This document shows, piece by piece, positions 1 through 64,000 of a stretch of 64,000 nucleotides of DNA. The notes below the pieces were generated by a model. The model was not told where the DNA came from. It saw nothing but the letters and a program-made list of their open reading frames with translations, and searched no databases. This DNA is from an uncultured archaeon (GTDB lineage: Archaea > Halobacteriota > Methanosarcinia > Methanosarcinales > Methanoperedenaceae). The stretch covers positions 1 through 64,000 of the forward strand of contig CABMII010000161.1 in NCBI GenBank assembly GCA_902386255.1. The letters run 5' to 3'. The stretch's first letter is position 1, and each line of letters begins with the position of its first letter. The translations under genes were made by a program, and so were the position numbers.

Positions 1-122
1 GGGCATGTCTGCACTAATGCGAAAATATCTTTGTTTGAAGGCCTGAATGCAAGGTGGATTATCTTTTCGCCTGTTCCAAGGGAGTTAATTTCCTCTTTTG
101 AGCTTACTACTCGAATTCTCAT
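1..122 (-). CDS. DUF1699 family protein, N-terminal part (cut by window edge)
   Basis: An open frame runs leftward from an ATG at 122 to the window edge, 40 codons, preceded by a GAGGT ribosome site. It begins MRIRVVSSKEEINSL and continues into HLAFRPSNKDIF. The same pattern (FRPYEKNIFELV) occurs in the complete DUF1699 protein at 16248, so the two are paralogs. DUF1699 is a small family known mainly from Methanosarcinales and has no established function. The C-terminal half lies outside the window. Confidence 0.75.
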   Translation of the reverse strand, partial: MRIRVVSSKEEINSLGTGEKIIHLAFRPSNKDIFALVQTC

Positions 123-278
123 ATTATTTTACCTCTTTATTTTATATTATGTATGCTGCAACTTTTTTACTTGATATAAAAATTAATCGAAATTACAAGA
201 ATCATATTTACTTTTCACCATATAAATAATCTTCGTTAATTTAATGATATTTGGAATAAGTTATAAATACGCCTGTCC

Positions 279-1058
279 TTAGCCGTTCTTCTCTCTATTT
301 TTTGAAGCCAGGCTGGCTATCCTGGCGGCAAATGCACCGGCCACGAAACCTGCATCGATATTCACAACCGCCAGCACGGAACATGATTGGAGCATGGATA
401 GAAGCGCAGCTTCCCCCTTTCCCCCGGCACCGTAGCCGGTTGATACCGGGACGCCGATGACGGGGACACCGACCAATCCGGATACTATTGCCGGAAGCGT
501 GCCTTCGCGCCCGGCGGCAACCACAATGGCATCGACACCCGCTTCAACGAGTCTGGTCAATTCCGGGAATAATCTGTGGATTCCTGCCACACCCACATCG
601 TATATTGAAGTGACGGAACAGCCCATCTCCTCTGCTATTATCTTTGCTTCTTCTGCCACCGGAATATCGGCAGTGCCTGCTGAAATAACGCCAACTTTCC
701 CGCCGTTTTTTCCGACAGACTCACCGATTACGATAATTTTTGCCCGCTTTTCCAGCCTGATTTTTGCCCCGCACTCGCAGGCTAATGATTTTAACGCATG
801 GTAATCCTCATCTTTTACTCTGGTTATTATAGCACGGCCTTCATTTTTTAAAAGGACACGCGCAATGGATACCACCTCATCACAGGTCTTGCAGTCGGCG
901 ATAACAGCTTCCGGGATGCCCATTCTTTTTGCCCTGTGGATGTCTACCCTGGCAATATCGGATATTAATTCAAAATTTGTTATCCGAAGCTGCCGCTCCG
1001 CTTCTTCAAGACTTATCTCTGAATTTTTTAACTTTCTCAGTACATCTGATAGTTCCAT
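279..1058 (-). CDS. larB: LarB-like pyridinium-3,5-biscarboxylic acid mononucleotide synthase (AIR carboxylase-like)
   Basis: LarB carboxylates and hydrolyses nicotinate adenine dinucleotide in the first step of nickel-pincer cofactor synthesis. The protein has the two-part layout of the family: a helical N-terminal region (MELSDVLRKLKNSEIS onwards) and a C-terminal PurE-like domain. The PurE-like part carries VISAGTADIPVAEEA and a glycine-rich segment GREGTLPAIVSGLVGVPVIG followed by STGYGAGGKGEAAL. I chose the ATG at 1058 because homologs begin at this point; an ATG at 1079 would add seven residues. No larC or larE is beside it. In archaea without a known lactate racemase the true client of the cofactor is unclear. 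The gene is divergent from the cytochrome operon. Confidence 0.85.
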   Translation of the reverse strand: MELSDVLRKLKNSEISLEEAERQLRITNFELISDIARVDIHRAKRMGIPEAVIADCKTCDEVVSIARVLLKNEGRAIITRVKDEDYHALKSLACECGAKIRLEKRAKIIVIGESVGKNGGKVGVISAGTADIPVAEEAKIIAEEMGCSVTSIYDVGVAGIHRLFPELTRLVEAGVDAIVVAAGREGTLPAIVSGLVGVPVIGVPVSTGYGAGGKGEAALLSMLQSCSVLAVVNIDAGFVAGAFAARIASLASKNREKNG

Positions 1059-1160
1059 GTTTCTTAAATACGGTAGCATATAGATTATTCTTATGCATCA
1101 AAGTGTATGGTTCTTATTAAAAAATGTGATAAAATAAAAATATAAGGATATTAAAACCAA

Positions 1161-1173
1161 AAGTTATTTATAC
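1161..1173 (+). promoter_or_regulatory. candidate BRE/TATA box of the cytochrome operon
   Basis: AAGTTATTTATAC lies about 90 bases upstream of the cytochrome ATG at 1261 and matches the general look of an archaeal TATA box with a purine-rich element before it. It is the best candidate in the divergent gap between larB and the cytochrome. No transcript data support it. Confidence 0.35.
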
Positions 1174-1260
1174 AAACAAAAGTTTAGGTGAATGTCAAAA
1201 ACGGATAGGTATAAAAGGAAAAGACAAAACGTATTTGTCTAAAACGGAAGGTTTGAATAC

Positions 1261-2220
1261 ATGCGTGTGAAATCATTTAACAAAATCATACTATCATTCA
1301 TAATTTTAGCAGGATTTTTCTTTTTTTTGGTCCCTGGTGCCACTGCTTCTGAAAATTCATGTATTGATTGCCATAAATCAGTAACCCCTTTTACTGAAGA
1401 GCAAAAGAGGTTCAACCAGATCAGAATCGAGCATCTTGAAAGACAAGTCACATGTTCTCTTGAATGCCACGAAGATAGAATAAGAAACCTAACTACTACA
1501 AATTATCAACAGTGGTCTGAATCTGTTCATGCTCTGAAAGGAGTTGCTTGCGATGCATGCCACGGGGGAGACCCAACGCAAGCTACCAAAGAGAAAGCAC
1601 ATGCAAACCTTAAGAACACCACAGACCCTGAAAGCCCTGTCTATTACACCAATGTTCCAAGTACCTGCGGTAAATGTCATCCTGAAGAGTTAGCTAATTT
1701 TGAGAACAGCACACATTACCATAAGCTTGAGGCATTGCAACTAGCTCCGACATGCACGACCTGCCATGTCCCTCATACATTTACAATCTTGAATCCTGAA
1801 GATTTCATAACTACCTGTGGGAACTGCCATTCGGTGTATAAGAAAATAGCGCCCTATGATATCCCGCTTAAGGCCGAAGATTTGCTGGGACAGGTAAATA
1901 AATTGAAATTCAATATTGACATGACAGGGCAGGATATTTTCTGGGCAAAAAAGAACGGAACCGATGTAACACAAGCACAGCAATATGCAGATAGTGCACT
2001 AAATAGACTTCAGAATCTTGCTCCCATGTGGCATGAATTCAATCTAACGCATTTTGAAGATGAATTGGATGCAGCCAACAAAGATATAAGGAAAGCCGAA
2101 ATGCTCGTTAAACCTACCGCAACTCCAACAAGCACACCACTTCCTAAGATGCCTGGGTTTATCGGATTGGCAGGGGTAATCACACTGCTATTAGTGTGGT
2201 ACTTGATAAGAAAAAAATAG
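1261..2220 (+). CDS. multiheme c-type cytochrome, PGF-CTERM-like surface anchor
   Basis: This 319-residue exported protein has an N-terminal hydrophobic signal (residues about 8-28, ending ATAS). It carries five CXXCH heme sites at residues 34, 97, 136, 165 and 186, plus a CX3CH site (CSLECH, residues 65-70). A helical, heme-free region follows, then a Thr/Pro linker. The last 23 residues hold MPGF, a hydrophobic stretch and a basic tail, which resembles the PGF-CTERM signal processed by archaeosortase ArtA. The protein is therefore probably fixed to the outer surface or S-layer. It opens an operon with a second cytochrome, a ferredoxin subunit and an NrfD subunit, so it likely receives electrons from the quinone pool. 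Whether CX3CH binds heme is uncertain. Confidence 0.85.
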   Translation: MRVKSFNKIILSFIILAGFFFFLVPGATASENSCIDCHKSVTPFTEEQKRFNQIRIEHLERQVTCSLECHEDRIRNLTTTNYQQWSESVHALKGVACDACHGGDPTQATKEKAHANLKNTTDPESPVYYTNVPSTCGKCHPEELANFENSTHYHKLEALQLAPTCTTCHVPHTFTILNPEDFITTCGNCHSVYKKIAPYDIPLKAEDLLGQVNKLKFNIDMTGQDIFWAKKNGTDVTQAQQYADSALNRLQNLAPMWHEFNLTHFEDELDAANKDIRKAEMLVKPTATPTSTPLPKMPGFIGLAGVITLLLVWYLIRKK

Positions 2221-2286
2221 GGATTAAAAGGGAATGATAAAAACGATTATGAATCCAGGAGACCCCCTGTTGATGGTGAGTAACTG

Positions 2287-2736
2287 ATGCAGCCGCATTT
2301 GAAGAAAGCATTTACCTTGCTGGCTCTTGCGATAATAGCATTTATCTTCGTAAGGTCACTTGTTGTTCCCTTATCTTTTGGACAATACGGATGGTACAGG
2401 GGAGACGCTCTCGGGGATATAAGAAATTTTCCAGTAGAATATGCCGGATCTGCAAGTTGCGGTGAAGAGAATTGTCACACAAACATTTATTCGGTGTGGA
2501 TTAATGGCAGTCATAAAACCGTAAACTGCGAAACATGCCATGGTCCTTCTGGAAAACATGTCAACAATATCAGGGAAATGCCCGGCCCTGTAAATGATTC
2601 AAGGGATTATTGCGGTATATGTCATTACAAACGTGTAGCAAGACCAACCACTTTTCCGCAGATAGACCCGGCTGTTCACGGCCAGGACATGCAGTGCACT
2701 TATTGTCACAACCCTCACAAGCCGTGGTTTGTATAA
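2287..2736 (+). CDS. membrane-anchored tetraheme-type c cytochrome
   Basis: This small protein (149 residues) has an uncleaved-looking N-terminal membrane helix (residues about 7-30). Three CXXCH sites follow (residues 81, 109 and 137), with an additional CX4CH site, CGEENCH, at residues 58-64. CX4CH is a known heme-attachment variant in some cytochromes c3. The paired histidines nearby (SHK, AVH, NPH) could be axial ligands. The gene lies 66 bases after the first cytochrome and overlaps the longest reading of the next ferredoxin gene. In context it resembles the small electron-carrier subunit of Nrf-type quinol-oxidising complexes, passing electrons from the NrfC/NrfD pair to outer cytochromes. 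That role is inferred. Confidence 0.8.
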   Translation: MQPHLKKAFTLLALAIIAFIFVRSLVVPLSFGQYGWYRGDALGDIRNFPVEYAGSASCGEENCHTNIYSVWINGSHKTVNCETCHGPSGKHVNNIREMPGPVNDSRDYCGICHYKRVARPTTFPQIDPAVHGQDMQCTYCHNPHKPWFV

Positions 2737-2749
2737 ACGGAGCATAAAG

Positions 2750-3520
2750 ATGGAAGTTACGAGACGCGAATTCACTAAAATCGGGTGCAAAGTAATAATA
2801 GGAGCAGCGGCGGGCTCGGCTGTTATCGAATCGGTTATAATAAGAGGCACAGGCGCGGAAAATTCCCCAGCAGATGAATATGACTGGAATGAGCATTACT
2901 GGGGTTATATTGTCGATACGCGTATATGCATAGGTTGCGGGAGATGCGCAAACGCCTGTAAACGTGAAAACGATGTTCCCTTCGATGAACCAGTTTACAG
3001 GACATGGGTTGAAAGGTACAGGACAAAACTGGATGGGGAGGTAGTGATAGATTCACCCAACGGAAGCATTGATGGTTTCCCTGATGATATCCCGCCTGAA
3101 GAAGTCAAAAAGGCTTTCTACGTTCCAAAAATTTGCAATCATTGCGATAATCCGCCCTGCGTCCAGGTTTGTCCTGTCGGGGCGACATTTGAAACAAAGG
3201 ACGGCGTTGTACTCGTGGATTATAAATACTGCATCGGATGCAGGTATTGTATTCAGGGCTGCCCTTATGGTGCCAGGTATTTTAACACTAAAAAAGGGAC
3301 TGCGGATAAATGTACATGGTGCTATCACAGGATTACAAAGGGTCTTTTGCCCGCATGTGTACAGGCATGTCCCACAGGGGCCAGAAAATTCGGAGACCTC
3401 AATGACCCTGACAGTATCGTCAATAAAATCCTGGATACAGAAAGAATCAATGTTCTTAAACCGGATCTCGGCACAAAACCCAAGGTTTACTATGTGGGAC
3501 TGGACAGGGAGGTGCGATAA
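2750..3520 (+). CDS. NrfC/DmsB-like four-cluster ferredoxin subunit with Tat signal
   Basis: The protein carries four cysteine groups typical of NrfC/HybA/DmsB electron-transfer subunits: CIGCGRCANAC, CNHCDNPPCVQVCP, CIGCRYCIQGCP and CTWC followed later by CVQACP. It therefore probably binds four [4Fe-4S] clusters. The ATG at 2750 was chosen over the one at 2729 because it places a twin-arginine motif, TRREFTKIG, right at the N-terminus, before a hydrophobic segment. The cluster-bearing domain is thus exported folded. The stop codon shares one base with the start of the NrfD gene (TAATG), indicating translational coupling and a stable complex. Confidence 0.88.
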   Translation: MEVTRREFTKIGCKVIIGAAAGSAVIESVIIRGTGAENSPADEYDWNEHYWGYIVDTRICIGCGRCANACKRENDVPFDEPVYRTWVERYRTKLDGEVVIDSPNGSIDGFPDDIPPEEVKKAFYVPKICNHCDNPPCVQVCPVGATFETKDGVVLVDYKYCIGCRYCIQGCPYGARYFNTKKGTADKCTWCYHRITKGLLPACVQACPTGARKFGDLNDPDSIVNKILDTERINVLKPDLGTKPKVYYVGLDREVR

Positions 3521-4689
3521 TGGAAAGCCTGATCTGGGGATATGTGTATCCCAACGAAGTTGAAATACAATGGAGCATACTGATTGTATTATATCCATAT
3601 ATCACGGGGCTTGTGGCGGGAGCGTTCATAGCATCGTCGCTATATCACGTTTTCGGTAAAAAGGAAGTAAAACCCGTAGCAAGATTCGCTCTTCTTACGG
3701 CACTATCCTTCCTTCTTGTTGCGACCATGCCTCTTCTCACGCACCTTGGACATCCGGAACGTGGCATTGAAATCATGTTTACGCCTCATGTAACCTCTGC
3801 AATGTCGGGATTCGGGTATATTTATTCATTTTATCTCATCGTTGTAGTGCTTGAGATATGGCTTTCTTTCAGGGAGGACATTGTCAAGAAAGCGCACAAC
3901 TCCAAAGGATGGCAAGAACTGATGTATTCGGCTCTGGCTTTATTCTCATATGATATATCGGAAAAAGCCCTTCATGAAGATGAGAAACTTGCAAAGAAAC
4001 TTGCAATAATAGGTATCCCGTCGGCTGCATTTCTTCACGGATATGTTGGTTTCATTTTCGGCGGCATTAAGGCAAATCCATGGTGGTCAACTCCCCTCAT
4101 GCCCCTCATATTCCTGATGTCTGCCATAGTATCCGGAATAGCGCTTTTGATCTTGCTGTATATCGCCTCCATGAAGATAAGAAAACACGCAATCGATCAC
4201 AAATGCCTTCATTCACTGGCGCATTACCTGTGGGTTTTCCTGATATTTGACGTGACGCTGGAAATGCTTGAGATTATCAGCATGAAATACGAATCGCTTG
4301 AGGAAATAGACATAATCAACAGGCTGCTCTCGGATAAAATCGCTACAACCTTTTACGGAGTGCAACTGACAATGGGCATCCTCATTCCATTCATGCTGCT
4401 CCTTCTGGTAGGTATCATCAAGAACCGTGAAACCCTCAAGATGATCATGATATCAATATCATCGGTTTTTGTCCTAATCGGCGTTTTCGCAATGCGATGG
4501 AACGTGGTCATTGGCGGGCAGGAAATCTCAAAGAGCCTTAGTGGAACACTTACATACGTACCGGTTTTCTTCAACCAGGAAGGAGTACTGCCAGCAATAA
4601 TAATATTGATAATCCCGTTTATAATCCTGAGAGTCGTCACCTATATCCTTCCTCCCTGGAAGGACATGGAAGAAGAAGCAGCCAGGTAA
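3520..4689 (+). CDS. NrfD/PsrC-like integral membrane quinone-interacting subunit
   Basis: This 389-residue polytopic protein begins in the manner of the family (PYITGLVAGAFIASSLYHVFG) and contains about nine or ten hydrophobic helices. NrfD/PsrC proteins exchange electrons between quinones and the attached ferredoxin subunit and usually carry no cofactor of their own. It is the last gene of the cytochrome-cytochrome-ferredoxin-NrfD operon. In a Methanoperedens-like archaeon the natural reading is menaquinol oxidation coupled to outward multiheme electron transfer, though the direction could be reversed. No catalytic molybdopterin subunit is present in the operon. Confidence 0.85.
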   Translation: MESLIWGYVYPNEVEIQWSILIVLYPYITGLVAGAFIASSLYHVFGKKEVKPVARFALLTALSFLLVATMPLLTHLGHPERGIEIMFTPHVTSAMSGFGYIYSFYLIVVVLEIWLSFREDIVKKAHNSKGWQELMYSALALFSYDISEKALHEDEKLAKKLAIIGIPSAAFLHGYVGFIFGGIKANPWWSTPLMPLIFLMSAIVSGIALLILLYIASMKIRKHAIDHKCLHSLAHYLWVFLIFDVTLEMLEIISMKYESLEEIDIINRLLSDKIATTFYGVQLTMGILIPFMLLLLVGIIKNRETLKMIMISISSVFVLIGVFAMRWNVVIGGQEISKSLSGTLTYVPVFFNQEGVLPAIIILIIPFIILRVVTYILPPWKDMEEEAAR

Positions 4690-4693
4690 AGAA

Positions 4694-6532
4694 TTACTTT
4701 GTTTCCGGATTAAGCCGGAAAGTCACAATGGAAGGGTTTTCCATGATTCGGTAAGCGGCGTCAATATCTTTGCCTATTTTCACGTCCCCTTTCCTTCCAA
4801 CTGTCGCCGTGAAAAGATAATCTTCTCCTGAATAAACGTCAACGGTTGCCCCTGATAATCCTTTGACTGTCAGGACTACATATTTCTTTGAACGCTCAAC
4901 CATTGGAATGAAACTTGAAATCTCTTGTTTGCCTGTTCTTTTCTTTTTTTCTTTCTCCCTGATGTCTATGTGAATCCCCAGCTTTCCCTCAATCTGGTCG
5001 ATATTCTTTCCGCCTTTTCCGATTACACCCGCGATATCTTCCTCATCGACATAAACTGTGGCGCTTGAGCCTGAAACTACATCAACATTCACTTCGCCGC
5101 GGGTGTATTTTTGTATTTCCCTCTGTATCTCCCCGACCGCAAGCGCCCATGTACCGGGACGTTCCATCTCTATTCCTGTTACGGGCATCACAACAACCTG
5201 TTCGCCGTACGTGTATATCTCATACTCAATATTCCCGGTCTCAAAATCAGCTACTGTTATCACGGGCCGCGCCAGGTCCTGCTCCACCATCCCGTGCGGG
5301 ACTTTCACCGTGAATTTAATATCATAGACCTTGGAAATTTCACCTTTATCTATGAAAACCACGGTATCCACGACCTGCGGTATTATCCCGAGTTCAACGC
5401 GCCCTATAAGCCTCTGTATTGCATCTACAGCCCTTGTGGCATGCACCACCCCTATCATACCGACACCTGCCATTCTCATGTCCGCGAATACCTGGAAATC
5501 CCTGGTTTTCCTGACTTCGTCATAAACCGTATAATCCGGTCTGACCAGCAGCAGGATATCTGCTGTTTTTTCCATATCGCCTCTTATCGGCGCATACTGC
5601 GTTATTGCATCGGTTACCTGTAAATCGCGTGGCGATTCCATTGTTTTCACGATGAACCCCTGTTCGTACAATACCTCAGCCACACTTGCAGCGAATGTGG
5701 ATTTCCCGGCGCCGGGAGGACCTGCGACAAGCACCCCCCGCTGTCTTTCGATAATCCTTGCCTTAAGCTCCTTGCTCAACCTATAATCATCAAGCCTGAC
5801 GTTTGCAATGGGTCTTACTGCTGTTATTTCCATACCGTCTGAAAACGGAGGCTGGGCAACGGCTATACGCATCGGGCCTATCTGGAATACCATGACGCCT
5901 TCATGTTCTATTTCCAGATGCGATTCCGGGTCGCGTTTTGCCCTTTCGATAAGTTCCTTTATGATTGCATGAAGCTCAGATTCCGAACATTCATTATCCC
6001 TTATCTTTACAAGTTTCTGTTTTCCCACACTGCCCTTTTTCGCCATCGGGATAACATTTGTCTTAAGATGCACGGAAAGCGTGTCATCCGTGAAAAAGTC
6101 TTCAATCGTGAGGGGTTTTAACTCTTCCATAAGCGGAATAAGGTATTCCACGTTCAAACCTTTGGCCCGTGCCACTTCAGCCTGTACCCTGTCGCTTGTA
6201 ATAAAAATCGCATTGTTCTCGACCGCCACCTGGCGTATCATCGAATCTATCTCGCCTGAAGATGCAAGCTTTATCTGTTCGAGGGAGGGTCTCTTTCCTG
6301 TAAACTCAAGAGTTATCTCCCCATTCTTTGCCATGTCACTCAGCTCTTTTAATTCCTCAAGCCCTTTGAATCCTGTTTCTTTTCCCCTGTTTGCCTGCGC
6401 TTCCAGTTCGGAAACGAGGGCTTCTGGAACTATGACCCTGGCATTCTTAAACTCCCCGACCTTCAATTTTGCAGTAATGCGCCCGTCAATAATGACACTT
6501 GTATCAGGAACTATAGAAAACTCATCATTCAT
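4694..6532 (-). CDS. PIN domain - PilT-type ATPase - KH domain protein
   Basis: Three parts can be read along 612 residues. An N-terminal PIN-like nuclease domain has early acidic residues (PDTSVIIDGR, residues about 9-18) and a later SGEIDSMIRQ and FITSDR. A central type-II secretion/PilT-like ATPase has a Walker A GPPGAGKST near residue 270. A KH RNA-binding segment holds VIGKGGKNIDQIEG near residue 520. This architecture is conserved in archaea, where it is annotated as PINc/VapC family ATPase; its substrate is unknown but RNA is likely. It ends five bases from the NrfD gene on the opposite strand and is not part of that operon. Confidence 0.9.
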   Translation of the reverse strand: MNDEFSIVPDTSVIIDGRITAKLKVGEFKNARVIVPEALVSELEAQANRGKETGFKGLEELKELSDMAKNGEITLEFTGKRPSLEQIKLASSGEIDSMIRQVAVENNAIFITSDRVQAEVARAKGLNVEYLIPLMEELKPLTIEDFFTDDTLSVHLKTNVIPMAKKGSVGKQKLVKIRDNECSESELHAIIKELIERAKRDPESHLEIEHEGVMVFQIGPMRIAVAQPPFSDGMEITAVRPIANVRLDDYRLSKELKARIIERQRGVLVAGPPGAGKSTFAASVAEVLYEQGFIVKTMESPRDLQVTDAITQYAPIRGDMEKTADILLLVRPDYTVYDEVRKTRDFQVFADMRMAGVGMIGVVHATRAVDAIQRLIGRVELGIIPQVVDTVVFIDKGEISKVYDIKFTVKVPHGMVEQDLARPVITVADFETGNIEYEIYTYGEQVVVMPVTGIEMERPGTWALAVGEIQREIQKYTRGEVNVDVVSGSSATVYVDEEDIAGVIGKGGKNIDQIEGKLGIHIDIREKEKKKRTGKQEISSFIPMVERSKKYVVLTVKGLSGATVDVYSGEDYLFTATVGRKGDVKIGKDIDAAYRIMENPSIVTFRLNPETK

Positions 6533-6583
6533 AATAATAAGATAATTCTTTTGATGCTAAATATATTCTGTGGCAGTGAATTA

Positions 6584-6961
6584 TTATTGCACTATTATTT
6601 TTCCACTCATGCGGGGATGGATTGAACAACCATAAATGAATGTTCCAGCCTCATTAAACGTATAGCTGAATGTCTGCCCCTGATTGAGAGTACCTGAATC
6701 AAAGCCGGTTCCTGATGCAATTGTTACGGTATGCGAAACACTGTCGTTTTGTGTCCATACTACCGTTGTTCCTTTTGAGATGGTAATGTTTGCAGGGTTA
6801 TATGCAAAGCCTTTAATCTCGACTGCTACGGTGGCTGGTGTCAATGTGGGCTGTATAGTTGTTGGTGTAGATTTCTCTGTTGGTTGTGACGTTACTTGTT
6901 TTCCTACACATCCGGAAATAGCAAGAGCTACCACAAAAGACAGCAAAAATATTGCTTTCAT
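6584..6961 (-). CDS. plastocyanin-like cupredoxin lipoprotein
   Basis: This is a blue-copper electron carrier. A signal peptide ends in a lipobox (LAISGCVGK), so the mature Cys is probably lipid-anchored. A Thr/Pro linker is followed by a cupredoxin fold of about 90 residues. Type 1 copper ligands are visible: His in SHTV, Cys in YGCSIHP, His in the same segment and Met in HPRMSG, in the correct order H-C-H-M. I chose the ATG at 6961 because it places the signal peptide directly at the start; 6997 would add a charged, Cys-containing extension. It stands alone between convergent or unrelated genes and could shuttle electrons outside the membrane. Confidence 0.88.
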   Translation of the reverse strand: MKAIFLLSFVVALAISGCVGKQVTSQPTEKSTPTTIQPTLTPATVAVEIKGFAYNPANITISKGTTVVWTQNDSVSHTVTIASGTGFDSGTLNQGQTFSYTFNEAGTFIYGCSIHPRMSGKIIVQ

Positions 6962-7226
6962 TGTTATAATTCCCGAACGACAGTTATCTTTACACATTAA
7001 TCAATACTAACCTTCCGGTTTTATATATATCCATCCCTTCAACTAAACTATTGCAATATAGAAAACTATATTAGTAGGTAAACGGTAGCTTATAGTCGGT
7101 CTCGACATATCCTTGAGGCAACCTCTCAATTTGGGAAATACATTGTAACAGTTGATTCAAAGTTAGCGAATCTACATTTTGTCGATAGGGATATGTTGGG
7201 ACCACAAACTTCAAAGGAGAAAAAAA

Positions 7227-7358
7227 ATGGCAACACCTGAAACATTTCCGGAATCCACAAAAACTAAAAGCATAGAATGGATAATTATACAGGCGAGATA
7301 TGCAAATCGAAAAGCTGTGATGGCACAGAATGATTTATTAACACATATAGTAATTTAG
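7227..7358 (+). CDS. small ORF (43 aa) immediately upstream of glnA
   Basis: An ATG at 7227 follows an AAAGGAGA ribosome site and opens a 43-codon frame ending 23 bases before the glnA start. It reads MATPETFPESTKTKSIEWII and continues to a basic, mixed C-terminus. I do not recognise the family. Strength of the ribosome site and position in the glnA leader are the only arguments. It could be a real small protein, a translated leader controlling glnA, or chance. The stretch before it (about 7080-7226) has an open frame with no start codon and a coding look, so a decayed gene is also possible. Confidence 0.4.
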   Translation: MATPETFPESTKTKSIEWIIIQARYANRKAVMAQNDLLTHIVI

Positions 7359-7381
7359 GTTTAGAACAAAGAGTGATGATT

Positions 7382-8713
7382 ATGATTAAAACAAATGAAG
7401 ATGTATTAAAATCAATAGAAGAAAACCAGGTACGATTTTTAAGACTCCAGTTCGTTGACATAGCAGGAATGGTAAAGAACGTGGGCATTCCCGTATCACA
7501 GGCTGAAAAAGCACTGAAATCCGGTATAGCTTTTGACGGTTCTTCAATCGAGGGCTTTGTCAGGATCGAAGAATCAGACATGATACTAAAACCCGATATA
7601 AACACTTATCAGATCCTTCCATGGGAAGTTAGCGGCGGTAAGGTAGCAAGGCTGATATGCGATGTTCACAGGCCGGATGGCAAGCCATTCGAAGGCGACC
7701 CGCGCTATGTTTTAAAGAGAGCGATAGAGGCAGCCGCCAAAAAAGGCTACGTCATGAACAACGGGCCAGAACTTGAATTCTTTTTCTTCAAGAGAAAAGA
7801 TGGAAAGGCGATCAGTCCCCCGGAACCCCATGACTTTGGAGGTTACTTTGATTTCCCTCCTATCGACCAGGCTGAAGAAACACGACAAAATATTGTTGTA
7901 GCGCTTGAGAAAATGGGTTTCAATATTGAAGCTTCCCATCATGAGGTTTCGATAGGACAGCATGAGATAGATTTCAAATACGCAGACGCATTAAAGACAG
8001 CGGATAATGTCATCACATTCAAGTTCGTTACAAAAACTATAGCACAGAATAACGACCTGCATGCCTCCTTCATGCCAAAACCCGTTTTCGGTATAAATGG
8101 TTCAGGTATGCATACAAACATATCACTTTTCAAGGGGAACAAGAACGCTTTCTATGATGAGACAAAAGACATGGGAGTAAGCGACACGCTTCGATATTTC
8201 GTTGGGGGGTTGAAGAAGCATGTAAAATCCTTTACAGCGGTAACAAACCCCATCGTGAACTCATATAAGAGGATAGTACCTGGTTATGAAGCGCCTGTGT
8301 ATATCGCATGGTCGGGCGCCAACCGCTCATCCATGATACGCATACCTGCAGCGAGGGGCTTGAGCACTCGTGTCGAACTCAGGAGCCCTGACCCGTCCTG
8401 CAACCCGTACCTGTCCTTCGCTGTTATTTTGATGGCAGGACTTGATGGTGTGGAGAACCAGATTGACCCGGGCGAGCCAACCACGCTTAACCTGTTCCAC
8501 CTGAGCGAAGAAGAACGGCAGAGCCATGGAATAGAATCACTCCCCGGCAGTTTGAAAGAGGCGCTGGATTTCCTTGAAACTGATACCATAATCAGGGATG
8601 CCCTCGGGGAACACGTATATACTGATTTCATGAGGCTTGGAAGGGCTGAATGGGATGCATACAGGACAAGCGTACATGATTGGGAAATTAACCGCTATCT
8701 GAATATCGTATAG
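7382..8713 (+). CDS. glnA: glutamine synthetase, type I
   Basis: GlnA condenses ammonium and glutamate with ATP. The 443-residue protein has the type I landmarks: FDGSSIEGF near the N-terminus, NGPELEFFFF, the ATP/metal segment NGSGMHTNISLF, NPIVNSYKRIVPGYEAP and RIPAARGLSTRVELRSPDPSCNPY split across two motifs. No adenylylation-type Tyr site is evident, as usual for the alpha subtype. Three starts are possible (GTG 7373, ATG 7376, ATG 7382). I prefer 7382 because GTGAT then sits as a ribosome site four bases upstream, a pattern seen elsewhere in this window. nrpR follows after eight bases. Confidence 0.97.
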   Translation: MIKTNEDVLKSIEENQVRFLRLQFVDIAGMVKNVGIPVSQAEKALKSGIAFDGSSIEGFVRIEESDMILKPDINTYQILPWEVSGGKVARLICDVHRPDGKPFEGDPRYVLKRAIEAAAKKGYVMNNGPELEFFFFKRKDGKAISPPEPHDFGGYFDFPPIDQAEETRQNIVVALEKMGFNIEASHHEVSIGQHEIDFKYADALKTADNVITFKFVTKTIAQNNDLHASFMPKPVFGINGSGMHTNISLFKGNKNAFYDETKDMGVSDTLRYFVGGLKKHVKSFTAVTNPIVNSYKRIVPGYEAPVYIAWSGANRSSMIRIPAARGLSTRVELRSPDPSCNPYLSFAVILMAGLDGVENQIDPGEPTTLNLFHLSEEERQSHGIESLPGSLKEALDFLETDTIIRDALGEHVYTDFMRLGRAEWDAYRTSVHDWEINRYLNIV

Positions 8714-8721
8714 AAGGTGAA

Positions 8722-9711
8722 ATGAACACAACGACTATCGACTCAATGGTTCAGAGGAAACTCATAGAGATACTGAGGATACTCTTTGAGAACAAAGAAC
8801 CGATAGGAGCGCGGTTGATAGCCGACAGGATGAATGAACGCGGATACCCCATTGGCGAGAGGGGTGTCCGTTATCACCTCCGCATCCTTGATGAGCGGGG
8901 CCTCACCCAGCGCCAGGGTTATGACGGCAGGGTTATTACAGAAAGTGGGATACATGAACTCAACAATGCGCTTGTAGGTGACAGGCTGGGTTTCATAATC
9001 ACACGGATAGAGAAACTCATATATGATACTACCTTTGACCTCAAAACAGGGCAGGGAAGTGTGATTATCAATACTTCAATAATCGACAAGAAAGACGTTG
9101 ACCGGGCATTTGAGATAATGCGCCATGTGGTTTACGAAGGTTATTGTTTCAGCCCGTATATAAAATTAATAGAGGAAGAGGAAGTGGCTCTGGATATTGA
9201 TATCCCTGAAGGGAAAATAGGCATAGCTACGATGTGCAGTATAACGATTGACGGGATTTTGCTTAAAAACGGCATTCCTGTGACACCTAAATATGGCGGA
9301 TTACTGGAAGTGAAAAACAGAAAGCCTGTTGGGTTTGAGGATATTATTGTTTATAATGGGACTTCGATTGACCCGATGCGTATTTTTATTTCAAAAAAAA
9401 TGACAAGGGTTCTTGATGCCGTGGACACGGGTTCTGGCATGCTTCTTGCAAATCTCCGCGAGATTCCGGCATCAGCTGTTCCCGAGGCTGAAAAAATAAT
9501 GGAATCAGCAAGAGGTATTGGCATTTCTAACGTTGTACAAATCGGAAAACCCGGAAAATCGGTTCTGAACGCGCCAGTTGAAACAGGGAAAGTCGGCGTG
9601 GCGGTTTATGCAGGGACGAATATAATGGCTGCAGTTGAAGAGAGCGGGATTGATGTCACAACTTATCCGATTTCTACGATTATGGATTTCAAGGAAATGA
9701 AGAAACTGTGA
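8722..9711 (+). CDS. nrpR: nitrogen regulatory repressor NrpR (single-NrpR-domain form)
   Basis: NrpR represses nitrogen-assimilation genes and is released from DNA by 2-oxoglutarate. An N-terminal winged helix (MVQRKLIEILRILFENKEP to about residue 75, with GERGVRYHLRILDERG as recognition part) precedes one NrpR (DUF128) domain of about 240 residues. Methanococci have two such domains in one chain, while Methanosarcina splits them between NrpRI and NrpRII. This 329-residue protein matches the DNA-binding NrpRI form. A GGTGA ribosome site precedes the ATG, and the eight-base gap to glnA indicates cotranscription, which would make the repressor gene subject to the same control as glnA. Confidence 0.92.
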   Translation: MNTTTIDSMVQRKLIEILRILFENKEPIGARLIADRMNERGYPIGERGVRYHLRILDERGLTQRQGYDGRVITESGIHELNNALVGDRLGFIITRIEKLIYDTTFDLKTGQGSVIINTSIIDKKDVDRAFEIMRHVVYEGYCFSPYIKLIEEEEVALDIDIPEGKIGIATMCSITIDGILLKNGIPVTPKYGGLLEVKNRKPVGFEDIIVYNGTSIDPMRIFISKKMTRVLDAVDTGSGMLLANLREIPASAVPEAEKIMESARGIGISNVVQIGKPGKSVLNAPVETGKVGVAVYAGTNIMAAVEESGIDVTTYPISTIMDFKEMKKL

Positions 9712-9837
9712 GTTTTAGGAAGGGGATTGTTATAACATAACAGAGAATAAGAGAATAATCCTGTATGTCCTGAAAATGCTATATGCAGGTTTCGTACATT
9801 GTACGGGGTATACCGTGACTTAAAGGACGGTGAAATT

Positions 9838-10731
9838 ATGAGTAAACCAACAATATACCCAATACCTATATATCCTGCTGATGTAGAAAATAAAGAATTA
9901 ACAACCAATATCACATTAAGGAAACTAACAGATGTTGAAAAATTACATTTTTTTGGGATAGAGAATGCAAAATATGACCCAAATGGTATATTAAGCGGGT
10001 TCGATGTGCGACGGACAACACTTTCAAAAGAAATAGGTTTTTTATTAGATAAGAATTATGAACCCGATGTCAATCTAAAATATAAATTTCTTTCAGCACA
10101 ATATTGCATTGAGATAACTGATGGTGAGTTAGCGAATTTATTCTATATGGGTATGAAATTATTGTTTCCAGAGAAAATGGGGCTGATTGTTGGTATCAAA
10201 GAAGGCGAAAGAGGATATGAATATGGTTATGGCATACATTACATTAATCCTATATCAACGGGTATTAGGAACAGCATTCCTGATTGGAAATTGAGGGATA
10301 TTGAACAAGCTGTGACAATATTTTCCAAGATCGAACGCTTAAAGAATGATGATAAACTACAAATAATACGAGACAAATATTTGTATGCCGTATCTGATGA
10401 GAATATAAAAAGAGAAAATCGTTTTATCGATTTAGTTACAATTTTAGAAATGTTGTATTTACCAAATGAAGGCATTGAATTAGGGTATCGATTGAAAATT
10501 CGAATTGCGAAAGTATTCAAAAAATTTCAAAATAGAAATGCAACAGAAGTTTTTAAAAATGTGGGTAAGATTTATGGAGTGAGATCTGGACTAGTTCATA
10601 ATGGAAAACATACTGAAACAGGTAAATGGTATCCTATATTACTGGAATATGCAAGGGAATCAATAAAGATATATCTGGATAACCAAAAAGCATTCAATGA
10701 AAACGAACTGGATGTTATCAGTTTGGAATGA
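9838..10731 (+). CDS. ApeA-like HEPN domain protein, orphan
   Basis: The N-terminal 200 residues are unassigned. The C-terminal part looks like an Apea-type HEPN domain: RFIDLVTILEMLYLPNEG, then a helical segment, then IYGVRSGLVHNGK. The Arg and His of RSGLVH form the R-X4-H motif that HEPN ribonucleases use for catalysis. ApeA-family proteins are known as abortive-infection defence factors in bacteria. The ATG at 9838 follows GGTGA and is preferred to an upstream start at 9799. The gene is markedly AT-rich compared with nrpR and is followed by a recombinase fragment, so horizontal acquisition is likely. A defence role is inference only. Confidence 0.6.
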   Translation: MSKPTIYPIPIYPADVENKELTTNITLRKLTDVEKLHFFGIENAKYDPNGILSGFDVRRTTLSKEIGFLLDKNYEPDVNLKYKFLSAQYCIEITDGELANLFYMGMKLLFPEKMGLIVGIKEGERGYEYGYGIHYINPISTGIRNSIPDWKLRDIEQAVTIFSKIERLKNDDKLQIIRDKYLYAVSDENIKRENRFIDLVTILEMLYLPNEGIELGYRLKIRIAKVFKKFQNRNATEVFKNVGKIYGVRSGLVHNGKHTETGKWYPILLEYARESIKIYLDNQKAFNENELDVISLE

Positions 10732-10905
10732 TAAAAACTTCCGTGCCTCGCCCTTTGAACAACAGGAATAAGTATCTGGAACTCGGTATAGAAATAAGTT
10801 TGAACTACGGCGATTACGAGCGGAGGGCGGAGTCCGTGACTGCAACATGCGCTCGTTCTCATACTCGTGAGTCTAAAAAATTTGAGACAGGTTATTTGCA
10901 GGCAT

Positions 10906-11169
10906 TTAAGTATTGAGATGGCATACGAGTTCAGATTTACCCGCCCATGTAAAAAACTGCTTTAGCCTGACTTTGGAAATTTCAACTGTTCCGATTAGGC
11001 ATTCGTTATGTTTTTCCATAATGTAGTTATTCACATCGGTTCTATCCCACTTTTCAAGCGACTTAAGCCTATCGATGTTCTTTAAAAATTTACTATAACT
11101 CGCTATAGTTTTCTCTGCTGTGCCATTGACTTTAAGTTCCTGAAGGAATTTATCGATTAATTTGGCCAT
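10906..11169 (-). pseudogene. tyrosine recombinase fragment (N-terminal SAM-like DNA-binding domain only)
   Basis: The frame encodes MAKLIDKFLQELKVNGTA, then EKTIASYSKFLKNI, and ends FFTWAGKSELVCHL. This is the core-binding, SAM-like domain of phage integrase/XerC-type recombinases. The catalytic domain with R-H-R-Y residues is missing, and nothing like it is visible in the following 170 bases. The piece is therefore a truncated recombinase and a scar of a mobile element. An upstream ATG at 11223 would add a hydrophobic 18 residues that are probably not natural. The adjacent 10732-10905 stretch holds no gene I can support. Confidence 0.6.
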
Positions 11170-11438
11170 ATTCTCTAATATGTAAGTATCAAGCAATAAA
11201 GCCATTATCAAAAAAATTAACAAATCCCCATAATGTAGTTTTTTAAAATAAAAAATGATTTATAGGTATATTCTTACAAAATATTAATTTATATACAATT
11301 AAACACCAAAGTGTCTCTGATAAGCTATTAATACACAAAATTAATCTCTAAAATTATCGATTTATTTATAACAAAAGCCACATCTGAAAAACCATGTGAG
11401 AATATTTGTTAAGCGAGAAGAGTTGACAGAATGATAAC

Positions 11439-12648
11439 TCAATCATCACCGCCACCACCTCTCGCATTATTTGACGAATGGCATCGGCTTCCAGTGCATG
11501 TAGTCTCCATATATCGAACCGGATGACAGGTTACGCAAGAGAGCAGTCTCTCCACACGCCCGCCAATATGTTCACCAACCCTTTGATGCACAAAGTTTGC
11601 AGGCGTAAAACCATCAGGAGTATGGCATTGGGAGCAGTCGGTATCCATACCTGCGTGGGTTGAAGGCGGCTCGTGGCAATTTACACATCCTGCTGCAGTC
11701 CCCGTATAGACTCCATGATGGCACTGGTCGCATGTTAGAGACTGGTGTTGTCCTGTCAACGGGAATGTTGAATGGTCGAAAGTTGCAGGTGTCCAGCCTG
11801 CAGGAGAGTGGCATTTATCGCAGTCACTCACGATCCCTGCGATGTGATTTGCTGGCACTTTATGGCAATTTTCACACATCCTTGCGGTCCCGTTATAGAC
11901 TCCATGATGGCACTGGTCACATGTGAGAGACTGGTGTTTTCCTGTCAATGGGAATGTTGAATGGTCAAACGTTGCAGGCGTCCAGCCAGACATCGAGTGG
12001 CATTTATCACAGTTTCCCGAAATCCCCTGGATATGGTTGACAGGTACTTTGTGGCAGGATTCACAACTGGGGTTTATGCCGCTATATTTGTCTCCCGGGT
12101 GGCATTTATCACAGCTCAAATTTGCGTGCACGCCAATAAGCTTGAAATTTGTATGAGCTTTATGGCATAAGTCGCATTGTGTGGTTGTTATAATACGCGT
12201 CTGGCCCGACTGGTTATGGACGAGCCGGCTGTGGCAATCGGCACATAATACGGATTTGTCCATGTGCAAGGCATGTTTTGCCTCAATAGTCTTATCTGTG
12301 AGATTGCGGGTTTCAGGATGGCATGCAAGGCATTGTTCGTTTTTTACCCGCGTTACAATCTGGATAGGTACCTTATAATTGCCTGAAAAATGGGCAACGA
12401 TTTGCTCCGCTCCCCGCACATTCTCTTCAATAAAGCTTTGAAATCCGGGTTCTGAATGGCAATTAAGACATACCGCCTTTGTTGCATGCGTCGAATTTTG
12501 CCATGATTGGTAGTAAAAGTTCATTTCATGTCATGAATTACAAAACGCGGGCTGGGATTTCACTACCTGGAACCCAACACCCCCGACGATTATTATAATC
12601 GCCAGAATTACCAGTGAAGTTATTGAAATTGATTTTTTAAGCACCATG
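11439..12648 (-). pseudogene. large multiheme c cytochrome with disrupted NapC/NirT-like N-terminus
   Basis: The intact part (11439-12524) encodes 361 residues with 14 CXXCH sites and one CX4CH (CTGSRCH) near the end, but has no signal peptide. Reading further upstream recovers the missing start. An ATG at 12646-12648 gives MVLKKSISITSLVILA, then after one surplus base the other frame gives IIIIVGGVGFQVVKSQPAF, a typical signal anchor. The first heme motif then reads CNS-stop-H, with TGA at 12531-12533 where a Cys codon is expected, followed by EMNFYYQSWQNSTH as in NapC/NirT proteins. Two independent lesions sit within 125 bases. Without the N-terminus the protein could not be exported or loaded with heme, so I call a pseudogene; sequencing error is the alternative. 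Confidence 0.75.
11743..12015 (-). repeat. 189-bp (63-residue) tandem heme-domain repeat
   Basis: Within the large cytochrome the segment CDKCH..WTPATFDHSTFPLTG..HQSLTCDQCHHGVY recurs with an offset of 63 residues, each unit carrying three heme sites. A third, more divergent copy (CSQCH followed by GFTPANF) follows. The repeat is also clear in the DNA, for example GGGAATGTTGAATGGTC near 11761 and again near 11950. It shows growth of the cytochrome by internal duplication. Confidence 0.85.
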
Positions 12649-12734
12649 ATTATTAAAGGAACGTAAATATTCGGTATCCGATATATGTATCGACGATTAA
12701 ATAGGTTTTTGAAATTTTAAGGATTATCAATCTA

Positions 12735-13835
12735 TCAATCCGATACCATAACGAACTCCCCGAGTCTTTTTATCGCATCGTATTTCTCTTTCCTGTCAAG
12801 CCTGGCGCTATCCAGCGATTCCTGCAATACCTGGATGGAATTATCATAGACTTCCCTGTTCACAGGGTACGGAAAACCGTCCTTTCCACCGTGCGTGAAA
12901 CTATACTTTACCGGGTCGCGCCAGCTCGGTGCGCTCCCGTACACCAGATCCGATATCATCGCAAGCGCTCGTATCTTTTTCGGCCCCATGCCGTTAAGTG
13001 ATATCAGTTCCTCATAATTTGAAGGTTGTAATTCGTATGCTCTTTTCAGCACTTCCATTCCCCGCTCGCTGATATCGATATCAAGTACGGGATGACGGGA
13101 AGGAAGCCCAAAGCCAGTTTCAAAATCAGCCAGCATCCGCTGTTTCGAAGGTTTCAGGTATTTCCTGAGGTGTTCAGGATTGTCTTTTATAAGGTCAAGG
13201 CTTACACTGCGGCATGATTCACTTTCGCCCGCTGTCATATCCAGGACATTCGCTTCCTTCCTGTCGCAGCAGATGCCATCTTTGGGCTCAATAAAGCTCT
13301 TCACGGAATCTGAAAGCCAGTGATACCGGCGAGCGTAGTCAGTATTCATGCCCTGCTGCACTACAGCCCAGTCGCCCTTTTCAGTGAAGAAAAAGCAGTG
13401 ATGGTATAACTGGTAGCCGTCCTGGATGCAGGAATTATCCACTTTTGCTGCCATCCTGCTTGAATATTTCAACTTCTCTATCTTATTGGAGGATAACGAA
13501 AAAATCCCGCCGTTTTTTTCAATTTCATCAGGCGCTTTTCGCGACACTGCGCCTTTTCCGCCTGCGACTGTTATTCCGTGTTCCTCAGGCGACAGCGCCA
13601 TCTTGAGCGCGCCGCAGGTGGTCGTGGTCGTACCGGATGAGTGCCAGTCAAATCCGAGGACGCACGAAAACGCCTGGAACCAGAAAGGGTCGGATATTCG
13701 CTTTAAAAATTCGTCCTGGCCATATTCATAAATGAGCGCTTCGGTGATTCCTCCGGCCAGCCTCACCATTCTCTTAAATAGCCATGCAGGGGCTTTTCCG
13801 CCGTGGAGGGGCAGGCTTACAGTGCCGGTACGCAT
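12735..13835 (-). CDS. DUF763 family protein
   Basis: The start MRTGTVSLPLHGGKAPAWL and the overall length of 366 residues match the DUF763 family, which is found in many archaea and some bacteria and is of unknown biochemical role. A helix-hairpin-helix-like segment, LISLNGMGPKKIRALAMISD, lies near residue 285 and suggests contact with nucleic acid. A cluster of Cys residues occurs near residues 185-220. The gene starts close to a divergent radical SAM gene (42-57 bases apart), so the two share an upstream region. I can add no function. Confidence 0.85.
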   Translation of the reverse strand: MRTGTVSLPLHGGKAPAWLFKRMVRLAGGITEALIYEYGQDEFLKRISDPFWFQAFSCVLGFDWHSSGTTTTTCGALKMALSPEEHGITVAGGKGAVSRKAPDEIEKNGGIFSLSSNKIEKLKYSSRMAAKVDNSCIQDGYQLYHHCFFFTEKGDWAVVQQGMNTDYARRYHWLSDSVKSFIEPKDGICCDRKEANVLDMTAGESESCRSVSLDLIKDNPEHLRKYLKPSKQRMLADFETGFGLPSRHPVLDIDISERGMEVLKRAYELQPSNYEELISLNGMGPKKIRALAMISDLVYGSAPSWRDPVKYSFTHGGKDGFPYPVNREVYDNSIQVLQESLDSARLDRKEKYDAIKRLGEFVMVSD

Positions 13836-13891
13836 GAATAGAGGTTAGCTGCCTAAATATTAAATGTAATGAAAGCATGGTGAAAGTATAT

Positions 13892-14872
13892 ATGAAAATG
13901 AACGCTACGATAAAAGCCGAGCTGATCTCCATCGGCGCCATTGATATTGACCCTGCCCTGCTTGGAAGAATAACGATTCCGACCGCAGGACCCGGCGCCG
14001 GCGGCAAGGCTTTTTTCTTCAGGTCTGGAAAGCACAGGGTCAGGCTGGTAGTGGATTCCGGCTCACCGCTGCGGGCCGTAAAGGACAAGGGGGATATCGT
14101 GATATTGAAAGGCGGAAAAGAGCTTGTGAGGGGAACCATCGAAGAAGAACTCATCCACTGCCCTGAGCAGGCATACATAACCATGAGCGAGCGCTGCATT
14201 TATGACTGCAAGTTCTGCCCTGTCCCGAAACTTAAAGGCAAGGTCAAATCCACCGAAGAGCTGCTGGCGCTGGTAGAAGAGGCGTACAATCTCGGGAAGA
14301 TGAAAGGAATTTCTATAACTTCAGGCGTTGAGGTGTCGCCAGAAAAAGAAGTGGATAGGGCTGTGGAACTTGTCAAAGCATTGCGGAAATATAATGTTAC
14401 TATAGGCGTCTCGGTCTATCCCACAAAGGATTCATCGCGCCTCTTGAAAGATGCCGGCGCGAGTGAGATAAAATACAATGTGGAGACAATGGACAGGGAA
14501 CTTTACGATAAATACTGTAAAAAACCTCCTCTTGACTTTACACTTGAATGCCTGAAGGATGCAGTAAAGATATTCGGGAAGAATCATGTGTTCACGAATT
14601 TCATAGTCGGGCTTGGAGAGACTGATGAAACGGTTGAGAAATATTACGAAGAACTTGCCAGGATGGGCGTTATCCCGATAATTAGAGCAGTCGGAGTGCA
14701 TCCCCTGCGCTTTGGTGAACTGGAAGCCGAGCGACCGACTGCGAAAAGGTTACTTAAACTTGCGAAAATGGCGCGGCGGATACTTGATAAATACGGACTT
14801 GATGCAAGTGTATCGGAGACCATGTGCCTGCCGTGTACGGGGTGCGATTTGAATCCACATATTGATTTATGA
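13892..14872 (+). CDS. radical SAM protein, uncharacterised archaeal type
   Basis: The [4Fe-4S]-binding motif CIYDCKFC (CX3CX2C) occurs about 95 residues in, followed by the GGE-like position ISITSGVE and a TIM-barrel pattern (VETMDRELYDKYCKK, FIVGLGETDETVEKY). The C-terminus has a second Cys group, CLPCTGC, which could hold another cluster. The arrangement resembles BioB/HmdB relatives, but the length and the N-terminal 90 residues differ from both. Several starts are possible (13877, 13892, 13898); 13892 has a GGTGAAAG ribosome site. Substrate unknown. Confidence 0.75.
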   Translation: MKMNATIKAELISIGAIDIDPALLGRITIPTAGPGAGGKAFFFRSGKHRVRLVVDSGSPLRAVKDKGDIVILKGGKELVRGTIEEELIHCPEQAYITMSERCIYDCKFCPVPKLKGKVKSTEELLALVEEAYNLGKMKGISITSGVEVSPEKEVDRAVELVKALRKYNVTIGVSVYPTKDSSRLLKDAGASEIKYNVETMDRELYDKYCKKPPLDFTLECLKDAVKIFGKNHVFTNFIVGLGETDETVEKYYEELARMGVIPIIRAVGVHPLRFGELEAERPTAKRLLKLAKMARRILDKYGLDASVSETMCLPCTGCDLNPHIDL

Positions 14873-14880
14873 GCCGAATC

Positions 14881-14942
14881 ACCGCAAAGACGCCAAGGAC
14901 ACAGAGATATCTCCGCTTTGCGTTCTTTGTTCCTATGCGGTT
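14881..14942. repeat. imperfect palindromic intergenic repeat
   Basis: ACCGCAAAGACGCCAAGGA on one side and CTTTGCGTTCTTTG...ATGCGGT on the other form an imperfect hairpin between the radical SAM and JAMM genes. A shortened relative is at 50289-50333. Such A-C-C-G-C-A-A-A-G elements are dispersed non-coding repeats in several archaeal genomes. Confidence 0.55.
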
Positions 14943-14956
14943 ATAAAAATCATACT

Positions 14957-15358
14957 ATGATTAACGAAATCAAAATCTCAAGTCGTGATATAGAACTGAT
15001 ACAGGCAGAACTTGAAGCTAACAAGCCGTTTGAAGCATGCGGTGTGCTCATAGGAACCATCATCGGCAGCACGGCGCTTGTGGAAAAAGCCCTGCCTGTG
15101 ACAAACGCGAAGCGCACCCGGAGAAGTTTTGAGCTTGACCCGAAAGAGCATTACAACGCATGGAACGAAGCCGAAAAGAACGGCAGGGAGATTGTTGGGG
15201 TGTTTCACACTCATCCCGTTTCGTCCGCTGTACCATCGTTGTGGGACAGGGAAACAATGCAAAATGAAACTTCTGTATGGCTTATCGCAGGCGTTGACGG
15301 GATGAGGGCGTATGTGTGGGAGAATGGGATAATAACAGTAAAATTAACCGAAATCTGA
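14957..15358 (+). CDS. JAMM/MPN+ family metalloprotease
   Basis: The protein (133 residues) holds a full JAMM zinc motif: HTHPVSSAVPSLWD gives H-X-H, seven residues, Ser, two residues and Asp. A conserved Glu (FEACG) is near the N-terminus. Archaeal JAMM proteases cleave ubiquitin-like SAMP conjugates, and bacterial relatives process sulfur carriers. This start, MINEIKISSRD, is preferred over 14918 because the upstream frame runs through the palindromic repeat. No ubiquitin-like or E1 gene is adjacent, so the substrate is not indicated by context. Confidence 0.88.
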   Translation: MINEIKISSRDIELIQAELEANKPFEACGVLIGTIIGSTALVEKALPVTNAKRTRRSFELDPKEHYNAWNEAEKNGREIVGVFHTHPVSSAVPSLWDRETMQNETSVWLIAGVDGMRAYVWENGIITVKLTEI

Positions 15359-16247
15359 TAAAATCCTTTCTAGCTTTTCTTCCCTGACTCACGCATAACT
15401 TTCAGGGCAATGGATACTGTTTTCTTTTATCCATTATTCCGCCTGAAAAACTCGCGGTAGCCATAGTCCTGTAATCTTCTGCTGATATAACCGGCGCAGC
15501 GATTCCATTCACGGTCTGCTTGCTTATGCATCCTTCGAGTAATTCAGTACCCGCCTTTTTATAAGTTCGTATTTTTTGTCAAATAATTTTGGTGCGTTTG
15601 CAACTCCAGACCAGCTCCAACCGAATTCGGAACATATTTTACGAAAATAGTTTAAAATTATTGTATAATATTAATTATTATTTTTAATCAGTTATTTTTT
15701 ATCATATAGACTGTTAGTCATGTGTGTTATAATATGGGCAGAATGGAGTTTTGGTGCTTGGGAGCATAAAAAATCCACCTGCCCACAAGAATACTATGAT
15801 GGTTTTGTTCTATAAATAACTCTATGAAGTATGAACATCTGCTGCTAAAGCATATACAATATTCCATTAAAACTTTTAATTAGTGCAATAGGGTAGAGTT
15901 CGGGGTCGTTAACTCAAACCCATGCAAATTAAGGTTAAATGACCGTTACAATGTGCTTCTGACATGTGCTTATAACACTGTTACCTTTACCTATTCCTTC
16001 TTGCATACTGTGAAATGCAGGGACTGATAGAATACCACCTTAATCCAAATTTGTTTTTTTTCAGTCCTTGCAACCACCTTCTTTGTTTAATGTCGTAATA
16101 AAAATTGTAGATGCTCCGATTACCTAGCCGTCGATCAATTAATTTTATATAAAACTAACAATTATGTTTTTATAATGGATAAATGTTATGATTCGATCAT
16201 CGTAGAAATAAAAAAAATATAAATAGTAGAATTACCAATGAAATATT
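15359..16247. other. 889-bp AT-rich gap, mostly no recognisable gene
   Basis: Apart from the gene relic at 15402-15578 nothing convincing is seen. From about 15600 the sequence is very AT-rich with many stops in all frames and no conserved hairpin, tRNA or array. The last 80 bases probably contain the promoter of the DUF1699 gene at 16248 (TTTTATATAA near 16143 is a TATA candidate, though rather far). Confidence 0.5.
15402..15578 (-). pseudogene. possible relic of a protein-coding gene
   Basis: Between two stops on the minus strand an open frame of about 58 codons has a strongly protein-like reading (KAGTELLEGCISKQTVNG, IAAPVISAEDYRTMATASF, SGGIMDKRKQYPLP) and higher GC than the bases around it. 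It has no start codon. It looks like the C-terminal end of a lost gene. I do not recognise the family. Confidence 0.3.
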
Positions 16248-16529
16248 ATGAAAGTCGTTTTCAGAATTATTGGCGGAGAGGAAGACCTCAAAGATATTGA
16301 TGGGAAAGAAGAAAATGTACATTTTTGTTTCAGGCCGTATGAAAAAAACATTTTTGAGCTTGTAGCAAAAACCCCAAAACTGAAAAGGATACAATTGCCG
16401 TCGTCGTATCATAAAACGATTTCAAACACAACGAAAACGCTTTTAAAAATGAAAAATATCAAATTGTTAACCGGAGATATCTGGGGTCATCGGACTGACA
16501 TAGACAGGTTTGCTGAATTAGAAATTTAA
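16248..16529 (+). CDS. DUF1699 family protein
   Basis: This complete 93-residue protein is the paralog of the fragment at the left edge of the window. It shares the FRPYEKNIFELV pattern, then has KRIQLPSSYHKTIS and ends with LLTGDIWGHRTDIDRF. DUF1699 proteins are small, soluble and largely restricted to Methanosarcinales; their role is unknown, and the conserved GDIWGHR could be a ligand-binding loop. The gene is isolated in an AT-rich area. Its last four bases overlap the end of the methyltransferase gene on the other strand. Confidence 0.8.
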   Translation: MKVVFRIIGGEEDLKDIDGKEENVHFCFRPYEKNIFELVAKTPKLKRIQLPSSYHKTISNTTKTLLKMKNIKLLTGDIWGHRTDIDRFAELEI

Positions 16530-17146
16530 AATCTGAGTGAAGCAGGGTTTGACTTACACCTAGTGCCGACTATGACAGTAAGCTGCTCGAACATGAATCT
16601 CTCCTGCGCTATCTCTTTAACCGCATAATTCAGAGCCACCATCTTTGATCTTATCTCTTCTATTCCTGTCAGTGACGATACAAGCATAATAATCCGCCCG
16701 TTTTCGGCAAGACGCCCCCCGGCATCTTCAAGGAACCTGTTGATGAGTCTCCTGCCATCATTTCCACCGTCAAGAGCCACGTTTATCCAGTCTTTTATTG
16801 CATCTTTTTTCGCAGTTTCTTTTATGATTGGAAGATACGGCGGATTAAATATGATAATATCGAATTTCCCTTTAACACAACTTAACAAATCGCCCCTGAT
16901 TGCATCCACGCCATTTTCTTTTGTACATGCCGCTGCGTATGGGTTGATATCAATACCTGTTATTTTTGCTTTTGTATTGGCTTTTATGACAGCAGATATT
17001 ATTCCGCTTCCGCAGCCCACCTCTAATATCCTTTCCAGGCCTTTTATCTCTGATAATGCAGCCTCGACAAGAAGAAATGAGTCTTCGGAGGGTTCATAGA
17101 CCGAATCCGTATATTTTATGACAGTATTTTTATAATGGATATTCAT
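16526..17146 (-). CDS. HemK2/Mtq2-like protein-glutamine N5-methyltransferase
   Basis: This class I SAM-dependent methyltransferase has the SAM loop LEVGCGSGIISAVI (residues about 41-54), an acidic GIDINPYA and the diagnostic NPPY motif (IIFNPPYLP) that binds the glutamine side chain. The 206-residue length without an extra N-terminal domain matches the archaeal and eukaryotic HemK2 group, which methylates the GGQ glutamine of release factor aRF1. The last dozen residues (CKSNPASLRF) are unusual and may be an added tail. Confidence is high for the enzyme class and moderate for the substrate. Confidence 0.85.
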   Translation of the reverse strand: MNIHYKNTVIKYTDSVYEPSEDSFLLVEAALSEIKGLERILEVGCGSGIISAVIKANTKAKITGIDINPYAAACTKENGVDAIRGDLLSCVKGKFDIIIFNPPYLPIIKETAKKDAIKDWINVALDGGNDGRRLINRFLEDAGGRLAENGRIIMLVSSLTGIEEIRSKMVALNYAVKEIAQERFMFEQLTVIVGTRCKSNPASLRF

Positions 17147-17273
17147 CGGGGGATTCTGACATTCTCGGTTAAACTGATAATGATATCCATGTAATTTAAA
17201 TATAATGTTATGATACTGTCAAGAAAACATTTAATATTAATAAAAAGAATTGGGATTTAGTAAGGAAGAAAGG

Positions 17274-18038
17274 ATGGATTCCAGAACGGATAGGAATAAT
17301 GGAATTACCAAAAGTATTATTTTTTATGCTGTTTTAACGTTAGTTGTACTTGTATCCATGTATTTCTATGCAATCAGTGCAGCCCTGGTTGCATATTCGA
17401 TAATTATACTTATTGCATATTTATTGAAAAAACAGGAAGGTGGATTCAGGTGGGGCGTGTCATGGAAATTCGGTTTCTTGTATGGTCTCATTCTCATCTC
17501 ATCGATATTTTTTATTGAACTTATCTTTGGATGGATCAAACTCGAAGAGCTGTCCAGCGATGCAATTTACATATTAGCGGGAGCGGTGATTTTTGAACTG
17601 CTCGTATCAATAGGGGAAGAAATGTCTTTTCGCGGATACATCCTGCCTAACCTGATAAAAAGCATAGGACGGCGTGATGCCGTGATAGCAACATCTCTTC
17701 TTTTTGCAATGCTTCACGCCCCATCCATATTGCTTCTTGGGCTTGGGAAATTCAATGAATTTATCATGTTTGCCACAATAACGGCTGCCGGGATTATTCT
17801 TGCCCTATTGTATCTGACAGACGGACTTAAAATGTCATCAGCGTATCATTTTTCATGGAATTTTTTCCAGTACCATATATTTTCATTAAGGGGCGGTTTT
17901 GGGATTTTCGGGTTGACAGCAGCGAAGCCGGAACTTACAGGCGGTCTTGTAGGTCCTGAAGCCGGTTTACTGGGTCTTTTTGTTCTTATAGTGGGAATTC
18001 TGGTACTGCTGGTCATTGCCCCACTCCGTAAAGAATAA
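17274..18038 (+). CDS. CPBP family intramembrane glutamic endopeptidase
   Basis: This polytopic membrane protein has about seven or eight hydrophobic helices. The CPBP/Rce1 motifs are present: EEMSFRGYILPNL (EE...R), LFAMLHAP (conserved His) and HFSWNFFQY (His and Asn). These residues form the active site of Rce1-type membrane proteases, while many prokaryotic members function in peptide maturation or have unknown targets. The ATG at 17274 follows an AAGGAAGAAAGG ribosome site and is preferred to an upstream start at 17250. The gene stands alone. Confidence 0.87.
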   Translation: MDSRTDRNNGITKSIIFYAVLTLVVLVSMYFYAISAALVAYSIIILIAYLLKKQEGGFRWGVSWKFGFLYGLILISSIFFIELIFGWIKLEELSSDAIYILAGAVIFELLVSIGEEMSFRGYILPNLIKSIGRRDAVIATSLLFAMLHAPSILLLGLGKFNEFIMFATITAAGIILALLYLTDGLKMSSAYHFSWNFFQYHIFSLRGGFGIFGLTAAKPELTGGLVGPEAGLLGLFVLIVGILVLLVIAPLRKE

Positions 18039-18124
18039 ATACCTTTATGCAATTGTGGAAGGCATTCATCACGATTGATTATTAAAAAGTAAAATATATT
18101 AATGTGTTATTCTCGGAGAAAAAA

Positions 18125-18670
18125 ATGAAGGAAATACGAATACATGGTCGCGGAGGACAGGGATCCGTGACCGCTGCTGAACTTTTAGCAGTGGCTGCTT
18201 TTGAAGACGGGAAATACAGCCAGGCTTTTCCCGCTTTCGGTGTGGAAAGGCGCGGTGCTCCCGTAACGGCTTTTGTGCGTTTAAATGACAAACCGATACG
18301 ATTGCGCAGCCAGATATACGAACCCGATTATGTCATAGTGCAGGACGCCACACTCGTAGATGTTGTTAACGTTGCAGCCGGGGCTAAACCAGAAGGTTTT
18401 ATTCTCATTAACACCGAAAAAAGCCCATCCTCCTTCATTCTCAATACCAAGGCTCCCGTTAAAACGCTTGACGCTACAAAACTGGCGATGGACATAATCG
18501 GAAAACCGATTGTCAATACAATCCTCGCAGGAGCATTCGCTGGAGTTTCGGGTCTCATAAATCCCGAATCCATAAAAAATGCAGTGATGGAGCGGTTCCC
18601 TGGAAAAGTGGGAGAAAAGAATGCGGCCGCCATCCAAGCTGCTTATGACCTCATGGAGGAACAGCGATGA
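18125..18670 (+). CDS. porG: pyruvate:ferredoxin oxidoreductase gamma subunit
   Basis: This is the first gene of a porGDAB operon. The enzyme interconverts pyruvate and CoA with acetyl-CoA, CO2 and reduced ferredoxin. The gamma subunit is recognised by [17 protein letters not shown] at the N-terminus and by [18 protein letters not shown]. The ATG at 18125 (GGAGAA upstream) gives the family's normal start, [13 protein letters not shown]. Its end overlaps porD by four bases. The gene order G-D-A-B is the usual archaeal POR order; related ketoisovalerate oxidoreductases share it, so substrate is inferred from overall pattern. Confidence 0.93.
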
Positions 18671-18927
18671 AACTTGTTATTAAGACCGTGACCAAGCCGG
18701 GAAGCACGCGGGCGAATAAGACGGGAGCATGGCGTTCGTTCATGCCGGTTTTTGACCATAAGCTGTGCAGCAAATGCGGCATCTGCGCAATATACTGCCC
18801 GGAAGGGGTGGTGTACAAACTGGAGAACGGTTTTTTTGAGCCGGATTATGAATACTGCAAAGGATGCGGCATCTGCGCAAACGAGTGCCCCAAAAAGGCT
18901 ATAAAAATGGTGCTGGAGGGAAAATGA
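18667..18927 (+). CDS. porD: pyruvate:ferredoxin oxidoreductase delta subunit (2x[4Fe-4S])
   Basis: This small ferredoxin-type subunit of 86 residues has two complete cluster motifs, [14 protein letters not shown] and [14 protein letters not shown]. It transfers electrons from the thiamine site of the beta subunit to external ferredoxin. It overlaps porG by four bases and porA by four bases (ATGA), which fixes both starts and shows translational coupling. Confidence 0.95.
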
Positions 18928-20111
18928 GGAAAAGTATGGTTGTTGTTGAAGGTTCGTATGCAGTGGCACATGCAGTCAAGGTATGCAAACCCAATGTGAT
19001 TTCAGCTTATCCCATAACCCCGCAAACGCATATCGTTGAAGACCTTTCCCAATTCGCGGCCGATGGGGAAATGAACTGCGAGTACATGAACGTGGAATCG
19101 GAGTTCTCCGCAATCTCGGCGCTGATAGGTGCCAGCGCCACTGGCGCGCGCACATATACCTCAACGACCTCGCAGGGGCTTGCCCTGATGCATGAGGCAT
19201 TATTCAACGCATCAGGCATGAGGCTGCCCATCGTTATGACCGTAGTCAACCGGGCGTTAAGCGCACCCATCAATATCTGGAACGACCAGCAGGATTCCAT
19301 ATCGCAGAGGGATACGGGCTGGATACAGCTCTATGCCGAGGATGTCCAGGAATCGGCTGATATGGTACCGCAGCTCTTCAAGCTCTCAGAAGACCCTGAT
19401 GTTCTTCTGCCTTCGATGGCTTGTATGGACGGGTTCATCCTTTCCCATGTTTATGAGCCCGTTATTTTACTTGAGCAGGGACTTACAGATGAATACCTGC
19501 CCCCCTATTCCCCGGAATTTATGCTTGATCCCAAAAATCCCATGTCATTCGGGGCTTTTGCAGACCCGAGCACGTACACAGAATTCCGGTACAAGCAGGA
19601 AAAAGCAATGGGAGAGGCTTTAAAGAAAATCGAGGAAATCGCCAATGAATTCAAGGATATTTACGGGCGGTACTATGGAGGTCTTATAGAGGGCTATGCG
19701 CTCGATGATGCCGAGATTGTGATAATGGCGATGGGTTCGGTCATCGGTACGATAAAAGATACAATTGATGAGCTTCGCCATGATGGTGAAAGCGTGGGTC
19801 TTCTCAAAGTCAGGTCATTCCGGCCTTTCCCTGCTGACGCTATACGCGCGGCTTTGAAAAACGCAAAAGTCATTGTGACCCTTGATAAGAATATATCTAT
19901 CGGTAAGAACGAGGGCGCACTTTGCACCGAGGTCAAGGCATGTCTTCATAACACTGATACCAGGGTTCCTGTTATCGGTTTCATGCTCGGGCATGGAGGG
20001 CGCGATATTCCTATGAGTACTATTAAGAAAATCATCAACAAGGCAAAGTTAGTGGAAAAGGGTATTTTCGTGGAAAGCGAATTTGCCGACCTGAGGGAGG
20101 ACCTGGCATGA
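18924..20111 (+). CDS. porA: pyruvate:ferredoxin oxidoreductase alpha subunit
   Basis: The 395-residue alpha subunit starts [18 protein letters not shown] and carries [33 protein letters not shown] and [20 protein letters not shown]. All are typical of POR alpha subunits, which contribute to the thiamine diphosphate pocket and CoA binding. The start at 18924 gives an ATGA overlap with porD; the longer frame from 18864 lies inside porD and is rejected. It overlaps porB by four bases. Confidence 0.95.
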
Positions 20112-20980
20112 GTCTATTAAAACCGGGCCACCGCGGATGCGCCGGATGCTGCGATGCCCTTGCAGGGAAATTCGTGCTTGACGCGCTTGGCGAGGATACC
20201 ATCGTTGTCTCCCCGACAGGCTGTCTTGAAGTATTCACTACGCCCTACCCGGAATCAGCATGGGGCGTGCCGTGGGTACATTCGCTTTTTGAGAATGCGG
20301 CGGCTGTCGCATCCGGGGTTGAAGCGGCGCTCAAGGCTCTGGGCAGGAAGAACCACACTAAAATCGTGGCAATCGGTGGTGACGGCGCAACGCTTGATAT
20401 CGGCCTGCAGGCAATATCGGGGGCATTTGAACGGGGACATGATTTTACGTATATCTGCGTGGATAATGAAGCGTATATGAACACCGGCATCCAGCGAAGC
20501 AGCGCGACTCCCCTCTATGCGAGCACGACTACAAGCCCTTCAGGGAAGGTATCGTTCGGCAATCCGCAGCATAAAAAGAATATGCCTGCAATAATAGCAG
20601 CGCATGGCTCGCCCTATGTCGCCACGGCTTCGGTTGCGTATGCACCTGATATGATTAAAAAGGTGAAAAAGGCAGCCGAGATAAAAGGACCCACTTACGT
20701 GCATGTGCATGCGCCCTGCTGCACGGGCTGGAAGTTTGAAGGCTCAAAGACCATCGAGGTTGGGAGGCTTGCCGTGGAGACGGCGATGTGGCCCCTGTAC
20801 GAGATGGAGAACGGCGTTGTTACAAACGTGAGGAAGCTTAAGAACAGGAAGCCAGTGGAAGAGTATCTCAAAGTGCAGGGAAGGTTCAAGCATCTCTTTA
20901 CGATGGAAGGCGGGTCAGAGGAGATTAAGAAGATTCAGGCGATTGCGGACTGGAATGTGAAGCATTTCGGGCTGGAGTGA
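20108..20980 (+). CDS. porB: pyruvate:ferredoxin oxidoreductase beta subunit (TPP-binding)
   Basis: The beta subunit (290 residues) holds the thiamine diphosphate signature starting at [16 protein letters not shown] and ending at NEAYMN. Four Cys for the proximal [4Fe-4S] cluster are visible: GCAGCCDAL near the start, PTGC, and CCTGW in the C-terminal third. It completes the porGDAB operon. In this organism the enzyme would serve acetyl-CoA-based carbon assimilation or acetate formation. Confidence 0.95.
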
Positions 20981-21000
20981 GTGCTTTATCATAGAACACT

Positions 21001-21053
21001 GATGACACGGATAGGACAGATTTTCACGGATATTGATTTTCCGTGTCAATCCA
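21001..21053. repeat. short inverted-repeat element downstream of porB
   Basis: GACACGGATAGGACAGATTTTCACGGAT is followed by ATTTTCCGTGTCAATCC; ACACGGA and TCCGTGT can pair around a short loop. It may act as the porB terminator or be a dispersed intergenic repeat. Confidence 0.4.
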
Positions 21054-21157
21054 TCCCATTTCTATTATTTTTATTAGCCAATGGAAGACGGAATTAGTAT
21101 ATTACTATGAATAATAATTTATATATTAGTTTTACTATCAGATAATATGTGGATTAG

Positions 21158-21559
21158 ATGAACCCTGATGAAATTGATGGAATCGTAAAGAATGGTTTGG
21201 ATAGATTGAAAACTATCCGGGGATTTGAAAAAGTCATGTTCATCATATTGTATGGTTCAGCGGCTAATGGAATAATCCGTGAAGATTCTGATATCGACCT
21301 GTGTATTGATATTGATACTGAAACCGATTATGAGCGCTCAAAGTTCAGGCTTAAGGTTCTGTCAGAGCTTCCTTCTTTTTTCGATGTCCAGATATTTGCG
21401 CAGCTTCCGCTGTATGTGAAAAAAGAAGTATTGAAGGGTAAGGTAATTTATTGCAGGGATAAAGAATATTTATATGAAATTGCGATTTCTACGATAAAGG
21501 AATTTGAGGATTTCAAGTATCGGTATTATGATTATATCGGGGAAAGGGCGCTGGCATGA
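21158..21559 (+). CDS. mntA: MntA-like nucleotidyltransferase antitoxin
   Basis: This minimal nucleotidyltransferase has the motif YGSAANGIIREDSDIDL (residues 32-48), with Gly-Ser and the D-X-D metal ligands. In MntA-HepT systems this enzyme adds AMP groups to a tyrosine of the HEPN toxin and silences it. The expected hepT start overlaps the mntA stop as ATGA at 21556, but its frame closes after 14 codons, so the toxin is lost. A TATA-like AATTTATATATTAG lies near 21117. This is an orphan antitoxin, possibly able to guard against related toxins elsewhere. Confidence 0.82.
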   Translation: MNPDEIDGIVKNGLDRLKTIRGFEKVMFIILYGSAANGIIREDSDIDLCIDIDTETDYERSKFRLKVLSELPSFFDVQIFAQLPLYVKKEVLKGKVIYCRDKEYLYEIAISTIKEFEDFKYRYYDYIGERALA

Positions 21560-21600
21560 GGACAGTGTTATTGATAAAAATTGAAGTAAAACTTGAATAG
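21556..21600 (+). pseudogene. truncated HepT (HEPN toxin) remnant
   Basis: The ATG overlaps the mntA stop codon, as in intact mntA-hepT pairs. The 14-codon product MRTVLLIKIEVKLE resembles the first helix of HepT proteins and then meets a TAG. Nothing like the R-X4-6-H motif is present in the next 20 bases before the convergent gene. A deletion removed the rest of the toxin. Confidence 0.45.
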
Positions 21601-21620
21601 GCTAAACTTGAAAGATTTTG

Positions 21621-22817
21621 TTACGGCAATGATGCCCACTCCGACAATCTCTTTTTCTTTAATTTATTGAGGGCTTCGTTCATTTCTTTATAATATCTCT
21701 CCGCTTGAGGTATTACTTTTATAAGATTTTGTTGCTCAGCTATTGTTAGAATGTTTTTGAGCGACCCTGCCGCCTCTCTTGTTGCATCTTCAGATCCTTG
21801 TTCATACGCCTTCATTCCAAGTATTGTCATATCATGCACAACTCCAAATGTTGCACGTTCGAGTTTTTGCTTAGCTGCCTCTTTTCCAAGTTCTCCTAAG
21901 GAAAACACGGCCCAATGTAAGACGCCTTCGAATTTTCGTTCAGCGGCCATTTCTCCATATACATGCAGGTTATATATTACTTCAATAGTAGAATACTCAT
22001 CCGCTTTACACGCTGCTAATTTTCCGACTTTGATTAGATGAGAAATGAAAAGTTTGGCTAATTTTTCTTTTTGTTCTTCATTAAGAATTTCTTTTTCGAA
22101 TATAGAATTAGTCCTTGTTGTGATTGCTCTCAATCCATATCTTACTGTTTCATAGTCATATTTCATTAGGGCACTGCGCACAATATCAATAATGGGCAGA
22201 TTCGGGTCTTTCTCAATGTCAATAGTGGATATAAAATAGCTTTTTCCATCGGTCTTTTCGTTTTTGAGTGCAGCCAAAATTTTATTTGTTGTTATTCTTT
22301 CTGCCAGCATATTAATTACCGTCGATGGCCTCAGAAGATTTAGTGTATTCCAAATATACGGCACCAGCGCCGCAAACGCAAAAACGCCCAAATAATACGA
22401 AAATGCGATATGCCACTCAAGATTCGACACCCTGCCCACCAGCGGATTCTCAATCATCTTCAGCACACCCAGCCCGTAAAAAATAGCAATCCCATAAATC
22501 CCCATCAGTATCCACAAATCCGGCGTCCTCCTGAACACCTCAATCACCCTCGCCGAATACGACTGCGCCGCAAGCTGCACCGCCACAAGGCTCAGCGTAA
22601 CCACAAGCGCCACAATTGCAGCCTCGCTCTGCACAAGTGCGCTGAGCAGGTAGCGGGCGCTGTCCACGTCTGTGTGCAGGAAGTTAAGATAAGAGAAAAC
22701 AATATTCAAGGCCGCAATAATAACGGCGCCGAGCGCGAAATATAGAGTCAACCTGTTCAACCATTTCGGCTCGTTCAACCAATGAAATATTTTCGATTTT
22801 AACTCTTCAATCGGCAT
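21621..22817 (-). CDS. DUF2254-like membrane protein
   Basis: The N-terminal 175 residues hold about four membrane helices (LTLYFALGAVIIAALNIVF, SEAAIVALVVTLSLVAVQLA, ILMGIYGIAIFYGLG, YYLGVFAFAALVPYIW). The soluble C-terminal 230 residues are helical and repeat-like. The segment SEAAIVALVVTLSLVAVQLA and AQSYSARVIEVFRR resemble the DUF2254 membrane family of unknown role. The ATG at 22817 (MPIEELKSKIF) is preferred over 22907, which adds a hydrophobic 30 residues. The gene ends convergently against the MntA/HepT region. No function can be assigned. Confidence 0.6.
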   Translation of the reverse strand: MPIEELKSKIFHWLNEPKWLNRLTLYFALGAVIIAALNIVFSYLNFLHTDVDSARYLLSALVQSEAAIVALVVTLSLVAVQLAAQSYSARVIEVFRRTPDLWILMGIYGIAIFYGLGVLKMIENPLVGRVSNLEWHIAFSYYLGVFAFAALVPYIWNTLNLLRPSTVINMLAERITTNKILAALKNEKTDGKSYFISTIDIEKDPNLPIIDIVRSALMKYDYETVRYGLRAITTRTNSIFEKEILNEEQKEKLAKLFISHLIKVGKLAACKADEYSTIEVIYNLHVYGEMAAERKFEGVLHWAVFSLGELGKEAAKQKLERATFGVVHDMTILGMKAYEQGSEDATREAAGSLKNILTIAEQQNLIKVIPQAERYYKEMNEALNKLKKKRLSEWASLP

Positions 22818-22924
22818 ACCAACGAGTAAAGCATTTGTAAGACGTATAAAACTATTGAAAAGATTGATGTGCTGTATGGTCAATATTAAGACAGAAGCAT
22901 AAACCAACTAAGCAGTACCATTTT

Positions 22925-23881
22925 TTATAATTTCAAATCCATCATAATCCCCATCACAGAATCAATATCATTTGCTTTATTAATCTCTATACGCACAGAT
23001 TTTATGTTCTCCATGCCCTTCGTGAAATATTGCGCATTAAGCTTCAGGTCATTTAAACCCAGCATGTCGAATTTTTGGCACAAAGCCGTGTAATCATAAA
23101 AATCCCGGAGCCGCTCATCCATTGCCTGAGGCGGCAATAATTCCCCGGTTGAAAGATAATGTGAAAGTCTCTTGAATATATACGGGTTCCCGATTGCAGC
23201 CCTTCCTATCATCAGCCCGTCGCACCGTGTATATTCAAGCGCTTCCCGGGCGGTTTTTTCATCGTAAATATCGCCGTTTGCAATAACGGGAATCGACAGT
23301 TCTTTCTTGATGCCTTTAATGAATTCAAGGCTGGATTTTCCGGAATAGCCCTGTTTCTGTGTTCGCCCGTGAACTGTTATCGCCGCCGCGCCGGCTTTTT
23401 CGATAACCTTAGCGATTTTTAATGTCTCATCAAAACTATTTATTATTCTTATTTTCGCTGTGAGCGGAATATCAAGGGCAGAAGAAAGCTGTTCAATTAT
23501 TTCCCCGATGATTTCAGGGCTTTTCAGGAGCGCAGACCCGAACCCGTTTTTGACAACGCTTTGCGCCGGGCAGCCAAGGTTTATGTCGAAAAGGTCAGGA
23601 TTATATCTTTCCTGCAGGATTTGCGCAGAATTAACAAGGTCAAAAGCATCAGAACCCAATAACTGGATTCCGAATGGTCTCTCATCTTCGGATGTAAGGC
23701 ATCTATCCATGCTTTCGACATTTTGCCGGACAATCCCCCCGGAGCAGACCATCTCAGAATACACAAGCGATGCCCCGTGTTTTTTGCAGAGCAGCCTGAA
23801 GGGCAGGTTCGTCACATCCGACATCGGGGCAAGAACAAGAGCCCCGTCCAGCGCAATTTTTCCAATTTTCAGATGAATCAT
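22925..23881 (-). CDS. dus: tRNA-dihydrouridine synthase
   Basis: This is an FMN-dependent TIM-barrel enzyme that reduces uridine to dihydrouridine in the tRNA D-loop. It has the family start LAPMSDVTNLPFRLLCKKHG, QLLGSDAFDLVNSA, the catalytic-Cys segment DINLGCPAQSVVKNGFGSALL, TAKIRI, VHGRTQKQGYSG and IANGDIYDEKTA followed by GLMIGRAAIGNP. The 318-residue length is normal. Family members of archaea use the DusB-type pattern. It is upstream of nothing on its strand and is separate from the fwd operon by about 40 bases, so it may be the last gene of that transcript. Confidence 0.95.
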   Translation of the reverse strand: MIHLKIGKIALDGALVLAPMSDVTNLPFRLLCKKHGASLVYSEMVCSGGIVRQNVESMDRCLTSEDERPFGIQLLGSDAFDLVNSAQILQERYNPDLFDINLGCPAQSVVKNGFGSALLKSPEIIGEIIEQLSSALDIPLTAKIRIINSFDETLKIAKVIEKAGAAAITVHGRTQKQGYSGKSSLEFIKGIKKELSIPVIANGDIYDEKTAREALEYTRCDGLMIGRAAIGNPYIFKRLSHYLSTGELLPPQAMDERLRDFYDYTALCQKFDMLGLNDLKLNAQYFTKGMENIKSVRIEINKANDIDSVMGIMMDLKL

Positions 23882-23920
23882 ACGTTTTTAATCCGGTACG
23901 TTTTCCCTTTTTCGATTTAA

Positions 23921-24352
23921 TCAAACCTGCTTTAATTTTCTAAAATATTCCATCAAACTTTCAAGACTCGTAATCTCTTCTTTTACAAGAGAAATTTTTG
24001 CAGTAATATTCTTGAACTCGGGAATCCCTTTTCCTCCCATATCATCCGATACAAGAACATTTGACCACGGGCTGTTCACCATGAAAGCTACCCCGCCTGG
24101 TTCATCTCTCCTGGATTCCCTGACCTCGACCACAATACTTCCATTATTGTTGGCAACTTTCACCCTGTCTCCTGATTTCAATCCCATTTTTGCCATGTCG
24201 TTTTTACTCATCCCGATGAAGGCCGAGAGTTTTTCATAATCCTTTCCAAACCTGTCGCGTTCCAGCGCCTCGACCTGGAAAATATCCCTGTATGTGATTA
24301 TTTTTATCTCGTATTCCGGGTTTTTCATGAACTTTCCGACATCGAGCCCCAT
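23921..24352 (-). CDS. fwdD: formylmethanofuran dehydrogenase subunit D
   Basis: FwdD is the molybdopterin-dinucleotide-binding domain that caps the catalytic subunit. The protein (up to 143 residues) has the beta-barrel pattern GMSKNDMAKMGLKSGDRVKV, EPGGVAFMVNSPWSN and ends GIPEFKNITAKI, typical of FwdD/FmdD. The start shares one base with the fwdB stop (TAATG); an internal ATG at residue 9 is possible. Within the methane pathway the complex oxidises formyl-methanofuran in the last step of reverse methanogenesis or makes it in methanogenesis. Confidence 0.88.
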   Translation of the reverse strand: MGLDVGKFMKNPEYEIKIITYRDIFQVEALERDRFGKDYEKLSAFIGMSKNDMAKMGLKSGDRVKVANNNGSIVVEVRESRRDEPGGVAFMVNSPWSNVLVSDDMGGKGIPEFKNITAKISLVKEEITSLESLMEYFRKLKQV

Positions 24353-25617
24353 TAAAGCGCCTCCATCAATCGCGTGAGCAGTTCCTCATCTGTCGGGTAA
24401 TCGCTTTCAATTATCTTTGATAACTCGATTTTTTTCCCGTCCATCCTCACGGCTGTGCCGCCTGATTCCACTCCAGACACGGCACACGGGATTGTTACGG
24501 CTGTTATCTTTGAAGTCATGGTAACACACGGGTCTATGCATATCACCGGTATGGATGCAAGATGCCGGACGAGGGAGCGGGGCAGGCTTGACAGCGGGTC
24601 AGAACCCGCGACGAGCAGGGCGTCTATGCTTTCATTCCGAAGCGCTTCAACGATTGAATATTTATCGTCATGAACCAGAGTCACGCCTCTGGAGGGCGTG
24701 TCCAGCACTTCGGCTGGACTATGCTGGACGGCTTTTCCCTCAAATTTTACCCGGTTCACGAACCCGGTTTCTTTAAACAGGTTTTCATTAAAACCTCGCA
24801 TATTGTAATGACCTACCATTGGCATAATGTGGAAATTCGAAAGCTTATCTGCCAGCGCGACAAGAATCTCCATATCCTCTTTTATCGAATATGTCAGCCC
24901 AATACCTGCAAAAATCACTCCGAATTCTGCCTTTTTCAATATGGCTGCCAGCTCAAGTATTTTTTTTGGCTCATACGCAGGGACTTTTCCTGAAAGGGCG
25001 TCTGTCAGTGCAAGGATAAATTCCCTGTCGCCCTTTGGCTGTATCCTGTAAAAATGCCCCTTGCATATCTTTGCGGTGTTGGATTCACGCACATCTATTG
25101 CAACGGCGATCCGGTCTTCTTCGTACCCGCGCTGCCGGGATTCACCACGGGGAAAATACGAGAACCTGGAAAGATGCCGCGGCTCAGAGTCCTGCGCATC
25201 CGACCCCCAATAGACAAGAACGTCAGCTTTGTTCCTTACATCTTCAAGCATGCACGTCCTGAATTTTTCCTGGAATATCGTTTCAATCAGGAGCCCCTGG
25301 CAGAAGGATGAGGTATCATCTATTATTGCTCCCAATTTTTTTGCCAGTTGGATTCCTTTTACCTGGGCTTCGCATGTTGAGTTGCTAAAGCCAAAAAGCA
25401 TTGGCGATTTAGCTACTTTGAGTATTTCGGCGGCTTTCCTGATGGCACTTTCAATATCTACAGGCTTCTGGGCTATTGACGGCGCCAGCCTGTTAAAGCA
25501 GCCTTTCATCCTTGCTGCCCCCCGCCTGCATGCGTTTCGCGTCTCTTTTATCCTGTTGTTTTCAACTATTACATCAATATCATCGCATAATAAAGCACAT
25601 CCGGGGCAGGTTGCCAT
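24352..25617 (-). CDS. fwdB: formylmethanofuran dehydrogenase subunit B (catalytic, Mo/W)
   Basis: FwdB holds the molybdopterin or tungstopterin site. The start at 25617 gives MATCPGCALLCDDIDV, whose three Cys plus the one in RNACRRG bind a [4Fe-4S] cluster. NSTCEAQ downstream holds the probable metal-ligating Cys, so this is the Cys rather than the selenocysteine form. Further family patterns are VYWGSDAQDSEPRHLSRFSYF and VAGSDPLSSLPR. The longer frame from 25707 runs into the upstream Fe-S gene and is rejected; the true gap is eight bases. fwdA, fwdC and fwdE are not in the window. Confidence 0.92.
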   Translation of the reverse strand: MATCPGCALLCDDIDVIVENNRIKETRNACRRGAARMKGCFNRLAPSIAQKPVDIESAIRKAAEILKVAKSPMLFGFSNSTCEAQVKGIQLAKKLGAIIDDTSSFCQGLLIETIFQEKFRTCMLEDVRNKADVLVYWGSDAQDSEPRHLSRFSYFPRGESRQRGYEEDRIAVAIDVRESNTAKICKGHFYRIQPKGDREFILALTDALSGKVPAYEPKKILELAAILKKAEFGVIFAGIGLTYSIKEDMEILVALADKLSNFHIMPMVGHYNMRGFNENLFKETGFVNRVKFEGKAVQHSPAEVLDTPSRGVTLVHDDKYSIVEALRNESIDALLVAGSDPLSSLPRSLVRHLASIPVICIDPCVTMTSKITAVTIPCAVSGVESGGTAVRMDGKKIELSKIIESDYPTDEELLTRLMEAL

Positions 25618-25625
25618 TGAAACAC

Positions 25626-26084
25626 CTACACGAACTCGATGGCGCCTGTCGGGCACGGGTCTATGCACGCATAACAGAGCACCCTGTTCTTCCCGAAACG
25701 GCGGCATTCCTTGATATTTGAAGCCATCACTTTGCCGTCAACCACCTTGAATATCACTTTATCGTTTGTGGGAGCGCATCCGATAGCGGCGCCTCTGGGG
25801 TCGTTTGCCACGTCCACGGGGCATGCAACCACGCAATTTCCACAGCCAGTACAAAGTTCGGGATGGACTATCATTCCGGTTTCCTCGGCTCCGGCTGAAG
25901 GCAAAAGAAGGACTTCCAGTTTTTCTTTCTGTTTTTTAAAATTCCCTTCAAGTAAAGGCGTACAATCAGATATGTTCCTTTTCCTTCCCAGAAGTGCAAC
26001 CGCAAAAGCCATGCATGTGGATTCGCCGCATATCTTGCAGTTGGTTTTTGGCAAGAGCTGGTAAAGCTCCATTACTGTAACCAT
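25626..26084 (-). CDS. Fe-S protein: PF04060-type cluster domain plus ferredoxin domain
   Basis: The N-terminal half has LPKTNCKICGESTCMAFAVA and a fourth Cys in SDCTPLL, the four-Cys pattern of the Fe-S domain found in CdhE, AcsC and RnfB. The C-terminal half carries CTGCGNCVVACPVD and CYACIDPCPTG, two ferredoxin-type motifs. It is first in an operon with fwdB and fwdD, so it probably feeds electrons from formylmethanofuran dehydrogenase to ferredoxin, in place of FwdF/FwdG polyferredoxins. This role is inferred from position. Confidence 0.75.
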   Translation of the reverse strand: MVTVMELYQLLPKTNCKICGESTCMAFAVALLGRKRNISDCTPLLEGNFKKQKEKLEVLLLPSAGAEETGMIVHPELCTGCGNCVVACPVDVANDPRGAAIGCAPTNDKVIFKVVDGKVMASNIKECRRFGKNRVLCYACIDPCPTGAIEFV

Positions 26085-26298
26085 GGCTCGGGAATTGGTT
26101 TTATATCCTTTGGTGTTTGGTGTTCATACAGCTATACGATGATATTATGTCTAAATCCGATTTCAATTCCATACCGGTCAGTTCATACCTAAACGAACTT
26201 AAAATTAACGGTCTCAGTGTGTCCGCGATAGATTATTACACACCCCTCGAATACAGACATTGTATTCACCGTGTATGCTTTTGATATATGCTTTTTGC
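26085..26298. other. non-coding gap, boundary of the polysaccharide island
   Basis: No supported gene is seen between the Fe-S gene and the first winged-helix gene. The left part holds the likely promoter of the fwd operon on the minus strand; base composition becomes AT-rich to the right of here. Confidence 0.4.
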
Positions 26299-26330
26299 AT
26301 GGGTTCTTACTAGTTAAAGTTATTTAAAGA
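26299..26330 (+). promoter_or_regulatory. island promoter element, copy A
   Basis: GGTTCTTACTAGTT followed by AAAGTTATTTAAAGA is an almost exact inverted match of copy B at 34271-34300. The TTATTTAAAG part looks like a TATA box; the CTAGTT part is additional. It lies about 112 bases upstream of the winged-helix gene at 26442, with a leader similar to that of copy E. Confidence 0.65.
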
Positions 26331-26441
26331 ATTGAGTGGGTGGTATGAAATGCAAATAGTTAGTTGCGACTTGAATATTATGAACAGGATAGCTATACGA
26401 AGTCAATATGTTTTATCGAAGCAGCAGGCTAGGGAGCAGAG

Positions 26442-26723
26442 ATGAAACGAGGGAGAAGTAAGTGGGAAATAATCTCGGATATCCTTAAGGTAACACAAGA
26501 AGAAGGAAAAGTGAAAAAGACCCGGATAATGCAAAGGGCATATCTTGACTGGAGAAATTTCCAGAGATATTTTGATTTTCTTTTAACGGAAGGTTTTATA
26601 GCAAAATGTAATCCGGATCCTGAATACTATGAGATAACAGAAAAGGGGAGAAATTTATCGAAGAGATTAAAGGACGTAGCTGCGGTGTTAGATTTAAACG
26701 GAAGTTTCGGGACGAAAAAGTAG
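26442..26723 (+). CDS. small winged-helix DNA-binding protein, paralog 1
   Basis: The 93-residue protein starts MKRGRSKWEIISDILKV and is an archaeal winged helix (HTH_45-like): helices to about residue 45, recognition segment ARAYLDW-like RIMQRAYLDWRNFQRYFDF, and a beta wing AKCNPDPEYYEITEKGRNL. Three close relatives are at 34410, 39590 and 40211, all in the polysaccharide island. GGGAGCAGAG upstream is the ribosome site. About 90 bases of its leader resemble the leader of the 40211 gene, showing duplication of the whole unit. A local regulatory role is inferred. Confidence 0.85.
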   Translation: MKRGRSKWEIISDILKVTQEEGKVKKTRIMQRAYLDWRNFQRYFDFLLTEGFIAKCNPDPEYYEITEKGRNLSKRLKDVAAVLDLNGSFGTKK

Positions 26724-26750
26724 GGTGAATTATGGGATGTGAGGAGGATT

Positions 26751-26933
26751 ATGCCAGTTAACGGCGAACAATTTATTGGTATACCGGAACAGGAATTTAA
26801 TTTAGATTTAAATAAACTTGAAACAGATTTTGAAATATTTTTATACGCTAATCCGGATAAAGCTTACCCGATGAAAGAACAGAGTGTTAATCGTTCCATT
26901 TTCCTGCTGCTGGCAGAGCAGCTTTTATGTTAG
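26751..26933 (+). CDS. small hypothetical protein (60 aa)
   Basis: A strong GGAGG ribosome site precedes the ATG at 26751. The product starts MPVNGEQFIGIPEQEFNLDL and is acidic, with a hydrophobic C-terminus ending LLLAEQLLC. It lies 27 bases after winged-helix paralog 1 and is probably cotranscribed. The family is not recognised; the end falls one base from the stop of the convergent dehydrogenase gene, so a truncated gene cannot be excluded. Confidence 0.5.
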   Translation: MPVNGEQFIGIPEQEFNLDLNKLETDFEIFLYANPDKAYPMKEQSVNRSIFLLLAEQLLC

Positions 26934-26934
26934 G

Positions 26935-28113
26935 TTAACTCTTTTTGGGAAGTTCCAGCCTCAACGTAAAGCAATCAAACACCAGGTCTGCATCTTTTGG
27001 TTCTATTAACCTCAAATCCAGTTTCTTGAGTTCATCTTCTGTGAAAAGTTCATCATAAACAAAAACATTCAAGCCTTTTTTTACCAGCAGATACGCCAGG
27101 GCCAGATTCATACTGTTGATCAATTCTTTAATTCCCTTTCTATATGTTATTCCCTTGATGCATACTTTTACTTCGCCAAGGAATTTATTAATTCCCAGGC
27201 ATTCCAAAATAATTTTCTCAGCCCAGTAATTGATCATAAGGTCGTTTGTTTCCCTTCCGGTTCTCAAAAGATTACTGTGGTCGTATTTTCCCCGTCGTTC
27301 CATTTCCCTTATTAAAAACCATGGATAAAATGGAATGCAATGCCCGCCAACCCCTGTAGATGGCAGGTGGATGTTACAGTATTGGTGATTCGCATAATCC
27401 CTTGCTTCATAAAAGTCAATTTCAAGTTCGCCGGCTATCTTGAACAATTCGTTTGCCAGGGCAATATTCACATCCCTGTAACAGCCTTCTATCACCTTAA
27501 TAAATTCTGCAGTGCGTGCAGATGAAACTTTGTGCAATTTCGGAATAAATTTCTCATAAACCTCAAACGCCATGTTACCGCTTCTTTCATCAACGCCGCC
27601 AATCACTTTTGGAAAATCTCTTAGTCTGGAGATGCTGAAACCGGTCATAATCCTCTCAGGTGAATAAGCCAGATAAAACTCGCCGAATTTCAAACCGCTC
27701 TCCTCTTCCAGCCATTCTCTAACAACGGTTTCGGTCGTACCGGGAGGAACTGTTGTCTCCAGAACGACACAATCGCCATTTTTCAGGATTTTCCCGACAT
27801 TCCGGAATGCATCTTCAAGAATACTGAAATCCGGATTGTGGACCTTATCGATAAATAACGGAACAATGACAATAAAAAAATCACAATCTCTTGCATCTTC
27901 GTATTTTGCGGTTGCGAAGATATTTTTACCGCCGTGATTTTTTATAAGTTCATCCAGCCCCTGCTCATCCGGGATTGGATTCATCCCCCTGTTGATAATA
28001 TCGCATTTTCTTTCATCAATATCAACGCCGGTGACTTCAAATCCATGCTTTGCAATTACGCCTGCAATCGGCAATCCTGCCTTTCCAAGGCCAATCACTG
28101 CTATTTTATGCAT
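26935..28113 (-). CDS. UDP-N-acetyl-hexosamine 6-dehydrogenase (WbpA/WecC type)
   Basis: This enzyme oxidises the C6 hydroxyl of a UDP-N-acetylhexosamine to a uronic acid with two NAD. It has an N-terminal Rossmann motif, AVIGLGKAGLPIAGVIAKHG, the segment ETTVPPGTTE, YSPERIMTGFSI and the catalytic Cys in GVGGHCIPFYPWFL. The C-terminal UDP-binding domain (KGITYRKGIKELINS) is complete. The ATG at 28113 fits homologs and overlaps the upstream acetyltransferase gene by eight bases. With the acetyltransferase, DegT aminotransferase and oxidoreductase of this operon it forms the WbpA-B-E-D set for UDP-diacetamido-uronic acid. Confidence 0.9.
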   Translation of the reverse strand: MHKIAVIGLGKAGLPIAGVIAKHGFEVTGVDIDERKCDIINRGMNPIPDEQGLDELIKNHGGKNIFATAKYEDARDCDFFIVIVPLFIDKVHNPDFSILEDAFRNVGKILKNGDCVVLETTVPPGTTETVVREWLEEESGLKFGEFYLAYSPERIMTGFSISRLRDFPKVIGGVDERSGNMAFEVYEKFIPKLHKVSSARTAEFIKVIEGCYRDVNIALANELFKIAGELEIDFYEARDYANHQYCNIHLPSTGVGGHCIPFYPWFLIREMERRGKYDHSNLLRTGRETNDLMINYWAEKIILECLGINKFLGEVKVCIKGITYRKGIKELINSMNLALAYLLVKKGLNVFVYDELFTEDELKKLDLRLIEPKDADLVFDCFTLRLELPKKS

Positions 28114-28684
28114 TGTATATCCACTCTTTTTTAATATCAATTATTTTTCCGCATTCGCATTTATAAACAACCTTTTCTTCCCGGTCATCAATGACAGTGT
28201 TCATTTTTTTCCCGCAGTAACACACAAAACCTTTCAGACGTGCAGGATTCCCGAGCACGAGAGCAAACGGTGGAACATCTTTTGTAACTACACTGCCTGC
28301 CCCGACCAGGGCGTACTCTCCCACTGTTACCCCGCAAATAATCGTTGCGTTGGAGCCGATGCTTGACCCCTTCTTAACAATAGTCGGAATTACCCTGTCT
28401 TCTACCCAGATAAATGCCCTCGGATACAGGTCGTTTGTAAAAACAGCAGACGGACCAACGAAAACATCATTTTCTATTTCAACTCCCTGATATATCGATA
28501 CGAAATTCTGGATTTTTACATTATCCCCGATTTTAACGCCTGTATCGACATAAGCGCTTTTCCCGATATTGCAGTTCTGTCCGATTACCGAATGCTCCCG
28601 TATATGGACAAAATGCCATATTTTAGACCCTTTTCCGATGTTTTTACTTTCCACAATCGCGGTCGGATGTTTGAAATAATTCAT
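28106..28684 (-). CDS. left-handed beta-helix N-acetyltransferase (WbpD/WlbB type)
   Basis: A hexapeptide-repeat acyltransferase starting MNYFKHPTAIVESKNIGKGS. Repeats such as VIGQNCNIGKSAYVDTGVKI and ENDVFVGPSAVFTNDLYPRA fit WbpD/WlbB, which acetylate the 3-amino group of UDP-GlcNAc3NA. The C-terminus has a small zinc-ribbon-like piece (CYCGKK and CECGK), which is unusual in bacterial WbpD. The ATG at 28684 is preferred over 28759, whose extra residues run into the WbqC gene. Confidence 0.88.
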   Translation of the reverse strand: MNYFKHPTAIVESKNIGKGSKIWHFVHIREHSVIGQNCNIGKSAYVDTGVKIGDNVKIQNFVSIYQGVEIENDVFVGPSAVFTNDLYPRAFIWVEDRVIPTIVKKGSSIGSNATIICGVTVGEYALVGAGSVVTKDVPPFALVLGNPARLKGFVCYCGKKMNTVIDDREEKVVYKCECGKIIDIKKEWIYNA

Positions 28685-28697
28685 TAAATACCCCTTT

Positions 28698-29390
28698 TTA
28701 TTCCTTATTATCTTTAAAGTTCGAAAAATTCGAACCTCCTTCATTAAATATGAAATCAATCACTGATAAGTTAGGAACAAAATCACCGAACAACTGATTG
28801 TAAACTGGATGCTGGAATTCAGAGTACTTTAGTTTTATACCCTCTTTTTCAAATAGCTCTTCATCCATGTATTTTTTCCCGCCAATTCCGGAAAGATAGG
28901 TATCTGCGCCTACTGCTTTGCATATATTGATTAACAGGTTCGTACTTTTTCCATCAACTCCAAGCTCGGATGTACGTACAAATTTCACGTTTTTGATACA
29001 CAACATCTCGCAAACCAGCTTGACTAAAGTTTCGTTCAGGTCTGCCAGACTTTCCCATTTTTCCTGATAAATACTTTCAAATTGGTCCCTGTACTCCTGA
29101 AAATAAGATGCTTTTCCATAATTTGCTTCCATGGTCTTCAAATGAATTTTGCCCCATTGAATACTATTATCGATTTCAACCTCGTTAATGAGTTGTCCAC
29201 TTCGGCCTTTTGATAGGACGTTCAAAGTCAGCCACTGTGCACCATGGGGCGTTTTGATTGTATTTCTATTTATAAAACTTTTTTTGATATAAAGAAGATT
29301 ATCTTGAATTACAAATACATCGCTATTTGCTATTTTATAAAAATATCCCAGCCACGGCAGATAGTTCGGTTGATGGATACTTACTATCAT
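28698..29390 (-). CDS. WbqC-like family protein
   Basis: The start MIVSIHQPNYLPWLGYFYKI is diagnostic of the WbqC family, which occurs in O-antigen and surface-sugar clusters and is of unproven role, possibly in sugar or lipid modification. Further family patterns are INRNTIKTPHGAQWLTL and SGIGGKKYMDEELF. At 230 residues it is full length. It overlaps the upstream aminotransferase gene by 56 bases, which shows tight translational packing in this operon. Confidence 0.88.
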   Translation of the reverse strand: MIVSIHQPNYLPWLGYFYKIANSDVFVIQDNLLYIKKSFINRNTIKTPHGAQWLTLNVLSKGRSGQLINEVEIDNSIQWGKIHLKTMEANYGKASYFQEYRDQFESIYQEKWESLADLNETLVKLVCEMLCIKNVKFVRTSELGVDGKSTNLLINICKAVGADTYLSGIGGKKYMDEELFEKEGIKLKYSEFQHPVYNQLFGDFVPNLSVIDFIFNEGGSNFSNFKDNKE

Positions 29391-30531
29391 TAACTCTTCC
29401 CTCCTCTATTAAAATATTTGAAATTACCTTTTCGAAAGATTGTAAAACATATTTTATCTGTTCATCCGTCATCTGCACGAACATGGGCAAACAGACCACT
29501 CTTTTGAGGATTCCCTCAGCTTTAGGAAACATCCCTTTTTTGTACCCGAATACTTTTTGATATGCCGGCTGGAGATGGCTTGGCGGGTCATAGGCAGATC
29601 CCAGATGTATACCATACTCACTCTCCATCTTTCCAATCAGCTTCTTTTTATCAATATTTCGGGAGAGAACAACAGGATATTTATAATAACTATATCGAAT
29701 GTTCGGTGGAGCTGTGAATAATTCTATCTGTTCTATATTTTCCAGGTATTCGGCATATCCCCGGGCTATCTCATTTCGCCGCTTTACGTTGTCCTCTAAT
29801 GCTTTCAGTTGATATATTCCCAGTAAAGCGCTTATTTCATCCATAAGCCAGTCATTTCCCAGGTTTACTATATTCTCTAAGTCCTTGCCTACACCATGAT
29901 GGCGAAGGCTGATAGCATAATCGGCCAGACCATCGTCGTTAGTGGTTATCATCCCGCCTGTACAGGTAGTCATTACCTTTGTTGGATAGAATGAAAAGCA
30001 GCCTGCATCCGCGAGGCTTCCTGCTTTTTGCCCGTTAATCATGGCTCCATGCGCATGAGCGTCGTCTTCTATCAGGAATAAGTTCATGTCCTTGCAAATT
30101 TGTTTGATTTCCTCTATTTCAGGGGTTATAATGCCGGCAATATGGACTATTATAACACCTTTCGTTTCAGGGGTTATATTTTCTATGAGAGCACGGGGAT
30201 CCATGCACAATGTATCGGGATTTATATCAACAAGGACGGGAGTCCCGCCACTATATACAACAGCATTTGACGTGGCCACAAAAGTATTGGTAGGCACAAT
30301 TACTTCTTTTCCCTTCACATCAAAATAGCGCAGGACAATTTCAAGCGCTGCTGTGCATGAACTGACTGCTACCGCATGTTTTACCCCGCAGTACTCTCTA
30401 AAGTTTCTCTCAAATTCGCGCGTGTATGGCCCCAATATCAGCCGGCCATTTCTCAAAATCTTCTGCAATTCTTCTGAGATTTCATGAATATCATTTTCTC
30501 TAAAGAATGGCATAGTCGATGGAATTTTCAT
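29335..30531 (-). CDS. DegT/DnrJ/EryC1 family PLP-dependent aminotransferase
   Basis: A sugar aminotransferase of 398 residues. The PLP lysine lies in FSFYPTKVMTTCTGG, with the acidic segment IEDDAHAHGA before it. It transfers an amino group from glutamate to a keto-sugar nucleotide. It is less similar to WbpE-type enzymes than the second aminotransferase at 33108 and has CTGG in place of the usual GEGG after the lysine, so it likely acts on a different sugar, perhaps that made by the adjacent epimerase/dehydratase. The C-terminus (about 25 residues) overlaps the WbqC gene. Confidence 0.87.
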   Translation of the reverse strand: MKIPSTMPFFRENDIHEISEELQKILRNGRLILGPYTREFERNFREYCGVKHAVAVSSCTAALEIVLRYFDVKGKEVIVPTNTFVATSNAVVYSGGTPVLVDINPDTLCMDPRALIENITPETKGVIIVHIAGIITPEIEEIKQICKDMNLFLIEDDAHAHGAMINGQKAGSLADAGCFSFYPTKVMTTCTGGMITTNDDGLADYAISLRHHGVGKDLENIVNLGNDWLMDEISALLGIYQLKALEDNVKRRNEIARGYAEYLENIEQIELFTAPPNIRYSYYKYPVVLSRNIDKKKLIGKMESEYGIHLGSAYDPPSHLQPAYQKVFGYKKGMFPKAEGILKRVVCLPMFVQMTDEQIKYVLQSFEKVISNILIEEGRVNDSKYPSTELSAVAGIFL

Positions 30532-30533
30532 GT

Positions 30534-31454
30534 TTAACCTCCTGATTTAACAAGTTGTATGAACTCTGCTAGAGAGCCATCAAAAGGACGAGGACGATAA
30601 TCCAGAACTTTATATGCTTTGGTTATATCCAGAACAAATCTATCCGCACACTTTTCCGGTGCATATTTAAAATCAATATTCTCCCCGGTGATATTAATGA
30701 TTTTATCGAGGAGTTCATTAACTGATGTCTCTCTTCCGCTCCCTATGTTGAAAATATCATATTTAATTTCATCAATGATATTTAATGCTCTCAGAGTAGC
30801 GCTCACAATATCTTTGACATACACAAAATCCCTGGTCTGATTCCCGGTTGAAGAAATCCTGGGATTTTCTCCATTTAAAACTTGCCTCGTAAAATTGTAA
30901 ACCGCTCCTTTATTCTTACCAGTGCCATAAACGCCGGCGTAGCGCAGCACCACCATATGAATGTTATAGTTTTGGGCATAAAAATTACAATAATTTTCAC
31001 CCTGTAATTTCGTCAAACTATAGAAGTCCAGAGGATTCCTTGGATGATTTTCCTTAACAGGCAGGTGTTCTGGCTTTCCATAGACTCCCATACTTGAGGC
31101 GTAAATTATCTTTGAAACTTCCGATAAAAAGCATGCATGGAGTACATTTAGGGTCCCCTTCACATTAGTATTAAAACACATAAGATTACGGGCCGATTCC
31201 ATGCGCTTTTCACTTACATAGGCAGCGAGATGGATAACAGCATCGATTTTATTTGTCTCCATTATCTCCTGTAATTTAGAAAGATCTTGTATATCGCAAG
31301 CCAACACATGGAAATTCCTTCGTTCCGATGAGGAAGCTATGCGCTCGTTTTCAGGATTGCGGGAAAGTGCGAATACCTCATGTTCCTCTTCTAACAAAGA
31401 TCTGCACAGATGCGAGCCTATAAATCCATTACCACCAGTTACCAGAATTTTCAT
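30534..31454 (-). CDS. NAD-dependent sugar-nucleotide epimerase/dehydratase
   Basis: An extended short-chain dehydrogenase: NAD loop VTGGNGFIGSHLCR at the N-terminus, IHLAAYVSEKR, YASSMGVYG and the catalytic YSLTKLQGE (Y-X3-K). With 306 residues it fits the UDP-glucose 4-epimerase/dehydratase superfamily. The operon position next to an aminotransferase suggests it supplies a keto intermediate or an epimer. Substrate cannot be read from the sequence. Confidence 0.88.
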   Translation of the reverse strand: MKILVTGGNGFIGSHLCRSLLEEEHEVFALSRNPENERIASSSERRNFHVLACDIQDLSKLQEIMETNKIDAVIHLAAYVSEKRMESARNLMCFNTNVKGTLNVLHACFLSEVSKIIYASSMGVYGKPEHLPVKENHPRNPLDFYSLTKLQGENYCNFYAQNYNIHMVVLRYAGVYGTGKNKGAVYNFTRQVLNGENPRISSTGNQTRDFVYVKDIVSATLRALNIIDEIKYDIFNIGSGRETSVNELLDKIINITGENIDFKYAPEKCADRFVLDITKAYKVLDYRPRPFDGSLAEFIQLVKSGG

Positions 31455-31475
31455 AATATAACTCCACGGAGTCTA

Positions 31476-32144
31476 TTAAGCATCTGGGCTCTCCGATTTG
31501 CCATAACCGTTAGTTGGGATCATCCATCTTATTACCTCAAACGATTCAGCATATTCTGAACCGCATTCGATTCCTTTCATCCTTGCAAGCGCAAATATAT
31601 ATTCTTTTGAAAAATAAGGTCTATTCAATTCAAATTGTGAAGCATAAGACATCAATGCATTCCATTTCTTCTCGATATCGTCTTTTGTCAATTTTACAAA
31701 GCAGGTCTTTTGGAATGTGAGATTGTTCCAAGGAAGTTCATAAGATATTATCGAAGCCTCGCTTTTAAAACACCTTATACATTCTAGTGCAAGAACATTA
31801 TGATCCTGATGAAAATCGTTTAATGAAGGCGAAAGGACAAGGTTCGGTCTGATTCTTTTCTTGAGTGCAACCAGGCTTTCAAGTATTTCCCGCCTCACTT
31901 CAGGAAAATGCCTGACTTTATTCCGGTATATGAATATATTCTCTTTTTTTATTCCATATGCGGACTGAGCGCCTAAAAATTCTTTCTCAAGCGTGTTGGG
32001 AAGACACGTTTTAGGCAATGATTCCTCGCAACAGGAGAAAACTGCATGAAAGACTTCATTCCTTTCCCTGATAAATTTACATATAGTTCCCCCTGCTCCG
32101 AGTTCACCATCGTCAGTATGAGGAGATATTATTAAAATTTTCAT
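31476..32144 (-). CDS. PIG-L/LmbE family deacetylase
   Basis: A zinc-dependent N-deacetylase of the GlcNAc-PI/LmbE group. The motif SPHTDDGELGAGG (H-X2-DD) near the start and FHQDHN (residues about 113-118) hold the metal ligands. Members remove acetyl groups from N-acetyl sugars. It sits in the middle of the nucleotide-sugar operon, so an N-deacetylation step for one of the sugars is a reasonable inference. Confidence 0.9.
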   Translation of the reverse strand: MKILIISPHTDDGELGAGGTICKFIRERNEVFHAVFSCCEESLPKTCLPNTLEKEFLGAQSAYGIKKENIFIYRNKVRHFPEVRREILESLVALKKRIRPNLVLSPSLNDFHQDHNVLALECIRCFKSEASIISYELPWNNLTFQKTCFVKLTKDDIEKKWNALMSYASQFELNRPYFSKEYIFALARMKGIECGSEYAESFEVIRWMIPTNGYGKSESPDA

Positions 32145-32163
32145 TTTTACATCTCTTATAATT

Positions 32164-33111
32164 TCACATTACCATACTCAAAGCCGGCTCCCTGGAATAG
32201 CTCATATGCACGCTTTTAATTTCTTCGCATATTCTTATATTGTTTAAAGCCTGCCAGGGAGTGATTGGAAACTCCTCTTTCTTTTTTACACAATCAACAA
32301 AAGTCCTTAATTCCACTTTCAAGGGCTCTACCTTATTAACCAGAACCTTCTCGATTATATTTTCCTGCATATACTTTTCATTTTCAACGCCGTATACCCC
32401 CGGTTTCCAGTAAGTATAAATTTCCTGGGTCATGAAGTCCGCTTCTATTGTAAATTTAGTGTCTTCAATATATATAGACCGTATTTTTTTAGATGCTTTT
32501 CTGCTTGCGGAAAGCGAGACAATCGAACCATTAAAAGCGATCAGCGCTTTGCATACATCACTATTTCCTGCGCTGGAGATTCTATAATTTTTCATATTAA
32601 ACAGGATATTGAATAGAATGTCTATATCATGTATCATCAGGTCTTCGACAACAGAACTATCCGTTATTCTTGCTGATGCCGGGTTATGCCTTTTCATTTC
32701 AACATAAATCGGATCTTCTATCATTTTTTCAATCTCTTTAACGATTGGATTAAATCGCTCGATATGTCCGATTCCGACAACCAGCTTCTTGTTTTTTAAT
32801 AGATTAACTAATTCCTGTCCATCTTGTACCGATAATGCAATTGGTTTCTCTATCAGGCAATGGACATCGTTTTCAATAGCTTCCCTGGCAACTTCAAGAT
32901 GGTACTTTGTCGGGACGCAGATACTGGCAGCGTCAACATTTACTAACAGCTCTTTCAGAGAGTCGCAGCTTATAACGTCCAGCTCTTTTATCGATGTCGC
33001 ATTAGCTTTGTTTACATCAAAAACATATATCTCGTCCACTCCCTTAAGTTCGGAATAAACTCTGGCGTGGTTTTTACCCATTAATCCGGTTCCAATTACA
33101 CCTATTTTCAT
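32164..33111 (-). CDS. Gfo/Idh/MocA oxidoreductase (WbpB type)
   Basis: NAD-binding start GVIGTGLMGKNHARVY, followed by EKPIALSVQDG, typical of Gfo/Idh/MocA dehydrogenases. In the WbpABED pathway WbpB oxidises the C3 hydroxyl of UDP-GlcNAcA and works with the WbpE aminotransferase. Here the gene overlaps the WbpE-like aminotransferase by four bases, exactly the coupling expected for that pair. Length, 315 residues, is normal. Confidence 0.9.
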   Translation of the reverse strand: MKIGVIGTGLMGKNHARVYSELKGVDEIYVFDVNKANATSIKELDVISCDSLKELLVNVDAASICVPTKYHLEVAREAIENDVHCLIEKPIALSVQDGQELVNLLKNKKLVVGIGHIERFNPIVKEIEKMIEDPIYVEMKRHNPASARITDSSVVEDLMIHDIDILFNILFNMKNYRISSAGNSDVCKALIAFNGSIVSLSASRKASKKIRSIYIEDTKFTIEADFMTQEIYTYWKPGVYGVENEKYMQENIIEKVLVNKVEPLKVELRTFVDCVKKKEEFPITPWQALNNIRICEEIKSVHMSYSREPALSMVM

Positions 33112-34220
33112 TTTATCCCACCAAAATTATTTATTATTTCAACAGTATATTTCAAATCCTCCCCGGTTAATAAAGGATGAACAGGTAAACTCAAAACCGC
33201 CTCTGCCAATCTGGCAGCAACAGGGCAGTTAACATTTTCGTCTGTATAGCCCAAATCCCGGTACAAAGGTTGTCTATGTATTGGCAAAGGATAGTGGATT
33301 GCACACCCAATACCGTTGTCGGTCAGGTATCTGGCAAATTCATCCCTGTTTATTAAATCTTTATCAATTTTCACGACGTACTGGTGGTAAACGTGCCTGA
33401 CATTTCTTTCTTTATGTGGAATTTCTAATCCATCTAATTTTATATGTCTATTCAGATACTCTGCATTCAGGACTCTTTTTCTGTTAAATTCGTCCAGTTT
33501 TTTAAGCTGGACAATTCCAATAGCCGCTTGGATATCGGTCATTCTATAGTTATACCCTAATATCGTATGATAATATTTTGAACTCTGGCCGTGGTTCCTG
33601 AGCAATTTACATAATTCTGCTGCTCGGGTATCATTGGTGGTTATTAACCCACCTTCTCCCGTTGTAATATTTTTTGTGGGATAAAATGAAAAACATCCTG
33701 TGCCGAAACCTCCCACTTTTTGTCCGTAGTATTCGGCGCCATGCGCCTGCGCACAGTCCTCAATTAAAAGTAAATTATTTTCTTCGCATATCTCCGTCAT
33801 CGCTTTAATATCAAAAGGGTGCCCGAAAAGATGTACCCCTATTATTGCTTTTGTTTTGCCTGTTATTTTTGTCCTGACCTCATCCGGATTAATATTAAAA
33901 GTTTTATCATCTACATCAGCAAAAATAGGTTTTGCGTTTTGATACAGAATAGAGTTTGCAGAGGCTATGAATGTGAATGGCGTAGTGATTACTTCATCTC
34001 CCTGTTTAATGCCTAACGCCTTGAGTGCGATATCCAGAGCAATTGTACCATTGCCAACTGCTATTGAATTTTTTACACCGATATAATCTGAAAATGCATC
34101 TTCGAAATCGCCAACAGCCTTTCCCTGGGCAAGCAATCCAGATTTTAACACTTCTTCAATGGCTTTCAATTCTTCATTAGTTGTAATTGGTTTTGCTATT
34201 GGAATATGTATTTTTTTCAT
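33108..34220 (-). CDS. DegT family aminotransferase (WbpE type)
   Basis: A PLP-dependent sugar aminotransferase, first gene of the leftward operon. The lysine is in FSFYPTKNITTGEGG and the acidic LLIEDCAQAHGA precedes it. Similarity to WbpE plus coupling to a WbpB-type oxidoreductase suggests amination of the 3-keto group of UDP-GlcNAcA. The start at 34220 has GGTGA a few bases upstream; a GTG at 34229 would add three residues. The island promoter element copy B is about 50-80 bases upstream. Confidence 0.92.
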   Translation of the reverse strand: MKKIHIPIAKPITTNEELKAIEEVLKSGLLAQGKAVGDFEDAFSDYIGVKNSIAVGNGTIALDIALKALGIKQGDEVITTPFTFIASANSILYQNAKPIFADVDDKTFNINPDEVRTKITGKTKAIIGVHLFGHPFDIKAMTEICEENNLLLIEDCAQAHGAEYYGQKVGGFGTGCFSFYPTKNITTGEGGLITTNDTRAAELCKLLRNHGQSSKYYHTILGYNYRMTDIQAAIGIVQLKKLDEFNRKRVLNAEYLNRHIKLDGLEIPHKERNVRHVYHQYVVKIDKDLINRDEFARYLTDNGIGCAIHYPLPIHRQPLYRDLGYTDENVNCPVAARLAEAVLSLPVHPLLTGEDLKYTVEIINNFGGIK

Positions 34221-34270
34221 TGCCTTCACCGTACATATATTCAGGATTATCCATACAGCCTGCCACTCAT

Positions 34271-34300
34271 TTCTTTAAATAACTTTAACTAGTAAGAACA
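34271..34300 (-). promoter_or_regulatory. island promoter element, copy B
   Basis: Read on the minus strand: TGTTCTTACTAGTTAAAG and then TTATTTAAAGAA, matching copy A base for base over about 28 positions. It lies at TATA distance from a short leader of the sugar operon starting at 34220. Confidence 0.7.
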
Positions 34301-34339
34301 TGTGCCACAAGCAGGTAGCAAAAGCATACAACAAACAAA

Positions 34340-34357
34340 CCGGGTGCAAGGCCCGGT
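34340..34357 (-). terminator. hairpin terminator after winged-helix paralog 2
   Basis: On the minus strand ACCGGG, a seven-base loop and CCCGGT form a six-pair GC stem, followed by TTTGTTTGTTG. It sits about 55 bases after the stop of the winged-helix gene at 34410 and before promoter copy B, so it separates the two transcripts. Confidence 0.55.
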
Positions 34358-34409
34358 GCTAATTTTCAGAGAAGAACGTTGATACTTTCGCGCCTTCAGA
34401 GGCTGCAAT

Positions 34410-34673
34410 TTATTGTAGAGAAGGGTATATCATTTTGTTCACTTCTTTTAATTTATCCAATACAACCCTCCCCTCCGCTGTCAATTCATAAAATTCAAAA
34501 TCATTATTACTTTTTGCTACCAGACCTTCGTCTAACAGATAATTAAAATATCTCTGGAAAGCTCTCCCGTCAAGATATGTCCCCTGCATTATCCGGGTCT
34601 TGTTCACTTTTTTCTTTTCCTGTATTAATTTGAGAATATCCAGGATTATTTCCCACTTGTTTCTGCGTTTCAT
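34410..34673 (-). CDS. small winged-helix DNA-binding protein, paralog 2
   Basis: An 87-residue paralog of the proteins at 26442, 39590 and 40211, starting MKRRNKWEIILDILKLIQEK and sharing NKTRIMQGTYLDGRAFQRYF. It is the most divergent of the four (QGTYLDGRAF in place of QRAYLDWRNF; SNNDFEFYELT in place of CNPDPEYYEIT), so its DNA target may differ. Promoter element copy C ends about 22 bases before the ATG, which implies a leaderless or very short-leader mRNA. Confidence 0.85.
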   Translation of the reverse strand: MKRRNKWEIILDILKLIQEKKKVNKTRIMQGTYLDGRAFQRYFNYLLDEGLVAKSNNDFEFYELTAEGRVVLDKLKEVNKMIYPSLQ

Positions 34674-34694
34674 TCAATTACATTCTTGCATCTG

Positions 34695-34723
34695 CCTTTA
34701 AATAACTTCAACTAGCGAAGGCA
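34695..34723 (-). promoter_or_regulatory. island promoter element, copy C
   Basis: On the minus strand TGCCTTCGCTAGTTGAAG then TTATTTAAAGG. It shares CTAGTT, AAG and TTATTTAAAG with copies A and B and lies directly in front of winged-helix paralog 2. Confidence 0.65.
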
Positions 34724-34750
34724 TTTGTTACAGACATATATTACTTTGCT

Positions 34751-34925
34751 AAAAAAAAACACTTCTACCAGCCCGCCAAATTCCTATAATCCAGAGATGG
34801 ATTCATAGTGGTTATAATTGTTACAGCAGAGGTGGCATAGTGGTGGTTACACAACCTCTGCTAGAACCTATCTCTATCCATCAATCCCCTGGCTGTCCAA
34901 GGCGCAAGGGATCCAAATTTTTAAA
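34751..34925 (-). ncRNA. candidate structured small RNA, about 175 nt
   Basis: Promoter element copy D (34937-34964, minus) faces a stretch with no usable ORF. The stretch holds two nested stems: an outer one pairing 34793-34800 with 34867-34875 (one bulged base) and an inner nine-pair stem AGCAGAGGT (34825-34833) with ACCTCTGCT (34854-34862). On the minus strand it ends in nine consecutive T (34751-34759), the usual archaeal termination signal. Promoter, stems and T tract together support an RNA gene. No known RNA family is recognised. Confidence 0.5.
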
Positions 34926-34936
34926 ATGACTAAATC

Positions 34937-34964
34937 ATTTAAATAATCATAACTAGTAAATGCA
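34937..34964 (-). promoter_or_regulatory. island promoter element, copy D
   Basis: On the minus strand ATGCATTTACTAGTTATG then ATTATTTAAATG. It keeps CTAGTT and TTATTTAAA at the same spacing as copies A-C and is the only visible promoter for the candidate RNA at 34751-34925. Confidence 0.6.
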
Positions 34965-35012
34965 TCTGCTGGAGGCACATCATGTAAGCAAGAAGCAGCA
35001 AAAAATTAACAA

Positions 35013-35144
35013 CTATAAATTTTCTTTTGGCGGCGGACTTTGTACTAATTTGAAATTATTGTATATCAAATAAAGCTTTTCTATTGTTTTGATATCTATA
35101 CCCGCTTTTAATAATTTCACTCTCTCTTGTGAAGTTTCTAACAT
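35013..35144 (-). CDS. small protein (43 aa), relative of the 40534 protein
   Basis: The frame gives MLETSQERVKLLKAGI, then KTIEKLYLIYNNFKLV, and ends PPPKENL. The first 35 residues match the N-terminus of the 95-residue protein at 40534 (MLETSQERVKLLKAGI, KTIERLYIVENNFKIV), which establishes it as a real coding sequence or a recent remnant of one. An ATG three codons earlier (35153) is also possible. Function unknown. Both members lie near a winged-helix paralog. Confidence 0.65.
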   Translation of the reverse strand: MLETSQERVKLLKAGIDIKTIEKLYLIYNNFKLVQSPPPKENL

Positions 35145-35229
35145 AACCGCCATTCTATGAAAATGAATAAGCTCTCTGATTAATAAATATCTGAGTGTTT
35201 TTACCCTATGCTACTGGCATATTTTTCTA

Positions 35230-35262
35230 ACATGTGCTAATACTTCTTTAAGTTATTTAAGA
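35230..35262 (+). promoter_or_regulatory. island promoter element, copy F
   Basis: ACATGTGCTAATACTTCTTTA then AGTTATTTAAGAAC on the plus strand. It is a weaker match, retaining ACATGTG and AGTTATTTAA, and lies about 80 bases upstream of the GT2 gene at 35343. Confidence 0.45.
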
Positions 35263-35342
35263 ACATATGGCAATGCATGCTCTAAAGAAATTACTCTGGA
35301 TTTGCCAGTTATCGTCCTGGATTAAAAACATGAGAGTATATT

Positions 35343-36455
35343 ATGAAACATAGCCAGATAAAAAATGCAAGCGTGGCATTAACGACATTAAATGAGGTAT
35401 CAAAAGAAGTTTTTCCAAATCCGGACAGCCCAAAGTTTAATGCGTCGGTGATAGGAGAAAACCCGCATGTTCTGAGTCCTATATTTGGCGAGGATAATGG
35501 TAATAGAAAAAATAAAAATAAAATCTTAAATAATATGCAAAAAGATGAAATTAAATTATCTGTCGATACTTATAGACCAAGAATAATTGCAGGACTTGCT
35601 GCATATAATGAAGAAGAATATATCGGTACCATGGTATTGGGTACACGCTCTTTTGTGGATGAGGTCATTGTCGTAGATGACGGCAGTTCAGACAGAACAG
35701 GTAAATTTGCTTCGCTGGCTTGCGCAAGGGTAATAAAACACAAGGAGAACCAGGGTAAAGGTAAAGCAATTCAGACTATTCTTGAAGAAGCAAAGAAAAT
35801 GGACGTTGATGTGGTTGTGCTTCTTGATGCAGATTGCCAGCATAATCCCGATGAGATCCCGCGGCTTCTTGAACCAATAAGAAACGGTGAAGCTGATCTG
35901 GTTAATGGTTCACGATTTCTCGATAAAAAGAGCAAGATACCATTATACAGAAGGATCGGGCAGCACATACTCACCCTGTCAACCAACTTATGTTCAGGGA
36001 CATCTATTACTGACTCTCAGAGCGGTTTCCGTGCCCTCTCAAGAAAGGCAATTAACTCAATTAAATTAATTGAAAATGGAATGGGTGTGGAATCCGAGAT
36101 GATACAAAAAGCCAGAGAGTCCAATCTCAGGATAAAGGAGGTCCCCATCGGATGCAGGTACGACGTGAACGGATCAACTTTTAATCCCGTTAGTCATGGA
36201 TTTCGCGTCCTTGGTACGATAATGGACCAGTTGCAAAGAAAACATCCACTACTTTATTTCGGGATACTTGGATTAGTGCTAATGAGCATTGGAGGGTTTT
36301 TATCTTTACAAACATTTTATGGATACTATATCTTAAGTCAGTTCTGGATAGGAAAAGCCATGATTGCAATGTTAATATTGCTAATAGGTATTTTTGCTAT
36401 GTTCACAGGATTAATATTAAACAGCATTTCTATTATGATGAAGGAATTAAAATAA
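35343..36455 (+). CDS. family 2 glycosyltransferase, dolichyl-phosphate-sugar synthase-like
   Basis: The GT-A domain begins near residue 80 (IIAGLAAYNEEEYIG) and carries VIVVDDGSSDRTG, the DXD-type LLDADCQHNPDEI and NGSRF. Two hydrophobic helices end the protein (PLLYFGILGLVLMSIGGF and AMIAMLILLIGIFAMF). This resembles AglJ/Dpm-type enzymes that load sugars on dolichol phosphate. The first 64 residues are Asn/Lys-rich and not part of the domain; an internal ATG at 35535 lacks a ribosome site, so I keep 35343. First gene of the rightward half of the island. Confidence 0.85.
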   Translation: MKHSQIKNASVALTTLNEVSKEVFPNPDSPKFNASVIGENPHVLSPIFGEDNGNRKNKNKILNNMQKDEIKLSVDTYRPRIIAGLAAYNEEEYIGTMVLGTRSFVDEVIVVDDGSSDRTGKFASLACARVIKHKENQGKGKAIQTILEEAKKMDVDVVVLLDADCQHNPDEIPRLLEPIRNGEADLVNGSRFLDKKSKIPLYRRIGQHILTLSTNLCSGTSITDSQSGFRALSRKAINSIKLIENGMGVESEMIQKARESNLRIKEVPIGCRYDVNGSTFNPVSHGFRVLGTIMDQLQRKHPLLYFGILGLVLMSIGGFLSLQTFYGYYILSQFWIGKAMIAMLILLIGIFAMFTGLILNSISIMMKELK

Positions 36456-36501
36456 CATTAATTTCTAGAGGTTTATTCGAATACAGCAGGAAGTAATATT
36501 C

Positions 36502-37890
36502 ATGATGAGAATACTGCACCATACAGAAACTGAGAACTGTGATAATAGCATTCAGTTTCCCTCATATTTTATTGCAAAGGATTACGAACATACTGCCAAA
36601 TATTCAAAGTTCGGTTCTTCAGGGATGAGAGGTCTCGCAAACAGAGAAATAACTCCTCAGCTTGCACTGAATTTCGGGCTTGCAGTGGGAAGTATTTATT
36701 CAAATGTAATTATAGGGCATGACCCCCGTGTATCGAGCGAGATGCTGGAAAGCGCTGTCGTTGCAGGTCTTCTCTCAGCCGGAAGCGAGGTGGTTAAACT
36801 CGGGATGGCTCCTACACCTACGCTTGCCCTTGCCTCACATGATTTTGACTGCGGTATTATGATTACTGCTTCCCATAATCCTGCCCAGTACAACGGAATG
36901 AAAATTTTTAAAAAGGGAATGTCCTTTGATACAAAACATCAGGAAGAGATAGAGGATGTACTAAACAAAGAAAGGTTCAGGTATGCAAGCTGGGAGAAAA
37001 CGGGAAGTCTGGGCGTGATGGAAAATGCTCTAAAAAAGCATAGCGAGACTATATTGAAAAATACTAAAAGTGCAAGCTTGAATATTGTATTGGATTGCGG
37101 ATGCGGTGCAGGCTCTGCGCTCACCCCGTATGTCCTTAGAGAGATGGGGTGCCATGTGATAACGCTAAATTCCCAGCCAGATGGGCATTTCCCGGGAAGA
37201 AATCCTGAACCGGATGAAGAGAATCTCAGTCATTTAAAAAGTGTTGTAAAAGCCACAGGTGCAGACCTGGGTATAGCGAATGATGGGGATGCGGACAGGA
37301 TGATGGCGGTTGATAATCAGGGGCGCTTTGTCGCCGGGGATAAAATGCTTGCCTTCTTTGCGGTCAGGGAAGCTAAAAGAGCAATAGCAGTTCCCGTTGA
37401 TTCTTCACGGGTTATTGATGACGTCCTTAAAGGAATAAAAATCTCACGCACAAAAGTCGGAGACGTCTATATTTCTGAAGAGCTTAATAAAATAGAAGGG
37501 GATTTCGGAGGTGAGCCTTCCGGCGCATGGATATTCCCCAGGATATCCTATTGTCCCGATGGCATCCTTGCAGCAGCTAAACTCGTCGAAATGCTGGAAG
37601 AGGAAGGGAATTTTAGCACGTTGCTTGATGCAATACCCGAGTATCCTATGAAACGTGGCGCTTTTCCATGCCAAGATAAAAAGATAGCTATGATCAGAAT
37701 AACCGAAGAATTAGAGAAGCTTGGGAGAATAAATGCACTCGATGGCGTCAGGGTGGACCTTGAGGAGGGGTGGATACTTGTGCGCCCAAGTGGCACAGAG
37801 CCGAAAATAAGAATAACAGTTGAATCCAAAAATGAGTGCGCAGGGCTATATAAGGTTGCGGAGGAAATTGTAAAGGGAGCGATAGCATGA
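36502..37890 (+). CDS. phosphohexomutase (phosphoglucosamine/phosphomannomutase type)
   Basis: An alpha-D-phosphohexomutase that moves phosphate between C6 and C1 of a hexose. The phosphoserine loop is TASHNPAQYNGMK, the metal loop is DGDADRMM, the sugar loop is GGEPSGAW and the phosphate loop is RPSGTEPKIRI. About 30 extra residues precede the usual start (KFGSSGMRG). Archaeal GlmM- and ManB-type enzymes cannot be told apart by these motifs; its place in a cluster that needs UDP-GlcNAc favours phosphoglucosamine mutase. Confidence 0.9.
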   Translation: MMRILHHTETENCDNSIQFPSYFIAKDYEHTAKYSKFGSSGMRGLANREITPQLALNFGLAVGSIYSNVIIGHDPRVSSEMLESAVVAGLLSAGSEVVKLGMAPTPTLALASHDFDCGIMITASHNPAQYNGMKIFKKGMSFDTKHQEEIEDVLNKERFRYASWEKTGSLGVMENALKKHSETILKNTKSASLNIVLDCGCGAGSALTPYVLREMGCHVITLNSQPDGHFPGRNPEPDEENLSHLKSVVKATGADLGIANDGDADRMMAVDNQGRFVAGDKMLAFFAVREAKRAIAVPVDSSRVIDDVLKGIKISRTKVGDVYISEELNKIEGDFGGEPSGAWIFPRISYCPDGILAAAKLVEMLEEEGNFSTLLDAIPEYPMKRGAFPCQDKKIAMIRITEELEKLGRINALDGVRVDLEEGWILVRPSGTEPKIRITVESKNECAGLYKVAEEIVKGAIA

Positions 37891-37924
37891 AAGCAGTCAT
37901 AAATGCCTGAAAAGGGGTATTTAT

Positions 37925-39367
37925 TTGCCTATAGCATTTCTTTTTCTGCGTTTTGATACTTTGTTTCTGAGGGCTATTGTAATTGTTGTCATAATAGCTA
38001 TGTGTGTTCCTCTAACTTCAGGTAATACCTATTATATAGCAATGAATGGGGATGATACCAATCCGGGTACAGAATCATGGCCATGGCTGACAATCCAGAA
38101 AGCGGCGAATACGATGGTTGCAGGCGAGACGGTTTACGTCATGACCGGAACATACAGCGAACATGTCGTTACCAAAAAGTCCGGAACATCGAATAATGAC
38201 ATTAAGTTTGTTGTGTATCCCGGGGAGACGGTCACGATTAGCGGCGGCGGATTTTATGTAGATAAAAACTTTATCACTATTGATGGGTTTAACTTTGTAA
38301 ATGGTGGAACCGCAATAGATATAATTCCACGCCCTCCCGGAGGAGGAAATAATATAACGATAAGGAACAATAAAATGGTCTCGATTTTTTCTGATGCGCC
38401 GTTCAGGTACGGATGGTACGACAAAGCTTATGGAGACGGCCATAACCTCATTCTTGAGAATAACGATATTGAAGCACTCCCAGGCTCTGCCAGGATTGAA
38501 GCAGCAACATTAAGCGGCCTGGATGGATTTATAGTGAGAGACAACACTTTTGCCAATGCTAACGGAGAGGGGCTGAATATGAAAGATAATACAAAGAACG
38601 GTAAGGTCTATAATAATACTTTTAAGCCCTCATCCCAAGCGGTTTTATATTTCGATGCCCGGGGTACGGTATCTAATATTGATGTTTATAACAATATTAT
38701 AAAAGCTGCTGCTGTTTTACAGAATGAAGATAATGATATCAGGTATAATTATACTGCTGTTATCGACAATATCAGCATATATAATAATATTTTTTATGGT
38801 GGCAATTCTTCCTTGAGAGTGGGTCCGTTTTATATTCGTGGTGTGAATGTAGCAGGAACAATAAAGAATGTCAGAATAATAAACAATGATTTCGAGGGGA
38901 CATATGGAGTTGATGTGGGAGGCGGCTTACCTAAAGTTGAAAACGTTATAATACGAAATAACATTTTCAGTAATACAGGAATGAGTGTATTATCAGGTAC
39001 TGTTACAATAGATCACAATATTATGTTCAATACTCCCTGCGTTGGCACTAATTATATAGCACAATACCCCGAGTTCGTGAATCCCGCAGGCGGTGACTTC
39101 CATCTGCAAAGCACTTCTCCCGCCATAGACAGAGGTTCACCGATTGGCGCTCCAGGCATGGATTTTGACTGGAATCTGCGACCTCAAGGTTTTGGGTATG
39201 ACATTGGCGCTTTTGAGTTTCATAACATTATGGCAGTGCAGAATGATACCGGCAACAACAACACAATCGGAAAGAGCGGGATTGAGCATGCAGTAATAGA
39301 TTATTTTCATAACATAATAACAAAAGTTATGGAAACCGTGTGGGCATTCTTTAGAAGATATATTTAA
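37925..39367 (+). CDS. secreted right-handed parallel beta-helix protein
   Basis: A TTG start at 37925 follows AAGGGG and gives a signal peptide (residues about 10-33). The mature part opens with YYIAMNGDDTNPGTESWPW, the DUF1565-like entry of beta-helix proteins, and then has repeating coils rich in N-N-I (ITIRNNKM, LILENNDI, IRNNIF). The fold occurs in polysaccharide lyases and epimerases. No lyase catalytic residues are certain. In this island it may modify or bind the surface polymer. It ends with a hydrophobic/aromatic stretch that could be membrane-associated. Confidence 0.75.
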   Translation: MPIAFLFLRFDTLFLRAIVIVVIIAMCVPLTSGNTYYIAMNGDDTNPGTESWPWLTIQKAANTMVAGETVYVMTGTYSEHVVTKKSGTSNNDIKFVVYPGETVTISGGGFYVDKNFITIDGFNFVNGGTAIDIIPRPPGGGNNITIRNNKMVSIFSDAPFRYGWYDKAYGDGHNLILENNDIEALPGSARIEAATLSGLDGFIVRDNTFANANGEGLNMKDNTKNGKVYNNTFKPSSQAVLYFDARGTVSNIDVYNNIIKAAAVLQNEDNDIRYNYTAVIDNISIYNNIFYGGNSSLRVGPFYIRGVNVAGTIKNVRIINNDFEGTYGVDVGGGLPKVENVIIRNNIFSNTGMSVLSGTVTIDHNIMFNTPCVGTNYIAQYPEFVNPAGGDFHLQSTSPAIDRGSPIGAPGMDFDWNLRPQGFGYDIGAFEFHNIMAVQNDTGNNNTIGKSGIEHAVIDYFHNIITKVMETVWAFFRRYI

Positions 39368-39441
39368 CTGAGATTTTATCTCTATTGGATTGGAATTGTT
39401 GTCAATAATTAATTGCGGCAGAGGTGAACGGAGATAGAGAG

Positions 39442-39525
39442 ATGAAGACTATTCAGGTTGCATTATTAATAACCATAATAATGATGATTATGATTATAAT
39501 TATATACATGGAAAAATATATGTAG
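39442..39525 (+). CDS. small single-helix membrane peptide (27 aa)
   Basis: ATG at 39442 after GGAGATAGAGAG. The product MKTIQVALLITIIMMIMIII followed by IYMEKYM is almost entirely one hydrophobic helix with short polar ends. It is below the usual gene-calling size. The ribosome site and the clean transmembrane profile support it; similarity to a known small protein is not apparent. It lies 64 bases before winged-helix paralog 3. Confidence 0.4.
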   Translation: MKTIQVALLITIIMMIMIIIIYMEKYM

Positions 39526-39589
39526 TAATGAGAAGTTATTTTGCTTTGTCTTGTCTATGCAAAAACGGGGTGTGTTGAGAGTGATTTAA

Positions 39590-39844
39590 TTGAAAAAAGA
39601 AAGAAGCAGATGGGAAATAATCTCGGATATTCTTAAAGTAACCAGGGAAGAAAAAAAAGTGAAAAAGACACGAATAATGAGGCGGGCAAATATTGACTGG
39701 ATAAACTTCCAGAGATACTTAGATTTTCTATTAGAAAAAGGTTTTATAGCGAAGTGTAATCCGGATCCTGAATACTATGAAATAACAGAGAATGGTAGAA
39801 ATTTATCGGAGAGATTGAAGGAAGCGAATGCGATATTGGATTAA
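39590..39844 (+). CDS. small winged-helix DNA-binding protein, paralog 3
   Basis: An 84-residue paralog with a TTG start (GAGAGTGAT upstream) and sequence KKERSRWEIISDILKVTREE. It shares VKKTRIMRRANIDWINFQRY and CNPDPEYYEITENGR with paralogs 1 and 4. Unlike those genes it has no copy of the island promoter element directly upstream and may be read with the small membrane peptide at 39442. Confidence 0.85.
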   Translation: MKKERSRWEIISDILKVTREEKKVKKTRIMRRANIDWINFQRYLDFLLEKGFIAKCNPDPEYYEITENGRNLSERLKEANAILD

Positions 39845-40064
39845 GATGGGAGTTCCAAAAATTTTAATCCCATACCTCATCATGTCATTCTCTTTATGAG
39901 TAAACACATATTCAATTTTTTATCTAGTTTTACAAAAGAAAATTTAAAATTTCTGGTTTCAGAAAATTGTTCAGAAAGCATAAGGTAAATAATACCAAAG
40001 CATTGCGTTTTCGCTTATATATAATAAAAATAGGATAATTTATAAAAAAAATGATATGTGCTTC
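39845..40064. other. AT-rich gap between winged-helix paralogs 3 and 4
   Basis: No supported gene. A 30-codon ATG frame at 39896-39988 has no ribosome site. The right end carries promoter element copy E. Confidence 0.4.
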
Positions 40065-40100
40065 GAACATATGTTCTTCCTAGCTGAAGTTATTTAAAGG
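40065..40100 (+). promoter_or_regulatory. island promoter element, copy E
   Basis: GAACATATGTTCTTCCTAGC then TGAAGTTATTTAAAGG. It retains the upstream palindrome GAACATATGTTC, CTAG and the TATA-like TTATTTAAAG. It lies about 110 bases upstream of winged-helix paralog 4, with a leader similar to that of paralog 1. Confidence 0.65.
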
Positions 40101-40210
40101 ATTGTACCGCTGATATGGAGTACAAGTTGGTGTGACTTGAGTATTGTGAACAAGATAGCAATACGAACGAAGATCAATGTGGCTTATCATTATCAGTAAA
40201 GGGAGTAGAA

Positions 40211-40483
40211 ATGAAAAGAGAGAGAAGTAAATGGGAAGTAATTTTGGATATTCTTAAGGTAATTCAGGAAGAGGAGAAAGTGAAAAAGACCCGGATAATG
40301 CAAAGGGCATATCTTGACTGGAGAAATTTCCAGAGGTATTTTGACTTTCTTTTAGCGGAAGGTTTTGTAGCAAAATGCAATCCAATCCCTGAATACTATG
40401 AGTTAACAGAGAATGGGAGACATTTATCGGAGAAATTGAAGGGAGTAGCCGAAATGTTGGGAAGTTCCCGGATAAAAAGGTAA
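40211..40483 (+). CDS. small winged-helix DNA-binding protein, paralog 4
   Basis: This 90-residue protein is nearly identical to paralog 1 over residues 1-75 (MKRERSKWEVILDILKV, KKTRIMQRAYLDWRNFQRYF, AKCNPIPEYYELTENGRHL). It has a GGGAG ribosome site. The upstream 90 bases also align with those of paralog 1 (for example GACTTGAGTATTGTGAACA with GACTTGAATATTATGAACA), so promoter, leader and gene were copied together. It is followed by two small genes of unknown role. Confidence 0.87.
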   Translation: MKRERSKWEVILDILKVIQEEEKVKKTRIMQRAYLDWRNFQRYFDFLLAEGFVAKCNPIPEYYELTENGRHLSEKLKGVAEMLGSSRIKR

Positions 40484-40533
40484 AGAATTATGGTGATAGG
40501 CTGAAAAAGATTAATGGATAGGGGGATAAGGAT

Positions 40534-40821
40534 ATGTTAGAAACTTCACAAGAAAGGGTTAAACTATTAAAAGCAGGTATTACCGGAAAAACAATAGAAA
40601 GGCTCTACATAGTGGAAAATAACTTCAAAATAGTGCGCTGCCCAATTTTTTTGGACTTCGTTGAAATTGGCACCAACGAAAGTAAGAATACTGTCATAAA
40701 ACAAGAATCAATTGCTGAATCGGGCTTACCTGGAAGGACGGGAGTAAATCATCCTACCCAAATCTTACAGCCGGTAGGCTATCAGGATATGCCTGCAAAA
40801 AAAGGGCACATGGTCATATAA
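40534..40821 (+). CDS. small hypothetical protein (95 aa)
   Basis: Starts MLETSQERVKLLKAGI and shares its first 36 residues with the 43-residue protein at 35013. The second half (IKQESIAESGLPGRTG, VNHPTQILQPVGYQD) is polar and probably disordered. No cofactor motif is seen. It is 50 bases downstream of winged-helix paralog 4. The family is not recognised. Confidence 0.65.
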   Translation: MLETSQERVKLLKAGITGKTIERLYIVENNFKIVRCPIFLDFVEIGTNESKNTVIKQESIAESGLPGRTGVNHPTQILQPVGYQDMPAKKGHMVI

Positions 40822-40854
40822 TTAAAATATAAGTCTGAATAGGAGGCAAAAAAG

Positions 40855-41073
40855 ATGGAAGAAAAAAATAAAGAACTAAAAATTTTGTTACAAGATGTAG
40901 ATCGAGAATTTTATAGACTTGATCCCGTTATGCAGGCGAAATTTGCAATAGAGCAGATAAACATGTGGCAGCAGAAATTCAATGAAGCAAAGCATAAAGT
41001 TCCTATAGAAAACTTTGTACATGCTACTCATGAAGCCAAAATAATCAATCAATATGCTGAGATAGAAGCCTGA
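40855..41073 (+). CDS. small hypothetical protein (72 aa)
   Basis: A very strong AGGAGG ribosome site precedes the ATG. The product, MEEKNKELKILLQDVDREFY and onward, is charged and predicted mostly helical, with possible coiled-coil character, and ends EAKIINQYAEIEA. It lies 33 bases after the 40534 gene and is probably cotranscribed. Not recognised. Confidence 0.6.
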   Translation: MEEKNKELKILLQDVDREFYRLDPVMQAKFAIEQINMWQQKFNEAKHKVPIENFVHATHEAKIINQYAEIEA

Positions 41074-41149
41074 TAGGAAATTGCCATGGAGTATAAACTT
41101 GTTTAATAAGCAGTTTATACTATAAAAAAATCTAAGTTAAGTGATGGTT

Positions 41150-42067
41150 ATGAAAACAACAGTAAGCTTATCGAAATGCAGTAAAGATGATGTAAAGAAA
41201 GCAGTTTTTGAAGCAATAGAAAAAACAGATTTTAAGCCCAGAAAAGTAAATTCTGTCATAATAAAACCGAATCTCTGCTACTATTGGGATGCTTCAACAG
41301 GCGAAACCACAGACAAAAGAGTTGTATCCGCCATCATAGATTATGTGCGTGAGTTCTGTAATCCTGACGCAAACATACGAATAGCGGAAGCTGATGCGAC
41401 CGCAATGAAAACCCGGCATGTCTTTATGATGCTCGGATATACTGATTTGGCGGCTGAAAAAAATGTGGAATTGTTTAACTTATGTAATGATGACTTTAGA
41501 GAGATTGATGTCGAGACAAAAGCGGGTAATTTGAAAATCCCACTGCCTAAAAGCATGCTTGATTCTGATTTGATTATTAATGTTCCTAAATTAAAAGTGC
41601 CCCGTAGAATACCATTGACATGCGCTATGAAAAACCTGTTTGGCTGCATACATAATCCTATAAAAGCCAGATATCATCCCTATCTTCACGAGGTGATTGT
41701 TGGGGTAAATAGCGCAATAAAGCCGGATTTAACTGTTGTAGATAGCCTTGTCGCTCTCGGAAGATATCCGATCAAACTCGGAACGATAATCGCCGGGACA
41801 GATTCATTGGCCGTTGATATTACTGCTGCGAAGATTATAGGATATAATAATCCATACAAGATTAAATTTATAGGATTAGCAAAGAAAACCGGAGTTGGGA
41901 ACTCGGATGTGAATATTGTCGGTGAAGATATTAATGACCTTAAAAAACAGTTTCCAAAAGTTAACAACTTCCTTTTTACTCTTTTATGGGATTTGCAGTT
42001 AAAAGGTATAAAATTATACACGGGTGCAACAGGAGATGTTGTTCCACCATTATTGGGTGATCTTTGA
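41150..42067 (+). CDS. DUF362 domain-containing protein
   Basis: The DUF362 pattern is seen as VIIKPNLCYYWDASTGETTD, IRIAEADATAMKT, LINVPKLK, TCAMKNLFGCIHNPIKARYH and GTIIAGTDSLAVDITAAKIIG. DUF362 proteins are often fused to ferredoxins, but no Cys cluster is present here. Function in sugar clusters is unproven. The ATG at 41150 has GTGAT at the spacing used for other genes in the window. The stop shares one base with the next gene's ATG. Confidence 0.85.
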   Translation: MKTTVSLSKCSKDDVKKAVFEAIEKTDFKPRKVNSVIIKPNLCYYWDASTGETTDKRVVSAIIDYVREFCNPDANIRIAEADATAMKTRHVFMMLGYTDLAAEKNVELFNLCNDDFREIDVETKAGNLKIPLPKSMLDSDLIINVPKLKVPRRIPLTCAMKNLFGCIHNPIKARYHPYLHEVIVGVNSAIKPDLTVVDSLVALGRYPIKLGTIIAGTDSLAVDITAAKIIGYNNPYKIKFIGLAKKTGVGNSDVNIVGEDINDLKKQFPKVNNFLFTLLWDLQLKGIKLYTGATGDVVPPLLGDL

Positions 42068-43098
42068 TGATAAACGTTGGAGTGCTTGGACTTGGCAAGA
42101 TGGGGAAATTGCATTTGATGAACTGTAAATTTATAGATGGTGTAAATGTGACCGCAGTGGCGGATGCATCCGAGAAAAATCTCAAATGGGCGAAGTCGCG
42201 GGGAATTAAGAGTCTTTATAAGGATTATACAGAACTGATCGAAAAGAGTGATGTTGATGTCGTTTTAATCACCTTGCCGCACTTTCTGCACGTTAAAAGC
42301 GGAATTCTTGCAATGGAAAATGGAATGGATGTATTCATGGAGAAGCCTCTTGCGAATACAGCAGCAGAGGGTGAAATGATCTTAGATGCAGTTAGAAAAC
42401 ACAACAGGAAATTCATGGTCGGGTGCAACTGCCGGTTTATTGATTCTATTGAAAAGTTGAAAGGAATGTATGATAACGGCATGCTTGGTGGTGTGGAAAT
42501 TGCCACGCTGGAAAATATCGGCAATGGACCATTCAGTCCTTTTTTAGAGCCGACCCCCGTTCCTGATTGGTATTTTAATCCAAATGAAGCCGGAGGCGGG
42601 GCTTTTTTAGATTTGGGCTATCATATGATTGATCTGTTCCAGTTTTTCTTTCAGGATGTAAAACTCGAGCATGTCAGATTTGGTAACCGGTATAATTTAC
42701 CATATGAAGATAACGTTACCGCGATCCTGAGGTCAGATAAGACCTCTACAAGAGGCATCGTGAATGTAGGATGGTTCTCAAGATCAGTATTCCCAAAGTT
42801 CAATTTTCGCGTCATATTGCACGGCACTGCCGATTTCACCTCGACTGATGATTTTATTCCGAATATCTATTTTAATGCAGTAAAAGAGGGGATGAAGAGC
42901 ATGTTGCGCAGGATTGCGCAAAAAAGAATTGAACCACTGTCATATACATATTACTACCATCCTTATTTCAAGGAGCTGGATCATTTTTTCGAGTCTGTAA
43001 AAAATAATGCAGAGCTTAAGATTAGTCCTGATGAGGCTTTAAAAACCCTGAAAGTGATAGAAGAGGGTTATAGAAGAACAGAGAGCGGAAAATCATGA
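42067..43098 (+). CDS. Gfo/Idh/MocA family oxidoreductase
   Basis: NAD(P) loop VGVLGLGKMGKLHLMNC, then MEKPLANTAAEGEMIL and GGGAFLDLGYHMIDLFQFF with the catalytic His. A second sugar dehydrogenase of the same superfamily as the WbpB-like gene, with low similarity to it, so a separate substrate is likely. The ATG at 42067 overlaps the DUF362 stop (TGATG), and the end overlaps the Alg14-like gene by four bases. Confidence 0.88.
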   Translation: MINVGVLGLGKMGKLHLMNCKFIDGVNVTAVADASEKNLKWAKSRGIKSLYKDYTELIEKSDVDVVLITLPHFLHVKSGILAMENGMDVFMEKPLANTAAEGEMILDAVRKHNRKFMVGCNCRFIDSIEKLKGMYDNGMLGGVEIATLENIGNGPFSPFLEPTPVPDWYFNPNEAGGGAFLDLGYHMIDLFQFFFQDVKLEHVRFGNRYNLPYEDNVTAILRSDKTSTRGIVNVGWFSRSVFPKFNFRVILHGTADFTSTDDFIPNIYFNAVKEGMKSMLRRIAQKRIEPLSYTYYYHPYFKELDHFFESVKNNAELKISPDEALKTLKVIEEGYRRTESGKS

Positions 43099-43547
43099 AA
43101 ATCTGTCTTTCGTGTACACATGGGGGACATTTCGTTGAGATGATGCACCTATTGGATGCTTTCAAAGGACATGATTATTTTTTTGTGACATATAAATCTG
43201 AAGCAAGGATAAATATTAAAAATGCATATTTTATCAAATTCGAAGAAAAAGGTTTTAGGGCTAAAATGATGTTAATAAAAACGCTAATAGAGGCCCTTAA
43301 GATTTTAATCAAAGAGAAACCAGATGTGATTATTTCAACTGGAGGAGGCGAAATCGCTGTCCCATTCTCTTATATCGGCAAAGTATTGGGGATGAAAGTC
43401 ATATTCATAGAAACTCTGGCTAGGATAAATACTCCATCAGGAGGCGGAAAACTGATATATCCTATTGCAGATTTATTTTTAGTTCAGTGGGAATCTCTTT
43501 TGAAGAAATATGGAACTAAGGCAAAGTACTGGGGGAAGGTAATTTGA
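43095..43547 (+). CDS. Alg14-like membrane-recruiting subunit of a split GT28 glycosyltransferase
   Basis: The protein starts KICLSCTHGGHFVEMMHLL, the nucleotide-binding-type N-terminal half of MurG-like enzymes, and holds PDVIISTGGGEIAVPFSYIG and IFIETLARINTPSGGGKL. Alg14/EpsE-type subunits carry the acceptor site and recruit the Alg13 half. The next gene is that half, overlapping by four bases. Together they should transfer a sugar from UDP-sugar to a lipid-linked acceptor. Confidence 0.88.
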   Translation: MKICLSCTHGGHFVEMMHLLDAFKGHDYFFVTYKSEARINIKNAYFIKFEEKGFRAKMMLIKTLIEALKILIKEKPDVIISTGGGEIAVPFSYIGKVLGMKVIFIETLARINTPSGGGKLIYPIADLFLVQWESLLKKYGTKAKYWGKVI

Positions 43548-44020
43548 TATTTGTAACTGTCGGTCTAATGTTTGGGTTCGAAAATTTGATAAAAGAGATG
43601 GATAATATTGCTGGAGTGATAGAAGAAAAGGTTGTAATGCAAATCGGAAATACATCTTACGAGCCAAAATATGCTGAATATTTTAGGTTTGCTTCAAAAA
43701 AGGAAATCGATGTACTATATTATAATGCAAGAGTTGTGGTATGCCACGCTGGGGTTGGGTCGATACTCACTGCACTTGAGCACGACAAACCGGTTATAGC
43801 AGTTCCAAGAAGGAAGAAATATGGAGAGAGTGTGGATGACCATCAACTTGAAATTGCTAAAGAACTGGAAAGGGAGGAGAAGATAACGGTAATTTATGAT
43901 GTTAGAGAGTTAGAAAGGGCCTTACTGAATGTGTCTGATAGCTTTGGTGCTAAGATTGAACCGGGTATAAGGTTAGCTAAAGCATTAAGAGAATATTTAA
44001 TTGATTTAAATAAGAACTAA
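43544..44020 (+). CDS. Alg13-like catalytic subunit of a split GT28 glycosyltransferase
   Basis: A TTG start forms a TTGA overlap with the previous stop. The protein, MIFVTVGLMFGFENLIKEMD, carries VVCHAGVGSILTALEHDKPV and PRRKKYGESVDDHQLEIAKE, the UDP-sugar-binding signature of MurG/Alg13 C-terminal domains. With 158 residues it is the single-domain form. It works with the Alg14-like partner. Confidence 0.9.
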   Translation: MIFVTVGLMFGFENLIKEMDNIAGVIEEKVVMQIGNTSYEPKYAEYFRFASKKEIDVLYYNARVVVCHAGVGSILTALEHDKPVIAVPRRKKYGESVDDHQLEIAKELEREEKITVIYDVRELERALLNVSDSFGAKIEPGIRLAKALREYLIDLNKN

Positions 44021-44036
44021 GTAATTTATTGTAATC

Positions 44037-45173
44037 ATGCATATCTGCTATATAATATCCGCGCCTTATCCGCCAGAAGAAGGAATCGGGAATTATGTGT
44101 ATAATCTCTCGAAAAAGCTTATTGAAAAGGGGCATAAAGTCACTATTATAACCCGTGGTTCATGGAATAAAACACAAAGAGAAGTTATTGATGGAGTAGA
44201 AGTAATAAAAGTTCGATTTATCCCTCTATACCCGTTTTATATTCATCTGCATGGCATATTTGTAAATAAAATTTTCAGGTCGATAGAATCCCGGATAGAC
44301 ATTGTGCATTTCCATTCACCTTTGCCACCTTTTGTAAAAACCTCATTACCGCTAATAACAACACTGCATACACCTATGCTGGTGGATTATCGTTATGTCA
44401 AATTGACATCTTTTTATTCTATATTATCTAAAATTTCAGCAAGATTCGTCAGTTACTCATTAGAATTAAAACTGCTTCAAACTTCAGATAGAGTTACGAC
44501 GGTATCCGGGTCAATCGCTCAAGAATTAAAAAAATATTACATGGATACCAATAAAATATTTATAATAGGTAACGGTGTGGATGAAAAATTATTCGTCCCG
44601 GCACAAAACGATATTGAAAATAAAAACAAATACATTATGTATGCCGGACGTATAGACCGTGAAAAAGGCTTATTTGACCTGATAGAGTGTGCAAAGTCTA
44701 TATGTAATCAAAGGCCGGATGTATTGTTTCTTCTGGCAGGGAGTGGCCCTGATTTCGATCCGCTGAAAAAGAAAGCCAAAAAATTGGGACTTCAGGATAA
44801 GTTTATATTTTTAGGGCAGGTGGGAAGAGATCAACTGGTTCGATTGTACCAAAATTCTACTGTATTTGCATTTCCCTCTTATCACGAAGGTATACCTACG
44901 GTTCTTTTGGAAGCGATGGCATGCGGTTTGCCAATCATTGCCACTAACGTCAGGGGTAATCGGGATTTGATTATACCTGGAAAAAATGGAATTTTGGTGC
45001 CGCCCCGGTCACCGAAGGAAATAGCGGATGCAATCTTGAAGCTTCTGGATGATGATAATATGAGAAAAGAACTAGGAAAAAATGCAAGAAAGACAATCGA
45101 AGAAAAATTTACATGGGATATTGTATACACTAAGATATTACACTGCTATGAATCGTTAAATAAAATTAAATAA
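44037..45173 (+). CDS. family 4 glycosyltransferase
   Basis: GT-B fold: N-terminal YIISAPYPPEEGIGNYVYNL, linker VSGSIAQELKKYY, and the C-terminal donor site from YAGRIDREKGLFDLIE to the E-X7-E motif in YHEGIPTVLLEAMACGLPII. It retains the anomeric configuration of the donor sugar. The protein is 378 residues, full length, and belongs to the operon that begins at 41150. Confidence 0.92.
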   Translation: MHICYIISAPYPPEEGIGNYVYNLSKKLIEKGHKVTIITRGSWNKTQREVIDGVEVIKVRFIPLYPFYIHLHGIFVNKIFRSIESRIDIVHFHSPLPPFVKTSLPLITTLHTPMLVDYRYVKLTSFYSILSKISARFVSYSLELKLLQTSDRVTTVSGSIAQELKKYYMDTNKIFIIGNGVDEKLFVPAQNDIENKNKYIMYAGRIDREKGLFDLIECAKSICNQRPDVLFLLAGSGPDFDPLKKKAKKLGLQDKFIFLGQVGRDQLVRLYQNSTVFAFPSYHEGIPTVLLEAMACGLPIIATNVRGNRDLIIPGKNGILVPPRSPKEIADAILKLLDDDNMRKELGKNARKTIEEKFTWDIVYTKILHCYESLNKIK

Positions 45174-45179
45174 TTAATT

Positions 45180-46982
45180 ATGAGATATAATCGATTTTCA
45201 CAGGAACAACAATTAAAAATATTATTGATTATCTTAATAGTTTTATTTTTATCAAATATAATATTAATCTCAAGAAACAGGGTTACCGGCTACGAAGAGT
45301 CTATTTATTCTAATATCCCGGCGATTGTATGGGTATTTTTATTTTTTAGCATAATCTGCGGGATAAGTCTGATAACCGGCTTTACCGGAATGGATAACTA
45401 TCGGTTAGCTGGTCTCGTCATTATATTTTCAAATAACATGCTGGTCTTAATGCTGCCGGTTTTAAAGGGCTATGTTTTTTTTGGCAGAGGCGATCCATTG
45501 ACACATATCGGCATGGTTAAGGATATACTATCTTATGGGGTTTTTGAGAAAGATAATTTTTATCCGATAACGCATGTGTTATTCTCTGAAGTTGTACTTA
45601 TTGCTAATATTCTTCCAATGGCCTTATTTGAATATATGCCTGCATTTTTTAATATATTATTTATGTTGAATATGTATTTTTTCGCCAAAACAGTTTTTAT
45701 AAAAAGAGAGCATATCATGATAGCAACAGCTACGGGAGGTATTCTTTTATTAGGCAGTTTTCATGCCCAAATAATCCCGAACGCGATAGCTAATTTTTTT
45801 TATCCTTTATTCATAGCAATATTTTTTTTGAGAAACTCAAAAAAATCTTCCACGTATAGTTTTTTACTCTTGATATTAATCGTATTGCTCTCATTTTTAC
45901 ATCCGCTAACTACAGTTGCTTTGATTTTTACTATTGTAATGTTCAAATTATCACTCTTTGTAATGGAACGATTAAATCCAGACCAAAAAGAAATATTCGG
46001 AGAACTTCGCCAGAGGGCGACAATTCCTTTGTTACTCGCTATAATAATTTTTGTAACCTGGATAACCGCTTTCGCGATATGGGGAATGACTGTTAGAAGC
46101 ATATTTAAATGGCTCTGGGGAGAGGTTACAACTACTCCGATAAATGCTATGGTAAGCGATCTCATTAAAATAGATATAGGAGGAATTGATTTTCTTGAAT
46201 TGTATCTTAAATTGTACGGACATTTATTGATATTAATAATTTTCTCTATAATTGCATCTTTGATGATTATTAAAAAAACCATACATAGAAAATACGAATA
46301 TCAACATCTTTTTTCTCTGGTTATTATTTTTATTGGTTTCATTCTTTTTTTGCTTTGGCTTCTGATAGTTCCTATGGGATTTGGGGCTCTGCGTATACTG
46401 GCATACCTGGCTATTATTGTCACAATATTGGGAAGTTTCGGTATGTATGAACTAATAAAAATTAATACGAAAAAATATATGGCATCCCTGATAATCTTAA
46501 TCATATTTACAGTTTGTTTTGGCATCGGTTTATTTAATGTGTTTGACTCCCCTTACATTTTTAAACCCAATGCACAAATTACACAAGCGGAAATAGATGG
46601 GTATAAATGGACTTTTGATAATAAAAATCCCGGGATTGCCGTAAGTGCTTTTATGTCCGAACAACCGTACCGTTTTGTTGATGCCTTATGGGGTATAAAA
46701 GCAAGGGTTGAGAGGGGCGATGTAAGAGCCTATGGAATTGGACCCGAAGGCATAATTCCCGACCATTTTAACTATACCAACTACACTACGTTAGGTAGTT
46801 CTTATTCTCGTGATAAATATATTCTGATTTCTGAATACGACAGGCATTTATATACCGGGGTATGGAAGGTTATAGGGAGATACAATAATTCTGATTTTGA
46901 GAAAATAGTGTCTGATCCATCAATGCAGAAAATATATTCAAATGGCGGATTTGATACATGGATAGTAAAATCCCTGCATTAG
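45180..46982 (+). CDS. polytopic membrane protein, GT-C-like
   Basis: Twelve or so hydrophobic helices (residues about 13-450) are followed by an exported domain of about 130 residues. An early acidic site, FFGRGDPLTHIGMVKDIL, in the first external loop recalls the Asp-based active sites of GT-C glycosyltransferases and oligosaccharyltransferases, but I cannot assign a family. It is coded seven bases after the GT4 gene and may act as polymer ligase, polymerase or lipid-sugar-dependent transferase. Confidence 0.7.
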   Translation: MRYNRFSQEQQLKILLIILIVLFLSNIILISRNRVTGYEESIYSNIPAIVWVFLFFSIICGISLITGFTGMDNYRLAGLVIIFSNNMLVLMLPVLKGYVFFGRGDPLTHIGMVKDILSYGVFEKDNFYPITHVLFSEVVLIANILPMALFEYMPAFFNILFMLNMYFFAKTVFIKREHIMIATATGGILLLGSFHAQIIPNAIANFFYPLFIAIFFLRNSKKSSTYSFLLLILIVLLSFLHPLTTVALIFTIVMFKLSLFVMERLNPDQKEIFGELRQRATIPLLLAIIIFVTWITAFAIWGMTVRSIFKWLWGEVTTTPINAMVSDLIKIDIGGIDFLELYLKLYGHLLILIIFSIIASLMIIKKTIHRKYEYQHLFSLVIIFIGFILFLLWLLIVPMGFGALRILAYLAIIVTILGSFGMYELIKINTKKYMASLIILIIFTVCFGIGLFNVFDSPYIFKPNAQITQAEIDGYKWTFDNKNPGIAVSAFMSEQPYRFVDALWGIKARVERGDVRAYGIGPEGIIPDHFNYTNYTTLGSSYSRDKYILISEYDRHLYTGVWKVIGRYNNSDFEKIVSDPSMQKIYSNGGFDTWIVKSLH

Positions 46983-46986
46983 GTTC

Positions 46987-48258
46987 TTATTTTAAAATCT
47001 TAAATACTTCTGTACTGAGCTCATTCAATCCAGTAGCCCTATCAAATTCTGTCAAATTATTTTTGTAATATGCAGAAACGTTTTGAGAATATCTTGTATA
47101 GTTTTCAAGAATATTTAAAAGGGCATTTTTTAAACTATCACTTCTCTCAACCGCATCCCAATTTAGAGAAATGCCGAGATTGTTTTCAGTTATAATATGG
47201 GAAATTATTGCACTGTCGTTTGCTATCATTAATATAGGTCTTTCGCATGCAATATATTCATAAATTTTGACACTGAATGCATATTTTGCCTGGGTTTGGG
47301 TATCATTTTTGATTTGCGAAAAAACGGCCACATCGCTTGCAAGCAATAATTCCAATACTTCCGGGTGAGTTTTTCTTCCAAGCAGGTGTATATTTTCCTT
47401 TATTCCTTTTTCTTCAGCCAACATGGCTATTTTTTCTTTCTGAATTCCATCGCCAAGAATAATGTATCTGATATCCAATCCACTTAAAATCAGTTTCTGC
47501 ATAGCATCCAACACGATTTCGGGACTATAATAAGGAGTGCTTAAATCTCCGGTGTATATCAGAAATTTCGTAGAATTGTTAAATTTTATATTGAATTTTC
47601 TTAAGACAGAGTCCCTATCAAATGTAGACTTGACCGTTAATAGCTCTTGAATATTGATTCCATTAGGGACTATGATAACCGGCAATTTTTGCGATTTGAC
47701 CTTCAATGCTTCATGTACACAACTAATTAATGCTGCGTGCTTGCATGATAAAATGAAAATAAAGGTTAAAAAATAATTCCATAATTTAAATGGATATTTT
47801 ACAAAAAAAGGCTGTGTATTAAGAAACTCGTTCATGGATGCACTCCAGTTATCACGGATATCGACCAGATGCTTAGATTTTTTAATCTTTGAATAAACAT
47901 AGCCTGAAATTACCGGATGTGGCGGTGGCGCTGTGGAAAATATTAAATCAGGATGGTAGTCTTTTATCTTCAATAGGGCAATCATCCATTCTAACAAAGT
48001 AAAAGGATTAATAAATTGGAGTTTATGGAAACTATAAGGGAATATAGGTTTAAAACGAAGAATCTCGATATTTTTTGAAATTTTAATCCAGTGATTGACA
48101 GAAGATGCATCTTTTACTTGCGGATTAAATACCAAGATTTTTAAATTGTATATTTGTCCATATTCAGAAAATTTTTTAACAATTTCGGACACTCTGATAG
48201 AAGCAGCACCAGTATCAGGCGGATAAGTAGGTGTGAGTACCAGCATTTTGATTTGCAT
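46987..48258 (-). CDS. family 4 glycosyltransferase (WbuB-like)
   Basis: GT-B protein of 423 residues: VLTPTYPPDTGAASIRVSEI at the N-terminus, DIRDNWSASMNEF, and the donor-site segment YTGDLSTPYYSPEIVLDA, ILGDGIQKEKIAML and KIYEYIACERPILMIAN. It resembles WbuB-type transferases of O-antigen clusters. Convergent with the membrane protein gene (four bases apart) and in opposite direction to all other genes from 35 to 50 kb. Confidence 0.88.
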   Translation of the reverse strand: MQIKMLVLTPTYPPDTGAASIRVSEIVKKFSEYGQIYNLKILVFNPQVKDASSVNHWIKISKNIEILRFKPIFPYSFHKLQFINPFTLLEWMIALLKIKDYHPDLIFSTAPPPHPVISGYVYSKIKKSKHLVDIRDNWSASMNEFLNTQPFFVKYPFKLWNYFLTFIFILSCKHAALISCVHEALKVKSQKLPVIIVPNGINIQELLTVKSTFDRDSVLRKFNIKFNNSTKFLIYTGDLSTPYYSPEIVLDAMQKLILSGLDIRYIILGDGIQKEKIAMLAEEKGIKENIHLLGRKTHPEVLELLLASDVAVFSQIKNDTQTQAKYAFSVKIYEYIACERPILMIANDSAIISHIITENNLGISLNWDAVERSDSLKNALLNILENYTRYSQNVSAYYKNNLTEFDRATGLNELSTEVFKILK

Positions 48259-48484
48259 ATTTGTTATTCATGTTGCTAATTAAACATTAAGCTTTAGGTA
48301 TGATGGAGTGATGTATAGTATCAAAAAAATTTCGCATCAATTTTTTTCCTGAATTTTATGATCAGGGCATAAAATTTACGTCGCGAAAGCAATCATAAGA
48401 ATGGATAAATTAGAAAAAAGCGAAGTAGAGAAATGACATTGAAATGGTGAGTATAGAAAAACAAGTAATATAACATATGTTTAT
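48259..48484. other. AT-rich gap before the DUF1919 gene
   Basis: No gene supported. It holds the probable promoter of the leftward GT4 gene and short direct repeats of the palindrome AACATATGTT near 48471-48492. Confidence 0.4.
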
Positions 48485-48518
48485 AACATATGTTTCTAGT
48501 ACTTATGTTTTTATAATT
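48485..48518 (+). promoter_or_regulatory. possible island promoter element, copy G (degenerate)
   Basis: AACATATGTTTCTAGTACTT then ATGTTTTTATAATT: the upstream palindrome and CTAGT are kept, but the TATA part is altered. It lies about 95 bases before the DUF1919 gene. Confidence 0.35.
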
Positions 48519-48610
48519 CAACAGGCGCATTCACCAAGGATTGAAACTTAGGGAAAGTAGTATTATTCTCATGAGGAATATAAAATGAATAAAACAGTAG
48601 GGATATAACA

Positions 48611-49369
48611 GTGTTTTTAGTATTTGTCCTCATAGGCACAGGATTAGCAGAACAGAATTTAGTGTTAAACCCAAGTGTAGGGAAAGGAAATGGAACTGAA
48701 CCTAAAGTCTTGAGATTCTTAAAAACAGGCTTTAAAGTCACCAATAACTTTTTAAATGTAAAAAAAAAATACGATAGATATCTTTTAAGAAAGCGTGTAA
48801 AAATTAGAAATTTCTCAATCATATCAAATAATTGTTGGGGTGGTAGCGTTTATCAGGATTTAGGATTAAAATATACAACTCCCACAATTGGTTTATTTTT
48901 TTATGCTCCATGTTACATTAAAATGTTAAAGAATCTAGATTTTTTTTTAAAATCAGAAATTAGGTTTATTAGCAAATCTAAATATGAAGACGCCAACACA
49001 AGAAGAGAAAATGGGAAAAAATATCCGATAGGTTTATTGGGAGAAGAAATTGAAATACATTTCGTACATTATGCAACCCCTCAAGAAGCAAAAGAAAAAT
49101 GGAATAGAAGATTGCAGCGCTTGAATATGGAAAATCTTTTCATTTCATTTTCAGATAGGGATTTATGCGAACCTGAACATATAAAAGAATTCGATAATTT
49201 ACCATTTAAACACAAAGTTTGTTTTACAGCAAAAGAGTATCCAAATTACAAATCTGTTGTGTGGTTAAAAGGATATAAAAATGAACCTTATATAGGCGAT
49301 ATTGTTTGGAATCCAGAAGAGTATAAGAAATATTTTGATGTTGCCAATTGGCTTAATGATACCTCATAA
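48611..49369 (+). CDS. DUF1919 family protein (exopolysaccharide-associated)
   Basis: From residue about 70 the protein matches DUF1919: FSIISNNCWGGSVYQDLGLKY split as IISNNCWGGSVYQDLG, then PTIGLFFYAPCYIKML, YPIGLLGEEIEIHFVHY and FSDRDLC. DUF1919 proteins occur in exopolysaccharide loci; their activity is unproven. The assigned start is a GTG with no clear ribosome site. The first 65 residues are not part of the domain, and an ORF opposes them on the minus strand, so the true N-terminus is uncertain. Confidence 0.75.
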   Translation: MFLVFVLIGTGLAEQNLVLNPSVGKGNGTEPKVLRFLKTGFKVTNNFLNVKKKYDRYLLRKRVKIRNFSIISNNCWGGSVYQDLGLKYTTPTIGLFFYAPCYIKMLKNLDFFLKSEIRFISKSKYEDANTRRENGKKYPIGLLGEEIEIHFVHYATPQEAKEKWNRRLQRLNMENLFISFSDRDLCEPEHIKEFDNLPFKHKVCFTAKEYPNYKSVVWLKGYKNEPYIGDIVWNPEEYKKYFDVANWLNDTS

Positions 49370-49559
49370 GATTTTTTGAGTGGAACTCCTAAAAGTGTAC
49401 AATCACTTAAGAAACTTTCCTATTTAAACCCACTTTTTAAATTCTTCAGGGGTGGATGTATGAACCCATTTTTTAGGTATATACCACATAATCTTGTATC
49501 ATCAAATAACTTCCGATGCATCTTTATATTCGCTCATCAATTGATGCGTGGGTCGAAAT

Positions 49560-50273
49560 ATGGCAGAAGCAGATGATAAAATAAAAGAAGACAGGGAGAA
49601 GCCTTCAAACATGAAAAATATAATTATCGTTGCTGTTTTTATTATCATTGGCATAATCGCATACCTGATTGCCAGACCGCCAATTCTGTCCGTAGCCCCG
49701 GACCCGCCCTCCTTTAATTTCGATATCAGCAGCGCAGGAGCCAGATATCAGGATTTCTACATATTCAATACTGGCGGCGGGACATTGTCCTGGAGTGTAA
49801 GAGCTGACCAGCCGTGGTGGATAAAAGTTTACCCGGAAAGTGGAACCGGTTCCAGTACTATTACCATAAATGTCAATACCGTTAACCTCGCTCCCGGAAA
49901 ATATACAGGAACTATTACCGTAACCTCAAATGGCGGGGTAAAGACAGGCAGCGTAAATCTGAATTTAGCATCGGCACCACCCCGAACTGTTGATGGAACA
50001 TCAGGAGCGAGAATAACCCTAGCTGTCGGCGAGACCTGGAATATCGGTGACGGTTGGACGGTACAGGCTAATGCGATAGATTCTAAGGCTACACCAAAGC
50101 AAATATGGATAACTCTTTCCAGAAATGGAATTAAATTAGATGATAGAGTTCTGGTTGAGGGTGAAACCTACAATTACAACAATATTTTCAGCGTAAAGAT
50201 ATCCTCCATTTATGCCGGAGCCGTCAGTGATATGGCAACCCTTACGAATGTGGCTTATCAGAAGGGTCAATAG
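49560..50273 (+). CDS. membrane-anchored protein with BACON-like and S-layer-type domains
   Basis: An N-terminal membrane helix (IIIVAVFIIIGIIAYLIA) anchors the protein with the bulk outside. A BACON/Ig-like domain follows (LSVAPDPPSFNFDISSAGAR, TGGGTLSWSVRADQPWWIKV, GTITVTSNGG). The last 90 residues (ITLAVGETWNIGDGWTVQAN, GIKLDDRVLVEGETYNYNNI) resemble the Methanosarcinales S-layer domain (DUF1608). It probably attaches to or spans the S-layer lattice. The ATG at 49560 is preferred to the upstream GTG at 49548. Confidence 0.75.
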   Translation: MAEADDKIKEDREKPSNMKNIIIVAVFIIIGIIAYLIARPPILSVAPDPPSFNFDISSAGARYQDFYIFNTGGGTLSWSVRADQPWWIKVYPESGTGSSTITINVNTVNLAPGKYTGTITVTSNGGVKTGSVNLNLASAPPRTVDGTSGARITLAVGETWNIGDGWTVQANAIDSKATPKQIWITLSRNGIKLDDRVLVEGETYNYNNIFSVKISSIYAGAVSDMATLTNVAYQKGQ

Positions 50274-50288
50274 AATTTGTTGAGCTTC

Positions 50289-50333
50289 TGCGGTGAAAAT
50301 CCTGCACCGCAAAGCACGCCAAGAACGCAAAGT
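50289..50333. repeat. dispersed intergenic repeat, short copy
   Basis: GCGGTGAAAATCCTGCACCGC forms a hairpin and is followed by AAAGCACGCCAAGAACGCAAAG, related to the repeat at 14881-14942. Confidence 0.45.
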
Positions 50334-50426
50334 TACTTTAAGCGAAATTTAACACCGAAAGATTTTACACCAACACCTTAACAAAAGGCTTAAATGCAAC
50401 AAAACCCTTTATGCGAATCCCCAAAA

Positions 50427-50499
50427 GTCCGGATAGTGTAGCGGCCTATCATGGAGGCCTGTCGAGTCTCCGACCCGGGTTCAAATCCCGGTCCGGACG
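50427..50499 (+). tRNA. tRNA-Asp (GTC)
   Basis: A 73-nt cloverleaf: acceptor GTCCGGA pairs with TCCGGAC and a discriminator G follows. The anticodon stem GAGGC/GTCTC encloses CTGTCGA, giving anticodon GTC (50461-50463). The T arm is CCGGG-TTCAAAT-CCCGG. No intron and no encoded CCA. Confidence 0.93.
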
Positions 50500-50616
50500 T
50501 TTTTTATTTTTTAACTTAGGAAGTAAACACACATCTCTATCTCGCTGTTGAAATTCAATTAGCAAAATTGATGTTCTTGATTTCTTCTGGGTAAATGAAT
50601 CCATAAAAATAATCGA

Positions 50617-50681
50617 CCACAGAGCACACAGAGAGCACAGAGTTTTGCCGCTTTTCTCTGCGTCCTCTGTGCTCTCTGTGG
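50617..50681. repeat. long imperfect palindrome
   Basis: CCACAGAGCACACAGAGAGC and the following CACAGAG pair with CTCTGCGTCCTCTGTG and CTCTCTGTGG across a 13-base loop, giving about 26 imperfect pairs. Such 'CACAGAG' palindromes are widespread dispersed elements in prokaryote genomes. It lies between tRNA-Asp and hemL. Confidence 0.7.
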
Positions 50682-50736
50682 TTTTTAAGGTGAAAATCAC
50701 AAATTATATTACTTCATCCCCTAATTTCAGTAATCC

Positions 50737-52002
50737 ATGAACACCGAGAAATCAAGAAAATTATTCGAGGAAGCAAAAAAAGTCCTCCCCGGAGGCGTGA
50801 GCAGCCCGGTCAGGGCAATCAAGCCATATCCATTTTACACCAAACGCGCAAACGGCTCAAAAATAACAGATATCGACGGGAACGAGTACATCGATTACGT
50901 CATGGGCTACGGCCCGCTGCTTCTCGGTCATAACTATCCCGCTATCAAAGAGGCTGTAATAAAACAGCTCCAAGATGGCTGGCTTTACGGCACGCCAACC
51001 GAACTTGAGGTAACGCTTGCTAAAGAGATAATCAAACTGTATCCGAGCATAGGTATGGTTCGTTTTGTTTCAACCGGGACAGAAGCCACAATGGGGGCGC
51101 TGCGGGCTGCAAGAGGATTCACGGAAAAGAACAAGTTCATCAAAATCGAAGGCGGGTTCCACGGCGCCCATGAAGCCGCGCTTGTAAAAGCAGGTTCGGG
51201 CGCAACCACACTCGGCACGCCTGATTCTGCAGGCGTCCCGAAAGATTTCACGAAAAACACGCTCCAGGTGCCATATAATGATATCGAGGCAATGGCGGCT
51301 GCAATAGAAGCGTATAAAGACGATGTGGCTGCGGTTATCATCGAACCTGTGCTTGGCAATATCGGGCCAATACTTCCCAAAGAAGGCTACTTAAAAGAAG
51401 TCCGCGCCGTGACGCGTGAGAATGATGTGGTGCTGATTTTCGATGAGGTAATCACGGGCTTCCGCCTTGCCATGGGCGGCGCGCAGGAATATTATGGCGT
51501 AACTCCGGACATGACCACGCTTGGGAAAATACTCGGCGGCGGCTTTCACATCGGCGTGATAGGAGGAAAGCGCGAAATAATGGAAAATATCTCACCGGCC
51601 GGACCGGTCTATCAGGCCGGAACCTTCAACGGCAGCCCTGTATCCATGACCGCCGGGCTTGCGGTAATCAAAACCCTGCGGAATGAAAAAGTGCACGAGA
51701 AAGTGAACAAAGCCGGTGATTCCATGCGTGCCGGTTTATCTGATGTAATAAGCGACCTCGGTCTTGATTACAGCGTAAGCGGCGTCGGGAGCATGTTCAA
51801 GGTGTTCTTTGGCGACATGCCATACAATTACCAGGATGCATTAAAATGCGATAAAGAAAAGTTCAATGTATTTTTTAAGAAAATGCTTGCAGACGGCATT
51901 TTCCTGCCACCATCCCAGTATGAGACCAACTTCTTATCGCTTGCCCATTCACAGGACGATATAGATAAGACAATTGAGGCTTATCGAAGGAATTTGAAAT
52001 GA
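50737..52002 (+). CDS. hemL: glutamate-1-semialdehyde 2,1-aminomutase
   Basis: HemL makes 5-aminolevulinate from glutamate-1-semialdehyde for all tetrapyrroles. The class III aminotransferase signature is complete: [65 protein letters not shown], and the PLP lysine in [18 protein letters not shown]. The length, 421 residues, is normal. The stop overlaps hemC by four bases, starting the hemL-hemC-cobA-hemD operon. The earlier genes hemA and hemB are not in the window. Confidence 0.97.
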
Positions 52003-52982
52003 AGCCTGCCGGAACGCCGCTTCAGATAGGAACGAGAGGCAGCAAACTAGCGCTTGCCCAGGCAAACCTCGTTTCAGGACTTCTTTTAAAAAACGGCGTT
52101 AAAACTGAAATAAAAATCATAAAGACGTGCGGCGATACCTTCACAGACAGGCCGCTTCATGAAGTGCAGGGATTCGGGGTTTTCGTGCGGGAGATAGATG
52201 ATTCGATGCTGGCAGGTAATATCGATATTGCGGTACACAGCATGAAAGACGTCCCCACAGAACGCCCTCCAGAACTTACGATTGCGGCTGTGATGAAGCG
52301 CGACTCACCTTATGATTTTCTTCTCACGCGCGAGGGGATGAAATTAAAAGACCTGCCCGAAGGCGCAATTATAGGAACCACGAGCCTGCGGCGCCGCGCA
52401 CAGCTTATGCGATTCCGCAATGACCTTATTATAAAAGAACTGCGTGGAAATATCGATACGCGCCTTCGCAAGCTAAAGGAAGGGCAGTACGACGGCATAT
52501 TCCTTGCCGAAGCCGGGCTTGAACGTATGAAATGGGATATTCCGGGCGAACGCCTGAATCCCGATGATTTCGTCCCGTCTGCAAATCAGGGAACCGTGGT
52601 CATCGTCACGAAAAAAGATTCGGAAGCTGAGCGCGCGGTAAAGACACTGGATGATGAGCTGACACGCATTGAAACAAGGATCGAGCGCATAATTATCGGT
52701 ATCCTTGGCGGCGGCTGTCTTGTGCCGATTGGGGCTTTTGCACAAACGGAGGGTGATACGATTCACGTCCGCTGCGAGGTTCTCTCGGTAGATGGAAAAC
52801 GCTGCGTAAAAATAGATGAATTTATAAACCCTGCAGAATATGAGCAGAAAGCCGAGAGCATCGGGAACGAGTTGAAACGAAAAGGTGGAGGAGAACTCGT
52901 TGAAGAAGCAATAAAAATGTTCGCGGCAAAAAGAGGAAAACATGACCGGGAAAGTTTATCTTGTGGGCTCAGGTCCTGGTGA
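51999..52982 (+). CDS. hemC: hydroxymethylbilane synthase (porphobilinogen deaminase)
   Basis: HemC joins four porphobilinogens on a dipyrromethane cofactor. Visible motifs: [44 protein letters not shown] with [12 protein letters not shown], and the cofactor Cys in [11 protein letters not shown]. The last 14 codons ([14 protein letters not shown]) overlap the start of cobA by 41 bases, an unusually long overlap; the last residues are not conserved in the family. Confidence 0.96.
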
Positions 52983-53679
52983 CCCCGAGCTTTTGACAAT
53001 AAAGGCAAAACGCCTTATAGAGAGTGCTGAGGTTATCCTTTACGACCAGCTTCCGGGAGAGGCGATACTTAAGATGCTGCCTGAATCCGCGGAAAAAATC
53101 GATGTCGGGAAATATGCGGGTGACCACAAGCTTTCACAGTGGCAGATAAATGAATTGCTGGTCAAGCGCGCAAAAGAAGGAAAAACCGTAGTGCGCCTGA
53201 AGGGCGGAGACCCTTATCTTTTCGGGCGCGGGGGCGAGGAAGCCCAGACACTTGCGCAAGAGGGTATTGAGGTTGAAGTCGTACCCGGTATCACATCGGC
53301 GATAGCGGTTCCGGCTTATGCGGGAATTCCCATTACACATCGCGATTATGCTTCAATGGTGACATTTATCACAGGGCATGAAGACCCTGAAAAAGAAGAC
53401 ACAGCCCTTGACTGGGAATTGCTGGCACGTTTTAAAGGTACGCTTGTTATCCTCATGGGCGTAAGCATGCTTCCGCGCAATGTGAAAGAACTGGTAAAAC
53501 ACGGGAAATCCATCGATACGCCTGTGGCTGTCATTGAGAGAGGCACGCGGCCGGACCAGCGCGTCACAATCGGGACGCTGGCGGATATCGTGGGACTGTG
53601 CAAACAGCGAAAAGTAAAGGCGCCGGCGATAACGGTAATAGGCGATGTGGTAAAACTTCACCATGAATTAGGCCATTGA
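52942..53679 (+). CDS. cobA: uroporphyrinogen-III C-methyltransferase
   Basis: SUMT adds two methyl groups to uroporphyrinogen III to give precorrin-2, the branch to siroheme, heme via the archaeal Ahb route, B12 and F430. Motifs: [58 protein letters not shown]. With 245 residues it is the stand-alone methyltransferase. Because all of those cofactors start from precorrin-2, this gene is central for a cytochrome-rich methane oxidiser. Confidence 0.96.
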   Translation: MTGKVYLVGSGPGDPELLTIKAKRLIESAEVILYDQLPGEAILKMLPESAEKIDVGKYAGDHKLSQWQINELLVKRAKEGKTVVRLKGGDPYLFGRGGEEAQTLAQEGIEVEVVPGITSAIAVPAYAGIPITHRDYASMVTFITGHEDPEKEDTALDWELLARFKGTLVILMGVSMLPRNVKELVKHGKSIDTPVAVIERGTRPDQRVTIGTLADIVGLCKQRKVKAPAITVIGDVVKLHHELGH

Positions 53680-53682
53680 GCG

Positions 53683-54456
53683 ATGAAACGAATTGCCATT
53701 ATGAGACCTTCCGGGTATCTTGCCGGGTCGGTCAAACTCGCAAATTCAATGGGATTCGATACGATTACCGCGCCCATGATTGATGTGGTAGATAAGACGG
53801 ATGCTAATTTTAAAGGATTTGTGGAAAGGGTCATGGGCGGAAAATCGGACTATGTGATATTCACAAGCGCAAATGGCGTCGAGTTCACGCTTTTAAAACT
53901 TGATGAACTGGATGAATTTATTGAACAGCTCAATAAAACGCAGGTGGTTGCAATTGGTCCGAAGACCAGAACAGCCCTTCAAAAAAATGGGATACGGGTG
54001 AGTATTGTACCTGAATCTTTCAGTTCGCACGGGCTTGTTGAGCAAATAAGCGGGATTGAAGGGGCTGTAATCGAGATTGCCCGGAGCAGCCACGGTGCGC
54101 CAGAACTTGTCGATGGGCTCCTGAAAAAGGGCGCGGTTGTCCATGAAACACAGGTGTACCAGTTGATAAGCCCGAAAGATGAAAGGCACAAAAAGCTGAT
54201 AGAGAAGGCGCTTGCCGGGGAAATTGACATATTTGCATTCACAAGCTCGATGATGGCCAGGAATTTCATGGCGCTTGCTGATGAAATGGGAGTGAAGGAC
54301 GAACTTGTCAGGATAATGAATGAAAAAACAGTTGCCGCAATCGGGAAACCCACGGCTGATACTTTGTCAAGGTTCGGGATAGATGTAAAGGTAATACCGA
54401 AACACTATACGTTTGAGGAACTGCTACAGGAATGCAAGAAGCAGGATTTAGAGTGA
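53683..54456 (+). CDS. hemD: uroporphyrinogen-III synthase
   Basis: HemD cyclises hydroxymethylbilane with inversion of ring D. Family sequence conservation is low, but YVIFTSANGVEFTLLKLDEL, VVAIGPKTRTALQKNGIRVS, FAFTSSMMARNF and VAAIGKPTADTLSRFGI are characteristic. It lies three bases after cobA in the hem operon, as in many archaea. Confidence 0.93.
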   Translation: MKRIAIMRPSGYLAGSVKLANSMGFDTITAPMIDVVDKTDANFKGFVERVMGGKSDYVIFTSANGVEFTLLKLDELDEFIEQLNKTQVVAIGPKTRTALQKNGIRVSIVPESFSSHGLVEQISGIEGAVIEIARSSHGAPELVDGLLKKGAVVHETQVYQLISPKDERHKKLIEKALAGEIDIFAFTSSMMARNFMALADEMGVKDELVRIMNEKTVAAIGKPTADTLSRFGIDVKVIPKHYTFEELLQECKKQDLE

Positions 54457-54496
54457 TAATAAAGCTTAGATAGTATCATCAACAACTATAACGTAG

Positions 54497-54694
54497 ATGC
54501 AAAAGCAAAAATTCAAAGATGAAATGGACACATTGGATATCGTCGAGAACAGGCTGGAAATTATGGTTGGCGCCAGGGTCAGGGATAAGGACAGGATGAT
54601 GCATGCATTAGAAGTACAGGATAGATTGCGTGGCAAATCCGTAGGTTGGAAAGGTGCAGATGAGATTAGAAGGTGGAGAAACCTGCGCAAGTGA
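54497..54694 (+). CDS. VapB-like antitoxin
   Basis: A 65-residue charged, helical protein (EMDTLDIVENRLEIMVGARV, KDRMMHALEVQDRLRGKSVG) whose stop lies three bases before a PIN-domain gene. The arrangement is the usual antitoxin-toxin order. No DNA-binding fold is certain; an internal ATG at residue 10 is possible. Confidence 0.6.
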   Translation: MQKQKFKDEMDTLDIVENRLEIMVGARVRDKDRMMHALEVQDRLRGKSVGWKGADEIRRWRNLRK

Positions 54695-54697
54695 ATC

Positions 54698-55117
54698 ATG
54701 ATGTATGTACTGGACGCTTCTGTAATCATCAAATGGTTTTCGGAAGAAGAATTTACCGATACCGCTGTCGAGATAAGGAACAGATTCTTTAAGGGAAAAT
54801 GTGAACTTGCAGCTCCTGACCTTGCTCTCTACGAGGTACCAAATGCACTCCGGTTCAATCCCAATTTTAATGATGATGATGTTATTGAGGCAGTAAACTC
54901 GTTGTTTGATATGGGAATTAGTATCATTGTACCCACTCCCAGGGTCATAAAATCTTCAATAGCAATTGCTTTCAAATACAACATCACGATTTATGATGCT
55001 TTCTATGTTGCACTGGCAAATGAAATCGGTTTTACTTTCGTTACGGCTGACAGCAAACTTTGTCAAAAAACAAAAGATATGAAATCTGTAAGACATATAA
55101 GCGAAATTAAATTTTAA
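54698..55117 (+). CDS. vapC: VapC-like PIN domain toxin
   Basis: The PIN domain acidic residues are present: LDASVIIKWFSEEE at the start, YEVPNAL in the middle, TIYDAFYVALA and TADSKL toward the end, forming a Mg-dependent RNase site. It is 139 residues, normal for VapC. It pairs with the preceding antitoxin. Two adjacent ATGs (54698, 54701) are equally good starts. Confidence 0.85.
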   Translation: MMYVLDASVIIKWFSEEEFTDTAVEIRNRFFKGKCELAAPDLALYEVPNALRFNPNFNDDDVIEAVNSLFDMGISIIVPTPRVIKSSIAIAFKYNITIYDAFYVALANEIGFTFVTADSKLCQKTKDMKSVRHISEIKF

Positions 55118-55151
55118 AAAACATTCTTATTTTTTTGGATTAAATATAACC

Positions 55152-56945
55152 ATGAAACATCAACCCCTTTTCCTTCCCATGTCCCTGTGTGAAGCGGCAG
55201 AGCTTGGAATCAAGGAATTCGACATAATTCTCGTAACAGGCGATGCATATGTCGACCATCCATCATTCGGCACAGCAATCATCGGGCGGATGCTCTGGGA
55301 TGCAGGCTACACCGTGGGCATCATAGCCCAGCCAGACTGGAAGAGCGATGTTGATTTTAAGAAACTCGGGAAACCCAGACTTTTCTTTGGCGTCACCTCC
55401 GGGAATGTGGATTCCATGGTGAATAATTACACCCCTAACCTGAAAGTTCGAAGCGATGATGTTTATTCACCGGCAGGAAAAGGAGGGCTTCGGCCCAACC
55501 GCGCTGCGATTGTCTATTCGGATAAAATTCATTCGATATTTCCCGGAACCCCGATAGTGCTTGGAGGCATCGAAGCAAGCCTGCGGCGGTTTGCGCATTA
55601 TGATTACTGGCAGGATTCGGTGCGCCAGTCCATTCTTGCCGATGCGCCGGCGGATATGCTCGTGTTCGGGATGGGTGAGAGGCAGGTTGTTGAAATCGCC
55701 AGCAGGCTTTCAAAAGGTGAAAAAATAACAGATATCTCTAATATCGCAGGCACGACCATAAAGATGGAAATAAGTAAGTGGCGCTCGATAGGGCATGAGG
55801 GTTATGTGGATATACCGTCTTTTAACGATGTCTCGAATGACAAAAAGCTTTACGCAGAAGCGTTCAAACTCCATTACCGGGAGCAAGACCCGGTACAGGG
55901 AAGACCTGTAGCGCAGCCGCACCCGAAAACGGTAATTATCCAGAATAAACCTGCTATGCCTTTAACAACGGCTGAACTTGATCATGTGTATGAACTCCCA
56001 TATACAAGAAAAGCCCACCCTTCTTACAAAAAACCCATACCTGCGCTCTCTCCTGTCAAGTTTTCGATAGTAAGCCACCGCGGATGCTTCGCAGCCTGCT
56101 CTTTTTGCGCCCTGACGCACCATCAGGGAAGAATCGTGCAGAGCCGAAGTATCGAATCTATGGTGCGCGAGGTAAAAAGAATGACAAAGATGCCTGATTT
56201 CAAGGGCATCGTGCAGGACGTGGGAGGGCCTACTGCAAATATGTATATGCTGCACTGCAAGAACTGGGATACGCAGGGCGCATGCAAAGATAAAATATGC
56301 ATTTATCCTTTATGCAAAAGCCTTGATACAAGCCATGAAAAACAGGTTGAACTCCTGCGGCGCCTTCGTGAGATTCCTGGCGTTAAAAAAGTGTTCATCG
56401 GCTCTGGTATCCGCTACGACCTTGTGCTTGCTGACTCGTCTGATTACCTTTCCCAACTTTGCGAGCACCATGTCAGCGGGCATCTCAAAGTCGCGCCTGA
56501 GCACATAACGCAGCATGTCACTGATATTATGCACAAACCTTCGAGGGAAGTATTCGAGGAGTTCAAAAAGAAATTTGACAATTTAAACAGGGAACTCGGG
56601 AAGAAGCAATATCTTCTCCCATATTTCATGTCAGGGCATCCCGGCTGCACGGTAGAAGATATGGTTGAGCTTGCCGAGTACATACGAGACAACAATCTCT
56701 ATACAGAGCAGGTGCAGGATTTCACGCCCACTCCGATGACTGCTTCTACGTGCATGTATTACACTGGCATCAATCCTTTCACCATGGAAAAGGTGCATGT
56801 TGCAAAAGGACGGGAGAAAAGGGTACAGCGGGCGCTTTTGCAGTATAAGGAAGGCAGGAATTACGAGTTTGTGTATGAAGGGCTAAAGATGGCAGGGCGG
56901 GGAGACCTTATCGGGAATGAGCGGAAGTGTTTGATACCCAAATGA
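55152..56945 (+). CDS. YgiQ family radical SAM protein
   Basis: A 597-residue UPF0313/YgiQ protein. The cluster motif is HRGCFAACSFCALTHHQGR (CX3CX2C, residues about 314-322), after an N-terminal B12-binding-like domain, FDIILVTGDAYVDHPSFG. The C-terminal part has VAPEHITQHVTDIMHKPSRE, YLLPYFMSGHPGC and VQDFTPTPMTASTCMYYTG. The family is widely conserved and unassigned. It is 35 bases after vapC, but probably has its own promoter (AAATATAACC before the ATG). Confidence 0.93.
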   Translation: MKHQPLFLPMSLCEAAELGIKEFDIILVTGDAYVDHPSFGTAIIGRMLWDAGYTVGIIAQPDWKSDVDFKKLGKPRLFFGVTSGNVDSMVNNYTPNLKVRSDDVYSPAGKGGLRPNRAAIVYSDKIHSIFPGTPIVLGGIEASLRRFAHYDYWQDSVRQSILADAPADMLVFGMGERQVVEIASRLSKGEKITDISNIAGTTIKMEISKWRSIGHEGYVDIPSFNDVSNDKKLYAEAFKLHYREQDPVQGRPVAQPHPKTVIIQNKPAMPLTTAELDHVYELPYTRKAHPSYKKPIPALSPVKFSIVSHRGCFAACSFCALTHHQGRIVQSRSIESMVREVKRMTKMPDFKGIVQDVGGPTANMYMLHCKNWDTQGACKDKICIYPLCKSLDTSHEKQVELLRRLREIPGVKKVFIGSGIRYDLVLADSSDYLSQLCEHHVSGHLKVAPEHITQHVTDIMHKPSREVFEEFKKKFDNLNRELGKKQYLLPYFMSGHPGCTVEDMVELAEYIRDNNLYTEQVQDFTPTPMTASTCMYYTGINPFTMEKVHVAKGREKRVQRALLQYKEGRNYEFVYEGLKMAGRGDLIGNERKCLIPK

Positions 56946-56973
56946 AAAGAAGTGACAAAACGCAATATCAAAT

Positions 56974-57210
56974 TTATTCTAATTTTCCTTCCTTTTCCAC
57001 TTCAAACGGCTCCGTCCTCAATTCACCATTCTCTTCGATCAATTGTTCCACCTTCTGCTGTGCGCTTTTCAACTTTGTATTGCATTCCCTTACAAGCTTT
57101 ATCCCTTTCTCAAAGAGCATAAGGCTCTCATCAAGTGAAAGCTGCCCCTTTTCAAGTTTCTCAACTATACTTTCAAGTTCCAAAATCGCTTCCTCAAAAC
57201 TCATTTCCAT
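56974..57210 (-). CDS. xseB: exodeoxyribonuclease VII small subunit
   Basis: The motif [20 protein letters not shown] and [20 protein letters not shown] defines XseB, which forms the coiled support of exonuclease VII. It overlaps xseA. The ATG at 57210 has AAGGAGGT six bases before it; starts at 57216 and 57204 are less likely. Exonuclease VII is chiefly bacterial. Confidence 0.93.
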
Positions 57211-58418
57211 GTGCATACCTCCTTATCATTTACTTTGGATTTTATCTTTCCATCGTTCACTATAATCTCAAGTTCATCATTTTTTTCAACATCGCCGACA
57301 CTGCGCACAAGCGCTTTATAAGGCAGTTTCAGTGTAATGCTATAGCCCCGCAAAAGCGTCCCGAGCGGACTGACCGCATCGAGTTTGCCCGCATGGGCAT
57401 TGAAAACTGCCTCTCTTGCTTCTAAAATCCTCTTCACGTTCAATATCTGGCGCTGTGTCATTTCATCGATATACTGCATATAATCAGCCAATCGCTCTAA
57501 AAACAGGCGCGGTTCAACACCTGCCTCCAGTTCGGAAATATGGGATGCAATGTCGTTGATATTGCGCCTCTGGTTCTCGATTAACCGCTCACCCAGCCTG
57601 TTTATGTGATTTGTAATCTCAGTCCTGTCCGGCACTGCAATTTCTGCCGCCGCCGATGGTGTCGGGGCGCGGACATCGGCCACAAAATCCGCAATCGTAT
57701 AATCGGTCTCATGTCCCACGGCTGATATGATTGGTATTCTCGAATTGAAAATCGCCCGCGCCACGAGTTCTTCGTTGAAAGCCCAGAGGTCTTCGATAGA
57801 ACCACCGCCCCTGCCTAGGATTATCAGGTCGACATCGGTTTTATTGAGCGCGGAAATTGAGTTGATTATGCTTTGTGTCGCGTATTCTCCCTGCACAATT
57901 GTTGGGATAAAAAGCAGGTTTACAGGGTATCGCCGTCTGATAACAGTCAAAATATCATGAAGGACTGCCCCTGTGGGCGATGTTGCGATGCCGATTTTTT
58001 TTGGGAATTTTGGCAGGGATTTTTTATGCTCTGGCGAGAACAAGCCTTCCATTGCCAGTTTGTTTTTCAATTGCTCATATGCTTTGTAGAGTTCCCCGAT
58101 ACCATCCGGCCGGATTGCCCTGACCTTTAACTGGTAAACGCCTTTTTGCTCATAGACATCCAGGTCTCCAAGTACAAGCACTTTCATGCCGTGCTCTAAT
58201 TCGAACCTCAGGTTATTGCCGTACCATTTGAACATAACGCATTGAAGCTGGCTTGCCTTATCCTTCAGTGTAAAATAGCGGTGACCAGATTTGTGGTTCG
58301 TGAAATTTGAGATTTCACCCCTTACCCAGACGTCGTTGAACTGACCGGAAGTAAGTATACCTTTTACAGCAAGGGTGAACTCATGGACGGTATAGATGCC
58401 TTTCTCTTCAAAAACCAT
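57201..58418 (-). CDS. xseA: exodeoxyribonuclease VII large subunit
   Basis: The catalytic subunit of 405 residues. An N-terminal OB-fold ([33 protein letters not shown]) precedes the nuclease domain with [40 protein letters not shown] and [20 protein letters not shown]. The enzyme degrades single-stranded DNA into acid-soluble oligonucleotides. Presence of both subunits in an archaeon points to an old transfer from bacteria. Confidence 0.95.
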
Positions 58419-58496
58419 AGTTAGTTGCTATATTATTCCTGATATAATCTGCTTTGCGATAGCGATGTGAAAGTATTGTGGTCAGGGAACCTGTAG

Positions 58497-59219
58497 CTAT
58501 TTTTTCCCCTTTTTGCTTTCAAGAATGCGTTTCTTGATCTCGAAAATCTCTTTTGTTACAGGTATCTCCTTGGGACATACTTTTGTGCACATCCATCTGG
58601 TCTGGCAGCCCCACGCCCCATCCTTATTGTCAAGCAGGGCAATCCTTTCTTCCCGCCCTTCATCCCTTGAATCGAAAAGATACCTGAAAGCTCGGACAAG
58701 CGCAGCAGGGCCGATATAGCCTGCAGTGGCTTTATCCTGGTTGACCGGGCATGAAGCGGTGCAGCAGGCGCACAGGATGCAGCGGATGGCATCCTCAAAC
58801 TTGCGGTGCTCTTCAACGGACTGGAGCCTTTCAGTATCCGGCGGAGGTGTTCGTGTGATAAGATAAGGTTTGACTGAATAATATCTTTCAAAGAATGGAT
58901 CCATATCGACAACCAGGTCTTTTATCACCCTGAATACCTGCAAGGGCTCGATTAGCACTTCTTCACTCTCTTTAAAATCCTTCGCCAGCTTCTGGCATGC
59001 AAGAGAACTCGTGCCGTTTATCCTCATCCCATCCGAACCGCACACGCCATGGCCGCAGGACATCCTGAAAGAGAGGGTCGGGTCTTTTTCCGCGCGTATC
59101 CGGTTGAGGCAGTCAAGTATCCTGTCTTTCGGGTCAGCTTCTATCTCGAAACTCTGATAGTAGGGCGCATCGTCTTTTTCGGGATCGTACCTGAAAATCC
59201 TGAATTTCAGTATCATCAA
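58497..59219 (-). CDS. succinate dehydrogenase/fumarate reductase iron-sulfur subunit
   Basis: An N-terminal [2Fe-2S] domain ([20 protein letters not shown] with further Cys in LAC) and a C-terminal part with [12 protein letters not shown] for [4Fe-4S] and [12 protein letters not shown] for [3Fe-4S]. The 240-residue length fits SdhB/FrdB. It overlaps the flavoprotein by four bases. No membrane anchor gene is adjacent, and no C-terminal CCG domain (as in TfrB of methanogens) is present, so the electron partner is open. Confidence 0.92.
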
Positions 59220-60928
59220 TACACCCTCGCTTCAGGCTGGAATCGCGTTATTACCACCGGTTTATACCTCACTTCCTGTCCTTTGAATACAAGTGTATGT
59301 TTCAGGAAATTCGTATCATCCCTTACCGGGAAATCTTCCCTGAAGTGGGCTCCCCGGCTCTCTTTCCTGTAAAGGGCGCTAAGAAGTATCACTTCCGCAA
59401 GGTCAAGCTGGTGACCCAGTTCGATTGCTTCCATAAGTTCATAATTGAAATTTTTGCCTTTATCCACGATTTCCACATCGTTGAATCGCATTTTGAGCGA
59501 CCGGATACTTTCAAGTTCCTTCTTCAAACCTTCCTCATCCCTGAAGACGGAACAATAATCCATCATCAGTGACTGCATATTTCGTCGGACTACATCGATT
59601 TTTTCATAGCCTTTATGGTAAAGCAAGCCCGCCAGCATCTCCTTTGCTTTTTCCAGCGGCTCATCAGAGACAGGCTGATGTTCAATTTTTGAAATATCCG
59701 CTTTCATCGCCATTCCGCACCTTCGCCCGAATACGAGCGTATCAAGCAAGGAATTGCACCCGAGCCTGTTTGCGCCATGCACGGATACGCAGGCGCATTC
59801 GCCAGCAGCGTATAATCCCTGTGCGATAGCGTCGGACTCGTCCTGCAGCACCCTTCCATCAGTATCTGTAGGGATACCCCCCATCAGGTAATGGCATGTC
59901 GGATACACAGGGATGGGCTCGTATACCGGGTCGATGCCCAGGTATATCCTCACAAAAGATGTTATTTCCCATAGCCTCTCAATAATCTTTTTCTCACCCA
60001 GGTGCGTGAGGTCAAGATGCACGTAACCACCTTCAAAACTCCTGCCTTCCCGCACTTCCGTAAGAATGGCACGGCTGACCACATCCCTGGCAGCCAGGTC
60101 TTTTACCGTAGGGGCATATCGTTCCATGAACCGCTCGCCAAGGCTGTTGCGTAAAATCCCGCCTTCTCCTCTTGCAGCTTCACTCACAAGAATCCCCAGA
60201 GGATAAAGGCCGGTGGGGTGGAACTGGACGAATTCCATATCCATAAGAGGTATCCCTGCCCTGTGCGCCAGGTTGAGACCATCCCCGGTCGAGGCAAACC
60301 CGTTGGAAGTTGTCTTAAAAATCCTGCCGCATCCCCCTGTTGCCAGAAGCACTGCTCGTGCTTCAATGAGATTGAGTTCACCTGATGAGAGATCGTATGT
60401 AATCAGTCCCGCGCACTTCTTATCTTCGAAAACAAGAGAAAGGACATAGTGCTCCTGATAGAACTTTACCCTATGGCGCAGGCACTGGTCGTACAGGGTG
60501 TCAAGAACAACCCTTCCTGTCCTGTCCGAAGCGTAACAGGCTCTCTTCACAGGTTTTTTTCCGTATTCACTGGTATGCCCTCCGAAGTTGCGCTGTGCGA
60601 TTTTCCCATCTTTATTGCGGCTGAAAGGAACACCCATATGTTCAAGTTCATAAATCACACGGGGGGCGTCCTTTACCATAATCTCAACTGCATCCTGGTC
60701 AGCGAGGTAATCACTTCCCTTGACAGTATCGAACATATGCCATTCCCAGTGGTCTTCTTCTTCATTGCCTATCGATGCCGTTATCCCGCCCTGGGCTGCG
60801 CCTGAATGAGAGCGCGTGGGAAGGACTTTGCTCACTACTGCAACATCTGCTTCTTCCACGCACTCAACAGCAGCCCGAAGGCCTGCAAGACCTGCGCCCA
60901 CTATAACGATATCATGTTTGAAGTTCAT
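59216..60928 (-). CDS. succinate dehydrogenase/fumarate reductase flavoprotein subunit
   Basis: The FAD loop [19 protein letters not shown] opens the protein. The covalent-FAD His is in [16 protein letters not shown]. Substrate-site patterns are [41 protein letters not shown] and [19 protein letters not shown]. The 570-residue length is normal. It forms an operon with the iron-sulfur subunit. It could serve a reductive partial TCA cycle (fumarate reduction) or act with quinones. Confidence 0.95.
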
Positions 60929-61096
60929 GCAACTCCTCTTTCGATGTTAAACGAGAAGTCATAAATAAAGCCACTCGCCGAACAAATTATTAGGAACTAA
61001 TCGTTTAAATAAATGCCTGTTTGCTAACGGGTCAAGCAGTTCTCTCAGTAAGCCTTAAGCCTGATGACCAGATATATTTATTTGGGGTTGGTCAGC

Positions 61097-62542
61097 ATGA
61101 CAAGAAATAATGTTGATGATGCGAGAATATTCATTGCTGTCGAGGGTTCGCTGGGAAACCCTTTGAGCAGATTTGTCATCAACAGGTTATCGAAAAAGAA
61201 AAACGGTTCAAGCCTTATTGAGGATGCGTTACTGAGCTACTGCAGCACAGGCAAAACCTCAGTTCTTGAAACGATCAAAAATGCGCCGCTCCTGGCATTG
61301 CTCGGTATCGGCCGCGCTGTATTCGGAGCCGATAAAAAGGCAATGCAGGAATTTTTCAGCGATCCTGTAGCCAGAAGGGGGCTTGTTAATGTTATACGCA
61401 GCATCGGGAAATATGGCATAAACAGGCCTTTCAAACTTGTTGCTCCTTTTCTTGTGGTATGGAATTATACCAATGCCTGCAACCTTCGCTGCAAACATTG
61501 CTACCAGAGCGCATCGATACCATTACCCGATGAGCTTAACCTTGATGAAAAAAGGAATATCATAGACCAGTTAGTTGAAAATGATGTGGTAGCACTTGCC
61601 TTTTCAGGGGGAGAACCTCTTATGGCGCCTGATTTTTTTGAAACCGCAAGCTATGCATCGCATAATAATATGTATGTGACCCTTGCCACCAATGGAACAC
61701 TGCTCACAGAAAAAACGGTGGATAAAATTGTAAAGTGCGGCGTAAAATACATAGAGATAAGTCTCGATGCTGCGACGCCGGAGATCCATGATAATTTCAG
61801 GGGCATTGAAGGTGCATGGAAAAGAACGTTTGAAGGCATAAAAAACGCAGTTGAGAGCGATGAAATCTTTGTATGTATTGCCTCAACTATTACACAACAT
61901 AATTTTAAAGAGGTAAACGCCCTAATCGACCTTGCAGAAGAGCTTGGAACAAAAAGATTCCTGGCTTTCAATTTCATCCCTACGGGGAACGCAGCGAATA
62001 TTAAAGACATGGACCTCACACCCGTTATGCGGGAAGAGCTTTTAGAAATACTCTATCAGCGGCTTAAAAAAGGGGGATTCGAAGTCATGACCACAGCGCC
62101 GCAGTTTTCACGGGTATGTATGAGCAAATCAAAAAATATAATCGCAGCTGCGCATTTTGGAACATATGAGACACCAGATAAAACACATATGCTTGCGGAT
62201 TTCATTGGCGGCTGCGGGGCCGGACGCCTGTACTGCGCCATCCAGCCAAACGGCATCATGACCCCATGCGTATATATTCCAATTGAAGTCGGAGACTTAC
62301 GAACCGAGCGCTTCATAGATATATGGGAAAACTCAGGCACGTTAAAGGATTTGCGCAGAAGAGATGAACTCCTTGGCAATTGCGGCAGATGTGATTTTAA
62401 GAACGTCTGCGGCGGATGCAGGGCACGGGCTTATGCATATAGTGGGAATTTAAATGGTTGTGACCCGGGATGTATCCGAAATAGCGTCGGCCGATTTGCC
62501 AATAACATTTATACCACGTCAAACACATATTATTCATCATGA
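61097..62542 (+). CDS. radical SAM/SPASM protein, AhbD/NirJ-like
   Basis: About 120 N-terminal residues of unknown fold precede the radical SAM core: NYTNACNLRCKHCYQSA (CX3CX2C), AFSGGEPLMAPDFFE, LATNGTLL and ISLDAATPEIHDNFRG. The SPASM end carries CGAGRLYCAIQPNG, MTPCVYIP, CGRCDFKNVCGGCRARAYAY and CDPGC, enough Cys for auxiliary clusters. These features are shared with heme-pathway enzymes AhbC/AhbD/NirJ and with peptide-modifying enzymes. The long N-terminus argues against a standard AhbD. The ATG at 61097 is preferred to 61064. Confidence 0.75.
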   Translation: MTRNNVDDARIFIAVEGSLGNPLSRFVINRLSKKKNGSSLIEDALLSYCSTGKTSVLETIKNAPLLALLGIGRAVFGADKKAMQEFFSDPVARRGLVNVIRSIGKYGINRPFKLVAPFLVVWNYTNACNLRCKHCYQSASIPLPDELNLDEKRNIIDQLVENDVVALAFSGGEPLMAPDFFETASYASHNNMYVTLATNGTLLTEKTVDKIVKCGVKYIEISLDAATPEIHDNFRGIEGAWKRTFEGIKNAVESDEIFVCIASTITQHNFKEVNALIDLAEELGTKRFLAFNFIPTGNAANIKDMDLTPVMREELLEILYQRLKKGGFEVMTTAPQFSRVCMSKSKNIIAAAHFGTYETPDKTHMLADFIGGCGAGRLYCAIQPNGIMTPCVYIPIEVGDLRTERFIDIWENSGTLKDLRRRDELLGNCGRCDFKNVCGGCRARAYAYSGNLNGCDPGCIRNSVGRFANNIYTTSNTYYSS

Positions 62543-62558
62543 TATGGGGAGGCAAGAT

Positions 62559-62945
62559 ATGAGCCCGAATATCGAACAGACAAAAGACAAGTTCAAAAAA
62601 ATCGAAGTTGGGTTGAAATGTCTCAGGGATTTGAACCTGCTTGATGATTTTTTTGATGAGACCTGGAAAGAGGGGACAGAGAAGTTCCTGGATAAATATG
62701 AAGACAAGACATCATTTTATGACCTGCCCCGGGAAGAAACCGATGAAATTTTAGACCGGGTAACCGAATGGTTCGGGGATGATTACGGGCTGGCTGTAAT
62801 CGATGGCGAATTATGGATGGTTTCGGTGGGTAGCGTGGATGAAGGCGGCTACAAGTGGTGGTTTAAAATGAAACTGAATACGGACGATATTGAAACCGCA
62901 AGGAAAGTGATTTTGCTGGATAAGTGCAGGCCGAGAAGATATTAA
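62559..62945 (+). CDS. hypothetical protein (128 aa)
   Basis: A GGGGAGG ribosome site precedes the ATG at 62559. The product, MSPNIEQTKDKFKKIEVGLK onward, is acidic and contains FGDDYGLAVIDGELWMVSVG and YKWWFKMKL, a compact alpha-beta pattern. It lies 16 bases after the radical SAM gene and is probably cotranscribed. Not recognised. Confidence 0.65.
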   Translation: MSPNIEQTKDKFKKIEVGLKCLRDLNLLDDFFDETWKEGTEKFLDKYEDKTSFYDLPREETDEILDRVTEWFGDDYGLAVIDGELWMVSVGSVDEGGYKWWFKMKLNTDDIETARKVILLDKCRPRRY

Positions 62946-62995
62946 TATTTTGGAATCACAATTATATTTAAATCATTTGATTATGGGGGTTCCTT

Positions 62996-64000
62996 ATGCC
63001 TGAATATGAAACTTATGATGCGATTGTTGTGGGAGGAGGAATTTCCGGCCTTTTATCTGCGCTGACGCTTGGAAAGAAAGGAAACAAAATTCTTCTTCTT
63101 GAAAAAACAAACGTTCTTGGAGGAAACTGCAGGACATACGAACCTCCCGACTATCCCGGCTGGCGTGTTGATACCGGCGTCCATGCAATTACAGATATCA
63201 TTTATGGCCCACTGGTGCAATTGAAGCACTATTTCGGCCCTGGAAAATTTCCTACTTTCAGGCGACATAATGATTACTATCTTCGCAAAAAAACCGGACT
63301 AGAAAAATTTCCATCAACATTCCCGGGCTTCTTGAAAATGCATACCATTCCTGCAAAAGACAGGATGATTCTTGCAGGAGATCTTCTGAATACGATACTA
63401 TCGCGCGCCATTTTCGGGGTAAAAGAAAAGGCGGTGTATGATGTCATTTCAAAGCACAGGCTCAGCAAAAAAGCGATGCAATTCGTCGATGCGCTTTCTT
63501 ATCTTTTGAGCGGTCTCTCAATGGAAAAGACATCGGTATCCAGGTTTCTGGAAGGGTGCGGGTTCAGCTCCTGCGGTAAAAGAGGAACAATGAGGCGGAT
63601 TGCAGAAACGGCGAAGCTTTTCAATAACTCCGGATACCGCTGGCAGGGTTATCCTCTTGGAGGCATACAGTCGATAACAGATGGCGTAGTCACATCTTTT
63701 CCAAAAAACGTGGAGTATCATACAGGAGAAGAAGTCCGAAAGATTGAAAAAGAAGAAAACGGTTTTTGCGTTTCAACTTCGCAAGCCGATTACCGCTCGT
63801 GCAAAGTTGTCTATTCGGGTGAGGTAAAGAAGCTGCCCGGTATTATCGAGATGCCTGTGGAATGGAGTCGCCAGGTAAAAGAACTGGAGCAGGCAACAGC
63901 AATGACAATCTGGCTTGGGCTTGAAAAACCGATGAACGAGTTCAATTATAACGGCTCGGAAGTGTTTTGCGATGTATGTGATTCTGATAAAGAAATGTTC
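62996..64000 (+). CDS. FAD-dependent oxidoreductase, phytoene-desaturase-like (cut by window edge)
   Basis: An open frame of 335 codons runs off the right edge. The start, YDAIVVGGGISGLLSALTLG, is a dinucleotide-binding motif followed by LLLEKTNVLGGNCRTYEPP and RVDTGVHAIT, typical of the CrtI/amine oxidase superfamily. GWQGYPLGGIQSI-like WQGYPLGGIQSITDGV matches the family's substrate-domain entry. Isoprenoid reduction or desaturation is likely in general, but the substrate is open. Confidence 0.85.
   Translation, partial: MPEYETYDAIVVGGGISGLLSALTLGKKGNKILLLEKTNVLGGNCRTYEPPDYPGWRVDTGVHAITDIIYGPLVQLKHYFGPGKFPTFRRHNDYYLRKKTGLEKFPSTFPGFLKMHTIPAKDRMILAGDLLNTILSRAIFGVKEKAVYDVISKHRLSKKAMQFVDALSYLLSGLSMEKTSVSRFLEGCGFSSCGKRGTMRRIAETAKLFNNSGYRWQGYPLGGIQSITDGVVTSFPKNVEYHTGEEVRKIEKEENGFCVSTSQADYRSCKVVYSGEVKKLPGIIEMPVEWSRQVKELEQATAMTIWLGLEKPMNEFNYNGSEVFCDVCDSDKEMF

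Follow-up and report, generated by a model that had tools for sequence, protein, structure and literature searches.

A TGA codon in place of a heme cysteine in a NapC/NirT-type multiheme cytochrome gene of an ANME-2d-like archaeon looks like recent gene breakage or an assembly error

Does a TGA codon at the position of a heme-binding cysteine mark a broken cytochrome gene, a wrong base in an assembly, or a stop codon that is read as an amino acid? Such a codon lies in the window (the whole 64,000-nucleotide stretch of archaeal DNA analysed here), within a multiheme c-type cytochrome gene on the minus strand (11439..12647). One frame of this gene runs over 402 codons from an ATG at 12647 to a final TGA stop (11441-11439), and its sole break is an in-frame TGA at 12533-12531 (TCA at 12531-12533 on the plus strand). 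The 38 codons that precede the break (12534..12647, minus strand) encode MVLKKSISITSLVILAIIIIVGGVGFQVVKSQPAFCNS, which we read, from the frame, the Pfam PF03264 match and the orthologs, as an N-terminal signal anchor followed by the first half of heme motif 1 (FCNS). The motif, the first of the protein and directly behind the anchor, appears as CNS-stop-HEM, with the stop in the second Cys position and HEMNFYYQSW directly after it. The next in-frame ATG (12524, three codons past the TGA) opens a remainder of 361 residues without signal anchor (11439..12524, minus strand), which is intact and carries 14 CXXCH motifs and one CX4CH; read through, the protein has 402 residues with 15 CXXCH (the broken one counted) and the one CX4CH. 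Sequence comparison also revealed two tandem 189-nt modules in the gene (11655..12032, minus strand; 63 residues and three hemes each, 78% identical).

A preliminary description of the locus had reported the TGA in place of a Cys codon and the intact remainder with 15 heme motifs, as found here, and had added a frameshift, with the start of the protein split over two frames by a surplus G near 12600. When all three frames were read, the frame of HEMNFYYQSW alone was open back to the ATG at 12647 and carried the whole gene, positions 12606-12598 read TCTGGCGAT within SLVILAI, and the DNA alignment with two orthologs was free of indels from that ATG to the stop codon, which rules out the frameshift. 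The damage thus comes down to one lesion in one codon rather than two: the stop codon stands and the frameshift falls. DNA similarity to the two orthologs begins at the ATG at 12647, with little similarity further upstream, and we therefore took this ATG as the start.

The NapC/NirT-type beginning that had been proposed for the gene was borne out, as residues 11-146 of the read-through protein matched NapC/NirT (PF03264) at 43.3 bits (cut-off 24.1); in the whole-genome search with PF03264 the gene scored 40.6 bits, with 1 TGA inside the match. A CXXCHxM first motif is a hallmark of NapC/NirT cytochromes, and the first heme of NapC/NrfH proteins lies at the quinol side. The window gene resembles these membrane-anchored cytochromes in its PF03264 match, its hydrophobic N-terminus and the CXXCHxM kind of first motif in its orthologs; in the window copy further CXXCH motifs follow, but the stop breaks motif 1, which is intact in both orthologs. 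It differs from them in its long C-terminal heme array (16 motifs with the broken one). By NCBIfam it is not NrfH, since it stayed below the cut-off of the equivalog TIGR03153 (72.1 bits vs 134.2). The C-terminal region exceeded the cut-offs of both Cytochrome_C7 (PF14522; 72.2 bits, cut-off 24.8) and Cytochrom_c3_2 (PF14537; 53.3 bits, cut-off 25) and is in this respect like cytochrome c7 / c3-like multiheme modules, except that here they are joined to a NapC/NirT-type start and their number differs between species. A PDB sequence search with the cytochrome matched no chain.

Among 30 other genomes of the genus (G001-G030), close homologs with 69-82% identity in aligned pieces were present in three (G018, G023 and G013), although several of the genus genomes are 63-87% complete and absence of the gene is thus not certain in all. 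Over all 99 genomes searched (own included), 39 (own included) gave some match, those beyond the close homologs at much lower identity. The G018 ortholog is a 468-codon open frame with CDSCH at the stop position, and the G023 ortholog a 350-codon open frame with CNSCH there; in both the Cys codon is TGC and the N-terminal anchor is present. The 189-nt module occurs in three copies in G018, two in the window gene and one in G023 (L063, L064), and the heme number therefore steps from 19 to 16 (broken motif counted) to 13. Thus the label "16-heme-type" given in the preliminary description fits the window copy and not its orthologs, and heme number shifts in threes via gain or loss of the 63-residue module.

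The third homolog, in G013 (G013:C254, L065 9464-10042), is 5'-truncated: its frame of 193 codons starts only past the first heme motifs, and a tblastn search of 17.6 kb around it with the first 100 residues gave no significant match. This copy lacks its 5' part and therefore provides a precedent for loss of the cytochrome gene. The remnant sits behind unrelated sequence and adjoins a ferritin-like ORF (named by eye), and one of its motifs reads FAECH. The relatives search also showed a TAA inside the match of a distant relative, G019. Gene neighbours of the cytochrome differ between genomes: tblastn of the window ORFs against the three ortholog regions returned the cytochrome or ORFs overlapping it, bar one weak match at 33% identity. 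A search for further relatives yielded one locus only in genome contigs (L032, by length and translation the contig of G023 itself), none in viral contigs and two distant bacterial records (~29% identity) in plasmids. The best reading is that the cytochrome is accessory, sporadic in the genus and dispensable.

The selection estimates bear on the age of the lesion. The dN/dS of the window gene was 0.172 against G018 (399 codons) and 0.181 against G023 (337 codons), while that between G018 and G023 was 0.145. Branch omega in a three-way set of 336 columns was 0.253 for the window, 0.145 for G018 and 0.135 for G023; with bootstrap intervals, the window branch had 0.25 (0.13-0.60) vs 0.14 (0.10-0.20) for the others. 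The fraction of the window branch without constraint was estimated at 0.13 (-0.04 to 0.55), and the polarised changes, from which the TGA itself was left out, were 13 non-synonymous to 21 synonymous on the window branch and 34 to 61 on the other two together (Fisher p 0.84). Omega on the window branch is thus somewhat higher than elsewhere with a wide interval, and may still be compatible with about half of the branch being unconstrained. The constraint on the remainder predates the stop, as far as measurable. No relaxation or decay is detectable, and therefore the stop, if real, is young by this measure. This agrees with the earlier proposal of recent damage or wrong assembly, as intact orthologs exist and no excess of amino-acid changes was detected on the lineage.

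The change from Cys to TGA looks like the ordinary breakage of a gene in the very recent past, or else like an assembly error, with no new reading of the code. We consider it probable that the stop is a real nonsense allele, namely a recent premature TGA in an accessory cytochrome of NapC/NirT type that is intact in all other respects; a premature stop beside intact orthologs, as found here, is what characterizes a pseudogene or nonsense allele. A single substitution would recently have made TGA from a Cys codon in the first heme motif of this ANME-2d-like archaeon, a name (ANME-2d, or Methanoperedens) that its gene content suggests. Of the 152 single changes that could create a stop in this Cys-rich gene, 32 turn Cys into TGA, more than fall to any other amino-acid class. 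Translation would then end after 38 residues and leave the membrane anchor alone. c-type cytochromes need export to the heme-loading side, and without a signal sequence there is no export; a product restarted at the next ATG, three codons downstream, would lack the signal anchor and could be neither exported nor loaded with heme. The allele would thus be null, in a gene of which the genus has only scattered copies. Real loss is plausible, given that other genomes of the genus lack the gene or have it in truncated form. A literature search on Methanoperedens cytochrome pseudogenes found no paper.

The main rival to a real nonsense allele is a consensus error or a minor-strain allele, in which most cells would carry an intact gene and the assembled base would be wrong or belong to a single strain. 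The assembly is a draft of 172 contigs in which one wrong base would look identical, only one codon separates the sequence from an open frame, and the rest of the gene is without detectable decay. Against this, the change is a substitution and no homopolymer slip, the gene is absent or truncated elsewhere in the genus, and inside stops are rare in this genome among the families tried: none in 41 Cytochrome_C7 and none in 48 Radical_SAM matches, one (TAA) in 44 ABC_tran matches, and one in seven NapC/NirT matches, which is the window cytochrome. The genome thus has some broken genes, though not many, and this is compatible with ordinary pseudogenes and with occasional consensus errors alike. 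We regard an error or minor-strain allele as possible but clearly less likely than a real nonsense allele; this weighting is a judgement and not a measurement. Two ABC transporter ATPase genes of the same genome (G000:C80:6402-6841 and G000:C67:8629-9034) look split between frames, one of them with a TAA inside, and look like other broken genes or assembly faults.

Far less probable is that translation restarts at ATG 12524 and yields a 361-residue remainder that is functional even though it has no anchor. The short distance of three codons from the TGA and a remainder that is open and constrained would suit such a restart, but no signal sequence lies at this ATG and hence there would be no export to the heme-loading side; moreover both orthologs have the anchor, and the constraint is, so far as it can be measured, older than the stop.

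The weakest reading holds that UGA is decoded here as Cys or selenocysteine, which would complete heme motif 1 and allow the protein to be made. The TGA does fall exactly at a heme Cys, in a frame constrained on both sides, and PMC1914089 describes a Geobacter c-type cytochrome with a conserved in-frame TGA, proposed to encode selenocysteine. According to that source, the Geobacter candidate is like the window gene in that a gene for a multiheme c-type cytochrome carries a TGA in frame, but its TGA is common to at least two species, while the window TGA is in one genome only, and its residue is outside the N-terminal cytochrome domain, while the window TGA replaces a heme Cys.

Several results argue against recoding: i) TGA is a normal stop here, being the commonest among 47 non-overlapping window ORFs of at least 150 aa (22 TGA, 20 TAA and 5 TAG) and the final stop of the cytochrome gene itself; ii) neither ortholog that covers the stop position (G018 and G023) has TGA there, both carrying TGC, so that the conservation of UGA among homologs that characterizes selenoproteins is missing; iii) among 117 NapC/NirT matches in 34 genomes the window gene alone has an inside stop; iv) a scan of the window and 108 loci (358,185 bases) for C..(TGA)H or (TGA)..CH, with another CXXCH required in that open frame, returned only the window site (which also turned up in L001 and L056) and a single unrelated match in L052; v) tRNA-Sec, SepSecS and PSTK were each over cut-off in none of 34 genomes (its own, 20 others of the genus and 13 of the order), compared with five, one and one, respectively, of 14 controls; and vi) no UCA anticodon was present among the 42 tRNA genes found, a set which is incomplete, as it has no tRNA called for Cys, Trp or Asn. 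ARAGORN assigned anticodons directly to 39 of the 42; the remaining three needed its intron mode, and their identities are uncertain. Between positions 11000 and 13000 of the window, no Rfam family exceeded its gathering score, and none of three sub-threshold matches was a SECIS element.

Weaker signals of a decoding system were followed as well. For PSTK, its own genome yielded a single weak match, at 36.1 bits against a cut-off of 290.5. Sub-threshold tRNA-Sec matches occurred in all 34 genomes and in all 14 controls; those checked at four loci of relatives (L033-L036) were tRNA-Ser or tRNA-Leu, and those of its own genome overlap called tRNA genes in at least C107 and C89 (tRNA-Ser). A DNA search with a loose UCA-anticodon pattern was uninformative, with 298 matches (143+155) against 78+71 in the reversed control; a match within the C40 tRNA proved to be in the intron part, the anticodon loop reading TTT by eye. 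Recoding is unlikely and largely refuted already, and we give scarcely any credence to it, or to its narrower form, in which UGA is read as Cys or selenocysteine at this one codon of the heme-attaching motif by a decoding system that is too divergent, or whose genes are too incompletely assembled, to be detected by the present searches.

The main value of the nonsense-allele analysis is a correction: automatic annotation would yield a 361-aa anchorless cytochrome, and neither the true start nor the stop would be visible.

Three further features of the window were observed. Next to the broken cytochrome, a 105-aa ORF (10906-11223) weakly matched the N-terminal SAM-like domain of phage integrases (22.1 bits, below the cut-off of 27); judged from sequence, it is a possible integrase fragment without the catalytic part. 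A cluster at 1243-4689 encodes a five-CXXCH protein, a three-CXXCH protein, a 4Fe-4S subunit and an NrfD-like membrane subunit, apparently an intact multiheme electron-transfer operon. Finally, the stretch from 28000 to 48300 is of lower G+C (0.34-0.40) and contains sugar aminotransferase, phosphomannomutase-type and glycosyltransferase genes, which make it a probable surface polysaccharide region.

Follow-up and report, generated by a model that had tools for sequence, protein, structure and literature searches.

In a Ca. Methanoperedens genome, we resolve a promoter-like element built of two tandem 13-bp repeats set at a fixed distance before a BRE and a TATA box, with 22 full copies on eight contigs according to two sequence models. 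We directly observe the element itself, its copy number, its spacing, its targets and its distribution, as well as its association with genes for winged-helix (wHTH) proteins. On balance, we consider the element likely to be a composite archaeal promoter with an EarA-like activator site, which defines a multi-locus cell-envelope/EPS regulon and is run by wHTH paralogs. Methanoperedens are methane-oxidising archaea known for extracellular electron transfer and growth in aggregates, and a search of the available literature found no paper on their promoters or small RNAs. The analysis provides a prediction of the cis element and of its targets on eight contigs, together with candidates for the regulators and for hairpin RNAs.

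Architecture of the element and its copies in the window

The window, by which we mean the whole stretch of 64,000 nt analysed, contains eight copies, which align without gaps over 50 columns when anchored on the TATA box:

26282–26331 (+), copy 1: faces the wHTH gene at 26442; 58.8 bits, rank 1 in the window
34271–34320 (−), copy 2: faces the nucleotide-sugar operon; predicted TSS ~34251, ATG at 34220 with GGTGA upstream
34694–34743 (−), copy 3: faces the wHTH gene at 34673; the predicted TSS adjoins the ATG (leaderless)
34935–34984 (−), copy 4: faces a family C hairpin RNA candidate
35215–35264 (+), copy 5: faces the GT2 gene at 35343
40052–40101 (+), copy 6: faces the wHTH gene at 40211, then polysaccharide genes
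15808–15857 (−), copy 7: faces a family B hairpin RNA candidate; 33.5 bits, E 8e-8 with the wider 40-site model
48471–48520 (+), copy 8: weak TATA box; faces the DUF1919 gene at 48611; 24.6 bits with the wider 40-site model

Seven of these had been proposed in the initial annotation, and all seven are present at the places and on the strands given there, with fixed spacing and facing starts as claimed. The site at 48485 (+), listed there as a weaker copy, is weak yet above the order-level control maximum (24.6 vs. 20.6 bits); copy 7, which lies outside the polysaccharide island, had been missed. When 127,902 window positions are scored with a matrix of 20 own-genome copies, the eight sites reach 27.6–58.8 bits and the next position 9.8; in a leave-one-out analysis, seven window copies are recovered, each at rank 7 or better among these positions. 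The copies at 26299 and 40065 also share leader sequence past the element, and part of the copy number is owed to duplication.

The genes beside the element in the window are the following:

26442–26723 (+), wHTH paralog (HTH_45): Pfam PF14947, 76 bits
34410–34673 (−), wHTH paralog (HTH_45): PF14947, 69 bits
39590–39844 (+), wHTH paralog (HTH_45): PF14947, 76.5 bits; no element directly upstream
40211–40483 (+), wHTH paralog (HTH_45): PF14947, 70 bits
26935–34229 (−), nucleotide-sugar operon: PseC/LegC-like aminotransferases, GFO/IDH-like, PIG-L-like, epimerase-like, WbqC-like, acyltransferase-like and NDP-sugar dehydrogenase genes (two aminotransferases and the dehydrogenase by NCBIfam, the others named by eye)
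35343–36455 (+), glycosyltransferase family 2: PF00535, 93 bits
48611–49369 (+), DUF1919 protein: PF08942, 207 bits

Read 5' to 3', the element consists of two 13-bp repeats (RCATRTGYTTYNR), CTWGTT, the BRE (TTAAAG) and the TATA box (TTATTTAA). Among own-genome copies, the consensus of the full element is TGATATGTGCTTCTAGCATATGCTCTTACTAGTTAAAGTTATTTAAAG, that of the two repeats is GCATATGCT and ATATGTGCT, and the second repeat ends 8–10 nt before the BRE. Two repeats are the rule, with three at some places (C53, L087). The ACATRTG motif of the initial annotation is really the second of the two RCATRTGYTTYNR repeats, and several copies deviate from it (GCATGGG, ACAAATG, GCAGATG).

The suggestion that the element is more than an ordinary TATA box is borne out because shuffling the upstream columns, with the BRE and TATA box kept, removes the signal (0–1 matches above 15 bits vs. 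8 with the real matrix). A TATA-only reading is thus ruled out, as the signal needs the upstream columns. The upstream module (columns 1–36) contributes ~31 bits beyond the BRE and TATA box, and the upstream repeats (columns 1–24) ~22 bits. Taken alone, the tandem repeat with at most one mismatch has 15 matches genome-wide and none in a reversed control. Within the window, AAGTTATTTAAAG alone, with up to two mismatches, occurs 11 times vs. 4.0 expected (maximum of 9 in 100 shuffles). The significance of the element lies in the combination of its parts, as CTTNCTAGTT alone is not above chance in the window (14 vs. 12.7 expected).

Tandem 13-bp repeats also appear without a recognisable TATA box at C35:29486, C145:745 and C53:4540, in three copies on C53. 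A further sequence common to several loci, TTAAATGACCGTTACAATGTGCTTCNNACATGTGCTT..ACTTTTACCTATTCC, has the 13-bp repeats without a TATA box as well and adjoins the family A and B RNAs described below. It is found at 15930–16000 (+) in the window, on C9 (L058 ~1990–1880, −) and, only in part, on C143 (L057 ~2290–2250, −).

Targets and distribution across genomes

The pattern CTAGTTNAAGTTATTTAAAG gave the first sign of the element on a second contig, C68. A first model, made from sequence only with ten copies, finds twelve further full copies outside its training set (E 7e-11 to 7e-3), and a second, wider model of forty sites confirms them. Because 20 of the 22 full copies are within the training set of the second model, its scores for those 20 are not independent, whereas the scores of the first model are. 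In the genome-wide searches with the models, in line with a check proposed in the initial annotation, the copies are rare and face starts. Together with the information in the upstream module, this favors the earlier idea of an operator or activator site serving a regulon; the regulon is not island-specific, however, as copies are also found on C68, C103, C143, C9, C152, C13 and C145.

Of the 22 copies, four face wHTH genes, eight lead to sugar/EPS/surface loci and another eight to non-coding hairpins; of the remaining two, one precedes a small ORF and the other a stretch before a further putative helix-turn-helix gene. Contig C68 holds a second XrtA/EPS locus with an EpsH/XrtA-type exosortase and EpsI. 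The genes behind its copies are those for a small surface protein and for two archaeal GlmU enzymes, as well as a KaiC-like gene that precedes a DUF11 surface protein, and another target there is a non-coding hairpin; two of the C68 copies (27032 and 32011) share leaders through duplication. The tail of the small surface protein resembles a sorting signal by eye only, as the protein has no match to any PEF-CTERM model. On C103, the copy faces an XrtA-system polysaccharide deacetylase (TIGR03006, 292 bits; cut-off 276), and on C152, three copies in a row lead to a hairpin RNA candidate, a small ORF and a wHTH gene. Not every neighbour is an envelope gene, however: downstream of one family A copy there is a phosphoglycerate mutase-like gene. 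Neither the exact core of the element nor the wHTH was found on viral contigs.

The C68 exosortase matches PF09721 with 186 bits and exceeds the TIGR02602 cut-off, while its 180 bits against the XrtA model fall below that model's own cut-off of 208. A PEF-CTERM/archaeosortase C system is not supported, the enzyme instead fitting EpsH/XrtA-type models. The same archaeon has both this XrtA/EpsH-type exosortase with its EpsI gene (L010:17039–18630) and an archaeosortase A (L059:8729–9544). The exosortase is ruled out as the partner of the element, with XrtA present in 4/13 element-positive vs. 6/18 element-negative genomes (p = 1).

Within the genus, the wider 40-site model finds copies in ~12/30 congeners. 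The 49 genomes of the order outside the genus give three matches, none above 20.6 bits, and in a phylum sample of 148 genomes, outside matches at E ≤ 1e-3 occur in six genomes, all of one family. The sites inspected in that family (L197–L201) face RDD-like, Hsp20-like and ferritin-like genes and one HTH_45-like gene (names by eye), and we treat them as a related, more distant form of the element. The sister-species copies precede wHTH and GT2-like genes as well as genes for secreted proteins and for a lipoprotein that recurs (identities by eye); these sites have diverged, yet spacing and gene class are kept.

Candidate hairpin RNAs

The initial annotation placed a non-coding stretch behind the copy at 34937 (−). 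There is indeed no coding target, but the stretch is not empty, as it contains a two-hairpin RNA candidate, and candidates of this kind are seen again behind seven further copies. The window holds two candidates:

34825–34915 (−), candidate structured RNA, family C: ATCCC..GGGGAT at the predicted TSS plus AGCAGAGGTTG..CCACCTCTGCT; MFE −39.4, z −3.4, first pair at the predicted TSS
15733–15788 (−), candidate structured RNA, family B: hairpin TGTGGGCAGG..CTGCCCATA at the predicted TSS; MFE −28.4, z −4.4

A relative of family C with a similar arrangement is found at C68:41920 (+) and one of family B at C145:3264 (+), so that the two hairpins of family C and the family B stem (GGGCAGGT..CTGCCC) each have two copies; the family A stem (GGGCAAAGGG..CCCTTTGCCC) has five, in two species. 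Downstream of the family B RNA on C145 lies a DUF433-like/toxin-like gene pair (L061:3574–4166; by eye).

Where no reading frame is near, which applies to nine copies (eight in the own genome and one in the congener G010), stems of 8–15 bp follow the element. In these nine, one stem begins within 1–3 nt of the predicted TSS (TATA centre + 25). This stem is the best one in families A and B; in family C it is the first hairpin, the best stem being the second. The null expectation for a best stem at the predicted TSS is ~8.5% per site, and because the sites belong to three sequence families, the independent count is about three rather than nine. Mean folding z is −1.9 at 15 non-coding-type sites vs. 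+0.1 at 16 coding sites.

Membership of the hairpin RNAs in Rfam (4227 families) is ruled out, as none matched: the window gives only a tRNA at gathering, and the search of the family A and B loci, the C68 family C copy and the L072 and L078 sites gives a single match, elsewhere and at chance level. A covariance model built from family A recovers its five members and nothing else; all five stand directly behind the element, and among the other congeners the family is found in G010 only. We observe no covariation in its stem because the copies are too alike and too few. As similar hairpins in G010 are part of the leaders of two genes, one for a wHTH and one for a secreted protein, a role as 5' leaders competes with that of stand-alone RNAs. 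Copies in G028, G012 and G008 (L072, L078 and L183:1704 (−)) are followed by GATGCAC/GGCGCAC..GTGCRTC/GTGCGCC stems that do not start at the predicted TSS and are a possible fourth RNA family.

A more speculative idea, which we hold only tentatively, is that the regulon includes a new class of small structured RNAs beside the self-regulating wHTH family. These would be unrelated families that share the same promoter, a GC-rich stem at +1 and a pyrimidine/C-rich loop (UCUCCUUC, CACCCCCACUCUCC, CCUUCCCCACUCUACC), and their targets in trans would be envelope mRNAs, at sites that resemble Shine-Dalgarno sequences.

Candidate regulators, rival readings and known systems

Eight HTH_45 genes of the genome exceed the cut-off, four of them in the window (69–76 bits against PF14947; gathering cut-off 25.5) and the others on C68, C152, C116 and C114. 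The element lies directly before four of the eight, and none is found directly upstream of the other four in the stretches examined (~200 bases only for C114). To our knowledge, neither a target site nor a regulon has been described for HTH_45. Among 31 genomes of the genus, the close wHTH subfamily (defined by a score of ≥105 bits with the A3 model) occurs in 12/13 element-positive vs. 4/18 element-negative genomes (p = 1.7e-4, which overstates the case because the thresholds were set after the tables had been seen and the species are related by descent); the element-positive G026 has only a more distant wHTH. Position provides the stronger test: 8/24 held-out sister-species sites have a wHTH gene at a distance of ≤1 kb (0.1 expected), and all eight are on the same strand as that gene, 100–377 bp past its 3' end. 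The link between the element and the winged-helix genes is therefore supported statistically. Close wHTH homologs in ANME-1/Methanophagales (L089–L103; 48–64% identity) have no such element directly upstream, and their promoters share a different, ACATATRGTTACCATATA-like motif near the start, possibly a diverged operator.

We infer that wHTH proteins bind the element and activate rather than repress. One or more of the small HTH_45 paralogs, each of a single domain, would dock on the two tandem repeats and recruit TFB/TBP to the adjoining BRE and TATA box, as is thought for EarA at archaellum promoters. Several of the regulator genes would be under the control of such proteins themselves; the further genes switched on would be those for nucleotide sugars and EPS, for exosortase-associated surface proteins and for the hairpin RNAs, whose predicted 5' end would be the first base of the hairpin. 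The whole cell-surface programme is probably switched together.

Alternatively, the element may represent a class of promoters that the basal machinery itself recognises, through an alternative TFB/TBP pair or an extended BRE, with wHTH genes being just one kind of target. This would be consistent with the recurrence of CTWCTTAAAG plus a TATA box before Hsp20-like, ferritin-like and wHTH genes in the distant family and with the good conservation of the CTAGTT/BRE/TATA block in the own genome. We nonetheless consider it unlikely, as the upstream repeats lie beyond the usual TFB footprint, which does not reach that far, and the element tracks one wHTH subfamily and adjoins its genes. If the repeats were instead a repressor operator, the wHTH proteins would turn the regulon off by negative autoregulation. 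Small archaeal wHTH proteins are often repressors, and the four wHTH genes behind the element, which encode single-domain, self-targeting proteins, would fit negative feedback; we find this reading rather improbable, given that the repeats are wholly upstream of the BRE, the usual position of an activator, and do not overlap the TATA box or the predicted TSS. Finally, some copies are alike past the element (26299/40065, C68:27032/32011 and the family A RNAs), as would be expected of traces of duplicated or mobile cassettes that are not selected regulatory sites. Most copies, however, share the 50-bp element only, the diverged sister-species sites keep spacing and gene class, and the exact core is absent from viral contigs, making this origin very improbable.

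For the preferred reading, that of a wHTH-activated promoter, the nearest known architecture is, by analogy, that of EarA sites, and the nearest known biology that of the proteobacterial PEP-CTERM box. EarA is a small DNA-binding regulator of the winged-helix type. It activates the archaellum, a cell-surface programme, in Methanococcus maripaludis and Thermococcales (PMC10665913; PMC5512572), and its sites in Thermococcales lie 9–11 nt upstream of the BRE in up to three repeats (PMC10665913). The system here likewise combines a small wHTH candidate regulator, a tandem short motif at a fixed distance before a BRE and TATA box, and cell-surface targets. It may work like EarA without being a member, because the wHTH proteins are of the HTH_45 family and not PF07381 (EarA), against which two of them reach only E 0.012–0.019 (15–16 bits; cut-off 22). 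The motif also differs, being RCATRTGYTTYNR with a 13-bp period, and our consensus lacks the EarA core TACATA. Further, EarA serves one archaellum operon, while the targets here are scattered and include several self-targeting paralogs, EPS genes and RNAs.

In Proteobacteria, surface genes of the XrtA system share the PEP-CTERM box, a sigma-54 promoter associated with the PrsK/PrsR pair (PMC1569441), in a regulon that was found by phylogenetic profiling (PMC1569441; PMC9850573). Common to both systems is a cis element before dispersed surface-protein genes of an exosortase/EPS system, paired with a regulator of its own (a candidate here), and features of XrtA/PEP-CTERM EPS loci are present here, namely the EpsH-type exosortase and the XrtA-system polysaccharide deacetylase. 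The element described here, in contrast, follows the wHTH rather than the exosortase, and it pairs an archaeal BRE and TATA box with a wHTH candidate in place of sigma-54 and an NtrC-type response regulator. This comparison suggests an archaeal promoter as the means by which an EPS system of the exosortase type, familiar from bacteria, is controlled here.
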